From Naegleria lovaniensis (taxonomy: Eukaryota; Heterolobosea; Eutetramitea; Acrasida; Naegleriidae), in the NCBI RefSeq assembly GCF_003324165.1, contig NW_025407858.1:56467-120466 (forward strand): a DNA stretch of 64,000 bases. The letters run 5' to 3'. The notes beneath the pieces are model-generated. The model made no database searches. It worked only from the letters and a program-made list of their open reading frames with translations, and was not told the origin of the DNA. Positions 1 through 64,000 of the stretch are shown piece after piece. The position numbers and the translations under genes are program-made. Position 1 is the stretch's first letter. The number at the start of each line of letters is the position of its first letter.

Positions 1-1323
1 AAAGCATGTTCCCTTAATCGACCGCAAATTGTGAGCATGCTGTTACAGAGAAATGATGTGAGTCGATGTGTGAAAGATCACTCACAGTCCACACCAATGC
101 ATTATGCAGCATCGAATGGTTCGTTGGAATGTGTCATGCTCTTGTTACTGAAAGGAGAGAATGCCTCAGAAGGCAATTTTCGAAGAAATGTCAATGACGA
201 TCAATTAATGTTAGATTCTAAGGATGCTTACGGAAATACTCCTATTCATTTAGCAATGAAGCACAAACACTATCAAGTGGTCTCTGCATTGCTAGACTAT
301 TGTCCTAATTTGGTGAATTCGAGAAGAAGTAACTCACGAACGTTGCTGCACATGGTGGTTGAAAATTTTGATGTGACAGGATTGTCACTCATTACAAAGG
401 AACATGCACAAGCCTTGTCCAAAATTCAAATCTATGCCAAAGATGAAAATGGTTTAACGCCACTCATGCTTTTGGTTAAGGAATTTTCAAGACTCACCGA
501 AAATTCACATCTTCGAAAAAAGAACCGCTTTTCAATGCTCCTCCACCTTCTCTCCCTGTACGACTTGTCAGAAATGTCACTTGTAAATAGACACAATGAC
601 CATCATTGCAAGAATTTATTTCACATTGCTTGTCTTCATAACTGTGCAGATGTGGTTCGAATCATGGCCCTGTTCCTTAATCGAGAACTTTATTTAAACA
701 TGCTTAAACAATGCGATAAGAATGGCCAAAATCCATTTCACACAGCTTGTAAATATGGAGCAGATCAAGTGTTGGAAACATTCTTGCTGATGGTCCATAG
801 TGAAACAGCAGACCACTCCAAAATTGTACAATCAAAATCAAAACATTGTAATATTAACTCTCGTGAAGAATATTTAGAATGTAAGGATAAGGAGGGTAAT
901 ACACCATTGCATGTAGCTGCTTTATCGTTAGCTCTTGTGTCACCTGCCTCCAATGAAGAAGATGACGACTCTCCTTCGCCACGCGGCGTCTCTTTCAGCG
1001 CCAGTTGTTCAGATTTACCCTCGACCTCTACTGTGACAAGCACTCGATCAAGCTCAAATAGTGCTCTTTCATTTCCAGTGACGTTTGGAAAGGCCAATTC
1101 TGAGTCTTGTATTGCCAAGTTTTCAAAAAGTTCCTATTCACCACTCAGCATGACACCTTCGGATGAGGATGTAACAAGTACATTTGTGCGATGTATTGAG
1201 GTACTGTTTCCAGTGGTGAGTTTAGACATTGAAAATTCCAAAAAACATACCGTGCTGGAATTGTTAAATAAGACAATCTTTTTCGAGAATTCCAGTATTT
1301 TCTCAACTTCAATACAACACTAA
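1..1323 (+). CDS. Ankyrin-repeat protein, 5' end outside window
   Basis: The frame is open from the first base of the window, so the gene starts upstream; the visible part is 440 codons ending at TAA 1321-1323. At least six ankyrin-like units are visible, with TPMHYAA, TPIHLAM, NLFHIAC, NPFHTAC and TPLHVAA cores and hydrophobic helix pairs between them. The last 130 residues are Ser/Thr-rich with an acidic patch and look disordered before a short hydrophobic end. Ankyrin stacks mediate protein-protein binding, so no specific role can be assigned. It converges on the next gene with a 21-bp gap, so the two 3' UTRs must overlap. The ankyrin fold is confident; partner domains upstream are unknown. 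Confidence 0.85.
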   Translation, partial: KACSLNRPQIVSMLLQRNDVSRCVKDHSQSTPMHYAASNGSLECVMLLLLKGENASEGNFRRNVNDDQLMLDSKDAYGNTPIHLAMKHKHYQVVSALLDYCPNLVNSRRSNSRTLLHMVVENFDVTGLSLITKEHAQALSKIQIYAKDENGLTPLMLLVKEFSRLTENSHLRKKNRFSMLLHLLSLYDLSEMSLVNRHNDHHCKNLFHIACLHNCADVVRIMALFLNRELYLNMLKQCDKNGQNPFHTACKYGADQVLETFLLMVHSETADHSKIVQSKSKHCNINSREEYLECKDKEGNTPLHVAALSLALVSPASNEEDDDSPSPRGVSFSASCSDLPSTSTVTSTRSSSNSALSFPVTFGKANSESCIAKFSKSSYSPLSMTPSDEDVTSTFVRCIEVLFPVVSLDIENSKKHTVLELLNKTIFFENSSIFSTSIQH

Positions 1324-1344
1324 ATCCCATAGAAAAATTAACAA

Positions 1345-2509
1345 TCACATCAATTTCTTGTCTATGGTTCCAATTCGATCATAATTATGAGCAACGAGAG
1401 CTTTGGCAAAAATTTCACCTAAATCTTCAAAACCCTGATTACAAAAAGCACTCGTTTCAATATAAGTGACACATCCCAACGCTCTAGCCAATGACTCACC
1501 CATCTTGCTTGACAAAGGTTCCCAAAAATGTTTCATTCTTAAACCTCTGCAAATGTCCTTTCGGGATCTCAAATCTGTTTTGCAAGCCACTAAAATGATT
1601 GGAATTTGAGGCTTTCTCTTTTCTTGAAGGTCTGAGATCCATTGATAAAGATCTTTGACATTGTTTTCATCTAAAACATTGAAACAAAGACAAATAAGAT
1701 GAGCGTTGGTACAAACTGCGGTTCTTGCAAAAAATTTTCTGAGATTTTCAATGCTTCACTTGCAATTCATAATTTTCCATTATGGTTACTTACAAACCTG
1801 GTATGTCTAACATTTGAAAGGTGGCATCTTGATACTGAATTTTAACTTGACCAGTCGTGAGTGTGAATACTCCAAACTTGCCATGTGGATCAATAAATGA
1901 AGATTTTCCAGCTCTCTTATCCCCAATTACAGCCACTCGAAACAGTAATTTTTCATCCATAGTTTTCAATGAATTCATCAAATTCGAAAATTCGAACTGT
2001 TGTTTCAATTCATGGCTTGAATAAAATTGACAAAGATTACAAAATTTTGGAATCATGTCCTTGTACGAGACCATGATTGCGCTTTCGAATTCTTTCATTT
2101 GTCGATGTGTACAACTTTCGACATGTTTCATCAATTCAATTAAATGATATCGAAAATTACTTGACATCTGACATTGATCACTAAAATAGTTTGGAATCAC
2201 ATCATGGTTCCGATCTTCATGAGGAACACAATAAAGACGTAACAATTTCATTTCATATTTAAATATTTCCATTCTTTGAAAATAATAATCTTTCCAACAA
2301 CAATCTTCGCAAGCAAGTTGTGATAATCGGAATGATTTTGATACGAGTTGTAATGTTGTGAAATCATGAATCGAGAGAAAGCTTAAAATAATTCGTACCA
2401 CATCATCACATAAATATTGTTGAAATAGAGAGTGTAATGGTTTGGAAGAGGAGGAGAAGGATGAAGAGGAGTGAAATAAGGTACGAAAGATTTTTCTCAC
2501 AAGTAACAT
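1345..2509 (-). CDS. F-box / Ras-superfamily (Rho-like) GTPase fusion protein
   Basis: Two exons on the minus strand, 2509-1794 and 1753-1345, flank a 40-nt GTAAGT..AAG intron and give 374 aa. An F-box-like segment lies at about residues 30-75 (CDDVVRIILSFLSI). It is followed by a linker and a small-GTPase domain with P-loop GDKRAGKS at about 196-203, a CKTDLR G4 motif and an ETSA G5 motif. The switch II motif reads DIPGF instead of DTAGQ, so the catalytic Gln is missing and hydrolysis may be impaired. The C-terminus lacks a CAAX prenylation box. The start is the ATG at 2509; the frame opens slightly further upstream only with a TTG. The same architecture and intron location recur at 26382-27507. 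By family knowledge an F-box would recruit an SCF ubiquitin ligase; joint function with the GTPase is inference. Confidence 0.82.
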
Positions 2510-3377
2510 TTTTTTCAATATTAATTAATCACAAATTCGAACATTTTAAAAAGAGAGTTTATCATTCTGAAACTAAAATTCCTTTTCCTTTGAATTTGCA
2601 TTTTGGTCACGACCTCCAAAAATCACTATTGAACAACATTTTAGAGAATTTCACACTCTTCCTTCTCATTTTCCATTATTATTTGACACTCTTCCTTCTC
2701 ATTTTCGAAAATAAACGAAAGAATAGAAACCGTTGAGGACTCCAAAAATAGATAATGTCAAATTGTTGAGCACGAAAAAAACGTTTAAAACCGTTCTTTC
2801 TTAACGCTGTGGTTGGATGAACCTTGGGTTTTAATTCACACTTTCAACATGAGATTATTTCTACGATAAAGTCTTATTCGATGGAACTGAAATGAATCCG
2901 GTATCGCTTTGACCATTTCACAGAGTCGTCTTTGCAGTATACGCACGCTTAACCACTGTTGTTTAAGGAACGAAAGTGTGCCACTTGTCATTGAGCGTTG
3001 TGACATCATTTGTAAATGCGTTCGAGTGGTGCTATACCCCGAGATTAAACCTTTACGTGCAAGATAAAACAAGCAAAGTACTATAGATCTTTCATGGTTT
3101 CATTTCGGCAGATCTCTTCTTTTCTGTCGTTCCACATTTTTATTAACATTCATTTCACTTTTCTTTCCATTTTTGGATCGATTCATATTTATGTCCATGA
3201 CTCATTCATATGACATTCCACTCTTTAAGAAATAATCCTGGCTCATCCCAACCAAGCAACCCACTGCACTATCTCTTTCTCTCATTCTTCTTCTTTTCTG
3301 TGAAAACTCTATAAATTGGCATTCACAATTTCCTCTCTCTCAATTTTCACATAACAAAAAAAAATCAAATTATTGAA
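2510..3377. other. Intergenic region between divergent genes
   Basis: This AT-rich 870-bp stretch separates two divergently transcribed genes and should hold both promoters. It contains a 21-bp direct repeat (acactcttccttctcatttt plus c) at 2653-2673 and 2686-2706. A minus-strand open frame from about 3099 to 2836 lacks an ATG near its 5' end and has no recognisable domain, so it is not called as a gene. No tRNA or other RNA gene was seen. Confidence 0.5.
3310..3317 (+). promoter_or_regulatory. Possible TATA element of the Lys/Cys-rich gene
   Basis: TATAAATT lies 61 bp before the ATG at 3378, followed by a pyrimidine-rich stretch and an A-run just before the start. This fits a TATA box with a short leader for a strongly expressed gene, but there is no transcript evidence. 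Confidence 0.35.
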
Positions 3378-4331
3378 ATGAAAACCGCAACTCTTGTGGT
3401 GCTGTTTGCACTTCTCCTCTTTGCAGCAGTCTACGTTGCAGGATCTGACTCTTACCGTCCTGATCCTTACAAACCTAAACCTCGAAGACATTGTCGCAAA
3501 AAGTGTGTCTTGCACAAGTATTTGAGAGGAAAATGTCTCAAACACAAAGTCGTGGGTCGTAAAAAGTTTTGCGACAAGTATGCCATTGTTGGAAAGGGTC
3601 GTTGTTTGAAACACAAGAGATGGTCCAAGTGTGATAAATACAGTAAGGCCTTTACCAAGTGTGTGAAACACAAATTCAAGAAATTCTGTGCCAAGAGAAA
3701 GACCAAGAAGGTTTGCGATTCTTATGGAAAACGTAAATTCTGTAAGAAATATGGATACAAGAAATTCTGTGCCAGACACAAGAAGTACAAAAAGTGTGTG
3801 GCTCATGGCAAGAAACGTATTTGTAAGAAACACAAGAAATTCCCAATTAAGAAATGCTTCAAGAAGAAGAAGTGTGACAAGTATGTCGATTCCTATGCTC
3901 CTCGTAAATGTCGTTTCATTCGTAAATGCCGTGTCGTTTCACACAAGACCAAATGTGTTCGACACAAGACCATTCGTTTCTGTAAGAGACACAAGAAGTT
4001 CACAAAATGTGTGAAACACAAGAAGAGAAAATTCTGTGCTAAATGGGCATTCAAACAATTCTGTAAGAAACACAAGAAGATTACAAGATGTGTCAAACAC
4101 AAGAAGAGAAGATTCTGTGCCAAGAGAAAACACTTCCCATCCAAATGTATTCGTAGAAAGAATTTCAAAAAGTGCATCAAGAGATCCAAAGGAAGAAGAG
4201 TTTGTAAAAAGTTCAAATTCACCAAAGGAAAGAGAGTGTGTAAGAAACGTGCTAAATCCAGAAGAGTTTGTGCCAAGACTAAGAAGATCTGTAAGAGAAG
4301 AAAGCACAAAAAGTTTGATCTTTACAAGTAA
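3378..4331 (+). CDS. Secreted Lys/Cys-rich tandem-repeat protein
   Basis: 317 aa from a well-placed ATG after an A-rich leader. Residues 1-22 are a classical signal peptide (MKTA, then a Leu/Val/Ala core). The rest is made almost entirely of short units pairing a Lys/Arg/His cluster with one Cys, such as KKFCAKR, TKCVKHK and RRVCKK, about one Cys every 8-10 residues (roughly 30 in all). It has almost no acidic residues and no known fold. The Lys codon use and C/G-ending third positions suggest high expression. A strongly basic, Cys-rich secreted protein could be a cyst-wall or extracellular cross-linked matrix protein, or a cationic antimicrobial or adhesive factor. These are inferences from composition only. 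Confidence 0.85.
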   Translation: MKTATLVVLFALLLFAAVYVAGSDSYRPDPYKPKPRRHCRKKCVLHKYLRGKCLKHKVVGRKKFCDKYAIVGKGRCLKHKRWSKCDKYSKAFTKCVKHKFKKFCAKRKTKKVCDSYGKRKFCKKYGYKKFCARHKKYKKCVAHGKKRICKKHKKFPIKKCFKKKKCDKYVDSYAPRKCRFIRKCRVVSHKTKCVRHKTIRFCKRHKKFTKCVKHKKRKFCAKWAFKQFCKKHKKITRCVKHKKRRFCAKRKHFPSKCIRRKNFKKCIKRSKGRRVCKKFKFTKGKRVCKKRAKSRRVCAKTKKICKRRKHKKFDLYK

Positions 4332-4525
4332 GAGTTGCAAAATTGCAATTTTTCCGTACAGCAATGGTAACGAGTTTTTTTTGCCTTAACATGAGTTTGT
4401 GTGAAAGAGTTTTTTGAATTGATCCAAAGACGAAAGTCAAAAATCATCCGAAAAATTAAATAATCTTGTGAGGTGTTTTTAAAAGTCTTTCATTGTATTA
4501 ATTAACAGATACCGTGATAAGATCA

Positions 4526-5480
4526 ATGGTTTCTTTCAAATGTCATTTCGCATATTCCACTGTGCTAACATCGCCCTTCCCTCATGAGAAACAAGCTTTT
4601 CCAGTTCCAAGCAGTGTCCTCGTGCATGAGCATCAAGTGGATCCCAACTGTGCCGACATGTTACTACTAAACTGCACCAAGTTAGAAATCAAAGAAATGT
4701 TAGAACAAGCAACATCATCCATTCTAGCTCCCTCATGGAAACTCTTCATCTCAATCCTCCTTCGACTCGTCATGACTTGTTTCATCATTGGAGAGTTTGT
4801 GCCACTACCCATTTCAAACAACAATTACATCAAAACGTTATACTTGTTTATTGCATGGGGCGTGTCGTTTCAATTTGACATTCGTGTGTATGAATTGTGT
4901 TTTTGCATGTGTGTCAATGTCTTGTTCATTGCACTCAATTACAATGCCTTGTCGAAAGGAATCTTTCAATTCACTTCACAAGATTTCTTGTTGCAACCGG
5001 TGTGGGAATTTTTCATGTGGGGATTCTATGTGTTGCATGCCATGAGAAGTTTGGGAGATTATTCGTGCTCGAGTGTGAGACCAAAGAAGCGAGAAATTCT
5101 TATCATTGGCTTTTTCAAGTGTTTTTGGAATTTTTGACAACATGTGGGTGTTATCGAGCATGTCGTGTTTGGTGGTGTTCATATGCAAATGCTTGTTATC
5201 ATTGGACGACGACAACAATACTGTATCATCATCTCCACACAAGGATGTAAAGTTTGTTGTGTTTTTCATGGTCATGGGATTGTGTATTGAATGGACTGGT
5301 GTGTCAAGAGGTCAATGGAAATACCCACAGAATCAATTGATCTGGGAGAAATTTCCAATTCCATTGTGGTTCGTTGGCATGTGGGGAGGAATTGGATTCT
5401 TTCTGTATCGAGCCGCTTTGCCTTTAATGTGGTGGGTGGTTCGTTTGTTGCAGAAACCTAAAAACAAGCCACCTCAATGA
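4526..5480 (+). CDS. Polytopic membrane protein, frame joined by a probable intron
   Basis: The first exon starts at ATG 4526 (an earlier GTG is not used) and encodes about 70 soluble residues followed by several hydrophobic segments. The frame then shifts near 5065-5119 and continues to 5480 with more membrane segments and a conserved-looking Trp-rich loop (WTGVSRGQWKYP, PIPLWF). Removing 5065-5119 (55 nt, weak donor GTGCTC, good acceptor ctttttcaag) gives one 299-aa protein with about seven membrane spans. Alternatives are a longer intron 5075-5243 with a better GTGAGA donor, which would delete one hydrophobic segment, or a one-base indel. The Trp-rich loop faintly recalls carotenoid/lycopene-cyclase-like membrane proteins, but I do not assign it. 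Confidence 0.6.
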
Positions 5481-5544
5481 TGATAACAACAGAGAGCATG
5501 GTGTACTCATAATAATAATAATAAATGGATTCAATAAATTACAT

Positions 5545-6720
5545 TTACTTTTTCTTTGCAAAGTCCTTTGGAATCATACATTTGATGAGGAGGGATTTTG
5601 TTATTTGATACAAAAAGATGTCACCCAATATATCTCGGTGTGACTTCTTTTTAAACACCACTTTGGCATACTTGGTGAAAATCTTCTTCTCCTTATTATC
5701 ATTTTGCAGCACCTTTGGAGTTTCATATTCTTTTTGAGCTTCACCAAGCGATGAAGTGGTTGGTTCTTCGAGTTCCTCTTCATCAATTTGTTCCTCAACC
5801 ATCCAGTCATTCATTGAATCAATGTATGAAACTTCCTCAGTTGGGAATCCAATTTCATTCTCAATGATTGTTTTAAGTTCATCTTCAGTTGGAATGTTCT
5901 CCTTTGGTACAGCTTTCTTAAATTGATTTCTAAAGCTAATAATCACAGTTCTATCTCTTAAATAGGTGGTTTCGCTGTAGAGAGAATTTAACAATCTGTC
6001 ACGCTCTGAAGGTGGAACAGATTTTCCATTCTCAAAGCACAAGGTAAATTTTTCCCATGCAGCCAAATTGGTTGATTTGTTTCGTTGGCAAATGTTATTG
6101 GCCTTTCTACAAGACAAGTAATATTGATCCAACTGATTGCAAACCACTCTCTTCAATCCAATATCTTCACCAATTCGAACTGGGAAGTTTTGCAACTCTT
6201 CATTGGGAAGAGTCTTGATTGCAGAGACTGCAATTGGTTCAGAATTTTGATGATCACCATCACTGACAAATCCCAATTGAGGGAAGTTTCCATTCATAAT
6301 GAGATACTTTCCACAACTCTCCTTTTTTTGATCTTGATCTCTCACAAAGTAAATGTGAACAATTTGACCGTAACAAACTGGACTATTCTTGCTAACTTTG
6401 CTATTAGCAGGTTGCATGATAAACACTCCATAGTGAGAAGGCGATGAAGCATTTTCGTAGACTGTCTTGATGTAGTCTTTCACAGTGGAAGCATCAATAT
6501 GAGAGACAGCTCCCATGAGTGCACCACCCGATGGCTTTACCGAGGTACTCTGAACATCAGAGGCAGAAATTTGAACAAAGGCATTCAGAAACGTCTTGGC
6601 TGAATATTCATGAGTATTGAAAGTGAGCATTCTTCCGTGAACAGATTTCATGGTGAATGGTCTTCCATAGGTGAGAATGAGTTCATCCGATGAACTTGTA
6701 TTACCTTCCAATAGACGCAT
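5545..6720 (-). CDS. Uncharacterised 391-aa protein
   Basis: Single uninterrupted frame from ATG at 6720 to the stop at 5545. I do not recognise the family. The N-terminal 200 residues alternate short beta-like stretches (VCYGQIVHIYFV, CGKYLIMNG), which suggests a beta-rich, perhaps trefoil-like fold. The C-terminal third holds an acidic Glu-rich segment (EEQIDEEELEEP) followed by a Lys-rich tail ending in AKKK. There is no signal peptide and no membrane segment. Its 3' end is 64 bp from the preceding gene's end (convergent) and it is divergent from the propeller-like gene to the right. Real coding is likely from length and clean boundaries; function is unknown. Confidence 0.7.
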   Translation of the reverse strand: MRLLEGNTSSSDELILTYGRPFTMKSVHGRMLTFNTHEYSAKTFLNAFVQISASDVQSTSVKPSGGALMGAVSHIDASTVKDYIKTVYENASSPSHYGVFIMQPANSKVSKNSPVCYGQIVHIYFVRDQDQKKESCGKYLIMNGNFPQLGFVSDGDHQNSEPIAVSAIKTLPNEELQNFPVRIGEDIGLKRVVCNQLDQYYLSCRKANNICQRNKSTNLAAWEKFTLCFENGKSVPPSERDRLLNSLYSETTYLRDRTVIISFRNQFKKAVPKENIPTEDELKTIIENEIGFPTEEVSYIDSMNDWMVEEQIDEEELEEPTTSSLGEAQKEYETPKVLQNDNKEKKIFTKYAKVVFKKKSHRDILGDIFLYQITKSLLIKCMIPKDFAKKK

Positions 6721-7205
6721 AATGATGATGATAGTGGTTGATCTATTTAATAGTTAGAACGATGATGATGAGCGTGAGTCTGTGGGGCTCAGTGTTGGAT
6801 GAGAGAAGGAATGAATCAAAAAAGATGATCTAACAACAGAAATTGTTCAATTTTCTTGAGTGTTGGATGGGGGTCGACGACGGTTAGAGGAAGAACCAAT
6901 GTTGATGAATTTTTTTTTTTGAAAGCTCTGCTTTGGGAAACACTTGTTGAACCTTCGATCTCCACTTTGATGTAATACTGCAGCCTATCTGAACCAGAAA
7001 CACATTTGCATCTAATGAAACAGAACAGATTTTAGTGCACTTGCGAATTTATTAAGGGATGTATTTTGTGCCCATCATAAAATGAAATGTTAATAATGGA
7101 TGAATGAATTGTGGCCACAATCACCAACGCGGAACATGTCTGAACATGACGTCGTTTGAAACAGTCGTTGCCTTTTCTCATTCTTTCGTGACGAATAAGA
7201 AAAAA
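6721..7205. other. Bidirectional promoter region
   Basis: The 485 bp between divergent starts (ATG 6720 on the minus strand, preferred ATG 7206 on the plus strand) contain a T-run at 6910-6919 and a moderately GC-richer block around 6870-6900. No RNA gene or repeat was recognised. Confidence 0.4.
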
Positions 7206-8516
7206 ATGTCGTCACCCTCTCAAGTGAGGTTGATATTAGTGTCACTTCATACTGTTCAACATGATTTAGACACCTCCTCCTACAACACGACCAAAACATC
7301 TGTTATTGATGAAAATTTATTGAAAAAGTTGAAAATGAAGCTACTTGAAACTAAGAGAACGATCACAGCCAAACCATTCATTCCGTTCAATACCCGAGTT
7401 AAAGATACTTTTGAAATTAGCTCCTCAGGCAATATCTATCCATGTCATATCGTTTCTCCGTTTGATGTAAAGATTTCATATTCAAACGAATATATTTTGG
7501 TGAGCGATCCAAAGTATTCATGGTCTCGAAGTTGGACTATCAAAGTTTTCGATTTAACCACAAGACTCTATCTCAAAACTATTGATACCTCATGTAAACA
7601 TCCTCCATATATATGTGTAGAAGAGAGACCATTTCTCGAAGATTCAGGTCACTCGAGTGATGCCTTAATTTTTACACAAGCGTTGTCTGAAGGAGAACTT
7701 GAACAAGGACTTTACAAATTCAATTTGAAACAATTGGTTGAAAAGGAGGATGGACAAAAGAAGCCCATTTGGTTCGTGGATGTTGGTAAACAACATGTTG
7801 GAAGTATGACTACCTTTGATCATCGTCTGTATGTCGTGCTTCACCATGTCACCATTCAAATGTTCAATTCGAAAACAGGAGAATCACTTGCCACAATTTT
7901 TGGAGATCCTTCTCCTCAATCATCTATCGCAGATCAACCACAATTGTTTGGACTCGAAGTGAATGTTCACACTCGAGAGTTAATGGCTTGCAATCGTGCA
8001 CAACTTTTATTCTTTTCACTTGACCAACATTCCAAAGGACTCGAAAGAGAAACACCAAAAACATACATTAGTGGTGATTCTTTCTCGTACTCACAATGGT
8101 GCTTCTATGATCGTGCCTCAAAGAATATTCTTTTAGGTGGGAGATGTTTTCAAAAAGACATTCAAGTGATTCATGCAGAGTCCATGACAAGTATTGCCAA
8201 AGTGAATGTGGGACATTCATGGATAAGTGATACTATGAAAGGTATGTGTGTGAATGAAAGGACTGGAGAGTTGCTGTTGATTGAGGGAACTCAGATCCTT
8301 GTAATTGCTGGAAATAATGACAGCACGGAACCACCTCAGAAACAACTGGTTCCAATTGCACAACAAGATTTCTACAGAACTTTCATGGAGTATTCCAGTT
8401 CGAGACAAGTGTTGGAATCAAGAACAGTAATTACTGATCAAAATTCAGAAGAAACCAACTGTTCAAATGTTTCAACCAACAGCAGTTCTTACTTGAATTT
8501 GTGTATTGTGCTTTAA
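7206..8516 (+). CDS. Beta-propeller-like (NHL/WD-type) protein
   Basis: An ATG at 7104 is possible, but the start at 7206 (MSSPSQVRLILVSLH) is preferred because the decayed copy downstream begins with a matching MSDSQQ..KLFIISLH. This gives 436 aa. After about 60 residues including a charged helix (LLKKLKMKLLETK) there are repeated blade-like strands: WTIKVFDLTTRLYLKT, HVTIQMFNSKTGESLATI, GELLLIEGTQILVIAG. The pattern of a hydrophobic strand, then D/N-x-x-T/S-G-E, then another strand fits NHL/WD-like propellers, although no canonical GH..WD is present. Such propellers are protein-binding scaffolds. The final 40 residues are Ser/Asn-rich. No partner or pathway is evident. Confidence 0.7.
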   Translation: MSSPSQVRLILVSLHTVQHDLDTSSYNTTKTSVIDENLLKKLKMKLLETKRTITAKPFIPFNTRVKDTFEISSSGNIYPCHIVSPFDVKISYSNEYILVSDPKYSWSRSWTIKVFDLTTRLYLKTIDTSCKHPPYICVEERPFLEDSGHSSDALIFTQALSEGELEQGLYKFNLKQLVEKEDGQKKPIWFVDVGKQHVGSMTTFDHRLYVVLHHVTIQMFNSKTGESLATIFGDPSPQSSIADQPQLFGLEVNVHTRELMACNRAQLLFFSLDQHSKGLERETPKTYISGDSFSYSQWCFYDRASKNILLGGRCFQKDIQVIHAESMTSIAKVNVGHSWISDTMKGMCVNERTGELLLIEGTQILVIAGNNDSTEPPQKQLVPIAQQDFYRTFMEYSSSRQVLESRTVITDQNSEETNCSNVSTNSSSYLNLCIVL

Positions 8517-8558
8517 TTCTTTGATTTTAAAGTATTAATTACGAACAGTATGAATTAG

Positions 8559-8901
8559 ATGCTTTCACAAAACATGTCAGATTCTCAACAGAAGGAAACA
8601 AACTCTCAAGTCAAGTTGTTCATCATTTCACTTCATGACAACAATCATGATTCATCATCCATACTGGACTCGGGCATTGCACAACAATTGTTTGAAAAAT
8701 TAAAATTGAAAATGACAAGTGTCAGAAAGTTTAATATATGTCCAAGTTTTTGATTTAACCACAAGACTCTTTCTCAAACAAGTGGGACCCTATTGCAATG
8801 GTCCTCAATATTTATGTGTCGAAGATGAATCCCAATATCTTGCGACAGACAGGTCATTTGGGATCCAACCAGAGGTTATCAACATTCAAGCCATTCACTG
8901 A
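8559..8901 (+). pseudogene. Decayed tandem copy of the upstream propeller gene
   Basis: It begins 43 bp after the intact gene. An ATG frame at 8559-8753 matches the parent's N-terminus (MSDSQQ.., LFEKLKLKM). The similarity then jumps, in another frame at about 8742-8880, to the parent's VFDLTTRL.LK, PQYLCVED segment, where nucleotide identity is obvious (tttgatttaaccacaagact matches the parent at about 7550). About 70 codons of the parent are missing at the junction, and everything beyond the CVEE region is gone. Internal deletion plus 3' truncation mark a pseudogene, although the 64-codon frame could still yield a peptide. Confidence 0.72.
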
Positions 8902-8986
8902 ACAACGCCTTCATTGATTTCACCCTCCAAATTCGTAAATTAAACATTAATTATAAAAATCAAAAAAAAAATATTTCATCACCGAC

Positions 8987-10216
8987 ATGACACCTAGTCC
9001 GTACTCACCTACCAACAACAAGAAGAGAAAACTCTCAATAATACCATCATCCAATAATTTAGCAATCTCTGTTGAATCAATAATGAATACAAACAATAAT
9101 TACAACAACATTATCAATGAACCATTTATTGATGATATTATTTTTGAAATTCTTCATTTCTTGGATTCATTGTTTATTATTCAAGTTTGTATGAAAATTT
9201 CAAAACAATGGAGACAAATATCAATTCAAATTCCTTTGTCATTGTCTTTGAACAAACACTCTGAACAAGATTCTCTTGAACGAATTAAATATATTGCTAA
9301 TAGCGAGTGCTTGAAGAATTTGACTTCTTTGCGTCTATATCGCAACCATTTTGGCGATGAAGATATTAAATACATTACCAACAGCAAATATTTGAAAAAT
9401 TTAACTTGTTTGGATCTTAGTGACAACAAAATCGGCGATGAAGGTATCAAATACATTTCTAATAGCGAGTATTTGAAAAATTTGACTTCTTTGGGCCTAA
9501 ATTACAGCTATTTTGGAGATGAAGGGGTCAAATATATTTCAAATAGCGAATATTTGAAAAATTTGACTTCTTTGGATCTTAGTGAAAACGGAATTGAATG
9601 TGTCAAATACATTGCTAATAGTGAATGCTTGAAGAAACTGACTTTCTTGGATCTTAGTGACAACCAAATCGGCAATGAAGGTGTTAAATATATTGCCAAT
9701 AGCGAATGTTTGAATAATTTGACTTCTTTGCGTTTATGCAGCAACAACATTGGCATTGAAGGCATCAAATATATTGCTAATCATGAATGTTTGAAAAACT
9801 GGACTTTGTTAGACCTAAGCGAAAACGAAATCGGCGATGAAGGTGTCAAATACATTGCTAACAGCAAATATTCGCAGAATCTGACTTCGTTGGATCTGAG
9901 AAGGGACAACATTGAGAGTACAGGAGCAAATTATATTGCTAATAGCAAATATTTGAAGAATTTGACTTCTTTGAATCTGAATGGTAACAGAATTTTGAAT
10001 GAAGGGGTCAAATATATTGCTGAAAGTGAACATTTGAAGGGGTTGAGAGTTTTAGATCTTAGTTTCAACCGAATTGACAATAGAGGGATCCAATATATCG
10101 CTAATGGAAGTTTGAAGAATTTAACTTCCTTGAAGCTACGTGACAACGAAATTGATTATGAAGGTTTAATTGCAGAGAATGTCTATCTGAAGAATATTGT
10201 TTACTTGGACTCATGA
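8987..10216 (+). CDS. F-box-like leucine-rich-repeat protein
   Basis: 409 aa from ATG 8987. A Ser/Asn-rich head is followed by an F-box-like segment at about residues 43-80 (IDDIIFEILHFLD, then KISKQWRQIS). Then come 11 ribonuclease-inhibitor-type LRR units of 27-28 residues with the pattern LKNLTSLDLSDNxIGDEGxKYIANSEC, and a partial twelfth unit. Adjacent repeats are also very similar in DNA, pointing to recent expansion or homogenisation. The unit around residues 195-218 lacks the Gly-Asp-Glu-Gly turn and is shorter. By family knowledge F-box/LRR proteins choose substrates for SCF ubiquitin ligases through the LRR horseshoe. It is one of a class typically numerous in amoeboid protists. Confidence 0.85.
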   Translation: MTPSPYSPTNNKKRKLSIIPSSNNLAISVESIMNTNNNYNNIINEPFIDDIIFEILHFLDSLFIIQVCMKISKQWRQISIQIPLSLSLNKHSEQDSLERIKYIANSECLKNLTSLRLYRNHFGDEDIKYITNSKYLKNLTCLDLSDNKIGDEGIKYISNSEYLKNLTSLGLNYSYFGDEGVKYISNSEYLKNLTSLDLSENGIECVKYIANSECLKKLTFLDLSDNQIGNEGVKYIANSECLNNLTSLRLCSNNIGIEGIKYIANHECLKNWTLLDLSENEIGDEGVKYIANSKYSQNLTSLDLRRDNIESTGANYIANSKYLKNLTSLNLNGNRILNEGVKYIAESEHLKGLRVLDLSFNRIDNRGIQYIANGSLKNLTSLKLRDNEIDYEGLIAENVYLKNIVYLDS

Positions 10217-10499
10217 AGATTAAAACGAATGGCTTGAATATTGCTATAATCATCAAAATCGTTCTCAATCCAACCTACAAATCACAATTGAGCGTTCATA
10301 AATACTTGGCCGAATTCATTTATTACATTAATTTTTCATGTTAAAGATAGAAAAATTCCTTTCACAATTATTGGAGGAAAGGAATTAAGAAACCGTTTCC
10401 TTGTTGACACGTTGGAGAGCTGTTTTGTCGTAATCAAATAAGACAAGGGGATAAATAGTTCAACATTTTACTTGGAAAAAGTGCAATTTCAAAAAAAAA

Positions 10500-11426
10500 A
10501 TGAAAATGTAGGTTTTGGATGTTCATTCCTATTTTTTTTTAAAATTAGTTTTATCCTAACCATGTGATGATGATGATTCTAACGCAATGTCGATCAATGA
10601 TACACTTGTGGCCTGAAAATAATAACAATCCGATGATTCCAAACACAAAAACTAATTTTAATCTAATTTTAAAAACAATTTGCTAATTTTTATCACTTCC
10701 GGACTTTATATCAATTAGATTAAAAGTAGATGAGTATCCGTTGACCAATTTCGAGGTGAAACAAGTAGTGGAACAACATTTTGAATTTCGGAAGGAAAAA
10801 TTTGGAGTGAGAGAATTTAATTTTAAAAGAAATCGAGATCCCTTGCTGGATTTTGAATGTCGTTTATTGTATTATTTTGACAAGCAAACAACAGTGAAAT
10901 ATCAAAGTGAAGAAACGATTCGAAATTTACTTAAAGAGTTGGAGCCTTATCGGTTAACCAAGTTGGAAAAGATGCTAATGGTGAATAATCCTCCATCGTC
11001 ACTTGTTGAAATTCACTCGGTATGTTTCAGGTGTGATTTTAACGTATTTGCGAGGAAATTATTAATTGGGCAACATGGTCAAACACCCATTGAAAATGAC
11101 ATTCCAATTTTGAAAAGATTATTGATAGCTGTGAATCACGATACAATGAGGATGATATTGTGAAAATGCTAGAAATTATTAAGGCTAATTTATTGAAAAC
11201 ACCAACAACATCTTCTGTATCTACAGATATATCTGAGAAGAAATCCAAGAAAGACAAGAAAAATAAGGCTGGAGATAGAACCACTTGGTATGAATTTATT
11301 TCAAACATTGACGCCACAAGAATGAAAAAGCAAGAAGCTCAAAACAAACAAAAAGAACAATCTAAGGAAACAACTAGTGCAGCTAACAAGACAAGCAAGA
11401 AAAACGACATGATGGATATTCTGTAA
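10500..11426 (+). CDS. RNA polymerase III subunit RPC9 (CRCP-like), three exons
   Basis: Recognised from the RPC9 signature LTKLEKMLMVNNPP..LVEIH and the following CESRYNEDDIVKMLEII helix, which align with the HRDC-like core of RPC9/Rpc17. That subunit forms the stalk of Pol III with RPC8. The core is split by a GTATGT..AAAG intron (11020-11117). No ATG opens the core exon. A good model adds an 8-nt first exon ATGAAAAT (10500-10507), a GTAGGT..CAATTAG intron (10508-10718), and exons 10719-11019 and 11118-11426. It gives 205 aa starting MKIL..LTNFEV, matching the NYEV start of homologs. The C-terminal tail is Lys-rich and unique. Gene identity is fairly sure; the first exon is a prediction. 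Confidence 0.75.
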
Positions 11427-11477
11427 ACCAAAAGCACCAAATATACCAATTTATTCGGAAGAAAGTAGCTGTGTGTA

Positions 11478-13513
11478 CTATCTTTCGGTTTGCCACGAAA
11501 GTAAATCACGAATATAAGGCGAATCAATCTCTGAAATTTTCAAGCTCTCAATGGCTTTTGCAAGAACTTTCCAAGCCTCTCTCTTTTGTTTCTCTACTGT
11601 CTCAATCTTTCCATTCTTGTCTAATAGATTCAAATCAAACAGCTCTTTCAACGAGACACACAACGACCTAAATACTTGTTTGTTTTTGGTCTCTTCAGGA
11701 ATTTGCTCGATCAGCTCATCTAAGAAAATGAATGGCACACGCACCGCTCGTTCCAGATTGTGAAAATTGTTGAAAAATATGGTTTCATCCTCCTTCTTAA
11801 TCATGGGGAAAACAATTCCCGAATTGAAATAGGTGGAAAAGTGTGAAAATTCGTAGGTTTTCATTCCTGTCACTTCGAGAATTTCTCGACCCGAAATGGT
11901 GCTCACAATAATTTTTTCAATTTGGTTGTCTGTATTTTTCCTAGCCAATTCTGTAAAATTGTACTGATTTGCCTTGAGCTCATATTTTGTTCTTTCAATA
12001 GCATATTGAAAATTGCAAAAATCCTTATGCAAATAATGTACAGACGCAATGAACAATAAGAAATATTCTAGAGCCAGTGGATGGCCCCAATCATGCTTAG
12101 TGCTGTTGTTAAAGATTTAGAACTTCTCCAATTGGCCTTGTCAATAAAATGGCCATTTCCATTTTCATCTTCAATGACAATGTGGCCCTTCTTTTCAAAC
12201 ATATTGTCCATTATTTGTTCTACTTGTTCTTTCGAGAGAAGCGGAAATTGTGACGTGGTAAAAGTTTCGTTTTTTTGGTATGAACTACCTGCATAGGTGG
12301 ATCGAGTGGGACCTAGCTTATGAACCCACTCATTAACCATTCCTTCAATATTTGTACCAATCATGATAGGTGCATAGATTGTATTGGTTCTGTCCTTAAA
12401 TATTGCAGGTAGATCGTTAAATACTCGAAGTAAAAAGCTAAATGGTTTTAGAGTGTAATTCTGCATGGTGTATCGCAACAACTCGTCACAATCATCCAGA
12501 ATCATGAAAAGATATAATTCTTCGTCACTATTCAAGCGAGAGTCGTATCTAATAATTTCGGTAGCCAAGCTAATATCTTCAGGAATAAAGTGAAAGCAAT
12601 GATCCAGAAAATGTCGATATGGCATAACCAAAGGCTTTTCAATCACTTGTGTAAAATATGAATAAAGCATTCTGGCTGTAATCAACTTTTTTGATTGATC
12701 ATAATTTAAGAGCTCTTGTGCCCCAAACATCTCCTCTTCCTCCTCTAAAGGACACATATTCAAAAACGGTAAATACAAGTACATGATTTTCTTAAATTGG
12801 TGTCTATATTCTTGTGCGCACATTTCCACAGCTTCGATGGTATTTCTTGTTCGACCAGTGCCTTTTCCTCCCGTTACAAAGAATGCAAAAGCATCTGCAT
12901 TCTTGGCTCCAACGGATGGCTGTTTGTTCACCTTCTCCAATCCATCTTCAATATATGATCTTAATTTGGTGAGGAAAAACGGATGAGGTTGATATTTCAT
13001 CACATCAGACATGTTTAATTGCATGACTAGATTCTCAGCAGCGCTTGGAATGGCTGATATTTTCTCAATTTGCTCTTCTTCAATGGGATTGGAAGAAGGC
13101 TGTTCAAAGTATCTTCTTAAACCTTCGGAAAAAGTTTTGGCATTGAATGAAAATGTTGATAATCCTTCATCCATTGTGGATTGCCTTGAGGAGGACGCTG
13201 GTCTTCGTGTAATATTGGTTAAACTGGTATGATAGGATCGTTTCCGATGTATATTATTTGTTTCCAACAAACCATTCCCAATTTGATTATTTTGGATGAG
13301 GTGGTCATGATGATGATCTGAATGTGATGATGAATTGCCATAAAGTCTACATGTTGGTTTTCCCGTGTTGATGCCATGACAATAAGTATGGTGAGAGGCA
13401 TCCGAGCAACGATGATGATTCAAAGCAATTATTTGAGCATGTCTTTTCATTTTTAATGTTAAATGTTTGGGAGGGAATTCACAAGCTTGTATGTGGACAT
13501 GAAAATGTTCCAT
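11478..13513 (-). CDS. RHS/Crinkler-like P-loop NTPase, frame broken at a C4 run
   Basis: The first frame, 13513-12068 (481 aa), has a His-rich head, a variant Walker A GGKGTGRT at residues 215-222 (Arg in place of the usual Lys) followed by RNTIEAVEMC, and a Walker B-like LYLFMILDD at 333-341. This layout resembles the NTPase cores of RHS and Crinkler-type proteins. The frame stops just after MIG. The next frame, read through 12088-11478, continues the same family with GHPLALEYFL, a signature following the ATPase in these proteins, and then about 190 more residues. A single base missing from the run of four Cs at 12085-12088 explains the break. It may be a pseudogene or a homopolymer sequencing error. 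No role is known; these families move easily between genomes. Confidence 0.7.
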
Positions 13514-13682
13514 GATTTTGATTGAGTTTTAATCTTACAAAAGAAGAGTGTTGTTTTGTAAGAACATGTTAAACTTGTTGTTTACATTCATCATGAAACT
13601 AGTAAATGTAATTTGGGAAGGGTCATGACATCAGCGAGGTGCGTCTTGCAAGGAAACGTAATCTTAGGTGTGAAAAAACACT

Positions 13683-14771
13683 TCACCGTTGTTGCATTGG
13701 CTTAGACTCGAGTTGATCAACCGAGGTACTGTCGAATGATACAGACTTGGTGGCGTGCGTTCGTGGCAAAAGTGTTGTGGAATTTGATAAAACCACCATG
13801 TTAAACGAAAAATCTTCAAGCTTCGGTTTTGCACTGATTCTTTTTCTTGTGACCAACACGGCCAAATCTAATACTTGGTCTCCTTCTTGCATGCACGCTT
13901 GTATGACCAAATGATTCTTCTGTGTGTGTTGTAAGTTTGAAAAAAACTGTCCACCTTGAAAGTTTAACAATTTCGTGAGGATAGTTTTTTGTTGCTCTGG
14001 GGTTTTGGAGATGACAACTTTCTTGTATCTTCTCTTGTATTGTGTGACATACTTTTTAAATTGTTCCTTGTACATTTGATGTTTGAATGCTGAATTATCT
14101 TCCATACTGAGTGGAGAAATAGAGTTAGAGTCAAATGTTGGTAGATTGTGTAAGGTACAGGTTTGAATCTTATTTAAGTCATCAGAAGAAGCGCTTGATC
14201 GAAGGCTCTCCTTGCTGCCGTTGTGAGTGGAGAGCGGAGATGCAGATTGTGGCATTTCGCCTGAAATGATTCCAATATTTGACGTTGAATTTGTGATGAT
14301 CTGCTTTTTGAAATTTTCGTGTGTTGTGGAGGACATTATCGGAGGCAAGCCACTCCGTAAATCGCTGTCTGAATACACTTGTTTCCTTTCCTGATGGTTT
14401 GCTGAGCCCTGAGTTGCTGTTGTGCGTGGTAGATTGAACAGTTGAAGCGAGGACAATGGAGGTAAAATGGTTGATGATGATGGTGGTGTTGGATCGTGGG
14501 ATGATGAGGAATGCACGTTACTTGTTATGGTCATGGAAATTGTGGAACCTGTTGTTGTTGTCGTAGTTTTGAAATTATTGCTCATGGGTGTTGTTATTGA
14601 TGATATGGAAGGCTGTTTCATTTCCTCGTTACTGATACTAGTATTTTCAACTGAGTGTTGTTCACGATTATGTTGATTATTATTATTGCTATTACTATTG
14701 TTATTATTAACGCTTGTATTTGATGATGTCTCCGGTGGTGTTTTTGAATTACAATCCGAATCGGTGCTCAT
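13683..14771 (-). CDS. Uncharacterised Ser/Asn/Thr-rich protein
   Basis: 362 aa from ATG at 14771 to the stop at 13683. The first 220 residues are low-complexity Ser/Thr/Asn with poly-Asn and poly-Thr tracts, as in many protist regulatory proteins. A compact conserved-looking part begins near residue 230 with a very basic helix (YKEQFKKYVTQYKRRYKKVV), followed by a mixed alpha/beta segment and a Ser/Gln tail. The basic helix could bind nucleic acid, but no known domain is visible. It is divergent from the next coding gene to the right across 550 bp. Coding is likely; function is unknown. Confidence 0.6.
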   Translation of the reverse strand: MSTDSDCNSKTPPETSSNTSVNNNNSNSNNNNQHNREQHSVENTSISNEEMKQPSISSITTPMSNNFKTTTTTTGSTISMTITSNVHSSSSHDPTPPSSSTILPPLSSLQLFNLPRTTATQGSANHQERKQVYSDSDLRSGLPPIMSSTTHENFKKQIITNSTSNIGIISGEMPQSASPLSTHNGSKESLRSSASSDDLNKIQTCTLHNLPTFDSNSISPLSMEDNSAFKHQMYKEQFKKYVTQYKRRYKKVVISKTPEQQKTILTKLLNFQGGQFFSNLQHTQKNHLVIQACMQEGDQVLDLAVLVTRKRISAKPKLEDFSFNMVVLSNSTTLLPRTHATKSVSFDSTSVDQLESKPMQQR

Positions 14772-15324
14772 AGTGTTTCTTCCAACTACTACAGGAGGAT
14801 CTAATCATGAATGAAATAATACCATACACTCTCTCTTCCGAATACTCTCAAGTAAAAGAACAAGTCAATCAAATTTTCTTGTTTCGGTAAATCAGTGGCC
14901 GTTGGTTCGAAGAATGGGTGAACGGAGAAGAAGTGGTGTTTTGGGATGTTTTTTTGCTCTTTTTCGAAACGGGCACTGGGTACAAATTTGGAACCGTTAG
15001 CTGCTTTGGACTTTGGGTTGCACTTGTGTGTTGGCAAATGATGTCAAAGGTCATGCTCGTAACTTGATTACTTATCAAAATCAAGCTGGTAATCAAGGCA
15101 GTGTAAATACTTTCTTTCATTTATCGTAAACAACTGCGTTCCTCTTTCAAAAGCGATGTTTGTGACACAAATGTCATCCTTAATGTCGAATACAACACCT
15201 GTGTCCATCACTCTTCCCGCTCGTCAATTCAATGTGGTTAATCAAAAAGTATGTGTATTCTTTAGTTTCAGATCATAAAAACCAAGCATTTCGGTCGAGT
15301 CACAAAAAATCGATGACACTCCCT
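14772..15324. other. Unresolved 550-bp region with short coding-like segments
   Basis: No complete gene could be built. Plus strand: an ATG frame opens at 14808 (MNEIIPYTLSSEYSQ) and runs 28 codons, then meets a GTAAAT, and a coding-like stretch at about 15000-15125 (CVLANDVKGHARNLITY) ends at TAA. A further ATG frame lies at about 15156-15250. Minus strand: frames 15037-14801 and 15120-14869 also read plausibly. A small intron-rich gene may exist here, but strands and exons cannot be settled by eye. Confidence 0.3.
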
Positions 15325-16125
15325 TTATAATTGTTTATTTTCAAATACTACTGCATGACTATTCGTAGAATTGGTTGAAGTTTGTTCAGCCAAATACAAT
15401 TGATGATTCTTGATGTACTCAGCTACCTTGTCAGCAACATAATACTTGATCGAGTGATTTCTTCTGACAAGTTGTCTCACTTTTGTTGAGCTCACATCAT
15501 TGATAATCCATTCTGGTATGACATGAATGTTTTTTCTGTGTTTGTACAAAACATCGTGTTCAAAAATTATTTTCGAAATTGAAATTCCATCTCTTTCAAT
15601 ACAACACACACCATATGTTGAAAGAATATATTCCACTTGTTCTGGAATCCAAACACCTGGTTTCACAAAAGATTCTAATAAATCAGCTCCACACAATAAC
15701 ATGATTCTCACTTGATGTTGCAAACAACTCTCAGGAGAATAAAGCTTTTCAATTTCCTCGGTGAAATGTTTTAACACAAATAAAGTTCGACTGTATTCGT
15801 TTTGATTCACTTCCCACAAATCAATATCCACCCAATCCGAATCAGAGACAGCCAATTTACACATTTCCACTCGATGATGAGCCTCTATAAGTGTTGGCTT
15901 TCTTTTAGCATAGTCCTGATGAACTGGAGAGATGAAACCTCCCAATACGGAGAGCTTTTCTTCGTTTTGGAGATAGTCCCGAGCTGTTTCAAACATTCGG
16001 AGGTGTGAATTGGTGATAGGATTGAAACTTCCACATGCAATGAGGATGATTGATCCGTTGTTGTTGGCTGTAGTGGGAAGTGCTTGAAGTTTGTGAGACG
16101 GAAAGAGGTAGGCGTGTTGAGACAT
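15325..16125 (-). CDS. NMNAT: Nicotinamide/nicotinate mononucleotide adenylyltransferase
   Basis: 266 aa, the usual length for eukaryotic NMNATs. The nucleotidyltransferase signature GSFNPITNSH is at residues 32-41. It is followed by SPVHQDYAKR, AHHRVEMCKLA, WVDIDLWE, LLCGADLLESF.PGVW, and the C-terminal (I/V)SSTKVRQLVRR (ISSTxxR motif). These define the NMN/NaMN adenylyltransferase family that joins NMN or NaMN with ATP to make NAD+ or its deamido form. No targeting signal is obvious, so a cytosolic or nuclear location is likely. The start ATG at 16125 is supported by the family start about 30 residues before the signature. It is divergent from the next gene with a 139-bp shared promoter interval. 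Confidence 0.95.
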   Translation of the reverse strand: MSQHAYLFPSHKLQALPTTANNNGSIILIACGSFNPITNSHLRMFETARDYLQNEEKLSVLGGFISPVHQDYAKRKPTLIEAHHRVEMCKLAVSDSDWVDIDLWEVNQNEYSRTLFVLKHFTEEIEKLYSPESCLQHQVRIMLLCGADLLESFVKPGVWIPEQVEYILSTYGVCCIERDGISISKIIFEHDVLYKHRKNIHVIPEWIINDVSSTKVRQLVRRNHSIKYYVADKVAEYIKNHQLYLAEQTSTNSTNSHAVVFENKQL

Positions 16126-16264
16126 TTTTTGTTGGAAATTTCAAGTTCACTCTCACATTACAACGCATCAAGCCTTTTACAACATCAAAATTTCTAAAAA
16201 AGAAACTGTGTTGGAGGTCAAAAACAAATCGGCCACTTTCATTCATTGAACCATACACATCATC

Positions 16265-17629
16265 ATGGTGCGCTTCACGAAATTGCGAGACGAAGAAGAT
16301 GATGCATCCTCTCAAGAGACAGTAATAACTGGCCACATCGGAATTGCTGATATGGGTCATACAAATCATCATCATTCCACGAACAATGCTGCAATCACAA
16401 CAACGAAACATGAGGACGGCCCATTGAATACACAAACAACGCCACAAACATTGCCAAACCCCACAAATCAAAGCCCTACTCATCATCGGGACCAACCAGT
16501 GCCTCAGATTATTCTTTCACTCTCCTCTTCGACCATCTCTTCTCCTGCCACACTTTCCGACTCGCTACTGAGCGTTTCGAATCCGAGTGTTAGAACGTTG
16601 CACTGCAATCACCATCACATTCAGCACCATCACAACAAAAATCCTCAATTTGCCAAAGCTTCAGATTTGAAAATTACGGTAGCTCCTCCAACGAATCATG
16701 TTCAAGCTCATTTACTGTCTCATGGCTCGCCCAATGAACAACAGCAATTACACAATATTTCATATCACATGGAAAGAAACGACGAATTGAGTTTCACAAA
16801 TGAGGGTTATGTAATATTTCACAACTCTGTAAATATTCACAATGATGTGGCAAATGTACGAGAAAAAGGCACGCATGTGCTTGGTAATATCAGGTCGCAA
16901 CATCACAACAGTTCAGACAATCTCAGAGAGGAATCGTTTCACATGGGTGATGAGGAGCAGGAGTATGATCTTGTCACAGACAAATCTCTGGACAAAATTG
17001 AATCAACAAATTCCCTTAAAACAGCTGGGAGTGAGGACGAAATGAAAACATTAGCAACCAATCAAAAAACAGCCTTATTGACTGCGAACAATGTAATTGC
17101 TGAAACATGTGTGTCTACTCCAAAGAAAATGATCAGAACGAAAAGTAATGTCACAGATATCAGTAGCACAAGCTCTCAAAGCTCCGTCATGGATCCTATT
17201 GACTCCAGTAAGCGTCCAGCGTCTACGGGTATGTGTAAAAATCATCTTGACATGAAAGGAAGTGGTAAATGCACCTTTTGCAATGAGTTCATCTGTCAGA
17301 AATGTCAAGTAGATTTGAAAGAAATTCCATGCATTATGAAAATATTGTACCATAGAAATGTCATACAAAATACCATTTGTTATCAATGCCATGAGGATCA
17401 CGTAAAAGATCTCAATATTATATGGTTGGTTATTGGGGGTATTTGTTTTGGTGTAATTTTCCCTCCGTTATTGATTGCAGCTCCATTGATTTGCATTTTA
17501 AGGTCTAGAAATGCCAAGCTGAAAAAAGTAGGATGGATATCGTTTTGGTCAATATCGTTCGGGTTGTTTGCATTGATAATGATAGCATGCATAGTCGTAA
17601 TAATACTGAAATCGAATAATGTTTTTTAA
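16265..17629 (+). CDS. Zinc-binding protein with two C-terminal membrane spans
   Basis: 454 aa. The first 320 residues are disordered (His/Asn/Ser-rich, several HHH tracts). Then comes a B-box-like Cys/His cluster (CKNH..GKCTFCNEFICQKC..TICYQCHEDH, about residues 322-378) and two hydrophobic helices at about 384-410 and 420-448, with a very short tail. This layout (zinc ribbon or B-box, then two transmembrane helices) suggests an endomembrane protein with a cytosolic regulatory head. I do not recognise the family and assign no function. The start ATG follows a 139-bp gap from the NMNAT gene. The 3' end is 20 bp from the convergent protease gene. Confidence 0.72.
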   Translation: MVRFTKLRDEEDDASSQETVITGHIGIADMGHTNHHHSTNNAAITTTKHEDGPLNTQTTPQTLPNPTNQSPTHHRDQPVPQIILSLSSSTISSPATLSDSLLSVSNPSVRTLHCNHHHIQHHHNKNPQFAKASDLKITVAPPTNHVQAHLLSHGSPNEQQQLHNISYHMERNDELSFTNEGYVIFHNSVNIHNDVANVREKGTHVLGNIRSQHHNSSDNLREESFHMGDEEQEYDLVTDKSLDKIESTNSLKTAGSEDEMKTLATNQKTALLTANNVIAETCVSTPKKMIRTKSNVTDISSTSSQSSVMDPIDSSKRPASTGMCKNHLDMKGSGKCTFCNEFICQKCQVDLKEIPCIMKILYHRNVIQNTICYQCHEDHVKDLNIIWLVIGGICFGVIFPPLLIAAPLICILRSRNAKLKKVGWISFWSISFGLFALIMIACIVVIILKSNNVF

Positions 17630-17649
17630 GAAAGGTTATATGCCCAAAT

Positions 17650-19053
17650 CTACAAAATAATGACATCATCTCCATTGCTACCATCACTTATAATACTATC
17701 ATTGTTGTTGACGATAACTACATTTTCAGGTGGGATATAATCATCGTCATTGTTATCAATAACAATTTCTGAGATAGAATTGTCGAGATCATCGTCGCTA
17801 GAATCAATGACTTCAATAGTAGTTGTGCTGATATTTCTAGTGCTGCTCTCATCATCAATTAAAATTATGTCATTAAGATCAGAGTACTTTTCGTGCCGAT
17901 TGTTTAAGACTGTATCTCTTTGTTTTGTTGGATTGGAATCAACGGAGGGCAATGACAAACTGATGTTTTTTGTATCCAATACACTTCCTTTTCTCTTCAA
18001 GTACAGTTTTGGCTTTTGTGAAGTTGATGTAGATTTCGTGGTGTCAGTGCATTCTGATTTAGATGATGAGGCCGAAGCCGAGCTACTAGTTGAAATGGAC
18101 TTCTTCAAGAAAGATTCCATGAATTTTCTAGATTTTTGAATACCAGCATAATTCTTTTTCGAATCAATTTCCTTCTTCTTCTCTGGTTCTTTCACTTTTA
18201 TGAAAGTTCCTCCACATTTTTTCTCATGATCTGGAAACCAGTCGTCGTACTTGTTTGGAGCTCGATTCATGGCTCGCTTCACTAGCATGGAGCACTTTGC
18301 ACATTTCCAATGATGTTGTCTATAATAATCAACCTCATCATGAAAACTATGATAAATCGTTATATGAATCCCAGTATTTGCTTCCACTCGATTAATATAA
18401 TTCATCCACCATTTAAAGTTATCACCATGTCCTTCCCTGTCAACCACATTGGAATCAATGAAAAGAAACGCATGAATCATTTCATGAATTAAGGTAGATA
18501 TAGTATCTATGGAAGGTCTAAATTTCAATAGCTTTTCAGAAAGTGAAATTGTGCAAACTCTTTGAGAAATCTGTTCCTGCTTTTTCACAACATCACCAGG
18601 CGTTTTTCCAGTATAAGTTTTTGTTATAGTCAATTTTTGGTATTGACTGTAGCAAATTCCAGCACATAAAGTCATTTTACTACTCCATCGCAATGTCGTA
18701 CAAGCACCGAGTTTGTTATGAAAATATTTCTTATCAAAATGTGTAAACAAAATATGAACGTCGGGAGTTGGTGATTTTAATTCTGATAAAATAATTGCAT
18801 CATGGATCATTTCCATGGTTTGATTGGAATAGATCGGAATGTCATGATCGTGATGATGAACAGGATTTACATATGCCTTGTTGTGGTTGTTGTGATCATG
18901 GCAATGGTTGTTATCGTACGAACAATTTGGAGCACTAGATGAATGTTGGCATGGCCCTCCAGCGTTCAAATTTGAAACGTTGGGCCGGTTGTTGCTCGTG
19001 CCAGCAACAGGGTGCGTGAGTTTTAAAAAAACCGAGTTGTTCAAAGGAGGCAT
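17650..19053 (-). CDS. SPRTN: SprT-like DNA-protein crosslink protease (Spartan type)
   Basis: Start is the ATG at 19053; the frame extends 60 nt further only with GTG/TTG codons. 467 aa. The SprT domain covers about residues 98-295: FDKKYF, then LGACTTLRWS, LCAGIC, the zinc protease motif HEMIHA at 190-195 and the third zinc ligand in GHGDNF at 209. After it comes a zinc-ribbon-like WKCAKC..KRAMNRAP..DHEKKCGG. Spartan proteases digest proteins covalently crosslinked to DNA during replication. The tail is Ser/Asp-rich, contains several acidic stretches that could be SIM-like (VIVNNND, IILIDDE), and lacks a recognisable UBZ finger. Family assignment is sure; the recruitment mode is inferred. 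Confidence 0.92.
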   Translation of the reverse strand: MPPLNNSVFLKLTHPVAGTSNNRPNVSNLNAGGPCQHSSSAPNCSYDNNHCHDHNNHNKAYVNPVHHHDHDIPIYSNQTMEMIHDAIILSELKSPTPDVHILFTHFDKKYFHNKLGACTTLRWSSKMTLCAGICYSQYQKLTITKTYTGKTPGDVVKKQEQISQRVCTISLSEKLLKFRPSIDTISTLIHEMIHAFLFIDSNVVDREGHGDNFKWWMNYINRVEANTGIHITIYHSFHDEVDYYRQHHWKCAKCSMLVKRAMNRAPNKYDDWFPDHEKKCGGTFIKVKEPEKKKEIDSKKNYAGIQKSRKFMESFLKKSISTSSSASASSSKSECTDTTKSTSTSQKPKLYLKRKGSVLDTKNISLSLPSVDSNPTKQRDTVLNNRHEKYSDLNDIILIDDESSTRNISTTTIEVIDSSDDDLDNSISEIVIDNNDDDYIPPENVVIVNNNDSIISDGSNGDDVIIL

Positions 19054-19110
19054 TTTTTGATTGATTTTTTGGCTTGTAAAGTGTCCTAAGGATGTTTTAA
19101 AGCACACCAA

Positions 19111-19169
19111 CACAAAGCCTTCTGGCCACTATCATCACAGGTCGTTGGCTCATTGTGCATTTTATTTTA
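19111..19169. repeat. Dispersed ~60-bp repeat, copy A
   Basis: The stretch from cacaaagcct to gtgcatttta reappears with roughly 80% identity at 58107-58168. Both copies are in non-coding DNA and in the same orientation. Shared blocks include actatcatcac and cgttggctcat.gtgcatttta. It may be a mobile-element remnant or a shared regulatory block. Confidence 0.65.
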
Positions 19170-19306
19170 TGATTGTATTCAATTCATCTTCAAACCCTTG
19201 TAATTAAACAACTGATTAATGCATTTGAGGCAAAATCACCTTTGAGGAAAATTGTTAAAAAAAATACAAGTATGCAAAAAAAAATACGTGATGCTGTTGG
19301 AAAGAA

Positions 19307-21993
19307 ATGATTCCGAACTGGTTAAATGATACTCCCAACAATGGGCATCAGCAGCAAAATACATCCACTCAGCAAGGATATGCAAGCTCAAGCCAACAAG
19401 AAGCACAACACCCGACGACAAATATCATGAGCGTGTCTTCAAACCAATCACAAAACATTAATCAACAGCCACAACAGAAAGCTTCATATATTAGGATAAA
19501 TCCGAATACAACAACACCCATCATCAGCAATAATTTTAATTATAATAATTCATCGACTCAAAATTCGTTGATGAATTTATTTTCACTACCAACCAATCGA
19601 TCATCCCTTTCACAACCACAACAACAACTTTCGCCACCACAACATCACTATTCCACAACACCCCTTTCTCAAATTCCACAACAAAATCTTCCCGTGATGA
19701 CAAATACTGCAGCACTCATGAGCCAACCACAAGCCAACAACATTGCACCAATCGATTATAGTCAGTATCCACACAACACTATTTCACAACAAATACGACA
19801 ACCATTTCTTTCACCACCAACTCCACAGCAACAATTTATAGGTCAAGCATCAATTCTAGATTCTAGTTCTACCGTTCGCGCAAGTAGCCTCCTTATGACA
19901 TCAACCCCTGACCAATTTCCTTTTTTATCTCTTTCATCTAACCTAAACATCAGCTCATCGACAACTTCGACATCTTCCTCTTCCAGCGGCTCTTCATCAT
20001 CATATATGGTCCCTCCTGCTTTCCAAGACCCTAACCTTTCTAAAAATATCCCGAGTGTCACACAAGGTAAACACGAAACATCATGTTTATTATGCAAAAT
20101 TCGGCATAGAAAATGTGACTATCTCTATCCATCTTGTACTCATTGCTCTAAGGAAACTCGAACATTTTGCCTGTATCTGCAAGGAAAAACCCAAAAGCCA
20201 AAACAGCATGAGGAGCGAGACCATAAAAATGAACTATTCATGATAACAGGAGAGGAGGAAGACAATATCACAAAATATATAACCAGAGAAAATATTGACA
20301 CAATTTACAAAAACGTACATAACAATATTAGCAGCATCAAGTGTGGACCTGAAATTACGAGCAAATTATCTTATTCGTTAAGCATGAAACTTATGGCGAA
20401 AATTCTTCCAAAGGCAGAACGGGATCTCCTTTCGCAATTGCTTAAAGTTTCACTTTTTCCTCACATAGCAAGACAAGCCAACAGAGCGGGTTGCTGGATG
20501 GATTTGGTCGCCAACTCCTGTCGCTGGGCTCTCTATTGACAGAACAGTGAACTTGGAAGCTTCAATTTCAAGATTTTTCTTTGCCAGCGTTAAGCCAGTT
20601 CTCTACAGAAACTTTTTTTTTTTGAGGGACATAAATCGTGTCCCTGAAGCCCGGAGTTCACTTTCGCTGGCCAGTCTTGCTATGAAACGAAAAATTAGTT
20701 GGAAATTTGGAATATTTCTACAAATATTTTAATACACTCGAAGACACAGACCGTGCCATGATGTACATTCTTCAATGTCTCTGTTTGCAAAGAATTGGAG
20801 AGAAAAAGTTGGGGAGAGAGCAATTTGAGAAAGCCAGGTCTAAAATGTCAGCAATGTTTGATCACGTTTCAGATTTTAAATTAATGGCAGTATATGCATT
20901 GGTTGTGGCATACCTAGTGGGTAAGTACTTTGCAATAATGCACAAGTTTGTTGACAACTAATGTACTTTTTAATCATACTAAATTCAATTAGGCGAAGGA
21001 GACAAACAAAAAGCAGAATATTATTTGAATCATGTGAAATTCTATGTGAAAGAGTTTCAGCCTACATCTGAAAATGCTCATTATTTGCTGAGAACTGCTC
21101 TTTTTTCAGAGTCTTTTCTTCAAAGTAACAATCATGACCAATTATTAACTCATTTCGAGAATGTTCTACTCTTTTTCACTCCCAAAGAAGCAGCGTCATA
21201 TAGTTTGTCTAAAGATGCTACAGACGCTGTTTCTAAATATATAGCCAGCTCAAATGAGCAAATGTTTTCGGTGAAAGAACCCAAAAAACCAAACCCAGAA
21301 AAAACTGAGCTAAAAAGACAATTGTCCGAATTGAAACATCTTGTGGAGCAAAACAGGCAAGAATATCCTATGGGATACCACCAATTATTTGATTCTCTTT
21401 CTACAAGCTCGGAAGGAAGTGAGTATGACGATGAGTTTACACATACAAGCGAGAGAGAGGAACCAAATGAAAACTTAGAAAACAAAATCAAGCAAATTAA
21501 CATAGCTGTAGAGAATATCAAAGCAATTTTCGGAACTACAGATTATATTGGCAACATGTTCATGACATTTCTTTATTCAATTGTGATTTTGAGAAAACAT
21601 CGATCATTTAAGGGCGAAATATCACTTGAAGCAATCAAATATGCCGATTTAATTTCTAAAACGACACAATACGAAGATTTTATTTACTCATCCTTTCCAT
21701 GCTCTGTACCAATTTCTCTTGCATGTAGGGTCCATTTGCAATCACTCAAGAATATCTTGATCACAACCTCTCTCATTATTGCCGAATACGCAGAAAAATT
21801 AGTTTCATTTCTCAATATGGATTACCAAGCATTGAAAATGCTTGCAAAACGATTTCCGCTTGTGGATCAAAAATATAACAAGTTGTTGCAGGATGTACAG
21901 GTCACACTAGAGAACTTCCAGCAAATGAAAGACAAGGAACCTTCTCGATTTATGTCATTGCAACACCTCTCGCAGTACATGAACGTTTTCTAA
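19307..21993 (+). CDS. Zn2Cys6 transcription factor, copy 1, carrying a 221-bp insertion
   Basis: Exons 19307-20463, 20685-20920 and 20993-21993 sum to 2394 nt (797 aa) once the inserted block 20464-20684 and a GTAAGT..ATTAG intron (20921-20992) are removed. The N-terminus is Gln/Asn/Ser-rich. A Gal4-like binuclear zinc cluster, C-X2-C-X6-C-X6-C-X2-C-X7-C (CLLCKIRHRKC..), lies at about residues 259-287. The C-terminal half is helical with TPR-like repeats and matches copy 2 closely, including the intron position. Without removal of the insertion the protein ends 25 residues after it. By family knowledge Zn2Cys6 proteins bind CGG-type DNA sites. Expression of the full-length form depends on the insertion being spliced or excised, so this copy may be dead. 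Confidence 0.75.
20464..20684. mobile_element. 221-bp insertion with inverted ends (MITE-like or unconventional intron)
   Basis: The block starts CATAGCAAGAC and ends GTCTTGCTATG: an 11-bp perfect inverted repeat, with partial matching for six more bases (AAGCCA against TGGCCA). Exact removal joins CCTCA to AAACG and restores the codons Pro-Gln-Asn-Glu-Lys, aligned with Pro-Gln-Thr-Glu-Lys in the tandem paralog. No target-site duplication is left over. The ends are CA..TG, not GT..AG. It has no coding capacity and includes a T10 run and a second internal inverted repeat (AGTGAACTTGGAAGCTTCA against TGAAGCCCGGAGTTCACT). Confidence 0.75.
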
Positions 21994-22312
21994 GAAATGG
22001 AATTTTTCAAAAGTTACCAAGAACAATTTTGTGAGCATGATTCTTGGTGTGAAGCAAGATAAATTGCAATTCAACAACGCCTAGGTTCAATCATTAACTC
22101 TCTTTTGATTACCTATGCATTATCTTGTTTTTCACACGATCGAATCTTGCCGAAATCCAAGATCGCGTAATCAAGATTACTATTACTATTGCAAGTCACA
22201 GTTGGATCTCGCTCATGCATCCATGTAAGCAAGAAGAGGAGTTCAAACATGACTATTTTCCAAACCAAGCAATTTCGGGAAAAAATCACAAAGACCAAAA
22301 AAATGCTTCAAA

Positions 22313-24605
22313 ATGTACCAAAACAACGCTAGCCCAAATCAACCTCCGCAACAACCACAACAGCGATGGATACAACCATCCATACCACAACAAGCTTCTT
22401 CTTCCAAAGATGATAAATCATATTCCCAACAACCTTCTTCTACCTTGCAACCAACAATTTCGCCGACAAGTTTCATCGGGAATAGCCTCCGAGCAAGCAC
22501 TTTGTTAATGGCTCAAAATGATTCTCATCCATTGTTTCCTGTGTTTGATGCAAACTTGTATCCTGGGCAAGAGGAAACATCCTTGGCTCATCAACCAAGG
22601 AGCATGGTACCACAGCGAACGACGACATTACTCAACCACGATCATCACCAGGATTTGGGTTATCTTTCTCAACAGCAACATTTATCATCAGCAAGTAATG
22701 CTCTTATGGATCATCCACCATCATCAAAAGCGACGCAATATGTGTCACCACCTTCATCTGTGAGTGGTGTTGACTCGGACGGATTAACAAATCTTCGACC
22801 GACAACTAGCCTCCCAATTCCAGATCAATATTTGGCTTCAAATTTAATTGTGAGGGAACAAAATTCTCAGGCAACCCAAACAACAACGCCACAATATGCT
22901 CCGCATTCCAAAGCCGACACCTCTTGCTTGTTATGCAAAATACGACATCGAAAATGTGACTATTTATTTCCATGCTGTTCTAATTGTGTAAAAGAAAATA
23001 GATCTTTTTGCCTGTATGCTAAGAGACAATGCCAAATATCTCATTCATCGTCAACAATGACATCATCGCCGTTTTTGCTGAGTGAGACAGAAGCAGAATC
23101 CATTTCATCGCTCCTCCCTAAAGACAATATTGAATCCATCTGCAAAACAATTTATAATAATATCTCAAGTATCAAAAGTAGCCAAGAAATTACTAACAAA
23201 CTATCATATGATGTTTTCCTGAAAATTATTTTGAAAGTTTTACCCACCACAGACAAAGAACAAATTCTACAATTCATGAGAGTTTCGTTATTGCCTCAGA
23301 CCGAAAAATTTGTTGGAAGTTTGGAATACTTTTACAAATATTTTCACGTTCTTGGAGAAAATGATTGCTCGTTTATTTGGACTTGCCAGGCAATGTGTTT
23401 TCAACGGATTAATGAATTTGCCTTAGCTAAAACGCAATACGAGAAGGCACGATCGAGAATGGCAATTGTTTTTGATAATGTTTCAGATTTTAACACTATG
23501 TTAACCTATTCCTGGTTGGCCATTTATCTAATTGGTATGTTTTTTAAATTACAACCACAAGCCATGACACAATTTGTTAACATTTAACGTAGGAGCTGGT
23601 GAGCGACAGAAAGCAGAATATATTTTGAATAATGTAAAATTTTATGTGAAGGAATTTCATCCTGAAGCAGAACGTGCTCATTGTCTTTTGCGAACCGTAT
23701 TACTGTCAGAATCCTTTTTGCGAAGTAATTATCTAGATGAACTACTAGAGAGTTATGAAACAGTTCTTACTTTTTTCACACCAAAAGAAACGATCAACTA
23801 TAGCTTGTCAAAAGATGCTGTGGAAAACGTTTCAAAATATGTAATAAGTTCCAATGAAAAAATGTTTCAAGTCCAAAAACCAACCAAAACAAATCGTGAA
23901 ACATCTTCTCTCAAGCAGCAGTTATCGAAACTGAAAGAAGTTTTTGAATATAATAAGGACAAACAAGATTATCAAGATTTGCCTTTAGGTTTTCATCAAC
24001 TCATTGACTCGTTATCATCAAGTTCTAGTAGTGACGGAGGGGATGAGCTGAATTCAGAAAGGCAAGTTCCTGAATGTACTACTGAAAACGTGGAACATAC
24101 AATTAAGCAAATTAGCGTTGCTGTAGAGAATATCAAAACAATATTTGGACCCAGCGACTTTGTCGGAAATACATTCATGACCATGCTCTATTCCATTGTG
24201 ATTTTGAAAAAACACAAATCATTCAAGGGGGAAATATCGCTGGAGGCTATCAAGTATGCAGATTTAATATCCAAATCGACACAATTTGAAGATTTCAAGT
24301 ACTCGTCGTACGGTGTTGCAGTTCCCATCTCTCTAGCGTGTCGGGTTCATGTGCAATGCTTAAAGAATATTCTTTCTTCAGTCTCGTTAATCATTACTGA
24401 ATATGCAGATCGATTATTGACATTCATTGACATGGATTACCGTTCACTTGATATGCTTGCCCGGCGCTTTCCACTCGTCGATCAGAAATACAGAACTCTC
24501 TTAAAGGATGCTGCACTCACTGTGGAGAGATTTCAAATGATGAGACTGAATGAACCTTCTCGATTCGTAACGCTCGAATACATTTCCCAAAACTTAGCTC
24601 TGTAG
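22313..24605 (+). CDS. Zn2Cys6 transcription factor, copy 2
   Basis: Exons 22313-23534 and 23593-24605 flank a 58-nt GTATGT..CGTAG intron and encode 744 aa. The N-terminal 195 residues are Gln/Ser/Pro-rich. The zinc cluster CLLCKIRHRKC..CCSNC..SFC lies at about residues 205-233. A helical C-terminal half follows (FLEYFYKYF-type repeats, LACRVHVQCLKNIL, FPLVDQKY). It is a tandem duplicate of the gene ending at 21993, 319 bp upstream, and shares the intron position (after Leu-Val/Ile-Gly). It has no insertion and is the intact copy. The binuclear cluster is best known from fungi; its presence here twice in tandem is notable. Role: presumed DNA-binding regulator. Confidence 0.85.
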
Positions 24606-24685
24606 AAGCGTTCGTTGTTATTGTTGTTGTGTGCAACCAGTAATAACATGACAAGTTTACATAGCTATCATAGTCGTCTGCTTGA

Positions 24686-25135
24686 ACTTCGGTCAAAAAA
24701 CCATTTCCATGGAATGGGATCAAAGAATATTCTCTCGAAAAACAACATTTCGTTGAACATGACATTGATTTTGAAGGGAATGTACAGTACACATGGTCAC
24801 AGACAGGAGAAAAGATTCAATGTGCAGTAACGGGATCCCGAATATTCATTTCGGAAGCAGAATGGGGGCGTACTGTTTTTCGAAATCATTGGACATTGCA
24901 TAAGTCACCGAGCCCAGTTTTGTAGAAAATCAGCTTCGCACCAGAAATGTGGCATTTCTCAAAACAGCGTTTGTGGTTTCCATCTGAGGATCCCATGATT
25001 TTCTCCTCGTGTAAATTTTTTCCAAATGCGAACGGCATACGAAGGAAACAAAAGCGCAACAATGGTCCTCGAATGCATGTATTGCAGCACTTGCTAACAG
25101 AAATGGCCATAAAGTGCACCTGTACGACACATTGA
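24686..25135 (+). pseudogene. Coding-like segment with an in-frame stop and no start
   Basis: One frame is open at 24686-24925 (80 codons, ending TAG) and, in the same frame, at 24926-25135 (70 codons). The translation has protein-like composition (IKEYSLEKQHF, YTWSQTGEKIQCAV, WHFSKQRLWFPSED) and no low-complexity bias. There is no ATG at its 5' end and no clear splice sites. It looks like the remnant of a gene, or internal exons of one I could not assemble. The family is not recognised. Confidence 0.3.
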
Positions 25136-25185
25136 TGCTATTCATCACAAAGAAAAACCCCTAACGACAACAACAATAACCGAAC

Positions 25186-26328
25186 ATGATGATGAGAATG
25201 CCATGCAGCAGCAGTACTGCAACTACTACAAACACATCCTTTGCCACAAACGTAGAGACTGACCGTACCTCCCTCGATGCCACAGAAAACAGTTCAACCA
25301 GTTGGTTTCTCTTCATGAAACAGTTGTTTCTTGATCAAAGTTCGATTGATCCTTTTACTGTCTTTGATTTGTATTTCCCCTCCCAACAAAGCATGATGAT
25401 GCAGCAGAGCCCAATCATCATGACCATGAATGAATCTAGAAACGTATTGATCAACACAGAAAATGTGATGAATTGTTGCCAAACGACACCTTTAGTCTTG
25501 TCTCCAGCTACTACTACTACCATAGATACTACTGCCGGCAGTAATTATCAAGCGACACGAACGAACTGGGAGGCACCCGTGAATCTTGAAGAAAGTACTG
25601 CAGCTTTGTTTTCGGCCAACACTTTTTCAGAAGATTCTGAGCCATCAACCTTCATGAATCTTGAAGAGAATATGCAATGCATTGAAGAGTTGAAGCATGT
25701 CTTGATGATGAATGGTTTTATACAACAAGAGCAACCGTTAGCATCGTCACACATGATCTCGAGTGACCTAGGTACATTCATGAGTCAATCTTTTGATTTG
25801 TATGACTCATCATTGGAAACCGATGAAGAGACCAGTCTTCCTTCATTCTCTGAGTCAAGTTTTGATTCTAACAACAATCACAATACCAATTCAACAATTC
25901 CTCCTTCGCCTGTAATCTCTCCCTTATCAGTTCCAAATGTAAATTCCCATTTAGAATCCTCTTCCTCTTCCACCTTTATTAAGGAAAACTCTGAAAAGCC
26001 AACTGGCAAATCTTCGAAAGCAACCACCTCTAAAATTTCGAAACCATCCAAGATGACCATAAAAAGGAATGTCAAGAAAAATCCACGACTCATTTTTGAG
26101 AAGGAATGCAGAGAACAACGACCTCTCGAGTTTGATATCATTACCACTGAAGAAATGGCTCGAAAAGTATCAGGAACTGCCTTGAAACAAAGGGGAAGAC
26201 CAAAAAGGAACAGAAATCAATTCATAGGTCAGCAACACACTCAATATTCCAATGATTCTCCATCATCGAGTGCTCCTGTTCATTTTGTTTCGAATTGTTA
26301 CGACAAGTGCAGTAAAATTTTCAAATAA
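25186..26328 (+). CDS. AT-hook-containing low-complexity protein, putative regulator
   Basis: 380 aa from ATG 25186. It is mostly Ser/Thr/Asn/Met-rich and acidic in the middle (SSLETDEETSLPSF). Near the C-terminus a Lys-rich stretch (SKPSKMTIKRNVKKNP) precedes an AT-hook-like core RGRPKRNR at about residues 340-347. AT-hooks bind the minor groove of AT-rich DNA, so an acidic region plus an AT-hook suggests a chromatin or transcription factor. No structured domain is visible. It lies just downstream of the two zinc-cluster genes in the same orientation, which may be coincidence. Confidence 0.65.
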   Translation: MMMRMPCSSSTATTTNTSFATNVETDRTSLDATENSSTSWFLFMKQLFLDQSSIDPFTVFDLYFPSQQSMMMQQSPIIMTMNESRNVLINTENVMNCCQTTPLVLSPATTTTIDTTAGSNYQATRTNWEAPVNLEESTAALFSANTFSEDSEPSTFMNLEENMQCIEELKHVLMMNGFIQQEQPLASSHMISSDLGTFMSQSFDLYDSSLETDEETSLPSFSESSFDSNNNHNTNSTIPPSPVISPLSVPNVNSHLESSSSSTFIKENSEKPTGKSSKATTSKISKPSKMTIKRNVKKNPRLIFEKECREQRPLEFDIITTEEMARKVSGTALKQRGRPKRNRNQFIGQQHTQYSNDSPSSSAPVHFVSNCYDKCSKIFK

Positions 26329-26381
26329 TCATTTTAAGGTTGTGGCGTGAAAATGGAACTTGCGTTCATCCTCTTAAAAAA

Positions 26382-27507
26382 ATGGCGCAACATGATGATG
26401 CCAATCCTTACTTGTTGCTTCAAACACTCAATGATGACGTTTTCCGAATTATTCTTTCCTACTTTACCATTCATGAATTATGTGAATTACACATGACCAG
26501 TAAATCGTTCATACTGGCAAATCTATCTTGCGAGGATTGTTTCTGGCAACATCATTACCGAACAAAATTACAAAAATTCAAACAATGGACCGCACAAAGT
26601 CTATTTGATCCGGAAACCAATTCAAAGATCACTACGTATCCTGAGCATATCTTAAAATATGATCAAAAAACGTCTAACTTTAAATACAATTTAATTGAAA
26701 TGAATCATGAACTGGAACGAGCGACCGAGGAACATGTGAGCCAAGTATTTAATGAATTGAAAACATTTAAACATTTACACAGCATTCCATTCTACACTAA
26801 AAAAGAATTGAAAGAAACATGTTCAACAATTTCAATTGCACAATATTTAAAACAAGTTTATGGTGATTTACAATTTAGAGTGATCGTGAATGGCAATCCA
26901 GGAGTCGGAAAAACATGTTTCTTGTTTGCAAAAAGTTATAATCTACGACATTCTGATATGGAATATATACCCACTGTGTATGAAAATTTTATTTGGCAAT
27001 ATACAAAGGGACAAGACCAGATTGATCTTGATCTTTGGGATACTGCTGGACAACCTGAGTAAGTGAAAAGTTTGGACATGTGAAATTTCAAATATCTATG
27101 AAATTAGTTATGACAAACTCAGAGTACTCTGTTACCCGAACGCTAGCTTATTTTGCCTTTGTTTCAGCGTTGAAGACATTTCCAGCGTTCGAAACTTGTA
27201 TCATAAATGGATTCCAGAAATTCAGACACATTGTCCCAATACGCCCATTCTTTTGATGGGATGTAAAACGGATATTCGTTCAAATGTTGAAGTTTGCTCT
27301 CGTGTGAGAATCAAAGATTTATGGAGACCATTATCGTTTCAGGATGGAGAAGAAATTGCAAGAGCATTGGGTTGTGTAACCTATGTAGAAACCAGTTATG
27401 TTACAATGGAAGGCTTCGATGATATTACAGAAATATTTGTAAATGTCTTGTACGTTCATGCAAAAGCGAATGAGAAGAAAAAGAAATTTGGATGCAAGCA
27501 ACAATAG
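26382..27507 (+). CDS. F-box / Rho-like GTPase fusion protein, second copy
   Basis: Exons 26382-27058 and 27108-27507 around a 49-nt GTAAGT..TTAG intron give 358 aa. ATG 26382 is chosen because the upstream extension has only TTG. The F-box-like part (NDDVFRIILSYFTI) is at residues 14-60 and the P-loop GNPGVGKT at about 173-180. The switch II motif is a canonical DTAGQ, followed by YDKLRVLCYPNA, LFCLCFSV and the G4-region GCKTDIR, typical of Rho/Rac GTPases. The fifth motif reads ETSY. It has the same architecture and intron location as the gene at 1345-2509, but with intact hydrolysis residues. The tail is Lys-rich and has no CAAX box. An F-box tied to a GTPase suggests nucleotide-controlled ubiquitination; this is inference. 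Confidence 0.85.
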
Positions 27508-27539
27508 AGTTTTACAATTTCAAATGGCAAACCGAAAAA

Positions 27540-28943
27540 ATGTCTCAATTTGTATCATCACGAACAGAGGATGGAAAGAGAAAAATTAATGACCATTCGA
27601 CAAGTAGTGCTCAACAAGAGGATGATCATATTAAAAAGAGAAAGGTTTCCGATAGCGATCGTTCAAATATGACCACATCCGTTCAATTTTCGCAACAACA
27701 AATATATGAGTACATTAATCAAAGAAATTTTGAACAAGCTTTGGATTTGTTGATGAAATGGATGAATTCCGATCAAGCTACTGCCGATGATAGTGGGCAC
27801 ATTTTTGAATATTTAAAAAAAATTCACAAATTTGGGTTTAATAACTTTTCGAGCGTATTCCGAGATTTGGAAGATGATCAACATCAAAACGATTGCAAAA
27901 AGTTACTTCTTGCATGCATGAACTGCGGACGATGTGGACATGCAGCTGACTTTGATAAGGCAAGGTTATTATTTCAATCGGATTCTCTTAAATCTCACTA
28001 CCTTTCTCAAAACATGATGGGAAATCTTTACTTTGAAGGAAAAGGTGTACCCATCAATTACATCAAAGCAAAAGAATACTACGAGTTGGCTGCACAACAA
28101 AATTATTCGAGTGGTGTTCACAATATGGGAAATATGTATTACTATGGTCACGGAGTGGCTCAAGATTATATGAAGGCCAAAGAATGCTTTGAGCTAGCGT
28201 CCCAAAAAGCACTATTAGAGATTACATGTCACAATAATTATGCATTTGAAAATCATTATTCAGAAGCAATGTGTGCACTCGGAATGTTATTTCAGTTTGG
28301 GTTGGGAGTCGATCAAAGTCATGAAAAAGCGAAAGAATGTTATGAAGCTGCAGCGAAACATCACTCAGCCAAAGCTTATTATAACCTAGGTGTCATGAAT
28401 TACTTGGGACATGGAGTACCCATAGACATGGTCAAAGCCAGAGAATACTACGAGTTGGCTGCAGCACAAAATCACTCTGATGCCATCAACGAAATGGGAA
28501 ACTTGTATTTCAATGGAGATGACGTTGTCCAAAGTTATGAAAAAGCAAGAGAATACTATGAGAGAGCTGTACAACTGAACAACACTGAGGCCATGCTTAC
28601 CATGGCAGAAATGTTTGAACAAGGTTTAGGAGTCACTCCAAATTTCGAACAAGCTGCGAAATATTACAAAATGGCTTCAGATCTAAATGACCCTACTGCG
28701 CAATATCATTTGGCTGTGATGTATGCAGATGGTATTGGTGTGCCTCACAATGTAACACGAGCAATTTATTATTTCGAGTTGGCAGCAGCACAAAGCTTTT
28801 TCGACGCTCAAGAGAAAAGTAACGAGTTGCGATTGAAAAGATTTTGTTTGAATTTTAGCAGTGCAATGCTCAAAAACGCTGAAGCTTCGATTTCTTTTTC
28901 AGATGTGAACATTGTTGCCTTGGATGAGCTGGAAAACGAATAG
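27540..28943 (+). CDS. Sel1-like repeat protein
   Basis: 467 aa. The ATG at 27540 is 33 bp after the previous stop; the frame reaches further back only by overlapping that gene. A short Lys/Asp-rich head is followed, from about residue 150, by seven or so 36-residue Sel1 units with the signature A-x-x-x-L-G-x-x-Y-x-x-G-x-G-V-x-x-D-x-x-K-A-x-x-Y-Y-E-x-A-A. One unit carries an insert after ASQKALLEI. Sel1 repeats form an alpha/alpha solenoid used as an assembly scaffold, for example in ER-associated degradation (SEL1L/Hrd3) and many signalling proteins. No signal peptide or membrane anchor is present, so it is probably cytosolic and not Hrd3 itself. Confidence 0.9.
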   Translation: MSQFVSSRTEDGKRKINDHSTSSAQQEDDHIKKRKVSDSDRSNMTTSVQFSQQQIYEYINQRNFEQALDLLMKWMNSDQATADDSGHIFEYLKKIHKFGFNNFSSVFRDLEDDQHQNDCKKLLLACMNCGRCGHAADFDKARLLFQSDSLKSHYLSQNMMGNLYFEGKGVPINYIKAKEYYELAAQQNYSSGVHNMGNMYYYGHGVAQDYMKAKECFELASQKALLEITCHNNYAFENHYSEAMCALGMLFQFGLGVDQSHEKAKECYEAAAKHHSAKAYYNLGVMNYLGHGVPIDMVKAREYYELAAAQNHSDAINEMGNLYFNGDDVVQSYEKAREYYERAVQLNNTEAMLTMAEMFEQGLGVTPNFEQAAKYYKMASDLNDPTAQYHLAVMYADGIGVPHNVTRAIYYFELAAAQSFFDAQEKSNELRLKRFCLNFSSAMLKNAEASISFSDVNIVALDELENE

Positions 28944-29078
28944 ACTTGTCACCTTATGGTCATCCACACGGTGTTATTTTAGAGTTTCTTGTTTCAACAC
29001 CCAATTCACGTTTGTTACCGTTTTAATTCCAGAAATGAACATGTCAACCTGTCACCACGAAATTCATGCGCAAAAAAT

Positions 29079-30932
29079 ATGACAAACAACAGACCCTTCT
29101 TCCCCAGGGCCCATATGATAGACGATGAAGATGATGATGATGATCAAGAATATCATTCATCAGCATCTTGTCGATCCTCTACAACCGATCAAGATCAAGA
29201 GGTGTCATCTCGCTCAACTCACAGTACAGGTTGTTCTCATGACGGTTCATCACATCAATCTTCTCAAAGTTCTTGCTCTTCTCCCAACTCAGACTTCATT
29301 CTTGAGAAATTCCAAAAGGAACTACTAACAACTATCAAACAGTTGCAACAAACAGACGTAAAATTCAAGAATTTCTCAAAGCAGAAAATGCTAGAGTTTA
29401 TGATGAACAATATTTCATTAGATGATGCACAAGATGAGGACGAAGACAATGAAACTCAAGTCTCCATTGCCGAAACGGATGTAGATTCGTCTCTTGAAGT
29501 GCCAACCAGTAGATTGAGAAAAGATTTTCACATTGAAAGAAAGGGCTTCAAGTTGGGATCTGGAGCGTTTGGAACCGTGATCAAAGGCGAGCATCGAATG
29601 GAAAACAAAATCTACGCCATTAAATTGGTCAAGTTTTCCAATGAAGAAAAGGGTGCCTCCAATTCGTGTCATTTGTCTACCAACGATAGCATTCCTGTCT
29701 CTATTGGAGAGGCCAAGGAGGAAGCAAAGAAACTATCATCTCTTCATCATCCTCGTGTGGTGAGATATTATAGTGTTTGGATAGAACCCCTTGTTGACGA
29801 AATTGACGAGCTCTTTGACCATTCAGATCAGAAGCAAAACATTACCGGCCAAAAAGTACTGTGCATGCAAATGGAATATTGTGAAACAACAATGAGACAC
29901 GCAATCAAAAAAAAGCTGAAGAGAGGCGACGCATGGAAATATTTCATGCAGATATTGGAAGTACTTGTATTTTTAAGTGAGAAATCGATTGTTCACAGTG
30001 ATTTAGTAAGTAATTCATTTCTGTGTTTTGGAATGAACTTGCGATTGGATTTTCAACATGTAGAAACCTGATAATATTTTCATCAATGGAGGTGAGATTA
30101 AATTGGGTGATTTTGGTCTCAGTTATCATCACAATGACAGCCAAAACATTAACGAGGATCGTGGTACGGACTTTTATATTCCTGGAAATGAATCCAGAGA
30201 AAACAATTTGAAAGTAGACATGTTCAGTCTTGGAATTATTTTTTATGAAATGTATGTATTAATGTTGAACAATCATTCGATGAGAATAATATTCAATGTG
30301 AAATCATTATTACAAGGTTAACCTATTTCAAAACTGGAACAGAAAGACTTAAAAAATTGAAAAACTTGAGGGACAACACTCACTCGTTTTTATCTCAATG
30401 CCAAGATTTGTATGAAATTGAAAAAGAGCTCATTGAGAAAATGCTTGATGTCAATATCCAGACAAGACCTTCAGCAAAAGATCTTCTCACATATTTGTGC
30501 AATCTAACATTCACATGTCCAAAATGTTCATCATCTAAACCAATGTGTGGAACTGCACCTTGGATTACCCACCTTACAGGAGTCACTCATGAGCCTCTTG
30601 TTGTGCTGGAAAAACTGCTTGAAAAGTTGAAAAAAGTTGGACATCTTCATGAAAATCCAATTCAAAATTTGAACTTGATACTGCAACAATTAGGAGGACA
30701 AATGTCTGAACAATTCACGAAAGATGTGAATGGAAATTTTTCAGCAATGGTATCCATTGATTTTTCAAACTCGCCACCAGAATTTACCTTGACAAATTTC
30801 ACGGAGAGTGCTTCTTGTTTTCGAACAAAAACTGAAGCCAAGCAAGAAGCATGTCGAAAAGCTGTAGCACAACTGATGGAGCAATTAAGAAAAAACAGTT
30901 GTGACGATGATAAACAAGAGAGCTTGCGTTGA
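29079..30932 (+). CDS. eIF2alpha-kinase-like protein with U1/JAZ-type zinc finger and dsRBD-like tail
   Basis: Exons 29079-30005, 30064-30251 and 30317-30932 (introns 58 and 65 nt) encode 576 aa. An acidic/Ser-rich head is followed by a kinase domain at about 150-435: Gly loop GSGAFGTV 160-167, Lys182 in YAIKLV, the eIF2-kinase hallmarks VVRYYSVWIE and LCMQMEYCE around an insert, catalytic HSDLKPDN 306-313, DFG 325-327, and KVDMFSLGIIFYEM. The APE motif is replaced by IPGNES. After the kinase comes C-X2-C-X14-H-X5-H (439-463), like U1/JAZ zinc fingers. Residues about 486-563 then show the dsRBD pattern (PIQNLNLILQQL helix, three strands, KTEAKQEACRKAVAQLM helix). Kinase identity is confident; the dsRBD is probable. 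It suggests a dsRNA-responsive translation-control kinase. Confidence 0.8.
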
Positions 30933-31003
30933 AGCGGGTTCAAATTTTGGCCATTAAATGTATTAACAAATCTGAACTGTCATCCTAATATCATATGCCT
31001 CTT

Positions 31004-33067
31004 TTATTGCTTGACCTTTTTCATGGATGGCTCTCCGTTTTGTCCAGTTCTTGATGGTAGAGCATGGCTACCATTGGCATCTGTTTCTTGAATTGACCTC
31101 TTCTGTTGTTGACTACTGGTCGAAGAAGAGTGCGCCGGTGAAGATCGAGAAGTGTGTGGTGATGATTTTGCAAAGTGTGCGTCTGCCAAATTTCGTGCCT
31201 TCTCCATGAGTAATAATTTGTCTAGCAACTTGGAGCCACTGCAAACTTTTACCAACTCGTCCTGAGCAACTGTGACTGTTCGAGTCACAACATATTTGCC
31301 ATCCATTGGATTGAAATAAGTTTCAACGACTTGGTTATGGCTATTTCTGACATGATCCAAATTAACTTTGGAGTCACCGACGTAACAATGAAAATTCCAA
31401 GAAACTCCGTCATCGGCAATGCAGTATTGAAGAGAAAGAGACCCCTGATGGTGAGCTAGCTTGAAATAAGCAAATGCTTTCAACTCCACAACTTTTGCTT
31501 CATATTCACGCAAAAATTGTTCTCTAGAATCCAATATTCTCTTATACTTTTTGCTGTCGTACGAATCGCTTGGCAACAAATAATATTGCAAATCATCTAC
31601 AGTGACATTCTCTAGCATGTTTTCAAGGGTATTTGCGACTGTTTTGAATGCATTGGGCGTGTTTTTATCCTCCCTAATAAGAAGGAAATACCATCCTCCA
31701 TAATTGGGCAAATCGTATCCACACTCAGCAATAAGAGCCTCGTTTGCTTCCAATCCTTTAAATCGAGCAACAAGACTCTCTGAAATCTTTTTAACTTGAC
31801 ATACAGAGAATAGAGTGAGCTTTCTCTTAAATTGAAAGTAAAAATAGAAGCAGTTATCAGCAGAATTACGTGCATTCTCAACGATTGGCGAGTTGTTCAC
31901 AGGACACACGAGAAAATCACATGTTAGCTTATTGGGCCATTTCCATTTCATTAAATAGTCATTGGATCCTGGCTTGAATGCGCTTAATTCTCCAGATTTA
32001 GGGGTAAATATAAGTCCATCGTTTTTGTTGTACCCCTTATAAATGTACTCGCCTGTTTTTGGATCCTCTTTGATGCAATTAAGAACTGTCATCAACTCCG
32101 TCTTGTCATAAAAGTGTTTTCGAATTAATTTGAGACTCTTTGGGGTGGGTTTTCGCAAAACTTTTTGGTAATAGTAATAGTGAGGATCAGTGACACCGCT
32201 TGTTATTTCTTTGTATCGAGTTGTCATGGATTCTTTTCGCAATGACACAATCTTATCGACTGCAGTATTTGTTTCTTTGTGAATATATTCCTTCACAAAG
32301 CTAATGACATCATAAATAGAATAGTTATATCTCTTTTCTTGAATATTGTAAACAATTTCTCCGTCCAAAATTACCAAGTCTTGATATTTAACATCTGCCA
32401 TCTTCACAACCTTGCCTGAAATGGTACTCTTTGTTGGAAACACAATTTCTTCCAAGCATAAATAAAATTCAAAATTTCTGTCAAAAAAGAAAGAAAAGCA
32501 CCATCCGCTCAACCTCTTCAATGTTCTCCGCGTATTTGTGTTTGTGTTCAATAATTGAACAGTGTTTGTTCTTCTATTGTAAAGAAAGTTAGTGTTTGCA
32601 AGAATTGTCAATTGAAGCACAACATCTTCTTTTGCACCTTGCTTTGCATGATGATATGTACATTCAATGGCACAGTTTTCCAATAAGTTAAATTGGTCCG
32701 TATGATCATCATCATAAACCCAACGAGGAAAATTCTTGCTGCACAGCATCATCATCATGGCACGAATTCCGTCCGACTTTTCCGTAATGTAATACTCATT
32801 GTTCCTCAATTTTTCGAGAGAGGTCCTCGATATCTGAACAGCCATAGGACCAGGAAAATGATTAGGATCATTGAGTTCAAGGTTTTTCTGCAGTATTGTT
32901 TTTAGCTGATAGGAGCCATGTTCTCGTTCAAGAGCAGCACTTGAAGTGTTATTATCAATCATCTCTTGCAAGGCTCCAAAGGCTTCATGCGCCTCATTCT
33001 GAGAGAGAACACATTGTATGAAACTACTAGATGCTCTACAAAATTCGCTTGGGTTCAAACTCTCCAT
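31004..33067 (-). CDS. mRNA guanylyltransferase (capping enzyme)
   Basis: 687 aa from ATG 33067. The nucleotidyltransferase motif I with the GMP-accepting lysine is TEKSDGIR (Lys97). Motif III is LVILDGEIVYN, motif IV NDGLIFTP, and motif V LMKWKWP. A C-terminal OB-fold-like region with YCIADDGVSWNFHCY and a Lys/Ser-rich tail follow. The enzyme transfers GMP from GTP to diphosphate-ended nascent pre-mRNA in the nucleus. There is no N-terminal RNA triphosphatase domain, so triphosphatase activity must come from another protein, as in yeast. The stretch between motifs I and III (about 135 residues) is much longer than usual and includes a Thr/Asn-rich insert. No introns were seen. Confidence 0.92.
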   Translation of the reverse strand: MESLNPSEFCRASSSFIQCVLSQNEAHEAFGALQEMIDNNTSSAALEREHGSYQLKTILQKNLELNDPNHFPGPMAVQISRTSLEKLRNNEYYITEKSDGIRAMMMMLCSKNFPRWVYDDDHTDQFNLLENCAIECTYHHAKQGAKEDVVLQLTILANTNFLYNRRTNTVQLLNTNTNTRRTLKRLSGWCFSFFFDRNFEFYLCLEEIVFPTKSTISGKVVKMADVKYQDLVILDGEIVYNIQEKRYNYSIYDVISFVKEYIHKETNTAVDKIVSLRKESMTTRYKEITSGVTDPHYYYYQKVLRKPTPKSLKLIRKHFYDKTELMTVLNCIKEDPKTGEYIYKGYNKNDGLIFTPKSGELSAFKPGSNDYLMKWKWPNKLTCDFLVCPVNNSPIVENARNSADNCFYFYFQFKRKLTLFSVCQVKKISESLVARFKGLEANEALIAECGYDLPNYGGWYFLLIREDKNTPNAFKTVANTLENMLENVTVDDLQYYLLPSDSYDSKKYKRILDSREQFLREYEAKVVELKAFAYFKLAHHQGSLSLQYCIADDGVSWNFHCYVGDSKVNLDHVRNSHNQVVETYFNPMDGKYVVTRTVTVAQDELVKVCSGSKLLDKLLLMEKARNLADAHFAKSSPHTSRSSPAHSSSTSSQQQKRSIQETDANGSHALPSRTGQNGEPSMKKVKQ

Positions 33068-33771
33068 TATTTCATTCAATAGTCTTTATATCGGGAAGAA
33101 AAAGTTGATGAGAAGTTCGCGCGATAATGATGAAGCAAGTATGTTGGGCCCAAAATAAAATTCGCTACTCAATTTGATAGTTGTTGTTGTGTTTTCTCTT
33201 TGGTAGCAATATCAAACAAACACAAAAAAAGTACACCACTCAGTGTGTTGTTGTTGGCCAATAGGTTCAATTTTTTTAAAGTTATTTTTGAATTTGCAAA
33301 TTGAATTCTTGAAAACTTGGGAGTCACTGTTGAAATATTAAAGAGAGGTTAAAAAGCAAAACAACCAGAAGAATTGTGAGTATGACATGAGTGCAGGAAT
33401 GAGTTACTTGAATTTTGTTTTCAAAAGGGGAAGAAATTCGAAGACGTACCTTACTGAAATGGATCTCAAGTTAATGAAAATGGGATGCATTCTCCATAAT
33501 TTGGGATTTCAATACACCTTAGACAAATTGGTTGTTGTGTATGAGGCAACTTTTATGAGAAGTTGACATGAGTCAAAGAAGTTTATCAAATATTCAGTGT
33601 GCTTTATACTTTCGTTAGACATAAAAAATTAACTAAGGTCTAAGCACTGTCGCTCATTGTAGTTCGCTATTGAGACTGTTCTTCTTTCTCGTTTAGCTCA
33701 TGATATCTACGTCTGACTGCCTATGGCGTTGATCCCTCTCTTTACAAGTTTTTCAAGAAGTGGTTCAACGG
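33068..33771. other. Intergenic region with one possible small ORF
   Basis: About 700 bp between genes. A plus-strand ATG frame at 33387-33566 (59 aa, MSAGMSYLNFVFKRGR..) has protein-like composition and Leu/Met-rich helices, but no known motif. The rest is AT-rich with a T-run (33272-33278) and no RNA gene that I can recognise. Confidence 0.35.
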
Positions 33772-34290
33772 TTAACAAATATCTAACAGTGATGTCCGAC
33801 TAGCCATACTAAGCACCAGCGTTCCGAGAAAACAAAGGTCTGAAACGAAATCAGACTTCAACTGTTCATACAGATACAATGTTCCATCATTCAAACGACC
33901 ACAAAGATATGTTGCATAGCTTGAACGTTGTTCTTGATGTTTGGTGCAACCATTACAATAAAACTCTACTGGCAGGATAGATTTCACACTTGGTATTTCC
34001 ACCTTGGTGTTCATCGTAAAAGGGAGACCCATTACTTCCTGATACATAGTTGGTAACCATGCCAATCGTTCTTGAAAGAGGCGACTATAATCTCTCTTTC
34101 GATTTCTGTCTTTTCTTTTAGGAACGTTAAAATATTGATCAATCACCAAATCCAAACAGCAGTTTCTAAATTGCCTCCATGATTCTGGATACAAGTGAGA
34201 CCTGAGCTTATGTTCTTCTTTGAAACGTTTTTCATCAGCAATGCAAAGATAATACAAGTATTGGAAGTAAAACTTTGCCAGCAAAGCCAA
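33772..34290 (-). CDS. Uncharacterised protein fragment, 5' end unresolved
   Basis: A 172-codon frame ends at 33772. It reads like a real protein (SHLYPESWRQFRNCCLDLVIDQYFN; a Lys/Arg run KRKDRNRKRDYSR; CNGCTKH; LCGRLNDGTLYLYEQL) but has no ATG near its 5' end, which is closed by a TAA just upstream. In another frame an ATG at 34360 opens MSLDEWMKTSSCLK, which could be a first exon, but no convincing donor/acceptor pair links it. Either a gene with an unfound first exon or a truncated copy of one located elsewhere. No family recognised. Confidence 0.45.
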   Translation of the reverse strand: MALLAKFYFQYLYYLCIADEKRFKEEHKLRSHLYPESWRQFRNCCLDLVIDQYFNVPKRKDRNRKRDYSRLFQERLAWLPTMYQEVMGLPFTMNTKVEIPSVKSILPVEFYCNGCTKHQEQRSSYATYLCGRLNDGTLYLYEQLKSDFVSDLCFLGTLVLSMASRTSLLDIC

Positions 34291-34523
34291 CGGAGACAGT
34301 TTTTAAACATGAAGAAGTCTTCATCCACTCATCCAAACTCATTTATTGTTTACAATACATATCATTTTGCTTTTTGAAGACAACGACCATCCATGTTGCT
34401 ACTTTTCATCTCTAGCAAAGCGAAACTTTTCTACCTATCAAAATCATTCCAGTTGACATTTTGATATCTTCCAGTCACTGTTGTCTTTTTGAAAAAAAAA
34501 GAATCTCTCAGCCCAACGTTAGC

Positions 34524-35778
34524 ATGCTGTCAGCCAGGAGCAGATTGTTGTTACTCGTTCTTCCGAACACTCTTGCCAACAAACAATACAACAAGAGCTT
34601 GCTTCCTGAGCTCTATTCGAATTTACAACGAAACCAACGAATCTTTTTCTCTCATCACCATTCAGTTACCAACCAACAACAACAAACATTATCGAACGTG
34701 AATGTTCACGAAACAACACACTACCAATCTCATCCGACCTATCAACCTGGAGTTCCACGAATTCATCCCACAGACCCAAAATGTAACGCCTTGGAAGGAG
34801 AAGTGAAATATTCTCCATTAAAGTCCTTGTGGTATGCTGGCATGTCCTATACTGCAATTATTGGTGGAATTCTCACGTTCGATCCTTCATTAATTCTTCA
34901 AGATTTAGCTGTGTTTATTGGAACGTAAGTGGAATTGTACATTATATAATTTCTCACACACTTGTTGCTTTTGAAATGTGGTTCCATTCAGTACTGGAAT
35001 TTCAATTCTTTTTGGACACTCATTGGGCATGCATCGTAAATTCATTCACAATTCGTATGAATGTCCCAAATGGTTGGAATATCTATTGGTCCATTTTGGA
35101 ACCTTAATGGGAATTGCTGGTCCAATAGGAATGATGAAAGCTCATGATTTACGTGATTGGGCACAACGTCAACCTCCCCAACAATGTCATCCCTATTACG
35201 GACAACAAGAGAGTTTTTGGAAAGATGCGTATTGGCAAATGCATTGCACATTTCAATTAAAACATCCTCCTCAAGTCGTTTTAGGTGAGAACATTTCACA
35301 AGATAAGGTCATTCAATTCATGGAAAAAACTTGGATGTTACAACAATTACCTTGGGCTTTATTGTTTTATGCATTGGGAGGATGGCATTGGATCATTTGG
35401 GGTATTTGTGCTCGAGTGGCTGTTTGTGTGCATGGTCATTTCTTTGTGGGATGGTATGCTCATAATCATGGACCTATTCAATCGCGCTCGTATCACGTTC
35501 AGAATGCATGTATTCAGGGATATAATGTGAAGGGATGGCCCTATCTTGGAACGAGTGAATTTGCTCAAAAATTGCAAGCGGTCATGACTGCTGGTGAATG
35601 TTATCATAATAATCATCATGCCTATCCAGGTTCTGCAAAATTGGCATTAAAAGATGATGAATTGGATATTGGATTTAAAGTGTTGAAAATGATGGAAAAG
35701 TTGGGATTGGTATGGAATTTGAAATTACCAAAGGATTTACCCTCTCGTCCAGAATTACAAAAATTAGATCAAGAATAG
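34524..35778 (+). CDS. Membrane fatty-acid (acyl) desaturase with an organellar-type N-terminus
   Basis: Exons 34524-34924 and 34992-35778 around a 67-nt GTAAGT..TTCAG intron encode 395 aa. Residues 1-45 are rich in Arg/Ser/Leu without acids (MLSARSRLLLLVL) and look like a mitochondrial presequence. The core has several membrane spans and the His boxes of diiron desaturases: GHSLGMHR (box 1), HDLRDWAQR in place of the usual HRxHH (box 2), and HNNHHAYP (box 3). This AHDxRDWAQR variant is known from a bacterial-like branch of type 1 acyl desaturases. Expected reaction: O2-dependent insertion of a cis double bond in an acyl chain. Substrate position and carrier are not readable. Confidence 0.88.
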
Positions 35779-35913
35779 AGAGACGGAGGATTTTCGATCA
35801 AAACTCAAACCAATGGAAAGTATGATTGAAGACAAAGGGACCTTGTGAAGAATAAGGGAATTCACTATTATTACTGTAAAATTAAATTATAAAATATATC
35901 TGCACGTGATGTG

Positions 35914-38900
35914 TTACACATTTTTCACACCAGGATTCGCATCCGTTTGGAACATGGGTAAAATGGTAGATGGCTGTTTCTTTCGTCTCGAGAGTCTTAG
36001 GATGAGTGAAAGACAAACACAACCAAAGAATGAAAGGACAAGAGCAAATATTGGGAAAATCCAAAATGGTGCAGCGCTTTTCGGTGTTGCAACACCATTG
36101 TCGTTGGGTCCTTGCTTGTTTTCTACTTCATTTTCCTGGACAATGTCAATGTTGGATTTATCCTCTGAACGCAAGTCGTCTTCTTTCTTTGATGATTCTT
36201 TTTCGTCTCCGTCTTCTTTCTTTGAGTTGACTTCGTCCTCTTCTTCTTCTTCCAAACCTAGTTCATTAATTTCTTTTCCTTCAGAATCCTCGTTTTCAGC
36301 TTCTTTTTGAGAGATTGGTACAAAACCTTTTCCACTAAAGGTCATGGCAACGAAATAGGACTTGATACTCGATCCTGGTACGATCACACGGAATACAGGA
36401 TCCACAGAGGTAAGTGCAAGTGTTTTTCTCTGTGCTGGATTTTTGTTCATTTCAGCGATTGCTTCATCCGATAAAAAGACTCCTTCTTGATCAGTGTTCT
36501 GTCCTCCTTCTCCTGATAATGTCACTTCCTTAGTAAAATCAAATCTCATGACACTATCTTGTTTGAATCTTAACTTTTTTCGTTCCTCTTGAACGTCATA
36601 AATTAGGTTCAACGATCGTTCTCGGATATCTGAAACTTCAATTCCTTCAGAGAAGAGATTGGAAAAATTAATTTCAACTTTCTTAGATGGATGAAGATTG
36701 ATAAATCGAATAGACACTTCATCTGATGAAATTCCTCTGGTTTGTAAGGATAATATTTCAGCATTGGTAGGGAAATTTTTGTTGAAAATGTTGAATGAGC
36801 CAAGAACTTCACCATCAACCATATAGCTCTGTGGTTGTCGATTTACCAGTAGACTCTTCTTATGCATGGAAACAAAATCATCATTGCTTGTACCAATTAA
36901 ATAAGATACAGAGAGTCTGAACTTGAGAGGTGATTGATCATTGTTAGCTTCAGACATTCCTCTCATGTCATCCTTCATGAGTCTTCTGTGAACAAGAAAT
37001 TCAACTTCATTGTCTTGAGCAGTAACACCCATGGTATGGTCTGTGAGGATGGATACTTGTTGTGAATCAGCCATCTTCAATACAGCGCCAGAAGTTGAAG
37101 GATAGAAATGGCCAGGATGAGGTGCAGCAGGATGAATAACTCTCTTCACAAAATTAAAGCCATCATACACAATTAAATTTCCTTTGACTTTTTTTGTTCC
37201 AACTCCAAATCTAGCGACAGTTTCTGAATTTTCTGGAAGAGGAGACAGCTCAAATCTGTAATCAATAAACTTTTCTAACACGCTATCTTTCATGTTGTGA
37301 GGCAGGGTAATGTAAATTTTTACACGCTTAGTGTCTACAAATATCTTATCCATAACATTTCCCTTTGAAACGTAAACAAAGGAAAGAGATTGTTGACCTA
37401 ACGGAGATGGTCCATCGTCATTAGGTCTGAACAAGTAGCTACCACTGTTTTGTGTTTTGTACTCTAAGAATTGATTACTGGTAATATGCTCTTTTCCGTC
37501 ATGCTTGGTGATTACCTTATTGACATATCCGGTATTCTTGTCAATAGAGACGACATAAAAATCATTCTCGATGGTAAGGTCTCCACTGCGAGCTGAGTCC
37601 ATCGACTTGACTTGAACGTTGGCCTTCTCGAACTTTGAATAATGATTTTGGTTTGGACTGTTCACATACAGCACATTGGTATCAAGTAAATCTCCTTCTG
37701 TATCCTCTTGACATTGGAAGGATATTTTCTCGAATGCAAGGCCATCAATTGAGGCCAAAAATTGTATGGTGTATGGGAATGCAGAGGCTTCTTCTTGTGG
37801 ATTGTGTACATTAGGTATCACTTGATAATCTATTTTTTGACGAGATGAATCTTGGACTTTGGCATTTGTGCATTTCGTGTTCACAGTAATTATTTGCTTC
37901 ACTGCATGAGATAAGCTATTATAAATGACAATAGTGTGAGGTTTTCTATCAGAAACTTCTAATGACTCGAATAATACTTTGTCCGAAGATATTTCTAGAA
38001 CATGCTTGGCTAGCGATTTGTGAAGTGATCTCATGTCCTGAATGGCTGAAGCTAGTTGAGACATGTAGTCATTATAGACATGTTGCCTACAGGTTCCTGT
38101 AATTGAATCGTGATGCTGCACCAGCGACACGGTTTGTCTTGATCTCTGAATAGAATTGTATGTGTCAACCCAATTGAAAGCAGTTTTTTGATGTGTCATT
38201 TTCACTCTAGCAAGTGCATAAAGCATTTCAGTAGTGGTGAGAATAGATTCTGCAGTTCTAGCAGAACGTTTTAAATTTGGTAGAGATGTAAAATATCCTG
38301 TCCAGTAACTGTCAGGATAGTCTGCATATGGAACAAAGTCCTGTTTTACAACTGGAAACTTAGTAGTCGATCCATAGCTTTTAAACAACTCCTCAAAGTA
38401 TTCTGTGGCAGTGGAGTATTGTACCTTCATTCCAAGATCGTGGCTATTGATATAATTAATAATTCTATCCATGCTAGAATATTGGGCATGAGCGTTTCTA
38501 AATTTAAAGTCATCACCAAAAGGTACAAATATAAAGTTGGTTCTATAGTTTTGTGCTCTTCTTCGCATGTCCTCAATAAATTCCATGGACTTTCTTTCCA
38601 CATTTTGGTCATTAATTTGCTCAGCTCCAGGCTTTTCGAAATCAAAATTTCTTGGGCTGGAATAGTGAGTGTGTAGAACCTCTGTGAAAATTGTTTTGTT
38701 GTCGCTAATATTCCAAATAAATTCTAAAGCCCTTTCGTTTTTCATGACACTTTTGATTGAAAAGTGAACTCTATTAATTACCAGAGCATCAAAACCCATT
38801 TGACTGAATATTTGTGGAATCCTTCCATCATGCCCCTAATATTGTTGCATAATGACATTTAATATCATAACCACTTGCTGCTACTTACGAATGGATCTAT

Positions 38901-39615
38901 TTCGAACGATTTTGGTAAAAATATCTAAAGATATTATTCAAAATTAACATACCAATTTGCCATGCTACTCTAGGTCTAATTCCAAATCGACGCAATAAAT
39001 ATTCGTGACCAACTGTCATTGAATTAATAATTGATGTATAGGAAGCACATGCTTCATCTGTTTGAATCCAACCACCTCCTACAAACTCGAATCGATTTTG
39101 TTTAATCATTTTCTTGACGAGTTGCTGTCTTGTGGCTGGTTGCTGCTCGAACCATTCTTTAAAGTACAGCACATCACCCCATACAAATTTGGCGTGTGGC
39201 CGTGCAATAAGTTGCTCAATGATGCTATCAAGAATGAGAAATGTTTCGGATTGATATTCTCGTACTGTTCTTAGCCATCCCTGGTCAATATGCGAGTGGG
39301 GAATGACTGTGAAATGTTTCGAAAAACAGGATTATCAATTTAGAAGATCGGATATCACTCAATTCAACTTGATATTAATATTGATTTTAGAAACGTACTG
39401 AAAACTCTCAACTGAGAAGAAGCTCCAATGACTCCTTCCCTGGAAAATATACAACAAAACAACACCACAACCAAAATTATTCCAATCAAACGATTTCCAA
39501 ATCCAAATCCGTTTGTATACTGTTTTTTCATATTGTCATTCCTATCAGCTGTTGATGTATTCATTGATTTCGTAAATGATGATGATCTTGTTTGCAATCC
39601 CGAATCATCACTCAT
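35914..39615 (-). CDS. Class II (GH38) alpha-mannosidase with N- and C-terminal membrane anchors
   Basis: Four exons, 39615-39399, 39306-38953, 38896-38889 (8 nt) and 38835-35914, give 1166 aa; introns are 92, 56 and 53 nt. A type II signal anchor lies at about residues 42-62. The GH38 domain begins IPHSHIDQGW (zinc His/Asp), followed by WQIDPFGHDG with the Asp nucleophile, whose codon is split across the 8-nt exon. SLVQHHDSITGT carries a further zinc ligand. After the beta-rich C-terminal domains a roughly 70-residue Glu/Lys/Asp-rich linker leads to a second hydrophobic helix (FWIFPIFALVLSFFG) and a basic tail. The N-terminal anchor suits a Golgi or endolysosomal mannosidase trimming N-glycans. 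The extra C-terminal span is unusual. Confidence 0.92.
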
Positions 39616-39678
39616 TTTTTAAAGAAGGCTTCCTTGTATGATCCAAACAACAACGATGAAAAATAAAACCTCATCGGA

Positions 39679-41370
39679 ATGGTGAGAAAGAATCTCTCCT
39701 TCTTCACTTTGAAATCTTCATCACGAGTTCTCATTCACAAAGGCTTACATCACTCACGAGAAGTTTTTAATCCTTGTATTGGCAAGTGCAAATTTCATGT
39801 TGAAGTGAAGAAGAAAAAAATGTTGCCAACTACAAATCATCATATTGAAACTGAAATTGAGGATAGAACTGAGGATATTGCTGGCCGTAGTGGTCATGGA
39901 CATCGTCATACAGTTGATAAATCAACAAGAATAATTCCAGATACGAAATTGGGTGGATATGAATTTTGGAAGTCTATCGGATCCCCTAAACATGTTGTAG
40001 CTCCCATGGTTGACCAAAGGTACGTGGAATTCCAATATTTGTTGTATTATTCATACCATTGATTGTGTAGCGAGTTGGGTACGTACTCATCACACTTTTT
40101 ATTATTAATAATTGCAATCATCACCAATTTTTATTAATTTAAATATAAATTACATTATCGGACACATTGCATTACTTTCTTTGCTCGCTACTGTGTAACT
40201 ATGAAACAAAATAATTATGCATGATGCTACTACCGGGATACTCTCGGGCTCAACAACAGCATTCCGAATTTTGGCACACAACCATGGAGCTCATTTAGCC
40301 TACACACCAATGTTTCATAGCAAAGTTTTCAAGAATGATGAAACCTATCGAACACTTCATTTCCAATTTTTAGAAAACGAAGGACCAGTTTTTGCACAAT
40401 TTTGTGCCAATGACCCTGATACCTTTGTTGAGTGTGGATGGTTAGCATGGGAAATGAGTAACCATAAAATTTCAGCTATTGACTTGAATTTGGGGTATGT
40501 GTTGGAGGCTTCATGAATATTATTTACCAATTTACCGTAATTGTTAATTTAATGGTTAATTCGTTTCACAATAGATGCCCACAAAGAATTGCAAAAAAGG
40601 GTAGATATGGATCATACATTATGGAAAACTTTGATTTGGTATATTCTCTCATCAATAAGGCACATAAAGAATTACCAGTTCCTGTTACTGCCAAGATTAG
40701 AATTTTTGAAGATATTGAGCTAACTTTGAAATATGTTGACACTGTTGTTTCAGCAGGAGCTCAAGTGTTATGTGTACATGGAAGAACGAGAGATCAAAGA
40801 GGTCACAATCAAAATTATGCTGATTGGGAGGTCATTAAATTGATTCGAGAACACGTTCCTCAAATTCCTGTCATTGCCAATGGCAATGTTCGAATGTATC
40901 AAGATGTACTTGATTGCTTGGAATATACTGGCGTAGACGCCGTCATGAGTGCAGAGCCCTTACTTTGCAATCCAGCTCTATTCAATGGAGGTACTCACAT
41001 TTGCCCTATTGAGCTTTGTGACCAATATTTGGATATTTGTGAACGCTATCCGCCTCCAGAGCATAGTTTTGTAAAGAGGCATATTTTTCACATTCTAGAT
41101 CGACCAATAGGAACTCAAAATCATTTTAGAGCCATGCTTGGTAACGCCCATAACATGGAACAATATCGAAAATTTGTGAATTACTTGAAAGGCCAGAAAG
41201 AAACTCTTTACTTGGATGCTCCACAGTATGAACCTTCGATCATGGTCGTGAGAGATCCTGCAAACCATCCCATTGATAAAAAGCCAAAAGGACGAGGTTG
41301 TCAACAAGTCGATCTAAACGAAGAGGAAGCGTCCAGTGCATTGGATCGAATTGCTAACACATCAAGGTAA
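39679..41370 (+). CDS. tRNA-dihydrouridine(16/17) synthase, DUS1 type
   Basis: Exons 39679-40019, 40071-40078 (8 nt), 40260-40494 and 40575-41370 encode 459 aa. The FMN-barrel signature APMVDQSELAFRIL is reconstituted only if the 8-nt exon is included. YTPMFHS, QFCANDP, DLNLGCPQRIA (catalytic Cys just after intron 3), GRYGSYIMENF, PVTAKIRIF and LCVHGRTRDQRG follow, all diagnostic of DUS1. It reduces uridine to dihydrouridine at positions 16/17 of the tRNA D-loop using NADPH and FMN. The N-terminal 95 residues are extra, with an Arg/Ser/Leu-rich, organelle-like start; a second ATG about 42 codons in could bypass it. The C-terminal end is Lys/Glu-rich. Confidence 0.93.
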
Positions 41371-41440
41371 AGTTCGCGCCAGTCAGTTCAACTACAAGGA
41401 GATTTAAAATCTCTCTTTGCCAATTTTGAGCACATAAAAA

Positions 41441-41908
41441 ATGCAAAAACATTACAAAGTACCTCTGTTAGACGAATACCATTTGTTTGTGGAGGAGAAC
41501 AGTGAGAGTATTGTCATTCCGAGAGATGGTGGGGATGAGCTGTCGTTTTATTTGGAAGAAAACTTGTTGGGAGTAATAATTCCAGCTCTGCAGGAGCTGT
41601 TGAAAGATTCCTCAATGGTGGCATCTCCAGAGTACGCAAGTGACGACATGAAGCAACAAGAACATACAAAATCAACAAATGTTTATTCTAAGGTGGATCC
41701 TCTCAGTTGGATTGCCATGTACCTTATTCGAAATAATCCCAAACATTCATCGGAAATACAAAATCATCCCTATTATAAATTATTGAAAGAGCATGTGGAA
41801 CATATTCGACCCTTAGTGGAGCAGAGCAGAAAAACATTACAAAAATCACAAGAGGATATCCGTCACGAAATCAAAGACTTAGCTCTTCAAAAGTTTAAAA
41901 GCAAATAA
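41441..41908 (+). CDS. Dpy-30-motif protein
   Basis: 155 aa. A helix-rich N-terminus (ENLLGVIIPALQELLK) precedes a Dpy-30-type dimerisation motif, DPLSWIAMYLIRNNP, at about residues 86-100, and a charged C-terminal coiled-coil stretch (EQSRKTLQKSQEDIRHEIKDL). Dpy-30/RIIa-type four-helix bundles dock onto amphipathic helices in histone methyltransferase complexes and in axonemal radial-spoke or other flagellar proteins. The N-terminal part resembles ciliary DPY30-domain proteins more than core Dpy-30, so a flagellar role is possible. It lies 70 bp after the DUS1 gene and converges on an IQ-motif gene. Confidence 0.75.
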   Translation: MQKHYKVPLLDEYHLFVEENSESIVIPRDGGDELSFYLEENLLGVIIPALQELLKDSSMVASPEYASDDMKQQEHTKSTNVYSKVDPLSWIAMYLIRNNPKHSSEIQNHPYYKLLKEHVEHIRPLVEQSRKTLQKSQEDIRHEIKDLALQKFKSK

Positions 41909-41976
41909 TATTAATTCGGATTTACACATAAATTAATTTCCAGTCCCATACATCTTAAATAATATTCAAACATAAA

Positions 41977-43716
41977 TTATTCAAAGTCAAAAATTGAGGT
42001 AGCATATCTGCCGGAAATATTTAGAGAATCCAAGAAAACGTCAGCTTTTCGATTCTTTTCCAATTCCACTTTGAGATCTTTGGATGTAAGAGATTCCACT
42101 TCTTTTGTCATGGCCATAAGAGTACTGTCTGAGTGAGTGAGAAGCTTTTTTGGACCGCTCTGAGCAGTTCCACTATTGGAAAACTCAGCTGCTTTCTTTG
42201 TTTCCATTCGAAGTCGCTTCATATATCTACGAGCAAGAAAGGATCTCCATTGGCTTTGAATTTTTGTGGCTGCTTGATCCCGCAAGGCTCTGTCTTCCAA
42301 ATATTTGACATACATTTCCTCAAGGAAAATTAAACGATCTGCTTCCCTTAATCGTTCCATATATGCAAATGATAAATTCATCTTCAACACTCGAGGAATA
42401 TTTTGTAGGGCGCTGTCTTCACTGAAACGTATAGTGTGCTTCTTATCATTGTCTCGTTTCGATTGATAATGTTGAACAAGACTCACAGCACTATGTGTTT
42501 TTTGTTTTCGTTCTCCTTTTTCATTCATAATGTCATTGACATAATCGTTGAAGGACAGTTGTGAGTTTTGTCGAATGTCATCTGGTAGTAAGAGAGGGTT
42601 AGAATAAACGGAAATTCCAACCACTTCAAAGAGAGGAGCTAATTCTGTCAGCTTTAAAAAGTCGGTATCATTTCTCATTTTCAGCATGTAGTTTTCTCCA
42701 TTGTACAGAAAAACGGTCTTTTTAGTGAGCTGACTTCTCCATAAAATTATGGATTCTACCAACTCTATTGTTACATCTCTTAGATTGGCCACAATGGTTG
42801 GTATTTCATTTTTGACCATTGGGTCCTGAAGCTTACTCATGAGCGAGGAGCTTCCAGGTCTATATCCATTGAAATGCATGGCAATTTCTTTGAGTCGCTT
42901 AATATACACTTCTCGTTGTTCCAAGCTTGTCAACACGCTGTGTTGAATGGAGCGAACTCCAGTTAATCGTGTAATTTCTCTGAAAATATTGACATAATTT
43001 ATGAGAGTCTCTGGATAAAAATGTCTCTTTGAAAATTCTCTCCTTTCAGAGTCCTCAATATTCATTTCGTCCCACAAGTTCTCAATGAGGGATCGCGTAC
43101 GAAGAAATATTTCTCTGAGAGAATTATCGAATATTCCCATTTGTTGCTTTTCTCTCTTTTTCATGTCAACAAGTTCTATCAATTGATTGAGCATGAGATT
43201 TTCAGTTAAGGAATTGAGTTTGTTGTTCGTAGCTTTCTTTAGAAAAGATCCCATTCCAGCTTCATCCACTTTCTCATTAGAATTATTTACTCCAGTTAAA
43301 TTCTGGAGTTTTGCAGTTTCATCCTCTGTTGGAGTTTCAAAATTTCCAACTTCTCCCAATGCTGACAAGGGATCATTGTCATCCAGTGACTGTTGTTGAT
43401 ACAGTAAAGCTTTTGGACCCAATTTCTTTTTGGTCAAGCTGGACAAGTCACTCAAATTCTTTTGTGCTTCATAGAGAGTTCTTGTCAAAATTTCATTGAG
43501 CTGTCTCTGATTCTTTTTCAAGTTCTCTTCGTCGGCCCTTCGATCATAAATATTCATGATGGTATATTCAATTTTTTCATTTCGGGTAACGACTTCCTTA
43601 GCTCCAAAGTCACTTCTGGATTCTAATCGAGAAGTAAAGGTCTTGGGAGTGACATTTTGCCCTTTCGGAAGCATGCTTCCCGATATTGGATTGGCATGGA
43701 ACGCTTGTGTCTTCAT
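41977..43716 (-). CDS. IQ-motif, coiled-coil protein (possibly flagellar)
   Basis: 579 aa, no introns. It is largely helical and charged. Near residues 480-505 the segment AATKIQSQWRSFLARRYMKR is a clear IQ calmodulin/EF-hand-binding motif. A long central part (about 190-400) looks folded and alpha-helical (TENLMLNQLIELVDMKKREK, LWDEMNIEDSERREFSKRHF) and is not recognised. IQ motifs recruit calmodulin or centrin-like proteins. Proteins of this size with one IQ motif are common in axonemes and basal bodies, so a cytoskeletal role is a reasonable but unproven guess. Start ATG at 43716 after a T-rich upstream run. Confidence 0.7.
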   Translation of the reverse strand: MKTQAFHANPISGSMLPKGQNVTPKTFTSRLESRSDFGAKEVVTRNEKIEYTIMNIYDRRADEENLKKNQRQLNEILTRTLYEAQKNLSDLSSLTKKKLGPKALLYQQQSLDDNDPLSALGEVGNFETPTEDETAKLQNLTGVNNSNEKVDEAGMGSFLKKATNNKLNSLTENLMLNQLIELVDMKKREKQQMGIFDNSLREIFLRTRSLIENLWDEMNIEDSERREFSKRHFYPETLINYVNIFREITRLTGVRSIQHSVLTSLEQREVYIKRLKEIAMHFNGYRPGSSSLMSKLQDPMVKNEIPTIVANLRDVTIELVESIILWRSQLTKKTVFLYNGENYMLKMRNDTDFLKLTELAPLFEVVGISVYSNPLLLPDDIRQNSQLSFNDYVNDIMNEKGERKQKTHSAVSLVQHYQSKRDNDKKHTIRFSEDSALQNIPRVLKMNLSFAYMERLREADRLIFLEEMYVKYLEDRALRDQAATKIQSQWRSFLARRYMKRLRMETKKAAEFSNSGTAQSGPKKLLTHSDSTLMAMTKEVESLTSKDLKVELEKNRKADVFLDSLNISGRYATSIFDFE

Positions 43717-44320
43717 TCTTATTTGTATGTATATTCTTTAAAGCGAGGTTCCAATAGTAATGATGAACCAAAAGATTTCCGATTTGCCCTTGCTATGAAT
43801 TTCAGGCTAAAGATGAGATAGTTGTGGTGTGTTGCAATCGTCGTAAATTTTCTTTTGTAACGGTTATTGAAATTCAAATTTACAAGAGAGATCAGCACGT
43901 GCTTGTTGGTGTTTCAAAGAGACGGAGTTCGTGCATCAATCAGCCACGCTTGAACTCGTTTCAATGAAATGATATCTTGAGAGTGGTCGATCGATTCGTG
44001 TTTGATCTATGGAGCCTTCTTGTTTTCAATTCAACACGAAAAGTGTGAGCAAACATGTTTGACTCTCATGACCCGAACCAGACTGCCGAACAGAAACAAA
44101 GCATCTACGGATTTGGCGCCAAATTATTTCAAAAAAATAACGAGAAACGATTCAAGTGGTTCCGTAAACCTCATCATCATCATCAACAGTTTTGGTTGGA
44201 AGAACAACCCGTTCATCAGTTGTTACCGAAATTGAGAATTATAATCTAGTAATACATGGTGATATCATTGAAATAAGCCGAGCCACCATCATCAATTATT
44301 TCAACGACAACAATTCAGAA
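43717..44320. other. Intergenic / 5' region of the DYRK gene
   Basis: 600 bp with no intact gene. A plus-strand ATG frame at 44055-44249 (64 codons, MFDSHDPNQTAEQKQ..) has coding-like composition and could be a first exon of the kinase gene or a short upstream ORF. No matching splice pair was convincing. Confidence 0.35.
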
Positions 44321-46846
44321 ATGAGTCATATTAAGGACAGCGGAGTAATGTTAGTGAAGAATGGAATAGATAAGAGAGGAACGTATATAATGATGCCTAA
44401 CCCTCCATCCAATTCCATTACTTCTCCTGTTCAGCAAGTTACTTCATCCACAACATCGGCCCATCATAGCCCACCACGAAAATATAAAGCAAATAATCAT
44501 CCAGTGGTACCGCCTCTGGAGATTGATCAGCTAAACAGCACGACATCAATTCTGAATGCCCTAATATCTTCTGAGGAGCTGAATCCTTTTACGGAACCAA
44601 ATACAGCTACAGCCATAAAAAAAACCAGCCTCAACATTAACTTGAATGGGGTGTCATCATCATCTGCACGAGTAAAACCGTTGGCAGGACCTCCCTCAAG
44701 CAGAGGAAACAGAAACTCATTGTCCAATATTGCCAATAGTGCTAGATCCAACTACAAAACAACATCTTCAACAACCAATAACAATAATGCTGCCTCGTCC
44801 ACTCTTACAACACCACGCTACCAATACTACCAAGTGCAGCCTCCTCAGATTGGGAGTATGATTTCTACCACATCAGTCTCAAAAAATGGATCTCAAACAC
44901 CTCGTGCCACAAATACGAGTCCCAACTCAAAACCCAAGCTTAAAAAAACTCCCTCAAAAAGTTCAACAAGATCCATCATTAAGAAACCCTCCGAACCTTC
45001 TGTACCAACGGTGACAGCTAATCTTGGCATGTCATTCATTTCTCCAAGACCACCTTTAAACTCAGCTCGAAAGCCATCCCAACAAAATGTAGTAACGACC
45101 ACAACATCAGCCGCCGTAGTGTCTCAGCCGCCTCAAATTACTCCAGATGAGCAATCCGCTTCTGTTACTGTTCCAACAGGAGGCAATGCAAGAAGATATA
45201 ATTTTTCTCAAATACCAACAATTCAATCATCCAACAATCCACCTCCAGCCTCTCATCATCAAAATAATACGGTCGGAAGCCTAAAGCTCAATCTTAATTT
45301 ACAACAGCAACATAAGGAGCCTACCATAGAATTTGAGGGCTTTGGTTCTGGAGTACCAGAATCTGTAAAAACTGCTCGGAATGTATCAAGTAAGCCTCAA
45401 GCAACAATGCCTTTAAGTGCTAGAGCTTCAAACTATACGGTAGATACCTCTTCCAATTTCCAACAAGGAATATCTTCATATGCTAAAGAAGAGAAGCAGC
45501 AGACTATTTATGATGTTAGTACAACATCAGGACACAGCTCACGGGCTTCATCTTCTAAATCTATACGAGGGCTGCCAAACACAACTGTAAATCTGAAGTT
45601 TATGGATCCTATCACTCCTGCAGCTGCTCTCAAGTCATACAGCGATTATTTAACGGATTATGAACAATCAGAAATTTTAGATTTCCACAAAATCTACTGC
45701 ATTGGAAGCACTGCCAGAAAAATCAAAGGAACTGTAAACGCAAATGAAGATATGAATTTTGGATATGATGACGAAAGAGGAGACTACAAACTGGTACTTA
45801 ATGATCACATTGGATATAGATATGAGGTTGTAGGATTTTTAGGAAAGGGAAGTTTTGGTCAAGTTGTAAAAGCCCACGATGTAAAGGAAAACAAGTTTGT
45901 GGCCTTGAAAGTTATTAGAAATAGAAAACGTTTTCATGCACAAGCTCTGGTAGAAGTTAAAATTTTGAAACATTTGAAGGACAATGATAAGGAAGGTAGA
46001 CATCACTGTATCGAAATGTTGTCCTACTTCACGTTTAGAAACCACTTGTGCATTACATTTGAGTTGTTGAGTATTAATCTGTATGAATTCATCAAGAACA
46101 ATAATTTTCGAGGGCTGAGCTTGGGACTAATAAGGAAGTTTGCATTGCAAATTTTAAACTCGCTGCAATACTTGTATGAAGAAAAAATCATACATTGCGA
46201 CCTCAAACCAGAGAATATTTTGTTAATGTCGCCATCTAAAACAGATATCAAAATGATAGATTTTGGTAGCTCATGCTTGGAAAATGAACGAATTTACACT
46301 TACATTCAATCTCGCTTCTACAGATCGCCAGAAATCATTTTAGGAATTTCATACGGAAGAGCTATTGATATGTGGAGCTTTGGGTGCATATTGGCAGAGT
46401 TGTATACTGGATATCCATTATTTCCTGGTAGAAACGAGTTGGAACAATTATGTTATATCATGGAAGTAATGGGAATGCCATCCAAGAAATTGATTCAGCT
46501 GAGCACTCGAAGGAAAAAGTTTTTCGACTCCAATAATCAGCCTAGGTTAGTTATCAACAAGAAAACCGGAAAGAAGAGGATTCCTGGAAGTGTGACGCTA
46601 CAACAAGCTCTTGATTGTCCCGACAAAAAGTTTGTCTCGTTCCTTGAAGGTTGTCTTAGATGGGATCCTGCCGAGAGATTTACTCCCGATGAAGCTTTCA
46701 GACATGAGTGGATATTGGAGTCATTAGCGCCCGTGAGGCCACAATACTCTCTAGAATCAAAGCAGGAGGAACGAAATGAGAATGACTACTATATTTTAGA
46801 TAATAAGCATCATGTGTTACCAGTAAGTGTTATTGATTTTCTCTAA
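44321..46846 (+). CDS. DYRK-family dual-specificity kinase
   Basis: 841 aa from the first in-frame ATG, 44321; the frame is open further upstream without ATG, so an extra exon is possible. The first 440 residues are Ser/Thr/Asn/Pro-rich and disordered. A DYRK-homology (NAPA-like) box precedes the kinase (DDERGDYKLVLNDHIGYRYEV). The kinase has GKGSFGQV, VALKVI, the catalytic loop HCDLKPEN, DFGSS, the activation-loop YTYIQSRFYRSPE with the autophosphorylated second Tyr, and DMWSFGCILAELYTG. These mark DYRK2/4-type (class II) kinases, which autophosphorylate on Tyr and phosphorylate Ser/Thr in cell-cycle, stress and cytoskeletal control. Confidence 0.92.
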   Translation: MSHIKDSGVMLVKNGIDKRGTYIMMPNPPSNSITSPVQQVTSSTTSAHHSPPRKYKANNHPVVPPLEIDQLNSTTSILNALISSEELNPFTEPNTATAIKKTSLNINLNGVSSSSARVKPLAGPPSSRGNRNSLSNIANSARSNYKTTSSTTNNNNAASSTLTTPRYQYYQVQPPQIGSMISTTSVSKNGSQTPRATNTSPNSKPKLKKTPSKSSTRSIIKKPSEPSVPTVTANLGMSFISPRPPLNSARKPSQQNVVTTTTSAAVVSQPPQITPDEQSASVTVPTGGNARRYNFSQIPTIQSSNNPPPASHHQNNTVGSLKLNLNLQQQHKEPTIEFEGFGSGVPESVKTARNVSSKPQATMPLSARASNYTVDTSSNFQQGISSYAKEEKQQTIYDVSTTSGHSSRASSSKSIRGLPNTTVNLKFMDPITPAAALKSYSDYLTDYEQSEILDFHKIYCIGSTARKIKGTVNANEDMNFGYDDERGDYKLVLNDHIGYRYEVVGFLGKGSFGQVVKAHDVKENKFVALKVIRNRKRFHAQALVEVKILKHLKDNDKEGRHHCIEMLSYFTFRNHLCITFELLSINLYEFIKNNNFRGLSLGLIRKFALQILNSLQYLYEEKIIHCDLKPENILLMSPSKTDIKMIDFGSSCLENERIYTYIQSRFYRSPEIILGISYGRAIDMWSFGCILAELYTGYPLFPGRNELEQLCYIMEVMGMPSKKLIQLSTRRKKFFDSNNQPRLVINKKTGKKRIPGSVTLQQALDCPDKKFVSFLEGCLRWDPAERFTPDEAFRHEWILESLAPVRPQYSLESKQEERNENDYYILDNKHHVLPVSVIDFL

Positions 46847-46956
46847 CTCACCTTTTCAAAATTTTACATTGAATGTTATTCATGTCATGTAAATATTATG
46901 TACAATATGAATTTTCCATGGAATTCAAAAGCCAATTGGAGGCCAAGATTATTAAA

Positions 46957-47598
46957 TTAATTTTTCAATGCCGACAACCGTTTTTGGAGTTCAATATCAT
47001 CTTCATCTTCAACAACCTCTTCAGGCTCTTCAGTTTCCAATTCTGTTTTTCCGACTTTGGTTGATCTCAATTTTTTACCAAGCACTTCATCCAATACTGA
47101 GCTAACTTCTTCGTCGGCAGCTTCTTCAACATCCTCATCTTCCAAAACATCGTCCATCATATCGTCGACCATTTCTTCAATGAGTCCTGCCTTCTCCATT
47201 TCTCTTGACATATTTCGAATGGTCTCGTTAAGTTCTGGTAGTTTCATCATTTGATTCATTGCTTGCATGACTTCTGTACTTTTTTTCAATGCTCCCATCA
47301 CTCGTAACTGTTGCAATTGTTGATCAAGTTGCAATATCACGGAATTAATTTGGGCTTTTGTTTTGTGCAATCGCACTTTTGATTTTCTAGTCTTGATTAA
47401 TTCTCTTGCCAATAATTTTGCTCCGTCTTCTTGACCTTTCCGAAGTAAATCCTTGATATTCTTCTTTGCTTTCACTTCTTCCATTTCAATTTTCCGAATA
47501 TTTCTGTCCATGTTTCGAACTTCGCCTCGCAAATTTGATTTCCATTCTTTGGCTAATTCTTCTGGTGTCTTTTTATGAAACACATCGAGTAGACCCAT
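46957..47598 (-). CDS. ESCRT-III subunit CHMP3/Vps24
   Basis: 213 aa from ATG 47598 (MGLLDVFHKK); the longer frame upstream has no good start. It shows the Snf7-family layout: a basic N-terminal helix pair (EWKSNLRGEVRNMDRNIRKI), KKGQEDGAKLLARELIKTRK, LRVMGALKKSTEVMQAMN, MEKAGLIEEMVDDM and an acidic C-terminus ending in a MIM1-like LQKRLSAL. The spacing and the GALKKSTEVM motif fit CHMP3/Vps24 better than CHMP2. It forms membrane-scission filaments in multivesicular-body formation and cytokinesis; the MIM recruits Vps4. It is divergent from the monooxygenase gene with 152 bp between starts. Confidence 0.92.
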   Translation of the reverse strand: MGLLDVFHKKTPEELAKEWKSNLRGEVRNMDRNIRKIEMEEVKAKKNIKDLLRKGQEDGAKLLARELIKTRKSKVRLHKTKAQINSVILQLDQQLQQLRVMGALKKSTEVMQAMNQMMKLPELNETIRNMSREMEKAGLIEEMVDDMMDDVLEDEDVEEAADEEVSSVLDEVLGKKLRSTKVGKTELETEEPEEVVEDEDDIELQKRLSALKN

Positions 47599-47750
47599 GA
47601 TGTTATAATGAATAATTATTCGTTCAAGAGGATGATCCAATAATAATAACAACAATAATTGTTTTAATAGTGAACAAGATCCGATGATCGTTGTTGTGGC
47701 TTATTTTTTGATGATGATGGTTAGAAGTCTTTTTGAACCAACAACAAAAA

Positions 47751-49597
47751 ATGTTTTCAGAGCGCTCTCGGAGCTTGTTGGACTGGTGTTGGCACACAAG
47801 CCTTTTCATCTTGAGATATTTGTTACATACCATCTATTTAATTTCGGAATGGTATTACTCCAACTTCTCCACGAGTGATTGGTTCAACCACTCGACGAAC
47901 CGCAAATTCTCAAAACCAAATTCCAAAGACTCGCCAAGAAGAGTTTGTATCATCGGAGCTGGAGTTTCTGGATTGGTTCAACTCAAAACGTTATTGACTG
48001 ATTTTTCAAATGTACCTTTTGAGGTCATGTGTTTTGAAAAGAGTGATCATGTTGGTGGATTATGGAGATTTGATGCAACCAAAAAACATGAGCAATTTTC
48101 TGAATTTATCCATGCAGATCGTGCTTCAAATATGAAAACGTCATTCTCTCATGATAGAGATTGGGAACACATTTCTCCCATGTATTCATCATTGCATACC
48201 AATACGAGCAGAGATTTAATGGCATTTTCTGATTTTCCAATGAATGAAAATGTCCCTGATTTTCCTTCTAGTGAACAAGTCTATCAATATTTAAAAGATT
48301 ACACTCAACAATTTAATCTTGAAGAACATATCCAATTTAAAACGGAGGTGATAAAAGTGTCACAACAGCCCTCACGCAATAATACAGTATCCACCTGGTT
48401 TGTTACAACCAGAAACGTAGATAGCGGAGAAGTTACTGAGAGAGAATTTGATGCCGTAATTGTAGGAAATGGAAGAAACAGCAAACCAAGAATTCCATCA
48501 TTTTTTCGAGATCTTTCATCTACATACAAATTTGGAAAAGTACTTCACTCGAAATATTACCAAGATGATTACGAGATATTTAAAGATAAGACAGTACTAA
48601 TTGTTGGAAGCGGTTCCAGTGGAAGTGACATTGCTTCAAGAATAGCTCTCGTTACAGACAAGACATTTATTTCCGTTCACAAAGGTGCTGCACTATTACC
48701 GAAATTTCATGATGGAAAGCCAATAGATCACAATCCAATACGAAGACGATATTTTCAATTTCTTCCTAAATCAATACAGACGCTTCTTGCCAATTATTTC
48801 ATCAATAGCAAGCTGCCAACGTCGAAGCAATTTTATCCATTCAACCACAACACAAATCGAAACCATACTGTAGGATTAAGCTCTGAGCTAATTATTGAAA
48901 TTGGATTTGGAAGAGTAAAGGTGTTACCACCAGTAACATCATTTACCGAGATGGACATTTCATTTGAGAATGGCAAAAAATTGGTTCCAGATTATATTGT
49001 TCTATGCACCGGCTATGATTTAGATTTCCCATTCCTGGACAAGGATGTTTTGAGAATGGACCAACACTGCTCAAGGACAACCATGCTCTATGAGCACATG
49101 TTCCACATGGATCAACCAAATTTAATATTCCTAGGATTACCTTTTACAGTTCATCCTTTTTTAGTATGGTAGGTTAACAATTATGTACTTCAATTATTAA
49201 TTTTTGGCATATTATTTGAAGCGAATTGCAAGCTCGATATGCAGCAATGGTTCTCTCCGGTCTCTGCTCAATCCCTTCAAGAAATGAAATAATTCTAGCA
49301 AACCAAAACAAAATCTCACAACTGGAACAAGCAGGAATTGACTCAGTCAAATTTTTTCACAGAGAATTTCATTTAGAGTATTGCGATAAAATTGCAAGAC
49401 TTGGAGGATTTTATGCTCATCCATTCAAATTTGAACACTCGCCTTATTTTATGGACTTGATGTTTGGTCCATTGTATGGATATCATTACAGAATCGAAGG
49501 CATTGGTCACATGGCGTTGGAAGAAATTGAACGTGTCATGAAAATGTACAAGCAAAGAAACAGCTCTTATTGTGAAAAGACTGACAAGCAAAGATGA
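47751..49597 (+). CDS. Flavin-containing monooxygenase (FMO-like)
   Basis: Exons 47751-49168 and 49222-49597 around a 53-nt GTAGGT..GAAG intron encode 597 aa. A hydrophobic stretch at about residues 10-32 (HTSLFILRYLLHTIYLI) probably anchors it in a membrane. The FAD Rossmann motif GAGVSG, the FMO/BVMO-type KVLHSKYY (identifying motif FxGxxxHxxxY/F), the NADPH motif GSGSSG and the C-terminal Rossmann end CTGYDLDFPF follow. The intron falls at the LQARYAAMVLSG helix typical of FMOs. The enzymes oxygenate soft nucleophiles such as amines and sulfides with NADPH and O2. Substrate is unknown. The N-terminal anchor is unlike animal FMOs, which anchor at the C-terminus. Confidence 0.92.
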
Positions 49598-50238
49598 CAT
49601 TTCCAAATTCGCGCCAGCAAGATAAGAGGCCTTCTTCATTCTCAGTTGCTCCTCATTGCACAACAGTCTTCTATTGCTTCTTACTACTGCATCATTGGGG
49701 AAAAGTATATCTATCCTGCTTCTCTTGTTGTATGCATGGCATCACATACGCGTTTGTTAATGTAAAGGCAAGTAGGAGAATTGTTTCGAACCCCGTGAAT
49801 GTATCAAGTAATTCTTTCCATTCCTTACAGCGCTTTTCAGAAGTTTTGTCCATGAATTTTTGAGTAGTAGATGTAAAGAAAAGTATATGTTGTGCTTGAC
49901 ATGTACATTTGCGTCACCCATAGCTCACCTCTAGATGTCGGTTGTGGGTTGGTTCTCCGTTCTAAGACCTGCACGACAAATGTGAACAACGATTTAAAAG
50001 TGTGAAGTTGGAATTGACGTTGAAGTATTGAGAGCGACTCCGCCACATCCACAATTTGGTGAGGCAGCCCAGCAGCATCAACTTTTGATTCATCCTTTCG
50101 AAAAAGAAACAACACAACAACAACACATAATCTAAACGACCATTGTTGCAACCTTGTGCGATTCGGTTGTGAAAATTCATCCCATAGAAGAGCTTTAACA
50201 AACTTTGAGTTACTTGGTCATTGACTCCAATCATCAAG
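49598..50238. other. Intergenic region, nothing recognised
   Basis: The 640 bp between two plus-strand genes hold only short frames without start/stop logic. A TTCGAACCCC string near 49786 looks like a tRNA B box, but no A box or arm pairing goes with it. The part just upstream of ATG 50239 is expected to hold that gene's promoter. Confidence 0.4.
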
Positions 50239-51354
50239 ATGGTTCCAATAACATCATCCTTGTCCTCACTCAGTGTTTCTTCATCAGAAAGAACCAATAA
50301 CCAAGTCAATGATGATCATCTCATTCATTCTCCGACCACATGTAGAGGTTTTACACAAGATTTTACTGTTCGCAACAACCACGCTTCTCATAGAATGAAA
50401 GGAAAATGTCCCAATCATCGACTTGTCGTTCATCAAGAACAAACACAACAGAATGAACATGTAGTGGTCTATCCACCCACGAGCAATTTATCAACAAATA
50501 TTGGTGGATCACCATTGAAAGGTTGTTATCCACCAATGGAATATTCACCTACAACAGTCAAATGTCAAGATCAGCAACGTGAATACCAAAACAGTAACAA
50601 CATGCAAATAATGGCAACTAGTAGCAATCCCGTCAAAAGGTTCAGCTCTGTAACACCTTCCAGTAACAATCTCAACAACTATGCTTCATCAAATTCCATT
50701 TCATCCTCCACGACACACAACGCAAGCAATTTCGCCACTTTTCAACATTCACCTCAAATTATTCGATGGAATTACAAAAAGACCTCCTCTCCTCCTTCCA
50801 TTATTTCATCCTCTTGCATGTCACCTTCTAACAAGATTTCAAAAAAACAACATTCCAAATTTGTGAATTATGGCTCCAGTAGTGGTCAATTGTATTTTAT
50901 TAACCAACCAAACAACACCACTCGTTCGAAATCTGTAACAACACCACCTGCGTCATCACCTCTCCTTCCTCCATCTCAAAATGTTAAAAAGTCACCCCAA
51001 CCATTGCATACTCGTCGAGGAAAAATTAAGGAATATGTATTTGTAAAGCAGTTCAAGAAGGAAGACTTGAATCAAGAACAACAAGAAAAAGCTGCATCAC
51101 CCATGTCTTCTTCATCCAATAGTGTTTCGTCATTGGGAAATTCACAACAAGAAAAAGACCTGGATTTCCCTCGATGTACTTCAATGAACAACCATTCACC
51201 CATGAATACAACGAATACGGACAGTATCCATGTAGTAATTGCAAATGATTCGTCGTTGGTTCCATCAATTTCAACCTCTGTCGAGAATAATGGAACGCAA
51301 CACAAACCCTCCATGGTGAGAACATCCATCTCATGGGCTGAAATTTTGAATTGA
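50239..51354 (+). CDS. Uncharacterised Ser/Pro/Asn-rich protein
   Basis: 371 aa from ATG 50239 (the frame opens at a TTG 18 nt earlier). It is Ser/Asn/Pro/Gln-rich throughout and probably disordered, with two short ordered-looking stretches: SPQIIRWNYKK and the basic GKIKEYVFVKQFKKEDLN near residues 265-285. It ends in RTSISWAEILN. The DNA encoding that end recurs 280 bp downstream. No domain is recognised; the composition suggests a regulatory or RNA/protein-binding factor, but nothing firm. Confidence 0.6.
   Translation: MVPITSSLSSLSVSSSERTNNQVNDDHLIHSPTTCRGFTQDFTVRNNHASHRMKGKCPNHRLVVHQEQTQQNEHVVVYPPTSNLSTNIGGSPLKGCYPPMEYSPTTVKCQDQQREYQNSNNMQIMATSSNPVKRFSSVTPSSNNLNNYASSNSISSSTTHNASNFATFQHSPQIIRWNYKKTSSPPSIISSSCMSPSNKISKKQHSKFVNYGSSSGQLYFINQPNNTTRSKSVTTPPASSPLLPPSQNVKKSPQPLHTRRGKIKEYVFVKQFKKEDLNQEQQEKAASPMSSSSNSVSSLGNSQQEKDLDFPRCTSMNNHSPMNTTNTDSIHVVIANDSSLVPSISTSVENNGTQHKPSMVRTSISWAEILN
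51315..51343 (+). repeat. 29-bp direct repeat, copy 1 (inside the coding end)
   Basis: The block starting ggtgagaacatccatctc and ending ctgaaa, with one mismatch, recurs at 51597-51625. This copy encodes the VRTSISWAE end of the Ser/Pro-rich protein. Confidence 0.9.
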
Positions 51355-51596
51355 ATTATTCAATGCCATTGAGGGGACGTTTTACATTAAAGTTGTTGGT
51401 CATTAATGTTGTCTTTGGACATGGTTTCAACAATTTTACATCCAGGATTTGAGTTCCAAGACTTTCAAGATCCCGTCCATAAAATCAAGAGAATTACCAA
51501 TCGTTTCCCTTATTACAAACCTTGTTGACTAGCTCGATAATTTGAATGATTAACATTGAATTCTAAGAAAATATCGTTACCAGCAAAAGAAATCAC

Positions 51597-51625
51597 GGTG
51601 AGAACATCCATCTCATGGTCTGAAA
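51597..51625 (+). repeat. 29-bp direct repeat, copy 2 (next to the 5S gene)
   Basis: 28 of 29 bases match 51315-51343. It lies 30 bp from the 3' end of the minus-strand 5S rRNA gene and keeps the reading frame of the peptide VRTSISWSE in a short open frame (51556-51744), which may be a duplicated exon end. Confidence 0.88.
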
Positions 51626-51650
51626 CAACGTACCACGGATATGTACAGGC

Positions 51651-51655
51651 AAAAA
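51651..51655 (-). terminator. Pol III T-run terminator of the 5S gene
   Basis: Five consecutive Ts on the transcribed strand immediately follow the closing stem of the 5S rRNA, as expected for RNA polymerase III. Confidence 0.85.
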
Positions 51656-51773
51656 GGCTACAGCACTGCAGGTTCCCAAGTTGTCTCCAACCTCAGTACT
51701 GGTGCAGCTCGACGATGCTTAACTTCTCAAATCGGACGGGATGAGGTGCATTCATCGTGATATGGCCGTAGCC
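51656..51773 (-). rRNA. 5S ribosomal RNA gene
   Basis: On the minus strand the 118-nt sequence begins GGCTACGGCCATATCACG and ends in TGCTGTAGCC, so the 5' and 3' ends pair as helix I. Internal landmarks match eukaryotic 5S rRNA: CCCGTCCGATTTGAGAAGTTAAGC in loop B/helix III (the box A/C promoter region) and the AGTACTGAGGTTGGAGACAACTTGGGAA-type helix IV/loop E region. It ends in a Pol III T-run. It sits alone between protein genes, not in an obvious 5S array, 34 bp from the 3' end of the neighbouring minus-strand gene. Confidence 0.95.
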
Positions 51774-51807
51774 ATCCAAAACCAAGTTTTCATTCCATTA
51801 AACAGCA

Positions 51808-52593
51808 CTAAGGCAATTCTTGGTTGTGTTTGCCTAGAAATGCTCCAAAATAACACTGTTCCCATCTCTTTCGGTACAATTCATCGCTATAGTTGTTGAC
51901 ATATCCATGAGATTCAAGGGCTTGTGAACAGATTTCTTCATCTTTCTGAGACACGAATGGCAAGTGTTTCATGACGCCACTATGTTGTTTCACTGCCTCT
52001 AAAACAAATTCTCTATCATGCACAAATTCAGGCGTCATGAAACCCCCGCTAATTTTGATTAATTGAAGTACAAAGTCTTTGTCTATTTTGAGCTCTGGGG
52101 AAACGTGTTGTAGCGCAAACGAAGTGTCGATAATTGCCTGCGTCACAACTTGTTTGTCTTTTTTAAGATCGTCTGAGGCATATCGTAATGAATCACCATT
52201 GGCTCTCACAGCGGTCAACATAACGTCCTTGTCATTCCTCAGTTCTTGTGGCACGTACTCAAGCGTATAGTTGGTTTTAACTGCTTCCATGACAATATCC
52301 TTGTCATGCTTGAGCTCGTCACAAGCATCACGCAGAAAAATCCCTTTTTTCTTAACCGCATATAACATTACTTCCTTGTCGCGCTTTAACTCTGGTGACA
52401 CATACTCGAATGCATCTACATTTTGCTTTAGTATTTCCATAACAAAAGATTTGTCATTCTTGAGTTCGTTTGAAGCAAATTCCATCGATCCCTCATCTTG
52501 TTTTACCGCATGCATTACAACTTCTTTGTCGTTTCTTAGTTCATCAGAAGCAAGTTTTAAGGCAACTCCACAACGTTGCACAATGTAGATCAT
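51808..52593 (-). CDS. DUF4116-repeat protein
   Basis: 261 aa from ATG 52593. Five to seven tandem units of about 24-25 residues follow the pattern A-x-x-(L/Y)-A-S-x-E-L-(R/K)-x-D-K-E-V-V-(M/L)-x-A-V-K, the DUF4116 repeat found in many protist and giant-virus proteins. The last unit is degenerate, followed by a Tyr/Trp-rich end. The function of the repeat is unknown. There is no signal peptide and no catalytic motif. The stop is 34 bp from the 5S gene on the same strand. Confidence 0.85.
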   Translation of the reverse strand: MIYIVQRCGVALKLASDELRNDKEVVMHAVKQDEGSMEFASNELKNDKSFVMEILKQNVDAFEYVSPELKRDKEVMLYAVKKKGIFLRDACDELKHDKDIVMEAVKTNYTLEYVPQELRNDKDVMLTAVRANGDSLRYASDDLKKDKQVVTQAIIDTSFALQHVSPELKIDKDFVLQLIKISGGFMTPEFVHDREFVLEAVKQHSGVMKHLPFVSQKDEEICSQALESHGYVNNYSDELYRKRWEQCYFGAFLGKHNQELP

Positions 52594-52738
52594 GACTTCT
52601 CTAGAGATTGGAAAGAAATCTGTATCCCGTTGTTGTTGCTGATCGCTTTAAGTTGGTCATTGTGGAATAGCAATTAACCCGGTTAAATACTTTCTTGTAA
52701 CGTTTGGAATTTTTTTCAAAATTTAAAAAAACAACAAA

Positions 52739-53812
52739 ATGTCAAGTCGAAAGAACTCGGATGATGAGTTTGGAGAGGAAGTGTCCGAGGAGGAAATGTT
52801 AGAAGAGGAAGATGAAGAAGAAAATAATTCGCAGCAGGAAATTCAAGACTTTTCTTCTTTAGCTAGTTCAAGCCAATCTGATACCACTATTCAAATTGCC
52901 AATATCGGAGATGATGACCGTCCATCTTCGGATGATGATGATAACGCCTATGTCATGGGAATTGATGAAGCTGGAAGAGGACCAGTGATTGGACCACTTG
53001 TTTATGCCTCCATGTTTTGCAAAACCAAATATAATACTGATAATTTCTTGAGAAAGACATTTAAAGTGAATGATTCTAAAAAACTGACTGCAAAAACAAG
53101 AAACACTATTTTCGATTTACTTCGCCAAAATGCGAAAATTGTGCATTACATGACGTGTATCATTACTTCTGATGAAATCTCTCACAAGATGCTTTCTAGG
53201 AAAAAGTACAATCTCAATCTCATTTCACATGATTGTGCCATTCATTTAATTAAAACGGCCAGTGAAGCACTCAACAAAAAGGGAAAGTATTTGAAAGAGG
53301 TCTATATTGATACAGTGGGAGATCCAACAAAATATCAAACCAAACTTCAAGAGAAATTTCCTGAAATTGAAAAAATTGTGGTCGATAAGAAAGCAGATTC
53401 TAAATATCCAGTGGTTGGAGGAGCTTCTATTGTAGCCAAAGTTAAACGAGATGAAATCATTGATTCCATTCAATCCAAGAAATACCCCAAGCTCAAAATG
53501 GGAAGTGGTTACACCTCTGACAAGTACACTAAGGAATTCTTGAGAAAGACACTCGATCCTGTATTTGGATACGATCACCACGACGTACGATTCAGTTGGG
53601 CTACTATTAAAAAGCTATTAGGTGACACGGCAGTGAATGTAGAATGGGAAGACGACGGTGACGATGATGATATGGGAGAGAATGCTTTTGAGAGTCCCTA
53701 CGCAACAAGATCACAAACAAAACTTTCCTTCCACATTGGAGCTGCAGAAACTCAAAGACATCGAATCGATTTCATGAGTAATAGAAAAATAGAGCTGGTC
53801 TCTGACTTTTAG
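52739..53812 (+). CDS. RNASEH2A: Ribonuclease H2 catalytic subunit A
   Basis: 357 aa. A Glu/Asp/Ser-rich head of about 65 residues is followed by the type 2 RNase H core: GIDEAGRGP at 74-82 (first catalytic Asp/Glu), NDSKKLTAKTR, YIDTVGDP, KYPVVGGASIVAKVKRD and the GSGYTSD loop. RNase H2 cuts RNA in RNA:DNA hybrids and removes single ribonucleotides misincorporated in DNA. The C-terminal tail after about residue 300 is Asp-rich and then ends in SQTKLSFH-type residues that only loosely recall a PCNA-binding box. No introns. The next gene follows 60 bp downstream on the same strand. Confidence 0.95.
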   Translation: MSSRKNSDDEFGEEVSEEEMLEEEDEEENNSQQEIQDFSSLASSSQSDTTIQIANIGDDDRPSSDDDDNAYVMGIDEAGRGPVIGPLVYASMFCKTKYNTDNFLRKTFKVNDSKKLTAKTRNTIFDLLRQNAKIVHYMTCIITSDEISHKMLSRKKYNLNLISHDCAIHLIKTASEALNKKGKYLKEVYIDTVGDPTKYQTKLQEKFPEIEKIVVDKKADSKYPVVGGASIVAKVKRDEIIDSIQSKKYPKLKMGSGYTSDKYTKEFLRKTLDPVFGYDHHDVRFSWATIKKLLGDTAVNVEWEDDGDDDDMGENAFESPYATRSQTKLSFHIGAAETQRHRIDFMSNRKIELVSDF

Positions 53813-53872
53813 TCCAAACTATTAAACATTGACACCAAATTCTGGAAATTCCATTTCAAGCAAAAGAAAAAA

Positions 53873-54749
53873 ATGACGAGAAGACGAATTCCAGCAAAGA
53901 GTTCCAAAAGATCCAAGAAGGAAATAATTTCGAGCGACGATGAGGACACAGAAACCGACGTTGTTTGCAATAATGATCATCATGTTGATGAAATTAAACA
54001 CAAGAGAAATCATTCAGACCATTACATGACGATGGATGATCAAGACGATGCAATTATTATTATTTCCGAAGATCATGATGATGATTCAACTCAACCCCGA
54101 AGGAGTACACGACAAGTTAAAAAACCAAAACGTAGCGATGAAATGGAAGAAGAGATCACTGTACAAAAGAAAGAAGCATCTTTTGGAAAGAAAGGAGCTA
54201 AATCTAACTATGCGTATGTGTTTATTGATATGGAATATTCATCGGATGAATGATCACAAAATAATTGCAAATATTTCTTTGAAAATAATTTAACTCAGCA
54301 ATCAGGTGGCAAGATTGTTTTACAAAAATTCTGTTTTGAACAAAGTTAACTTGGAGGTAAATAACAATACTGAGATGATTTGACCTAATTGAATTTCTCT
54401 CATCAAATATTTGTAGGATATATTTTCATACGATATTTACAAACTGTTAAACGAAGAGCATCAAAAATATCTGACACAGTTTTTAGTGCAGGATGGTGTG
54501 GATGTTGATGAGCAAGGTTTTGCTAAACGAAAAATGTTTTTAGATCCTAATTTTAAGGCGTCCATTTCAGAGTTTGAGAGGTTGCTTTCAGAAGGTTATT
54601 TAAACACCTCAAAAAAATTCAAAGATGTCATTGAAAACGTGATTGAGGTAAATCAGAAGAAGGGATACGTGGAAGAAGGTATGGAAAGCTACTGGCTAGC
54701 AAATGCAGACAAAATTGATACTTCATGGGTAAAAAATTTGGAAGATTAA
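53873..54749 (+). CDS. DEUBAD/ASXH-like domain protein, three exons
   Basis: Exons 53873-54213, 54299-54356 and 54417-54749 (introns 85 and 60 nt, GTATGT..CTCAG and GTAAAT..TGTAG) encode 243 aa. The N-terminal 110 residues are alternately basic and acidic (RRRIPAKSSKRSKK, IIIISEDHDDD), with an RSTRQVKKPKR nuclear-type signal. The spliced part NQVARLFYKNSVLNKVN, IFSYDIYKLLNEEHQKYL, LDPNFKASISEFERLLSEG follows the helical pattern of the DEUBAD/Asx-homology fold, used in INO80, ASXL and RPN13 proteins to bind and regulate UCH-type deubiquitinases. The family call is made from helix pattern and spacing, so it is moderate. Confidence 0.65.
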
Positions 54750-54761
54750 AGAGTGAAAGAC

Positions 54762-54858
54762 CTTGAAAATTGTTTTCATTTTCAACATTTTCTCCGTTTA
54801 TTTACTTTGGTCTTGAAAATTGTTTGCATTTTCAACATTTTCTCCGTTTATTTACTTT
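54762..54858. repeat. 50-bp tandem duplication spanning a 3' end
   Basis: The block cttgaaaattgtttNcatttt ... tttatttactttt occurs twice, 50 bp apart (54762-54808 and 54812-54858), nearly identical. The second copy contains the stop codon (TTA at 54852-54854) of the minus-strand exonuclease gene, so the first copy is a duplicated piece of that gene's 3' end and UTR. Confidence 0.9.
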
Positions 54859-57551
54859 TTCATACTTTCAATCGTTTTTTGAATAAGGTTTTGTGCCTTT
54901 GCGATTGCATTTCTTGTTCCAATCAATAAAATTCTCTGTGTCGGCTCTCCCTTCTCTCCATAAATAAGTTTCACAATCTCACATCCAGAATTGGATTTAA
55001 TGCGACTCAATCCAGCGTTATTAACAAGCTTTCCTGCCTGTGACGAAGGTAGCTCAATGTGCTTCTCTCTTAACAACAATTCACTCACTTCCATAACTTC
55101 CTTGTACTGACCAATTAGAATAAAACCGCCATCACCAGCTCCCATTGAAACTGTTGGATATTGCATAATTAATTCTGCAATGTTCTTTCCCTTAGCTCCA
55201 ATAATCTTTCCCAAATAGTGTTTGGAGACATATTGCTCTGATTCTTCCGAGCTTAATGACACAAGTTTACAAAGTTGATCTCTGTCTTCATATTCAAAAT
55301 TACATTCTCGATCCAACTTTAAAGGAAAGAAAAACAATCTCATGTGTTGTTCTTTATGAGCATTATTTTCTGACTTGCTCTTGAAGAACGGATCGAGTGG
55401 TACATCCACATAGTAATATCCATCATCCATTTTCCCATATTTTGACATGTGTTGTTTGATATATTCTGGAATGTGTGGAAATTCAAAATCTCTCAAACAG
55501 CGATCATAGAGATGGCTTCTTCGTACAATGGTTGTGGACAGTGAAGAAGAATCTTTGGAGGGCTTGAATTTCTTGTTATACACAAATAATCGTTGCGTTT
55601 CGTAGAGGAATAACAAATGTTTCACATCCATTGAGGCACATTCAATTTGATCTTGACTCAATGGCCGAATCTTCCAATACAATTCTTGTTCGATCACATT
55701 TTTCTGAATTTCATATTTTGACGAATAGTCAATCATTGAAAAATCGTGCAACAATCTCACAAGACCCTTAATTTTGAAAAACGAGGAAACTGGATAATGA
55801 GATGTCATTACAAATTGATCCGTTGAAGCAGAAGGATAACTACTTGAAGCACTAGTTGATGGTATTGTATTCACATCACTTTCATCTGAACTTTGAGTAT
55901 TGTTTGTGGCTGAAGGAGATGTTTGCGGAGAGGTGTTTGGATAGCCAGACATGATACACCATCGTTGGTTAAAAACAATATCCAACGGTAAATAATTATT
56001 GGACTTGTTACCAGTTGGTAGTGGTTCAAAGATTTTCACAACATCTGATCCTTGAAAACGAGGACTCTTTGGAGAGGTTACTTCTCGTGAAATGTTCTTT
56101 ACAAGCTGTTGGATGTTTTTGCAAAGATCCTCCCAATTTGTGTTAATTTCGTGACATGTCAGTTCCTTGTTTTTCAAATATTGATCCATATTTCCTGAAA
56201 GCATTTCTAAAAACAGCTCAACATAATTTAGTCGAATAAGTGAATAAAAGAGATCAACACTCGTTTGGGTTTCTCGTTGTTGATGATGAGAGATCATGGC
56301 AAAAATAATCTTGTCAAACAACGTTGCAGTGTTGATAATCCCAAAATAATACAAATTAGAAATAAATATAATATTCAAATATCCAGTTCTTTCAAACATG
56401 TTTAGAGACACTAAATTTCTGACCAGTTCCGAGCTCATTGGAAGTATGGATGCATTGTTGTTACTTTCCTTGCTTGAGGTTTCAGGATCAAAGTAATTGT
56501 TTTGTAGATATTTTTCAAAATGAGCTTTTGAGAGAGTAGCATTAAATCGTTCCAAAGTTAATTTCAAAAGACTTTTCTTGAACTTGTTGATAAAATATTG
56601 CTTGTCCTTTCCAGATGCAAAGAATGTAATGTCATGCAATTTCTTTGACACATCTCGACACACTTTTGAGGCCATATGAGCATCTTTTCTGTCTTTTGAT
56701 TTAAGAGAATGAGCAGTATGAACAATGGCATTAGACCATGACTTGGCACACAATTTGAGTAAATCCGAAGAAATATCAGCATGTTTGGAAGAAATCTTTT
56801 TGATAAACTCTTCTAATTCAACAAAAATAAACTCTAGAATTGAGTCATAGGAGGAAGCATGAAAACTATTGGTCATGGCATCAAAGTAACAATACCATTT
56901 CACAAAATGACTCATGTAATGCGATTCAATAATACTGAGGTTTCTACTTGAAGTTTTTGGAATATTGTGGAGGATATGGCTTTGTTTGATACAAATATCT
57001 GCGACTTGAGTATCCCATGTGAAATTCAGACGTGTTCCATTCATTTGATAATAGAGTACATCCTCGTCTCTTCTTCCATCATGTATAATTTTCAAAACTC
57101 GAGTCGATTCTAATAGTTCACGCAAGTTGGTTTCATTGGCAAGAGTTTTACCACCGATCTTAAAAACATCAATAATATAAATATCAATTTTTTCTTTCTT
57201 GTTCAACAAGGTTGCTTTTCTATTGACAAGTGACAGTTGAATAATGCACAGGGTACCACTTTGTTTTTCCAAATCAGGAGATCCTTCACAATCTAACCCA
57301 ATACAAGGGGTATTGGTATTGAAGAGACGAGTTTGTGCATAATTTTTCGTTAAATCATTTTCATGTTGAGATGAATCTAATAAATCCTGAATGACATCTC
57401 TCAATAATTCGTTATATTTTTCAATGGAATCAATGAGATGAATGTCATGACCAATAGAGAGAATATTTTCACAATGACCTTCTTTGAAAATGGATTCGAC
57501 CACATTGTCATCATCATTATGAATGGTTTGTTGATGACTCGATAATAACAT
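54852..57551 (-). CDS. DEDD 3'-5' exonuclease domain plus KH domain protein (Egalitarian/EXD1-like)
   Basis: 899 aa, no introns. The N-terminal exonuclease domain has GLDCEG (Asp87/Glu89, Exo I), LKIIHDGRRDEDVL (Exo II) and a long insert-rich middle. The later DMVKHLLFLYETQRL-type helix (SMDVKHLLFLYE) may hold the last Exo motif. Near residues 775-850 is a KH domain with the GxxG loop in IIGAKGKNIAELI, and a second degenerate KH-like unit ends the protein. Egalitarian/EXD1-type proteins combine this exonuclease fold with RNA binding in RNA transport or piRNA biogenesis. Here catalysis depends on whether the split Exo III is intact, which I cannot judge. Start ATG at 57551. Confidence 0.78.
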   Translation of the reverse strand: MLLSSHQQTIHNDDDNVVESIFKEGHCENILSIGHDIHLIDSIEKYNELLRDVIQDLLDSSQHENDLTKNYAQTRLFNTNTPCIGLDCEGSPDLEKQSGTLCIIQLSLVNRKATLLNKKEKIDIYIIDVFKIGGKTLANETNLRELLESTRVLKIIHDGRRDEDVLYYQMNGTRLNFTWDTQVADICIKQSHILHNIPKTSSRNLSIIESHYMSHFVKWYCYFDAMTNSFHASSYDSILEFIFVELEEFIKKISSKHADISSDLLKLCAKSWSNAIVHTAHSLKSKDRKDAHMASKVCRDVSKKLHDITFFASGKDKQYFINKFKKSLLKLTLERFNATLSKAHFEKYLQNNYFDPETSSKESNNNASILPMSSELVRNLVSLNMFERTGYLNIIFISNLYYFGIINTATLFDKIIFAMISHHQQRETQTSVDLFYSLIRLNYVELFLEMLSGNMDQYLKNKELTCHEINTNWEDLCKNIQQLVKNISREVTSPKSPRFQGSDVVKIFEPLPTGNKSNNYLPLDIVFNQRWCIMSGYPNTSPQTSPSATNNTQSSDESDVNTIPSTSASSSYPSASTDQFVMTSHYPVSSFFKIKGLVRLLHDFSMIDYSSKYEIQKNVIEQELYWKIRPLSQDQIECASMDVKHLLFLYETQRLFVYNKKFKPSKDSSSLSTTIVRRSHLYDRCLRDFEFPHIPEYIKQHMSKYGKMDDGYYYVDVPLDPFFKSKSENNAHKEQHMRLFFFPLKLDRECNFEYEDRDQLCKLVSLSSEESEQYVSKHYLGKIIGAKGKNIAELIMQYPTVSMGAGDGGFILIGQYKEVMEVSELLLREKHIELPSSQAGKLVNNAGLSRIKSNSGCEIVKLIYGEKGEPTQRILLIGTRNAIAKAQNLIQKTIESMKK

Positions 57552-58760
57552 GTTTTGAAAATGTTAAAGTAGTAATAAAGAAAGGAAGAGTAATGAATAA
57601 TGAGTTGTGATCTTTTTCATCACCAGAGAGGATCTTTCAAAATTTAAATCAAAAATTATTGGAATGAGATCCAATGCATGAAATTATGGACGTGATGATA
57701 CTATTCAATGATCCGACCACAATTTATTCTCTCTGCAGAAAAACCGACAGATAGACGCAAGGCGATCGAGAGGTTTTTTTTTTTAATTAATGAAAAATAT
57801 GATGAAGATGGTGCAAATCCTCTAGAAATTACACTTGCACTGCGAGCGTAAAAATGAGCCGAATTTTTAATTAGTTTATTTATGATCCGCCAACATGTAT
57901 TGGCCACGAATTGTGTACAAATAGAGCTAATAATATTTGTGAATTTGATTTTACTTGTTCCGATGAGATCGTTACATCGTTCCTGACTGTTTTCAGAAAT
58001 TTTTTTTGGCCAAGCCTGCTCATAGTACATTGCCCACTGGCTCGTAGTGCATCGTAGTGGACGTTTGATTGGTGTATTAACATTTCTGGTGACGTTCGAG
58101 GACATGCACAAAGCCTGCTATGGCTACTATCATCACGAAGATCGTTGGCTCATAGTGCATTTTACTTTCTCGAGGAAATTGGGAACATTCAAAACTGGAG
58201 GTGAAGATGGAATGAATGCATGCCGAAACTTCACAATCTAAAATGATTTCAAATCTAAAAGTGCATAAACGACAAAATCAAGGTAGTTTTAACTTTCAAA
58301 GCCTTAGTAAACGATAATGATGCCAGAGAATCAACAACTTGGAATTTATACAACGCATCCTTGTTACTTGAAAGTTGAAAATCATCATGTCGTTGCGGAA
58401 ATTAACTGCATCTATAAACTCGTTCCTTGTCTTGATCCGAAAAGTAAAAATCAAACACAAATGGAGACAAAGAAGAACAATTTTGTGATTTCTATTCTGG
58501 TTCATTTTCAAGTTCAAATAGTATTCGGCAACTTTGAACCAATATTTGCACTTTTTGAGTTAATTCAATGGAAATGGTCATCAGCAGGGTAGAGACTAAA
58601 TTGAGTCAATTCTTGAGCACAACAGCGGTTACTATTAACTCTTAATTACGTAGCAATAGTGGATTGGGTTAAAACAACACATGTTGATGACCATGGATTC
58701 AACAGTATAGGAGAGAGTGAATACTTATCTTCATCAGAGAGATAAAAGTGTCAGTGCTAA
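57552..58760. other. Gene-poor region with a dispersed repeat
   Basis: 1.2 kb without a supported gene. It contains a T13 run at about 57776-57788, copy B of the dispersed repeat (58107-58168), and two related strings before it (ctcatagtacattg at 58019 and ctcgtagtgcatcg at 58040) that echo the repeat's ctcatagtgcattt. A minus-strand frame (58111-57701) and a plus frame (58317-58592, 91 codons) look like chance frames. Confidence 0.45.
58107..58168. repeat. Dispersed ~60-bp repeat, copy B
   Basis: Matches 19111-19169 with about 80% identity. The flanks differ, so the match is confined to this block. Confidence 0.65.
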
Positions 58761-59084
58761 CTTGTTGTTGTTGACAAGTTTTGCATCCCACAAACACTCC
58801 CTCTAAATTCCTCTCTCAATATCACAAAACATCAAACACCAATTTCACTTACCCCTTCTGATTTTCCAAGTCTTCCATGGTTTTCAATTGCTCATAAAAG
58901 ACAATGGATAAATTTTCATGAGTTCAATGAATTTGTAAAGATTCCTCTCCAAACAGAACACACCAACCAAAATACTTCATCCAATTTCTATTTGCAATCA
59001 AGGCCATCATCTATCATTGATCGTTTAGGGAGATTAAAACTGCAAATGAAAAATTTTTCTTTGCGAGATGAGTTTCACAAATGA
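58761..59084 (+). pseudogene. ATG-less coding-like segment
   Basis: 108 codons are open between TAA (58758-58760) and TGA (59082-59084). The translation looks like protein: ISLTPSDFPSLPWFSIAHK, QWINFHEFNEFVKI, SIIDRLGRLKLQMKNFSL. No ATG occurs before the last dozen codons and no good acceptor was found. The end (SIIDRLGRLKLQMK) faintly resembles the helix near the start of the propeller gene at 7206 (SVIDENLLKKLKMK), so this could be a decayed member of that family, or an internal exon. Confidence 0.35.
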
Positions 59085-59706
59085 AGAGAATCTCAGTTCG
59101 AGATCGATGATGGGTTCATTTCATTGTGTTTTCCGTATGTGTGGTTCTAACGAATGGCCTGCTTGTGCATAGAATCTCACCAAAGACTCCAACGTTGCCC
59201 ATTCTGGTATTCTACTCCAAGAGTAGTATGAGTAAAGACTCTTTTAGTTCGACAAATGTCACCACAAAAATCGCATGCGCTCTTTCTTTCAATATCGAGA
59301 AGAAGGCTTGAGTGTGTGGGAGTGCAATAAAGTCACTCGACTCGACGCAACCCATGTCCCAAATAAACACAAAAAAAACCAACACAACAATACGCGCCAA
59401 CAAGCAGTTGCTGATAGTAGTAGTCTGCCTCACTCCTCCCATCATCGAAGCCTCTCTCCCTTTTCCGAGACACGATCACACCATATTATCATCAACACAA
59501 GCCTTGTTGTTCAGCCAACATCATTACTCCCATAACACTTGTTATTCTGTTATATAAAACCATACCACCATCACCACCAACACAAATTCGTGTGTTATCC
59601 AAATCGTCGAGAAAGCCTTGTAATTTTAAGGAACCTGATTCATCCTCACCCTCATCTGAATTCATATCATTATACCCACCACCAACAATAACACCACTCA
59701 TTACAA
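59085..59706. other. Upstream region of the Myb gene
   Basis: 620 bp with only short frames. The last 150 bp are C/A-rich with CACCA repeats and contain a TATA-like element, as expected of a strong promoter and leader. Confidence 0.45.
59553..59560 (+). promoter_or_regulatory. Possible TATA element of the Myb gene
   Basis: TATATAAA lies 147 bp before the ATG at 59707, followed by an A/C-rich leader without upstream ATG codons. Prediction only. Confidence 0.35.
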
Positions 59707-61122
59707 ATGGTAGAAAAGAAGGCATCTAGCAGAAAGAACTCTAACGGTAGCTCACTCTTCACTGCCGAAGATGATCAAAAACTCATCGAAGGATACAAGA
59801 AGTATGGTAATAATTGGAAGGATATCTCCCGAGAATATTTCAACGGTCGATTCAAGACCAATCAGCTTTTCCAACGTTACAAGAGAGTTCTCGTTGCTAA
59901 GGATAAGGAATCCACTTGGTCCAAGAACGAAGACATTGAACTCCTCTCTGTGTATCACCACTTTGAGGGATCTTGGATTCAAATGAGCAAAAAGTACTAT
60001 AAGGACACCAGAACAGACAACCAACTCTCAAACAGATGGGCTTCTCTGAAGAAGAGTTGCTGCCTCATTGACACCTTTTCCAAGTTGAAACCAAACATTA
60101 AGAAGGATCTCTACACATTTTACAAAAAGGCAAGAAAGACCACTGGTCCAGACAGTATTAGGGAAACTAACTTTACTGAAATTGTAGAAATTCCAGAAGA
60201 GGCCTTCCCAAAGATTTACCTTGGTGAAGGACGAAGAGTGCAAAAGGAAAGCTCTTCGAAGAAGAGAAAGACAGCTCCAAAGAGAGAATTGCCAACTGAA
60301 ACCTCAACCAAGAAGAGAAAGACATCTTTTATTGTTGAAGACGATGAAGACGATTCTTCCTCTTCAGAAGACGAAGATGAAGTGTCAACCAATGACGATA
60401 TTGCCATGTTACCAAGAACCACACGAGGTCAACGAGTCAACTACTCCAAGATGCTTAGCGACGAGGGAGAAGATGACAGTGCCACTAATGAAGACGATGA
60501 ATACGTACCAAAGGAAGAGGAAGAAGAAGCTGTAGTGCTACCATTGCCAGCCCAAAAGCAACAACAACCACAAGCCTCTTATTATCATCCACTCAGCCAA
60601 CTCTCCAAGCAACAAGTTGAATGGTTGCAAGCTCAAAAGTGTCCATCCAAGAGATCCTCATCCAGCACTGCTCCAGTTTTTGTTACGAACAGTGTTGATC
60701 TTGCCTGTGACGAAGATATTGTTGCTCCACAACAAGCACAACAAGTCTTCGTGCAACCTCAACAACCAGTGATGGTCAAGATGGAGAAGCAAATCCAATA
60801 CACTGTCGTTGACAATCGTGACGTTAATCTCAATTTCAATGAAGAAGAGTGTTTGGAAATTGAACGATTCCTTGGTGCACCTTACAGCAACTTTGAGACT
60901 GAGCGAAACTACTCGATGGAAGACATTTTGGCCCAAACAAGAATCATTAAGGAATTCCTCGAACAGTCCAAGACAATCAAGCCACAAGAAGAGAATCCAT
61001 TCACTGCCATTCATGACGACTTTTGTGCAGAAGCCTGCAACAATGACATGTTTGATTTCTCGACTTTCAACAGAGCTCCAAAGTCACCTTTGCTGTTCGA
61101 TGACGATCTTGATTTCTTGTAA
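59707..61122 (+). CDS. Two-repeat Myb/SANT transcription factor
   Basis: 471 aa, no introns. Two Myb-like repeats: LFTAEDDQKLIEGYKKYGNNWKDIS (residues about 17-62) and TWSKNEDIELLSVYHHFEGSWIQMS (about 70-115). Each has the spaced aromatic residues of an R2R3-type DNA-binding domain. Basic nuclear signals (SKKRKTAPKR, TKKRKTS) follow, then long acidic stretches (EDDEDDSSSSEDEDE), a Gln-rich middle and an acidic C-terminus ending DDDLDFL that could be an activation domain. Codons are strongly biased to C/G-ending forms (AAG, CTC, GAC), unlike most neighbours, suggesting high expression. It would bind DNA through the Myb repeats; targets are unknown. Confidence 0.9.
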   Translation: MVEKKASSRKNSNGSSLFTAEDDQKLIEGYKKYGNNWKDISREYFNGRFKTNQLFQRYKRVLVAKDKESTWSKNEDIELLSVYHHFEGSWIQMSKKYYKDTRTDNQLSNRWASLKKSCCLIDTFSKLKPNIKKDLYTFYKKARKTTGPDSIRETNFTEIVEIPEEAFPKIYLGEGRRVQKESSSKKRKTAPKRELPTETSTKKRKTSFIVEDDEDDSSSSEDEDEVSTNDDIAMLPRTTRGQRVNYSKMLSDEGEDDSATNEDDEYVPKEEEEEAVVLPLPAQKQQQPQASYYHPLSQLSKQQVEWLQAQKCPSKRSSSSTAPVFVTNSVDLACDEDIVAPQQAQQVFVQPQQPVMVKMEKQIQYTVVDNRDVNLNFNEEECLEIERFLGAPYSNFETERNYSMEDILAQTRIIKEFLEQSKTIKPQEENPFTAIHDDFCAEACNNDMFDFSTFNRAPKSPLLFDDDLDFL

Positions 61123-61298
61123 ACCTGTTTACAGCAAGTTTACCTAATGATTCTCCAAACCTAACGTTAACCAACCATCCCTAGATCTCCTTCCACCGTA
61201 CACTTGAATATGTACATAACAACATTCTCTAATTTATAAAACAAATACTCTTACTTTAACATGTGTTGTTACTTGTGCTTATCGATCAATCGAAATCA

Positions 61299-62371
61299 CT
61301 ATTCCCATCTCAATAAACCTGCCACAGAATCCAAACCTGCTCTTGCTGCAGTTGGAGGTCGTACTCGAGGTTTCAACTCGATGTGATTGTCGTTGAGGAC
61401 CTTCCAGTAGTTGGTTGTAGGAAGCAGGTCTTTGGACAATTCAGCCTGTTGTATGAATGTCGTTGAAATGAAGTGTTGTATGATGATCAAGACATTAGAT
61501 TGAAATGTAATGAGGTATTGTATGCAGTTCATGATGGTGACAGGTCAAGAAGATGCAAAGTTGATGAGGTATGATGTCATAGTTGATTAGTAATGACAGG
61601 GTTGTAGGTAGCACAATTTGAAAAGTAAGTACAAATCAATGTTAAAATCATACAAACCTTAACATTCACCAGCGAGGATTGTTCAAACGACGACCTTAAT
61701 GCCATCGATGAGTTCTGCTTTTTTCCAACTTTACCAAAATCTGACACCTTTTTCTGGTCGTCTTTTGAGAGAGAAGATGGATCAAATGTGAGAATACTCT
61801 TGACATTTAGGTCTTCATTTGCATTGTCGCAGGTGGGATCACTTTCTGTGGTGGTTCTCTCTCGTGTTGGCGTAACTAATCGCCTTCTGTGCACTCCGCT
61901 TGTGTCTGGGGGATCAACAACAACATTTCTGGGTTGGTAAACACTTGCTGATTGTGGCCGTTTCCTCATGAGTCGCGGAGGTGGAGTCTTAGATTCCTCG
62001 TTACAATGAGTGCCACATCTTGCTTTCCTTCTTACTTCATTGACCAATTCTTTCGATGATTCATTGCTAACATTGGGTCGTTTTCGAGGTTTGTCCTTCT
62101 CTTGAGTGGCATTAAGGACAGTCTTTCGGCCAGCACTGAAATTGGCCTTTGGTATTCCATTGATGATAGATCCTCCCGGTAGAACACTACTCAGGCTCAC
62201 AGCTGCACTCTGAATACTTGTATTATTTCTATATTGATTATAATGATGGGATATTGAGGATGAAGACCTCACCGATGAAGCTGATTGAGGCCTACTCGAA
62301 GAAGGTGAGGATGAAACACGATTGGAGGCAACTACGACTGGACTCCCCCGAGATGAGGCTAGAGGACACAT
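61299..62371 (-). CDS. Uncharacterised basic Ser/Arg-rich protein, two exons
   Basis: Exon 62371-61658 joins exon 61445-61299 across a 212-nt intron (GTTTGT..CAACAG; phase 0), giving 286 aa. Without splicing the first frame would run into a hydrophobic nonsense tail. The protein is Ser/Arg/Pro-rich and basic, with RKRPQSASVYQPR and RRRLVTPTRE motifs that look like phospho-sites in microtubule-binding or RNA-associated proteins. The second exon adds a conserved-looking end (WKVLNDNHIELKPRVRPPTAARAGLDSVAGL). No domain is recognised. It converges on the Myb gene 176 bp away. Confidence 0.65.
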
Positions 62372-63374
62372 TTTTTAAAAGTATGTCTATGAGGGTGTTG
62401 TTGTAGGGGAATAGTTGTTGCAGCAAGTAAGGATGATACAACTCTTGAGAGAGAGAGAATATGATGAAAAACACAATTAAGGACGAGAGAATGGAACCAA
62501 ATACAGACTAGCCAGCACCAAGGGCTACTGATGATGATGAAGAGACTATTCCTGAAATGCCCGCTTGGGGGTTTGCTTCTTTTTTTTTTGGCCATACATC
62601 CACAAGCATTCGCTCGAATGGAAACGAGAGATTGAATTTGACATACACAAATGATAGAACTTGCTCTGGAAGTTTGTATTTCTGAGCTCGATGGGACAAG
62701 ATTGGAATACAAATGGAGTGTGTTAAGGGTCGATAGTTACATGTACACGAAATGACACGTCAAGACAAGGGTAGAATTTATGATGTATTTCGAATAGTTG
62801 TATTGAGGAATATAATACATCAAATAGGTTTATTTGTTGATCTACAGAGAGGCAATCAAGTGGCTTCAGTATGCTCATCAGCAAAAAGGCTCTTTTGTAA
62901 ACCATTCGTACGAACTGTGTTTGTTGTGAAAATCTATTTTCCATTTTCCCTGTCATTATACATATGACGGTGATTCATGACGACATCCTTTCAACACTGT
63001 TGCAAGATGTCGATTCATCTGTAAATAGTTTCTTTTCAAAGCATATGGGTACTTGTTGTTCGTACTGTTCATAATTGAAAATTGTTGAACCCAACCAAAA
63101 AAGTTTATTTCTTAATTTTATGTTATCAATATGACTCTGTGAGTTTTTTCACCTATTCGGCTATTCATAGGATTGAACAACAACTCTCTCTGTGAGAAAG
63201 AAGAAAGCAACGAGATGGAAATTGAATCCCGCCAAATTTTGTACATTTTTCAAACATTTAAAAAATACACGCAATAACCAACTAACTACAACATCCCCTT
63301 GAAAGAGGAGTCAATCACATCGGAATCTCTATACCCTTACACATCCAATACAAATCACACTAAAACTATTTATT
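62372..63374. other. Divergent promoter region, no gene seen
   Basis: 1 kb between the basic protein gene and centrin. Short frames on both strands show no start-stop logic or motif. It includes a T10 run near 62580 and A/C-rich DNA just before the centrin ATG. Confidence 0.45.
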
Positions 63375-63929
63375 ATGAGCTCCTTGAGAAAGACTGATTA
63401 TTTGAGAAAAGCCTCACCAACAACGTCGTTACCATCGAAAAGCGGCATCGGAAAGAGAATAAAATTGAGTGATGAACAAAAACAAGAAATTAAAGAGGCC
63501 TTTGAATTATTTGATACGGATAAAGATGGATATTTGGATGCACATGAATTTAAAGTTGCAATGAGAGCTCTCGGTTTCGACATTAAAAAAGAAGAAGTGC
63601 TGAGGTTGATGAGAGAGAATCTTGATGAGAGACCTCTTGACGATTCACATCCCATGATGATCAGCTCCGATTCATTTCTGCAGGTGATGACGGACAAGAT
63701 TTTAGAACGAGATCCGTTAGATGAAATTAAGAAAGCTTTTAAACTCTTTGATGAAGATGGAAATGGTAAAATAAGTTTAAAAAATTTAAAGAAAATTGCA
63801 AGAGAAATTGGAGAAAGTATGAGTGAGGAAGAGCTGCAAGCAATGATCGACGAGTTTGATCTTGATAGAGATGGAGAAATTAATGAAAATGAATTCATTG
63901 CCATCATGAGCAATAATGATGATTTGTAA
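63375..63929 (+). CDS. Centrin (CETN3/Cdc31-like)
   Basis: 184 aa, no introns. A basic head of about 27 residues is followed by four EF-hand units. EF1 ([15 protein letters not shown]), EF3 ([15 protein letters not shown]) and EF4 ([15 protein letters not shown]) have intact calcium ligands. EF2 is degenerate and contains extra residues ([15 protein letters not shown]), so it should not bind calcium. Signature segments [32 protein letters not shown] and [15 protein letters not shown] match the CETN3/Cdc31 branch rather than centrin-1/2. Centrins build the contractile lattice of basal bodies and centrosomes and also act in mRNA export. An AATAAA lies right after the stop. Confidence 0.95.
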
Positions 63930-64000
63930 ATAAAGAACTCCAAGTTGATAAATAATCAAAAGCAGTTTATCTTCTAATTAAATAACAGAACACACCTAAA

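Follow-up and report, generated by a model that had tools for sequence, protein, structure and literature searches.

The window, a stretch of 64,000 nucleotides from the genome of Naegleria lovaniensis (30.7 Mb, 97 contigs), carries on contig C36 a gene whose predicted product joins an eIF2alpha-kinase-type domain to a zinc finger and a C-terminal dsRBD fold. The gene belongs to a small family, and we hold the architecture and the descent of this family, as read below, with high confidence. Computation supports the architecture, the descent from GCN2, the predicted dsRBD fold, the conservation in a second species and the substrate site, while RNA binding, dimerisation, the identity of the substrate and any defence against viruses or mobile elements are what we infer. 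The best explanation, to which we give about an even chance, is that the family would phosphorylate eIF2alpha under the control of double-stranded RNA (dsRNA) and shut off translation. The weights given to the readings rest on the introns, the tree and the conservation of the family.

Gene model and family members

The gene, read from open frames and splice sites, is split into three exons by two short GT-AG introns and has a predicted product of 576 amino acids (Table 1). A low-complexity N-terminus is followed by the kinase, one C2H2 finger and the C-terminal dsRBD fold, and the last three lie where the initial annotation had placed a kinase, a C-x2-C-x14-H-x5-H motif and a dsRBD-like segment. 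Since exon 3 is a single open frame that takes in the last part of the kinase, the finger and the dsRBD, the fusion involves no guess about splicing. A gene-model artefact was ruled out on this ground and because the spliced paralog equals an annotated protein, C9374_001535 (549 aa, identity of 100% in the region searched). The neighbouring capping-enzyme gene is convergent with the kinase gene, their stop codons being about 71 bp apart.

Table 1. Features of the kinase gene and its neighbours, in positions of the window
Feature	Position	Strand	Evidence or remark
Whole gene	29079..30932	+	three exons
Exon 1: N-terminus rich in Ser and acidic residues (about residues 1-152), then kinase to HSDL	29079..30005	+	frame, splice sites, Pkinase 3.4e-16 for this exon alone
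Intron 1: 58 bp, phase 0, HSDL^KPDN	30006..30063	+	position and phase as in paralog C15 and GCN2 C20
Exon 2: KPDN, DFG, degenerate activation segment RGTDFYIPGNES, alphaF	30064..30251	+	
Intron 2: 65 bp, phase 2, FYEM^LTYF	30252..30316	+	site and phase shared with C15 and GCN2 C20
Exon 3: kinase remainder, finger, linker, dsRBD fold, stop	30317..30932	+	
Kinase domain, about residues 156-432	29544..30497	+	both introns inside; LGSGAFGTV, YAIK, HSDLKPDN, DFG, alphaG FKTGTERLKKLKNLR
C2H2 finger, residues 439-463	30516..30590	+	U1/JAZ-like spacing C-x2-C-x14-H-x5-H, HLTGVTH
dsRBD fold a-b-b-b-a (predicted), about residues 486-569	30657..30908	+	RNA-contact loop degenerate
Ras-family GTPase fragment	26382..27062	+	likely a single exon of a larger gene
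Sel1-repeat protein, 7 repeats	27492..28943	+	just upstream of the kinase gene, same strand
mRNA capping enzyme	31004..33067	-	PF01331 9.7e-18, PF03919 6.2e-09

The family comprises the window gene, a near-identical copy on contig C65 (C9374_013030), the paralog C9374_001535 on C15, the N. fowleri protein P0122 and P0002, which corresponds to exon 1 alone and is 50% identical to that exon of the window gene. The order kinase, finger, dsRBD is common to the paralog and its N. fowleri ortholog, and the predicted RNA-binding-type tail is a feature of the family and not of the window gene alone. Searches of the genome with the tails found only C15, C36 and C65 at E<=1; locus L022, considered as a third family member, reads as an ordinary kinase. 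Exon 3 alone retrieved nothing at E<=0.001 among 1,445 candidate proteins, in a search whose length limits leave full-length relatives outside. N. gruberi was named in none of the 120 rows listed of 343, or of 263, most of the rows being given without an organism name. A scan of IMG/VR with the family alignment returned two loci, in which the kinase match was 24% identical.

The copy on C65 (C65:33500-39000) is identical to the window copy over 929 bp and 98.4% identical over 3,382 bp. The assembly tool used separates heterozygous contigs (PMC6125883), and this copy is probably the other haplotype. Its coding sequence bears, near codon 22, an insertion of about 1.2 kb that is absent from the window copy and whose ends carry similar short motifs in inverted order; it looks like a mobile element. 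The two copies differ at 25 places in 549 codons (dN 0.0153, dS 0.0156), and some of the differences are apparently paired small indels in the dsRBD. The 30 codons of alphaG hold four nonsynonymous and no synonymous differences, which are too few, and were chosen after the fact, and so were not used. An inserted copy and an equal divergence at both kinds of site, although the differences are too few for a firm ratio, would fit a window gene that is a decaying or polymorphic duplicate of little function, with the paralog as the working gene. We consider this unlikely, as the frame, the splice sites and the core catalytic residues of the window copy are intact and the relative P0002 shares its first exon.

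Affiliation and descent of the kinase domain

By its ranking in the PDB, its profile scores, its alphaG motif and its place in trees, the predicted window kinase is of the eIF2alpha-kinase type, in agreement with the initial annotation, which had named the GCN2/PKR/PERK group. A phmmer search of the PDB (best 60 of 1,587 matches) ranked GCN2 first (5.9e-33), then PKR (3.4e-25), PERK (3.6e-23) and HRI (1.7e-17); the rows that followed were a chain partly labelled PKR (6npy_B, 5.2e-16) and NEK7 (1.6e-15). The general Pfam Pkinase profile matched the near-identical copy P0001 at 8.7e-41. Against group profiles, the window kinase scored 206 bits for GCN2, 176 for HRI, 116 for NEK, 104 for WEE/MYT1 and 88 for a CAMK-type profile. 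The corresponding scores were 201, 188, 143, 164 and 111 for the paralog and 141, 123, 98, 110 and 65 for the N. fowleri protein.

Two trees addressed the position of the family more closely. In the first (28 rows, 20 of them hand-picked from 239 retrieved proteins), the window protein, the paralog and the N. fowleri protein formed one clade (100/100) that adjoined the genome's own GCN2 (86/93) within the eIF2alpha kinases (92/85). Several of its group labels, e.g., GCN2 for P0004, P0005, P0123 and P0125, PEK for P0008 and WEE for P0131 and P0144, were assigned by us from sequence and motifs. A second tree of 33 rows, which omitted two long rows as well as the N. fowleri protein and gained the eight of 18 further rows accepted by the domain cutter, gave supports of 88/76 beside GCN2 and 92/82 within the eIF2alpha kinases. 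The phylogeny proposed in the initial annotation has in this way set the kinase beside GCN2 and among the eIF2alpha kinases, but both trees were built without PKR or PERK rows.

The introns provide our strongest argument for descent from GCN2, because the C15 paralog and the GCN2 gene on C20 have both of them at identical sites and in identical phase. Intron 1 (phase 0) comes after the L of HxDL, and intron 2 (phase 2) falls within the M codon of FxEM; in the HRI-like genes of C67 and C7 the frame is open across both sites. Besides the introns, the profile scores, the ranking in the PDB and the alphaG motif speak for GCN2; tree and introns together identify the window kinase, on comparative grounds, as derived from GCN2 and not from PKR. 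Descent from PKR itself was ruled out, the kinase comparison and the introns both pointing towards GCN2.

A grouping with WEE1, which the initial annotation had named as a possible refutation, received a mixed answer. Both trees place the kinase with the eIF2alpha kinases, but approximately unbiased (AU) tests did not reject a clade of the family with WEE1/MYT1 (p 0.381 and 0.118), nor one with HRI (p 0.14), and the paralog reached 164 bits for WEE/MYT1 as against 201 for GCN2. That the eIF2alpha-kinase look is superficial and the kinase belongs to the WEE1/MYT1 type is nevertheless very improbable in view of the two introns common with GCN2, the PDB ranking and the alphaG motif. For the model of the paralog, Foldseek likewise filled its 18 best rows with GCN2, although the alignment behind this model included three GCN2/PEK-type rows and CDK2 came closely behind PERK.

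The catalytic Lys, the HxD Asp and DFG are intact in the window kinase. Other positions are altered: HRD reads HSD in the window protein, the paralog and P0002, and the window loop NINEDRGTDFYIPGNES has no Thr before GT and a degenerate APE. Yeast GCN2 is phosphorylated on the Thr five residues before the GT Thr, a position occupied by N in the window protein and H in the paralog. The lack of SPE/APE remarked on in the initial annotation is true of the window protein; the APE position reads GNES or NKE in the family, the paralog keeping a Glu there (NKE). The degenerate APE and the missing loop Thr are common to the window protein, the paralog and the N. fowleri protein. An activation-loop Thr before GT, the HRD Arg and APE are typical of eIF2alpha kinases without being universal. 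Since rows of this group themselves deviate from HRD (HKN in the C7 protein, HHD in P0142), we did not take these losses as excluding membership. The C7 protein, an HRI-like kinase (C7:194500-200500), also has no GT before the SPE segment and is possibly inactive.

The HRD Arg normally reads the phosphate on the activation-loop Thr. Its loss together with its partner is coherent, and activation of the window kinase probably does not need loop phosphorylation. With HSD, no loop Thr and no APE, activation would not match the scheme of PKR and GCN2 exactly.

The T-x-x-E-R of helix alphaG is the docking motif for eIF2alpha. It is complete in the window protein (FKTGTERLKKLKNLR), as in the GCN2, HRI and PERK rows; the paralog retains T and R but has lost the Glu, and the N. 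fowleri ortholog has neither T nor E. These losses, together with HSD and the altered activation segment, would suit a GCN2-derived kinase that has left eIF2alpha and phosphorylates another substrate on RNA. We regard this as doubtful, given the full docking motif and the intact catalytic residues of the window protein. The eIF2alpha of the genome keeps the Ser51-type site, which is residue 55 counting Met (SELSRKRIRS).

The finger and dsRBD-type tail

Fingers of the U1/JAZ type follow the consensus C-x2-C-x12-14-H-x5-H with HLxG. The window finger fits it, and the motif has no second occurrence among the window's 273 six-frame ORFs with a length of 60 aa or more (35,621 aa). When the tail was shuffled 200,000 times, the motif arose in 76 cases; the paralog and the N. 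fowleri protein keep it. A beta-beta-alpha structure was predicted for the finger of the paralog, and the window finger had low confidence in its own model. The type proposed in the initial annotation is thus borne out by spacing and HLTGVTH, but neither the window exon nor the paralog was matched by the zf-met, zf-C2H2_jaz or zf-U1 profiles.

The same Pfam library detected zf-met and zf-C2H2_jaz above cut-off in another protein of the genome, L027 (C50:33000-37500). Like the kinase tails, this protein places fingers before a C-terminal dsRBD, which is above cut-off; it differs in having three JAZ/zf-met fingers, spaced C-x2-C-x12-H-x5-H, and no kinase. A protein of this kind is a possible source of the tail module, with a weak sequence link (hhalign probabilities of 36, 65 and 84 to the kinase tails).

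The dsRBD profile PF00035, whose curated cut-off is 23 bits, was matched over its full length in window exon 3, but below that cut-off, at 13.8 bits (E 0.09), where an unrelated CHCH match scored slightly better (E 0.022). On the domain alone it was the best row, still below cut-off (16.9 bits, E 0.0097). The paralog reached 18.2-21.6 bits, also below cut-off, dsrm was absent from the rows of the near-identical copy P0001 up to E 10, and Pfam gave no row for the tail of the N. fowleri protein. By sequence, the window tail matched no dsRBD among its three PDB matches (E 0.35-0.62), and it was absent from the eight best rows for a profile of the paralog's dsRBD. All eight PDB matches of the paralog tail were dsRBD proteins, mostly weak; its best E value, 2.1e-5, sums over the three dsRBDs of ADAR1, none significant singly, and its best single-domain chain had an E value of 0.036.

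Structure prediction returned the fold that the initial annotation expected. The alpha-beta-beta-beta-alpha arrangement of the window tail comes from one of five AlphaFold2 (AF2) models (62.2; the others 40.6-48.2), built with the paralogs in the alignment, and the fold is seen in predicted models only (window and paralog). VIA-align listed 50 rows for it, all of which we take, from titles and general knowledge, to be chains of dsRBD-containing proteins; Foldseek gave no match at E<=0.001, and neither did a fold search of BFVD. The RNA contacts of dsRBDs are made by GPxH, also visible as GPPH in the ADAR1 rows, and KKxAK. The paralog and the N. fowleri protein have GPPH and KKxxK, whereas most of these contact residues are gone from the window dsRBD. 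Of the key residues credited to it, K-x-x-A-K is present, but there is no GPxH, and the second Lys of KKxAK has not been kept.

The near-top Foldseek and VIA-align rows include the third dsRBDs of TRBP, Loquacious and PACT and dsRBD5 of Staufen, which are protein-binding dsRBDs. With the RNA-contact loop lost in the window copy, this points to the possibility that the tail is a protein-interaction module that pairs with the paralog or a Dicer/RNAi partner, its trigger not necessarily being dsRNA. The genome appears to have RNAi parts, namely three Piwi-domain hits above cut-off (L030-L032) and a dsrm-bearing protein with two RNase III signatures by eye (L028, C7:288000-293500). We treat a protein-binding tail as a serious but less probable reading than one that reads RNA.

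Proposed function and comparison with known systems

We postulate that the kinase domain of GCN2 was copied, the tRNA-sensing parts being left behind, and that this copy gained a C-terminal zinc finger and dsRBD and gave rise to a small Naegleria family. Structured or double-stranded RNA bound to the finger-dsRBD tails would bring kinase domains together, and the kinase would dock eIF2alpha through alphaG and phosphorylate its Ser51-type site, leading to less translation. RNA reading would probably be strongest in the paralog and eIF2alpha docking in the window protein; RNA reading may even be located in the paralog rather than in the window protein. In a more elaborate and rather improbable version, the two paralogs would form a PKR-like system built from GCN2, a heterodimeric dsRNA-gated shut-off against viruses or mobile elements with the dsRBD of C9374_001535 and the docking helix of the window protein. 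A giant virus of Naegleria is known (PMC11702301). Yeast assays of eIF2alpha kinases have been used for fish PKR and PKZ (PMC2291453).

GCN2 (EIF2AK4) is the closest known kinase domain by PDB search, profiles and tree, and its C20 copy shares both introns. The window protein differs in HSD and the degenerate activation segment and carries a finger and a dsRBD fold instead; searched against Pfam up to E 10, exons 1 and 3 of the window gene and P0001 showed neither an RWD nor a HisRS-like domain. As these other domains of GCN2 are absent, the window protein is not GCN2.

Fish PKZ is also an eIF2alpha kinase with a different nucleic-acid-sensing module (PMC2291453), but its Z-alpha domains are N-terminal and it is related to PKR. 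With PKR (EIF2AK2) the family shares an eIF2alpha-kinase-type domain joined to a dsRBD fold, and the paralog tail matches the dsRBD region of PKR weakly in the PDB (E 0.69-0.7). The dsRBDs of PKR are N-terminal to the kinase (PMC2291453), whereas the Naegleria proteins carry a single dsRBD at the C-terminal end, behind a zinc finger, and their kinase comes from GCN2; this sustains the separate origin put forward in the initial annotation. A study that searched mainly vertebrate proteomes finds EIF2AK2 from bony fish onward only (PMC5851622), so that the Naegleria family would be a separate invention; 'EIF2AK2/PKR-like' appears as a name in a list of receptors in work on a mollusc (PMC9334734). 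Among the papers listed in our literature searches, judged largely by title and opening of the abstract, none describes a Naegleria kinase of the dsRBD-eIF2alpha type. Should dsRNA control one or the other kinase, the coupling of dsRNA sensing to eIF2alpha phosphorylation would have arisen at least two times, starting from distinct parental kinases in lineages that lie very far apart, and a PKR-type mechanism would exist in a protist. Collectively, the family looks like a set of independently assembled dsRBD-eIF2alpha-kinase-type proteins, cousins in kind of the vertebrate antiviral sensor PKR.
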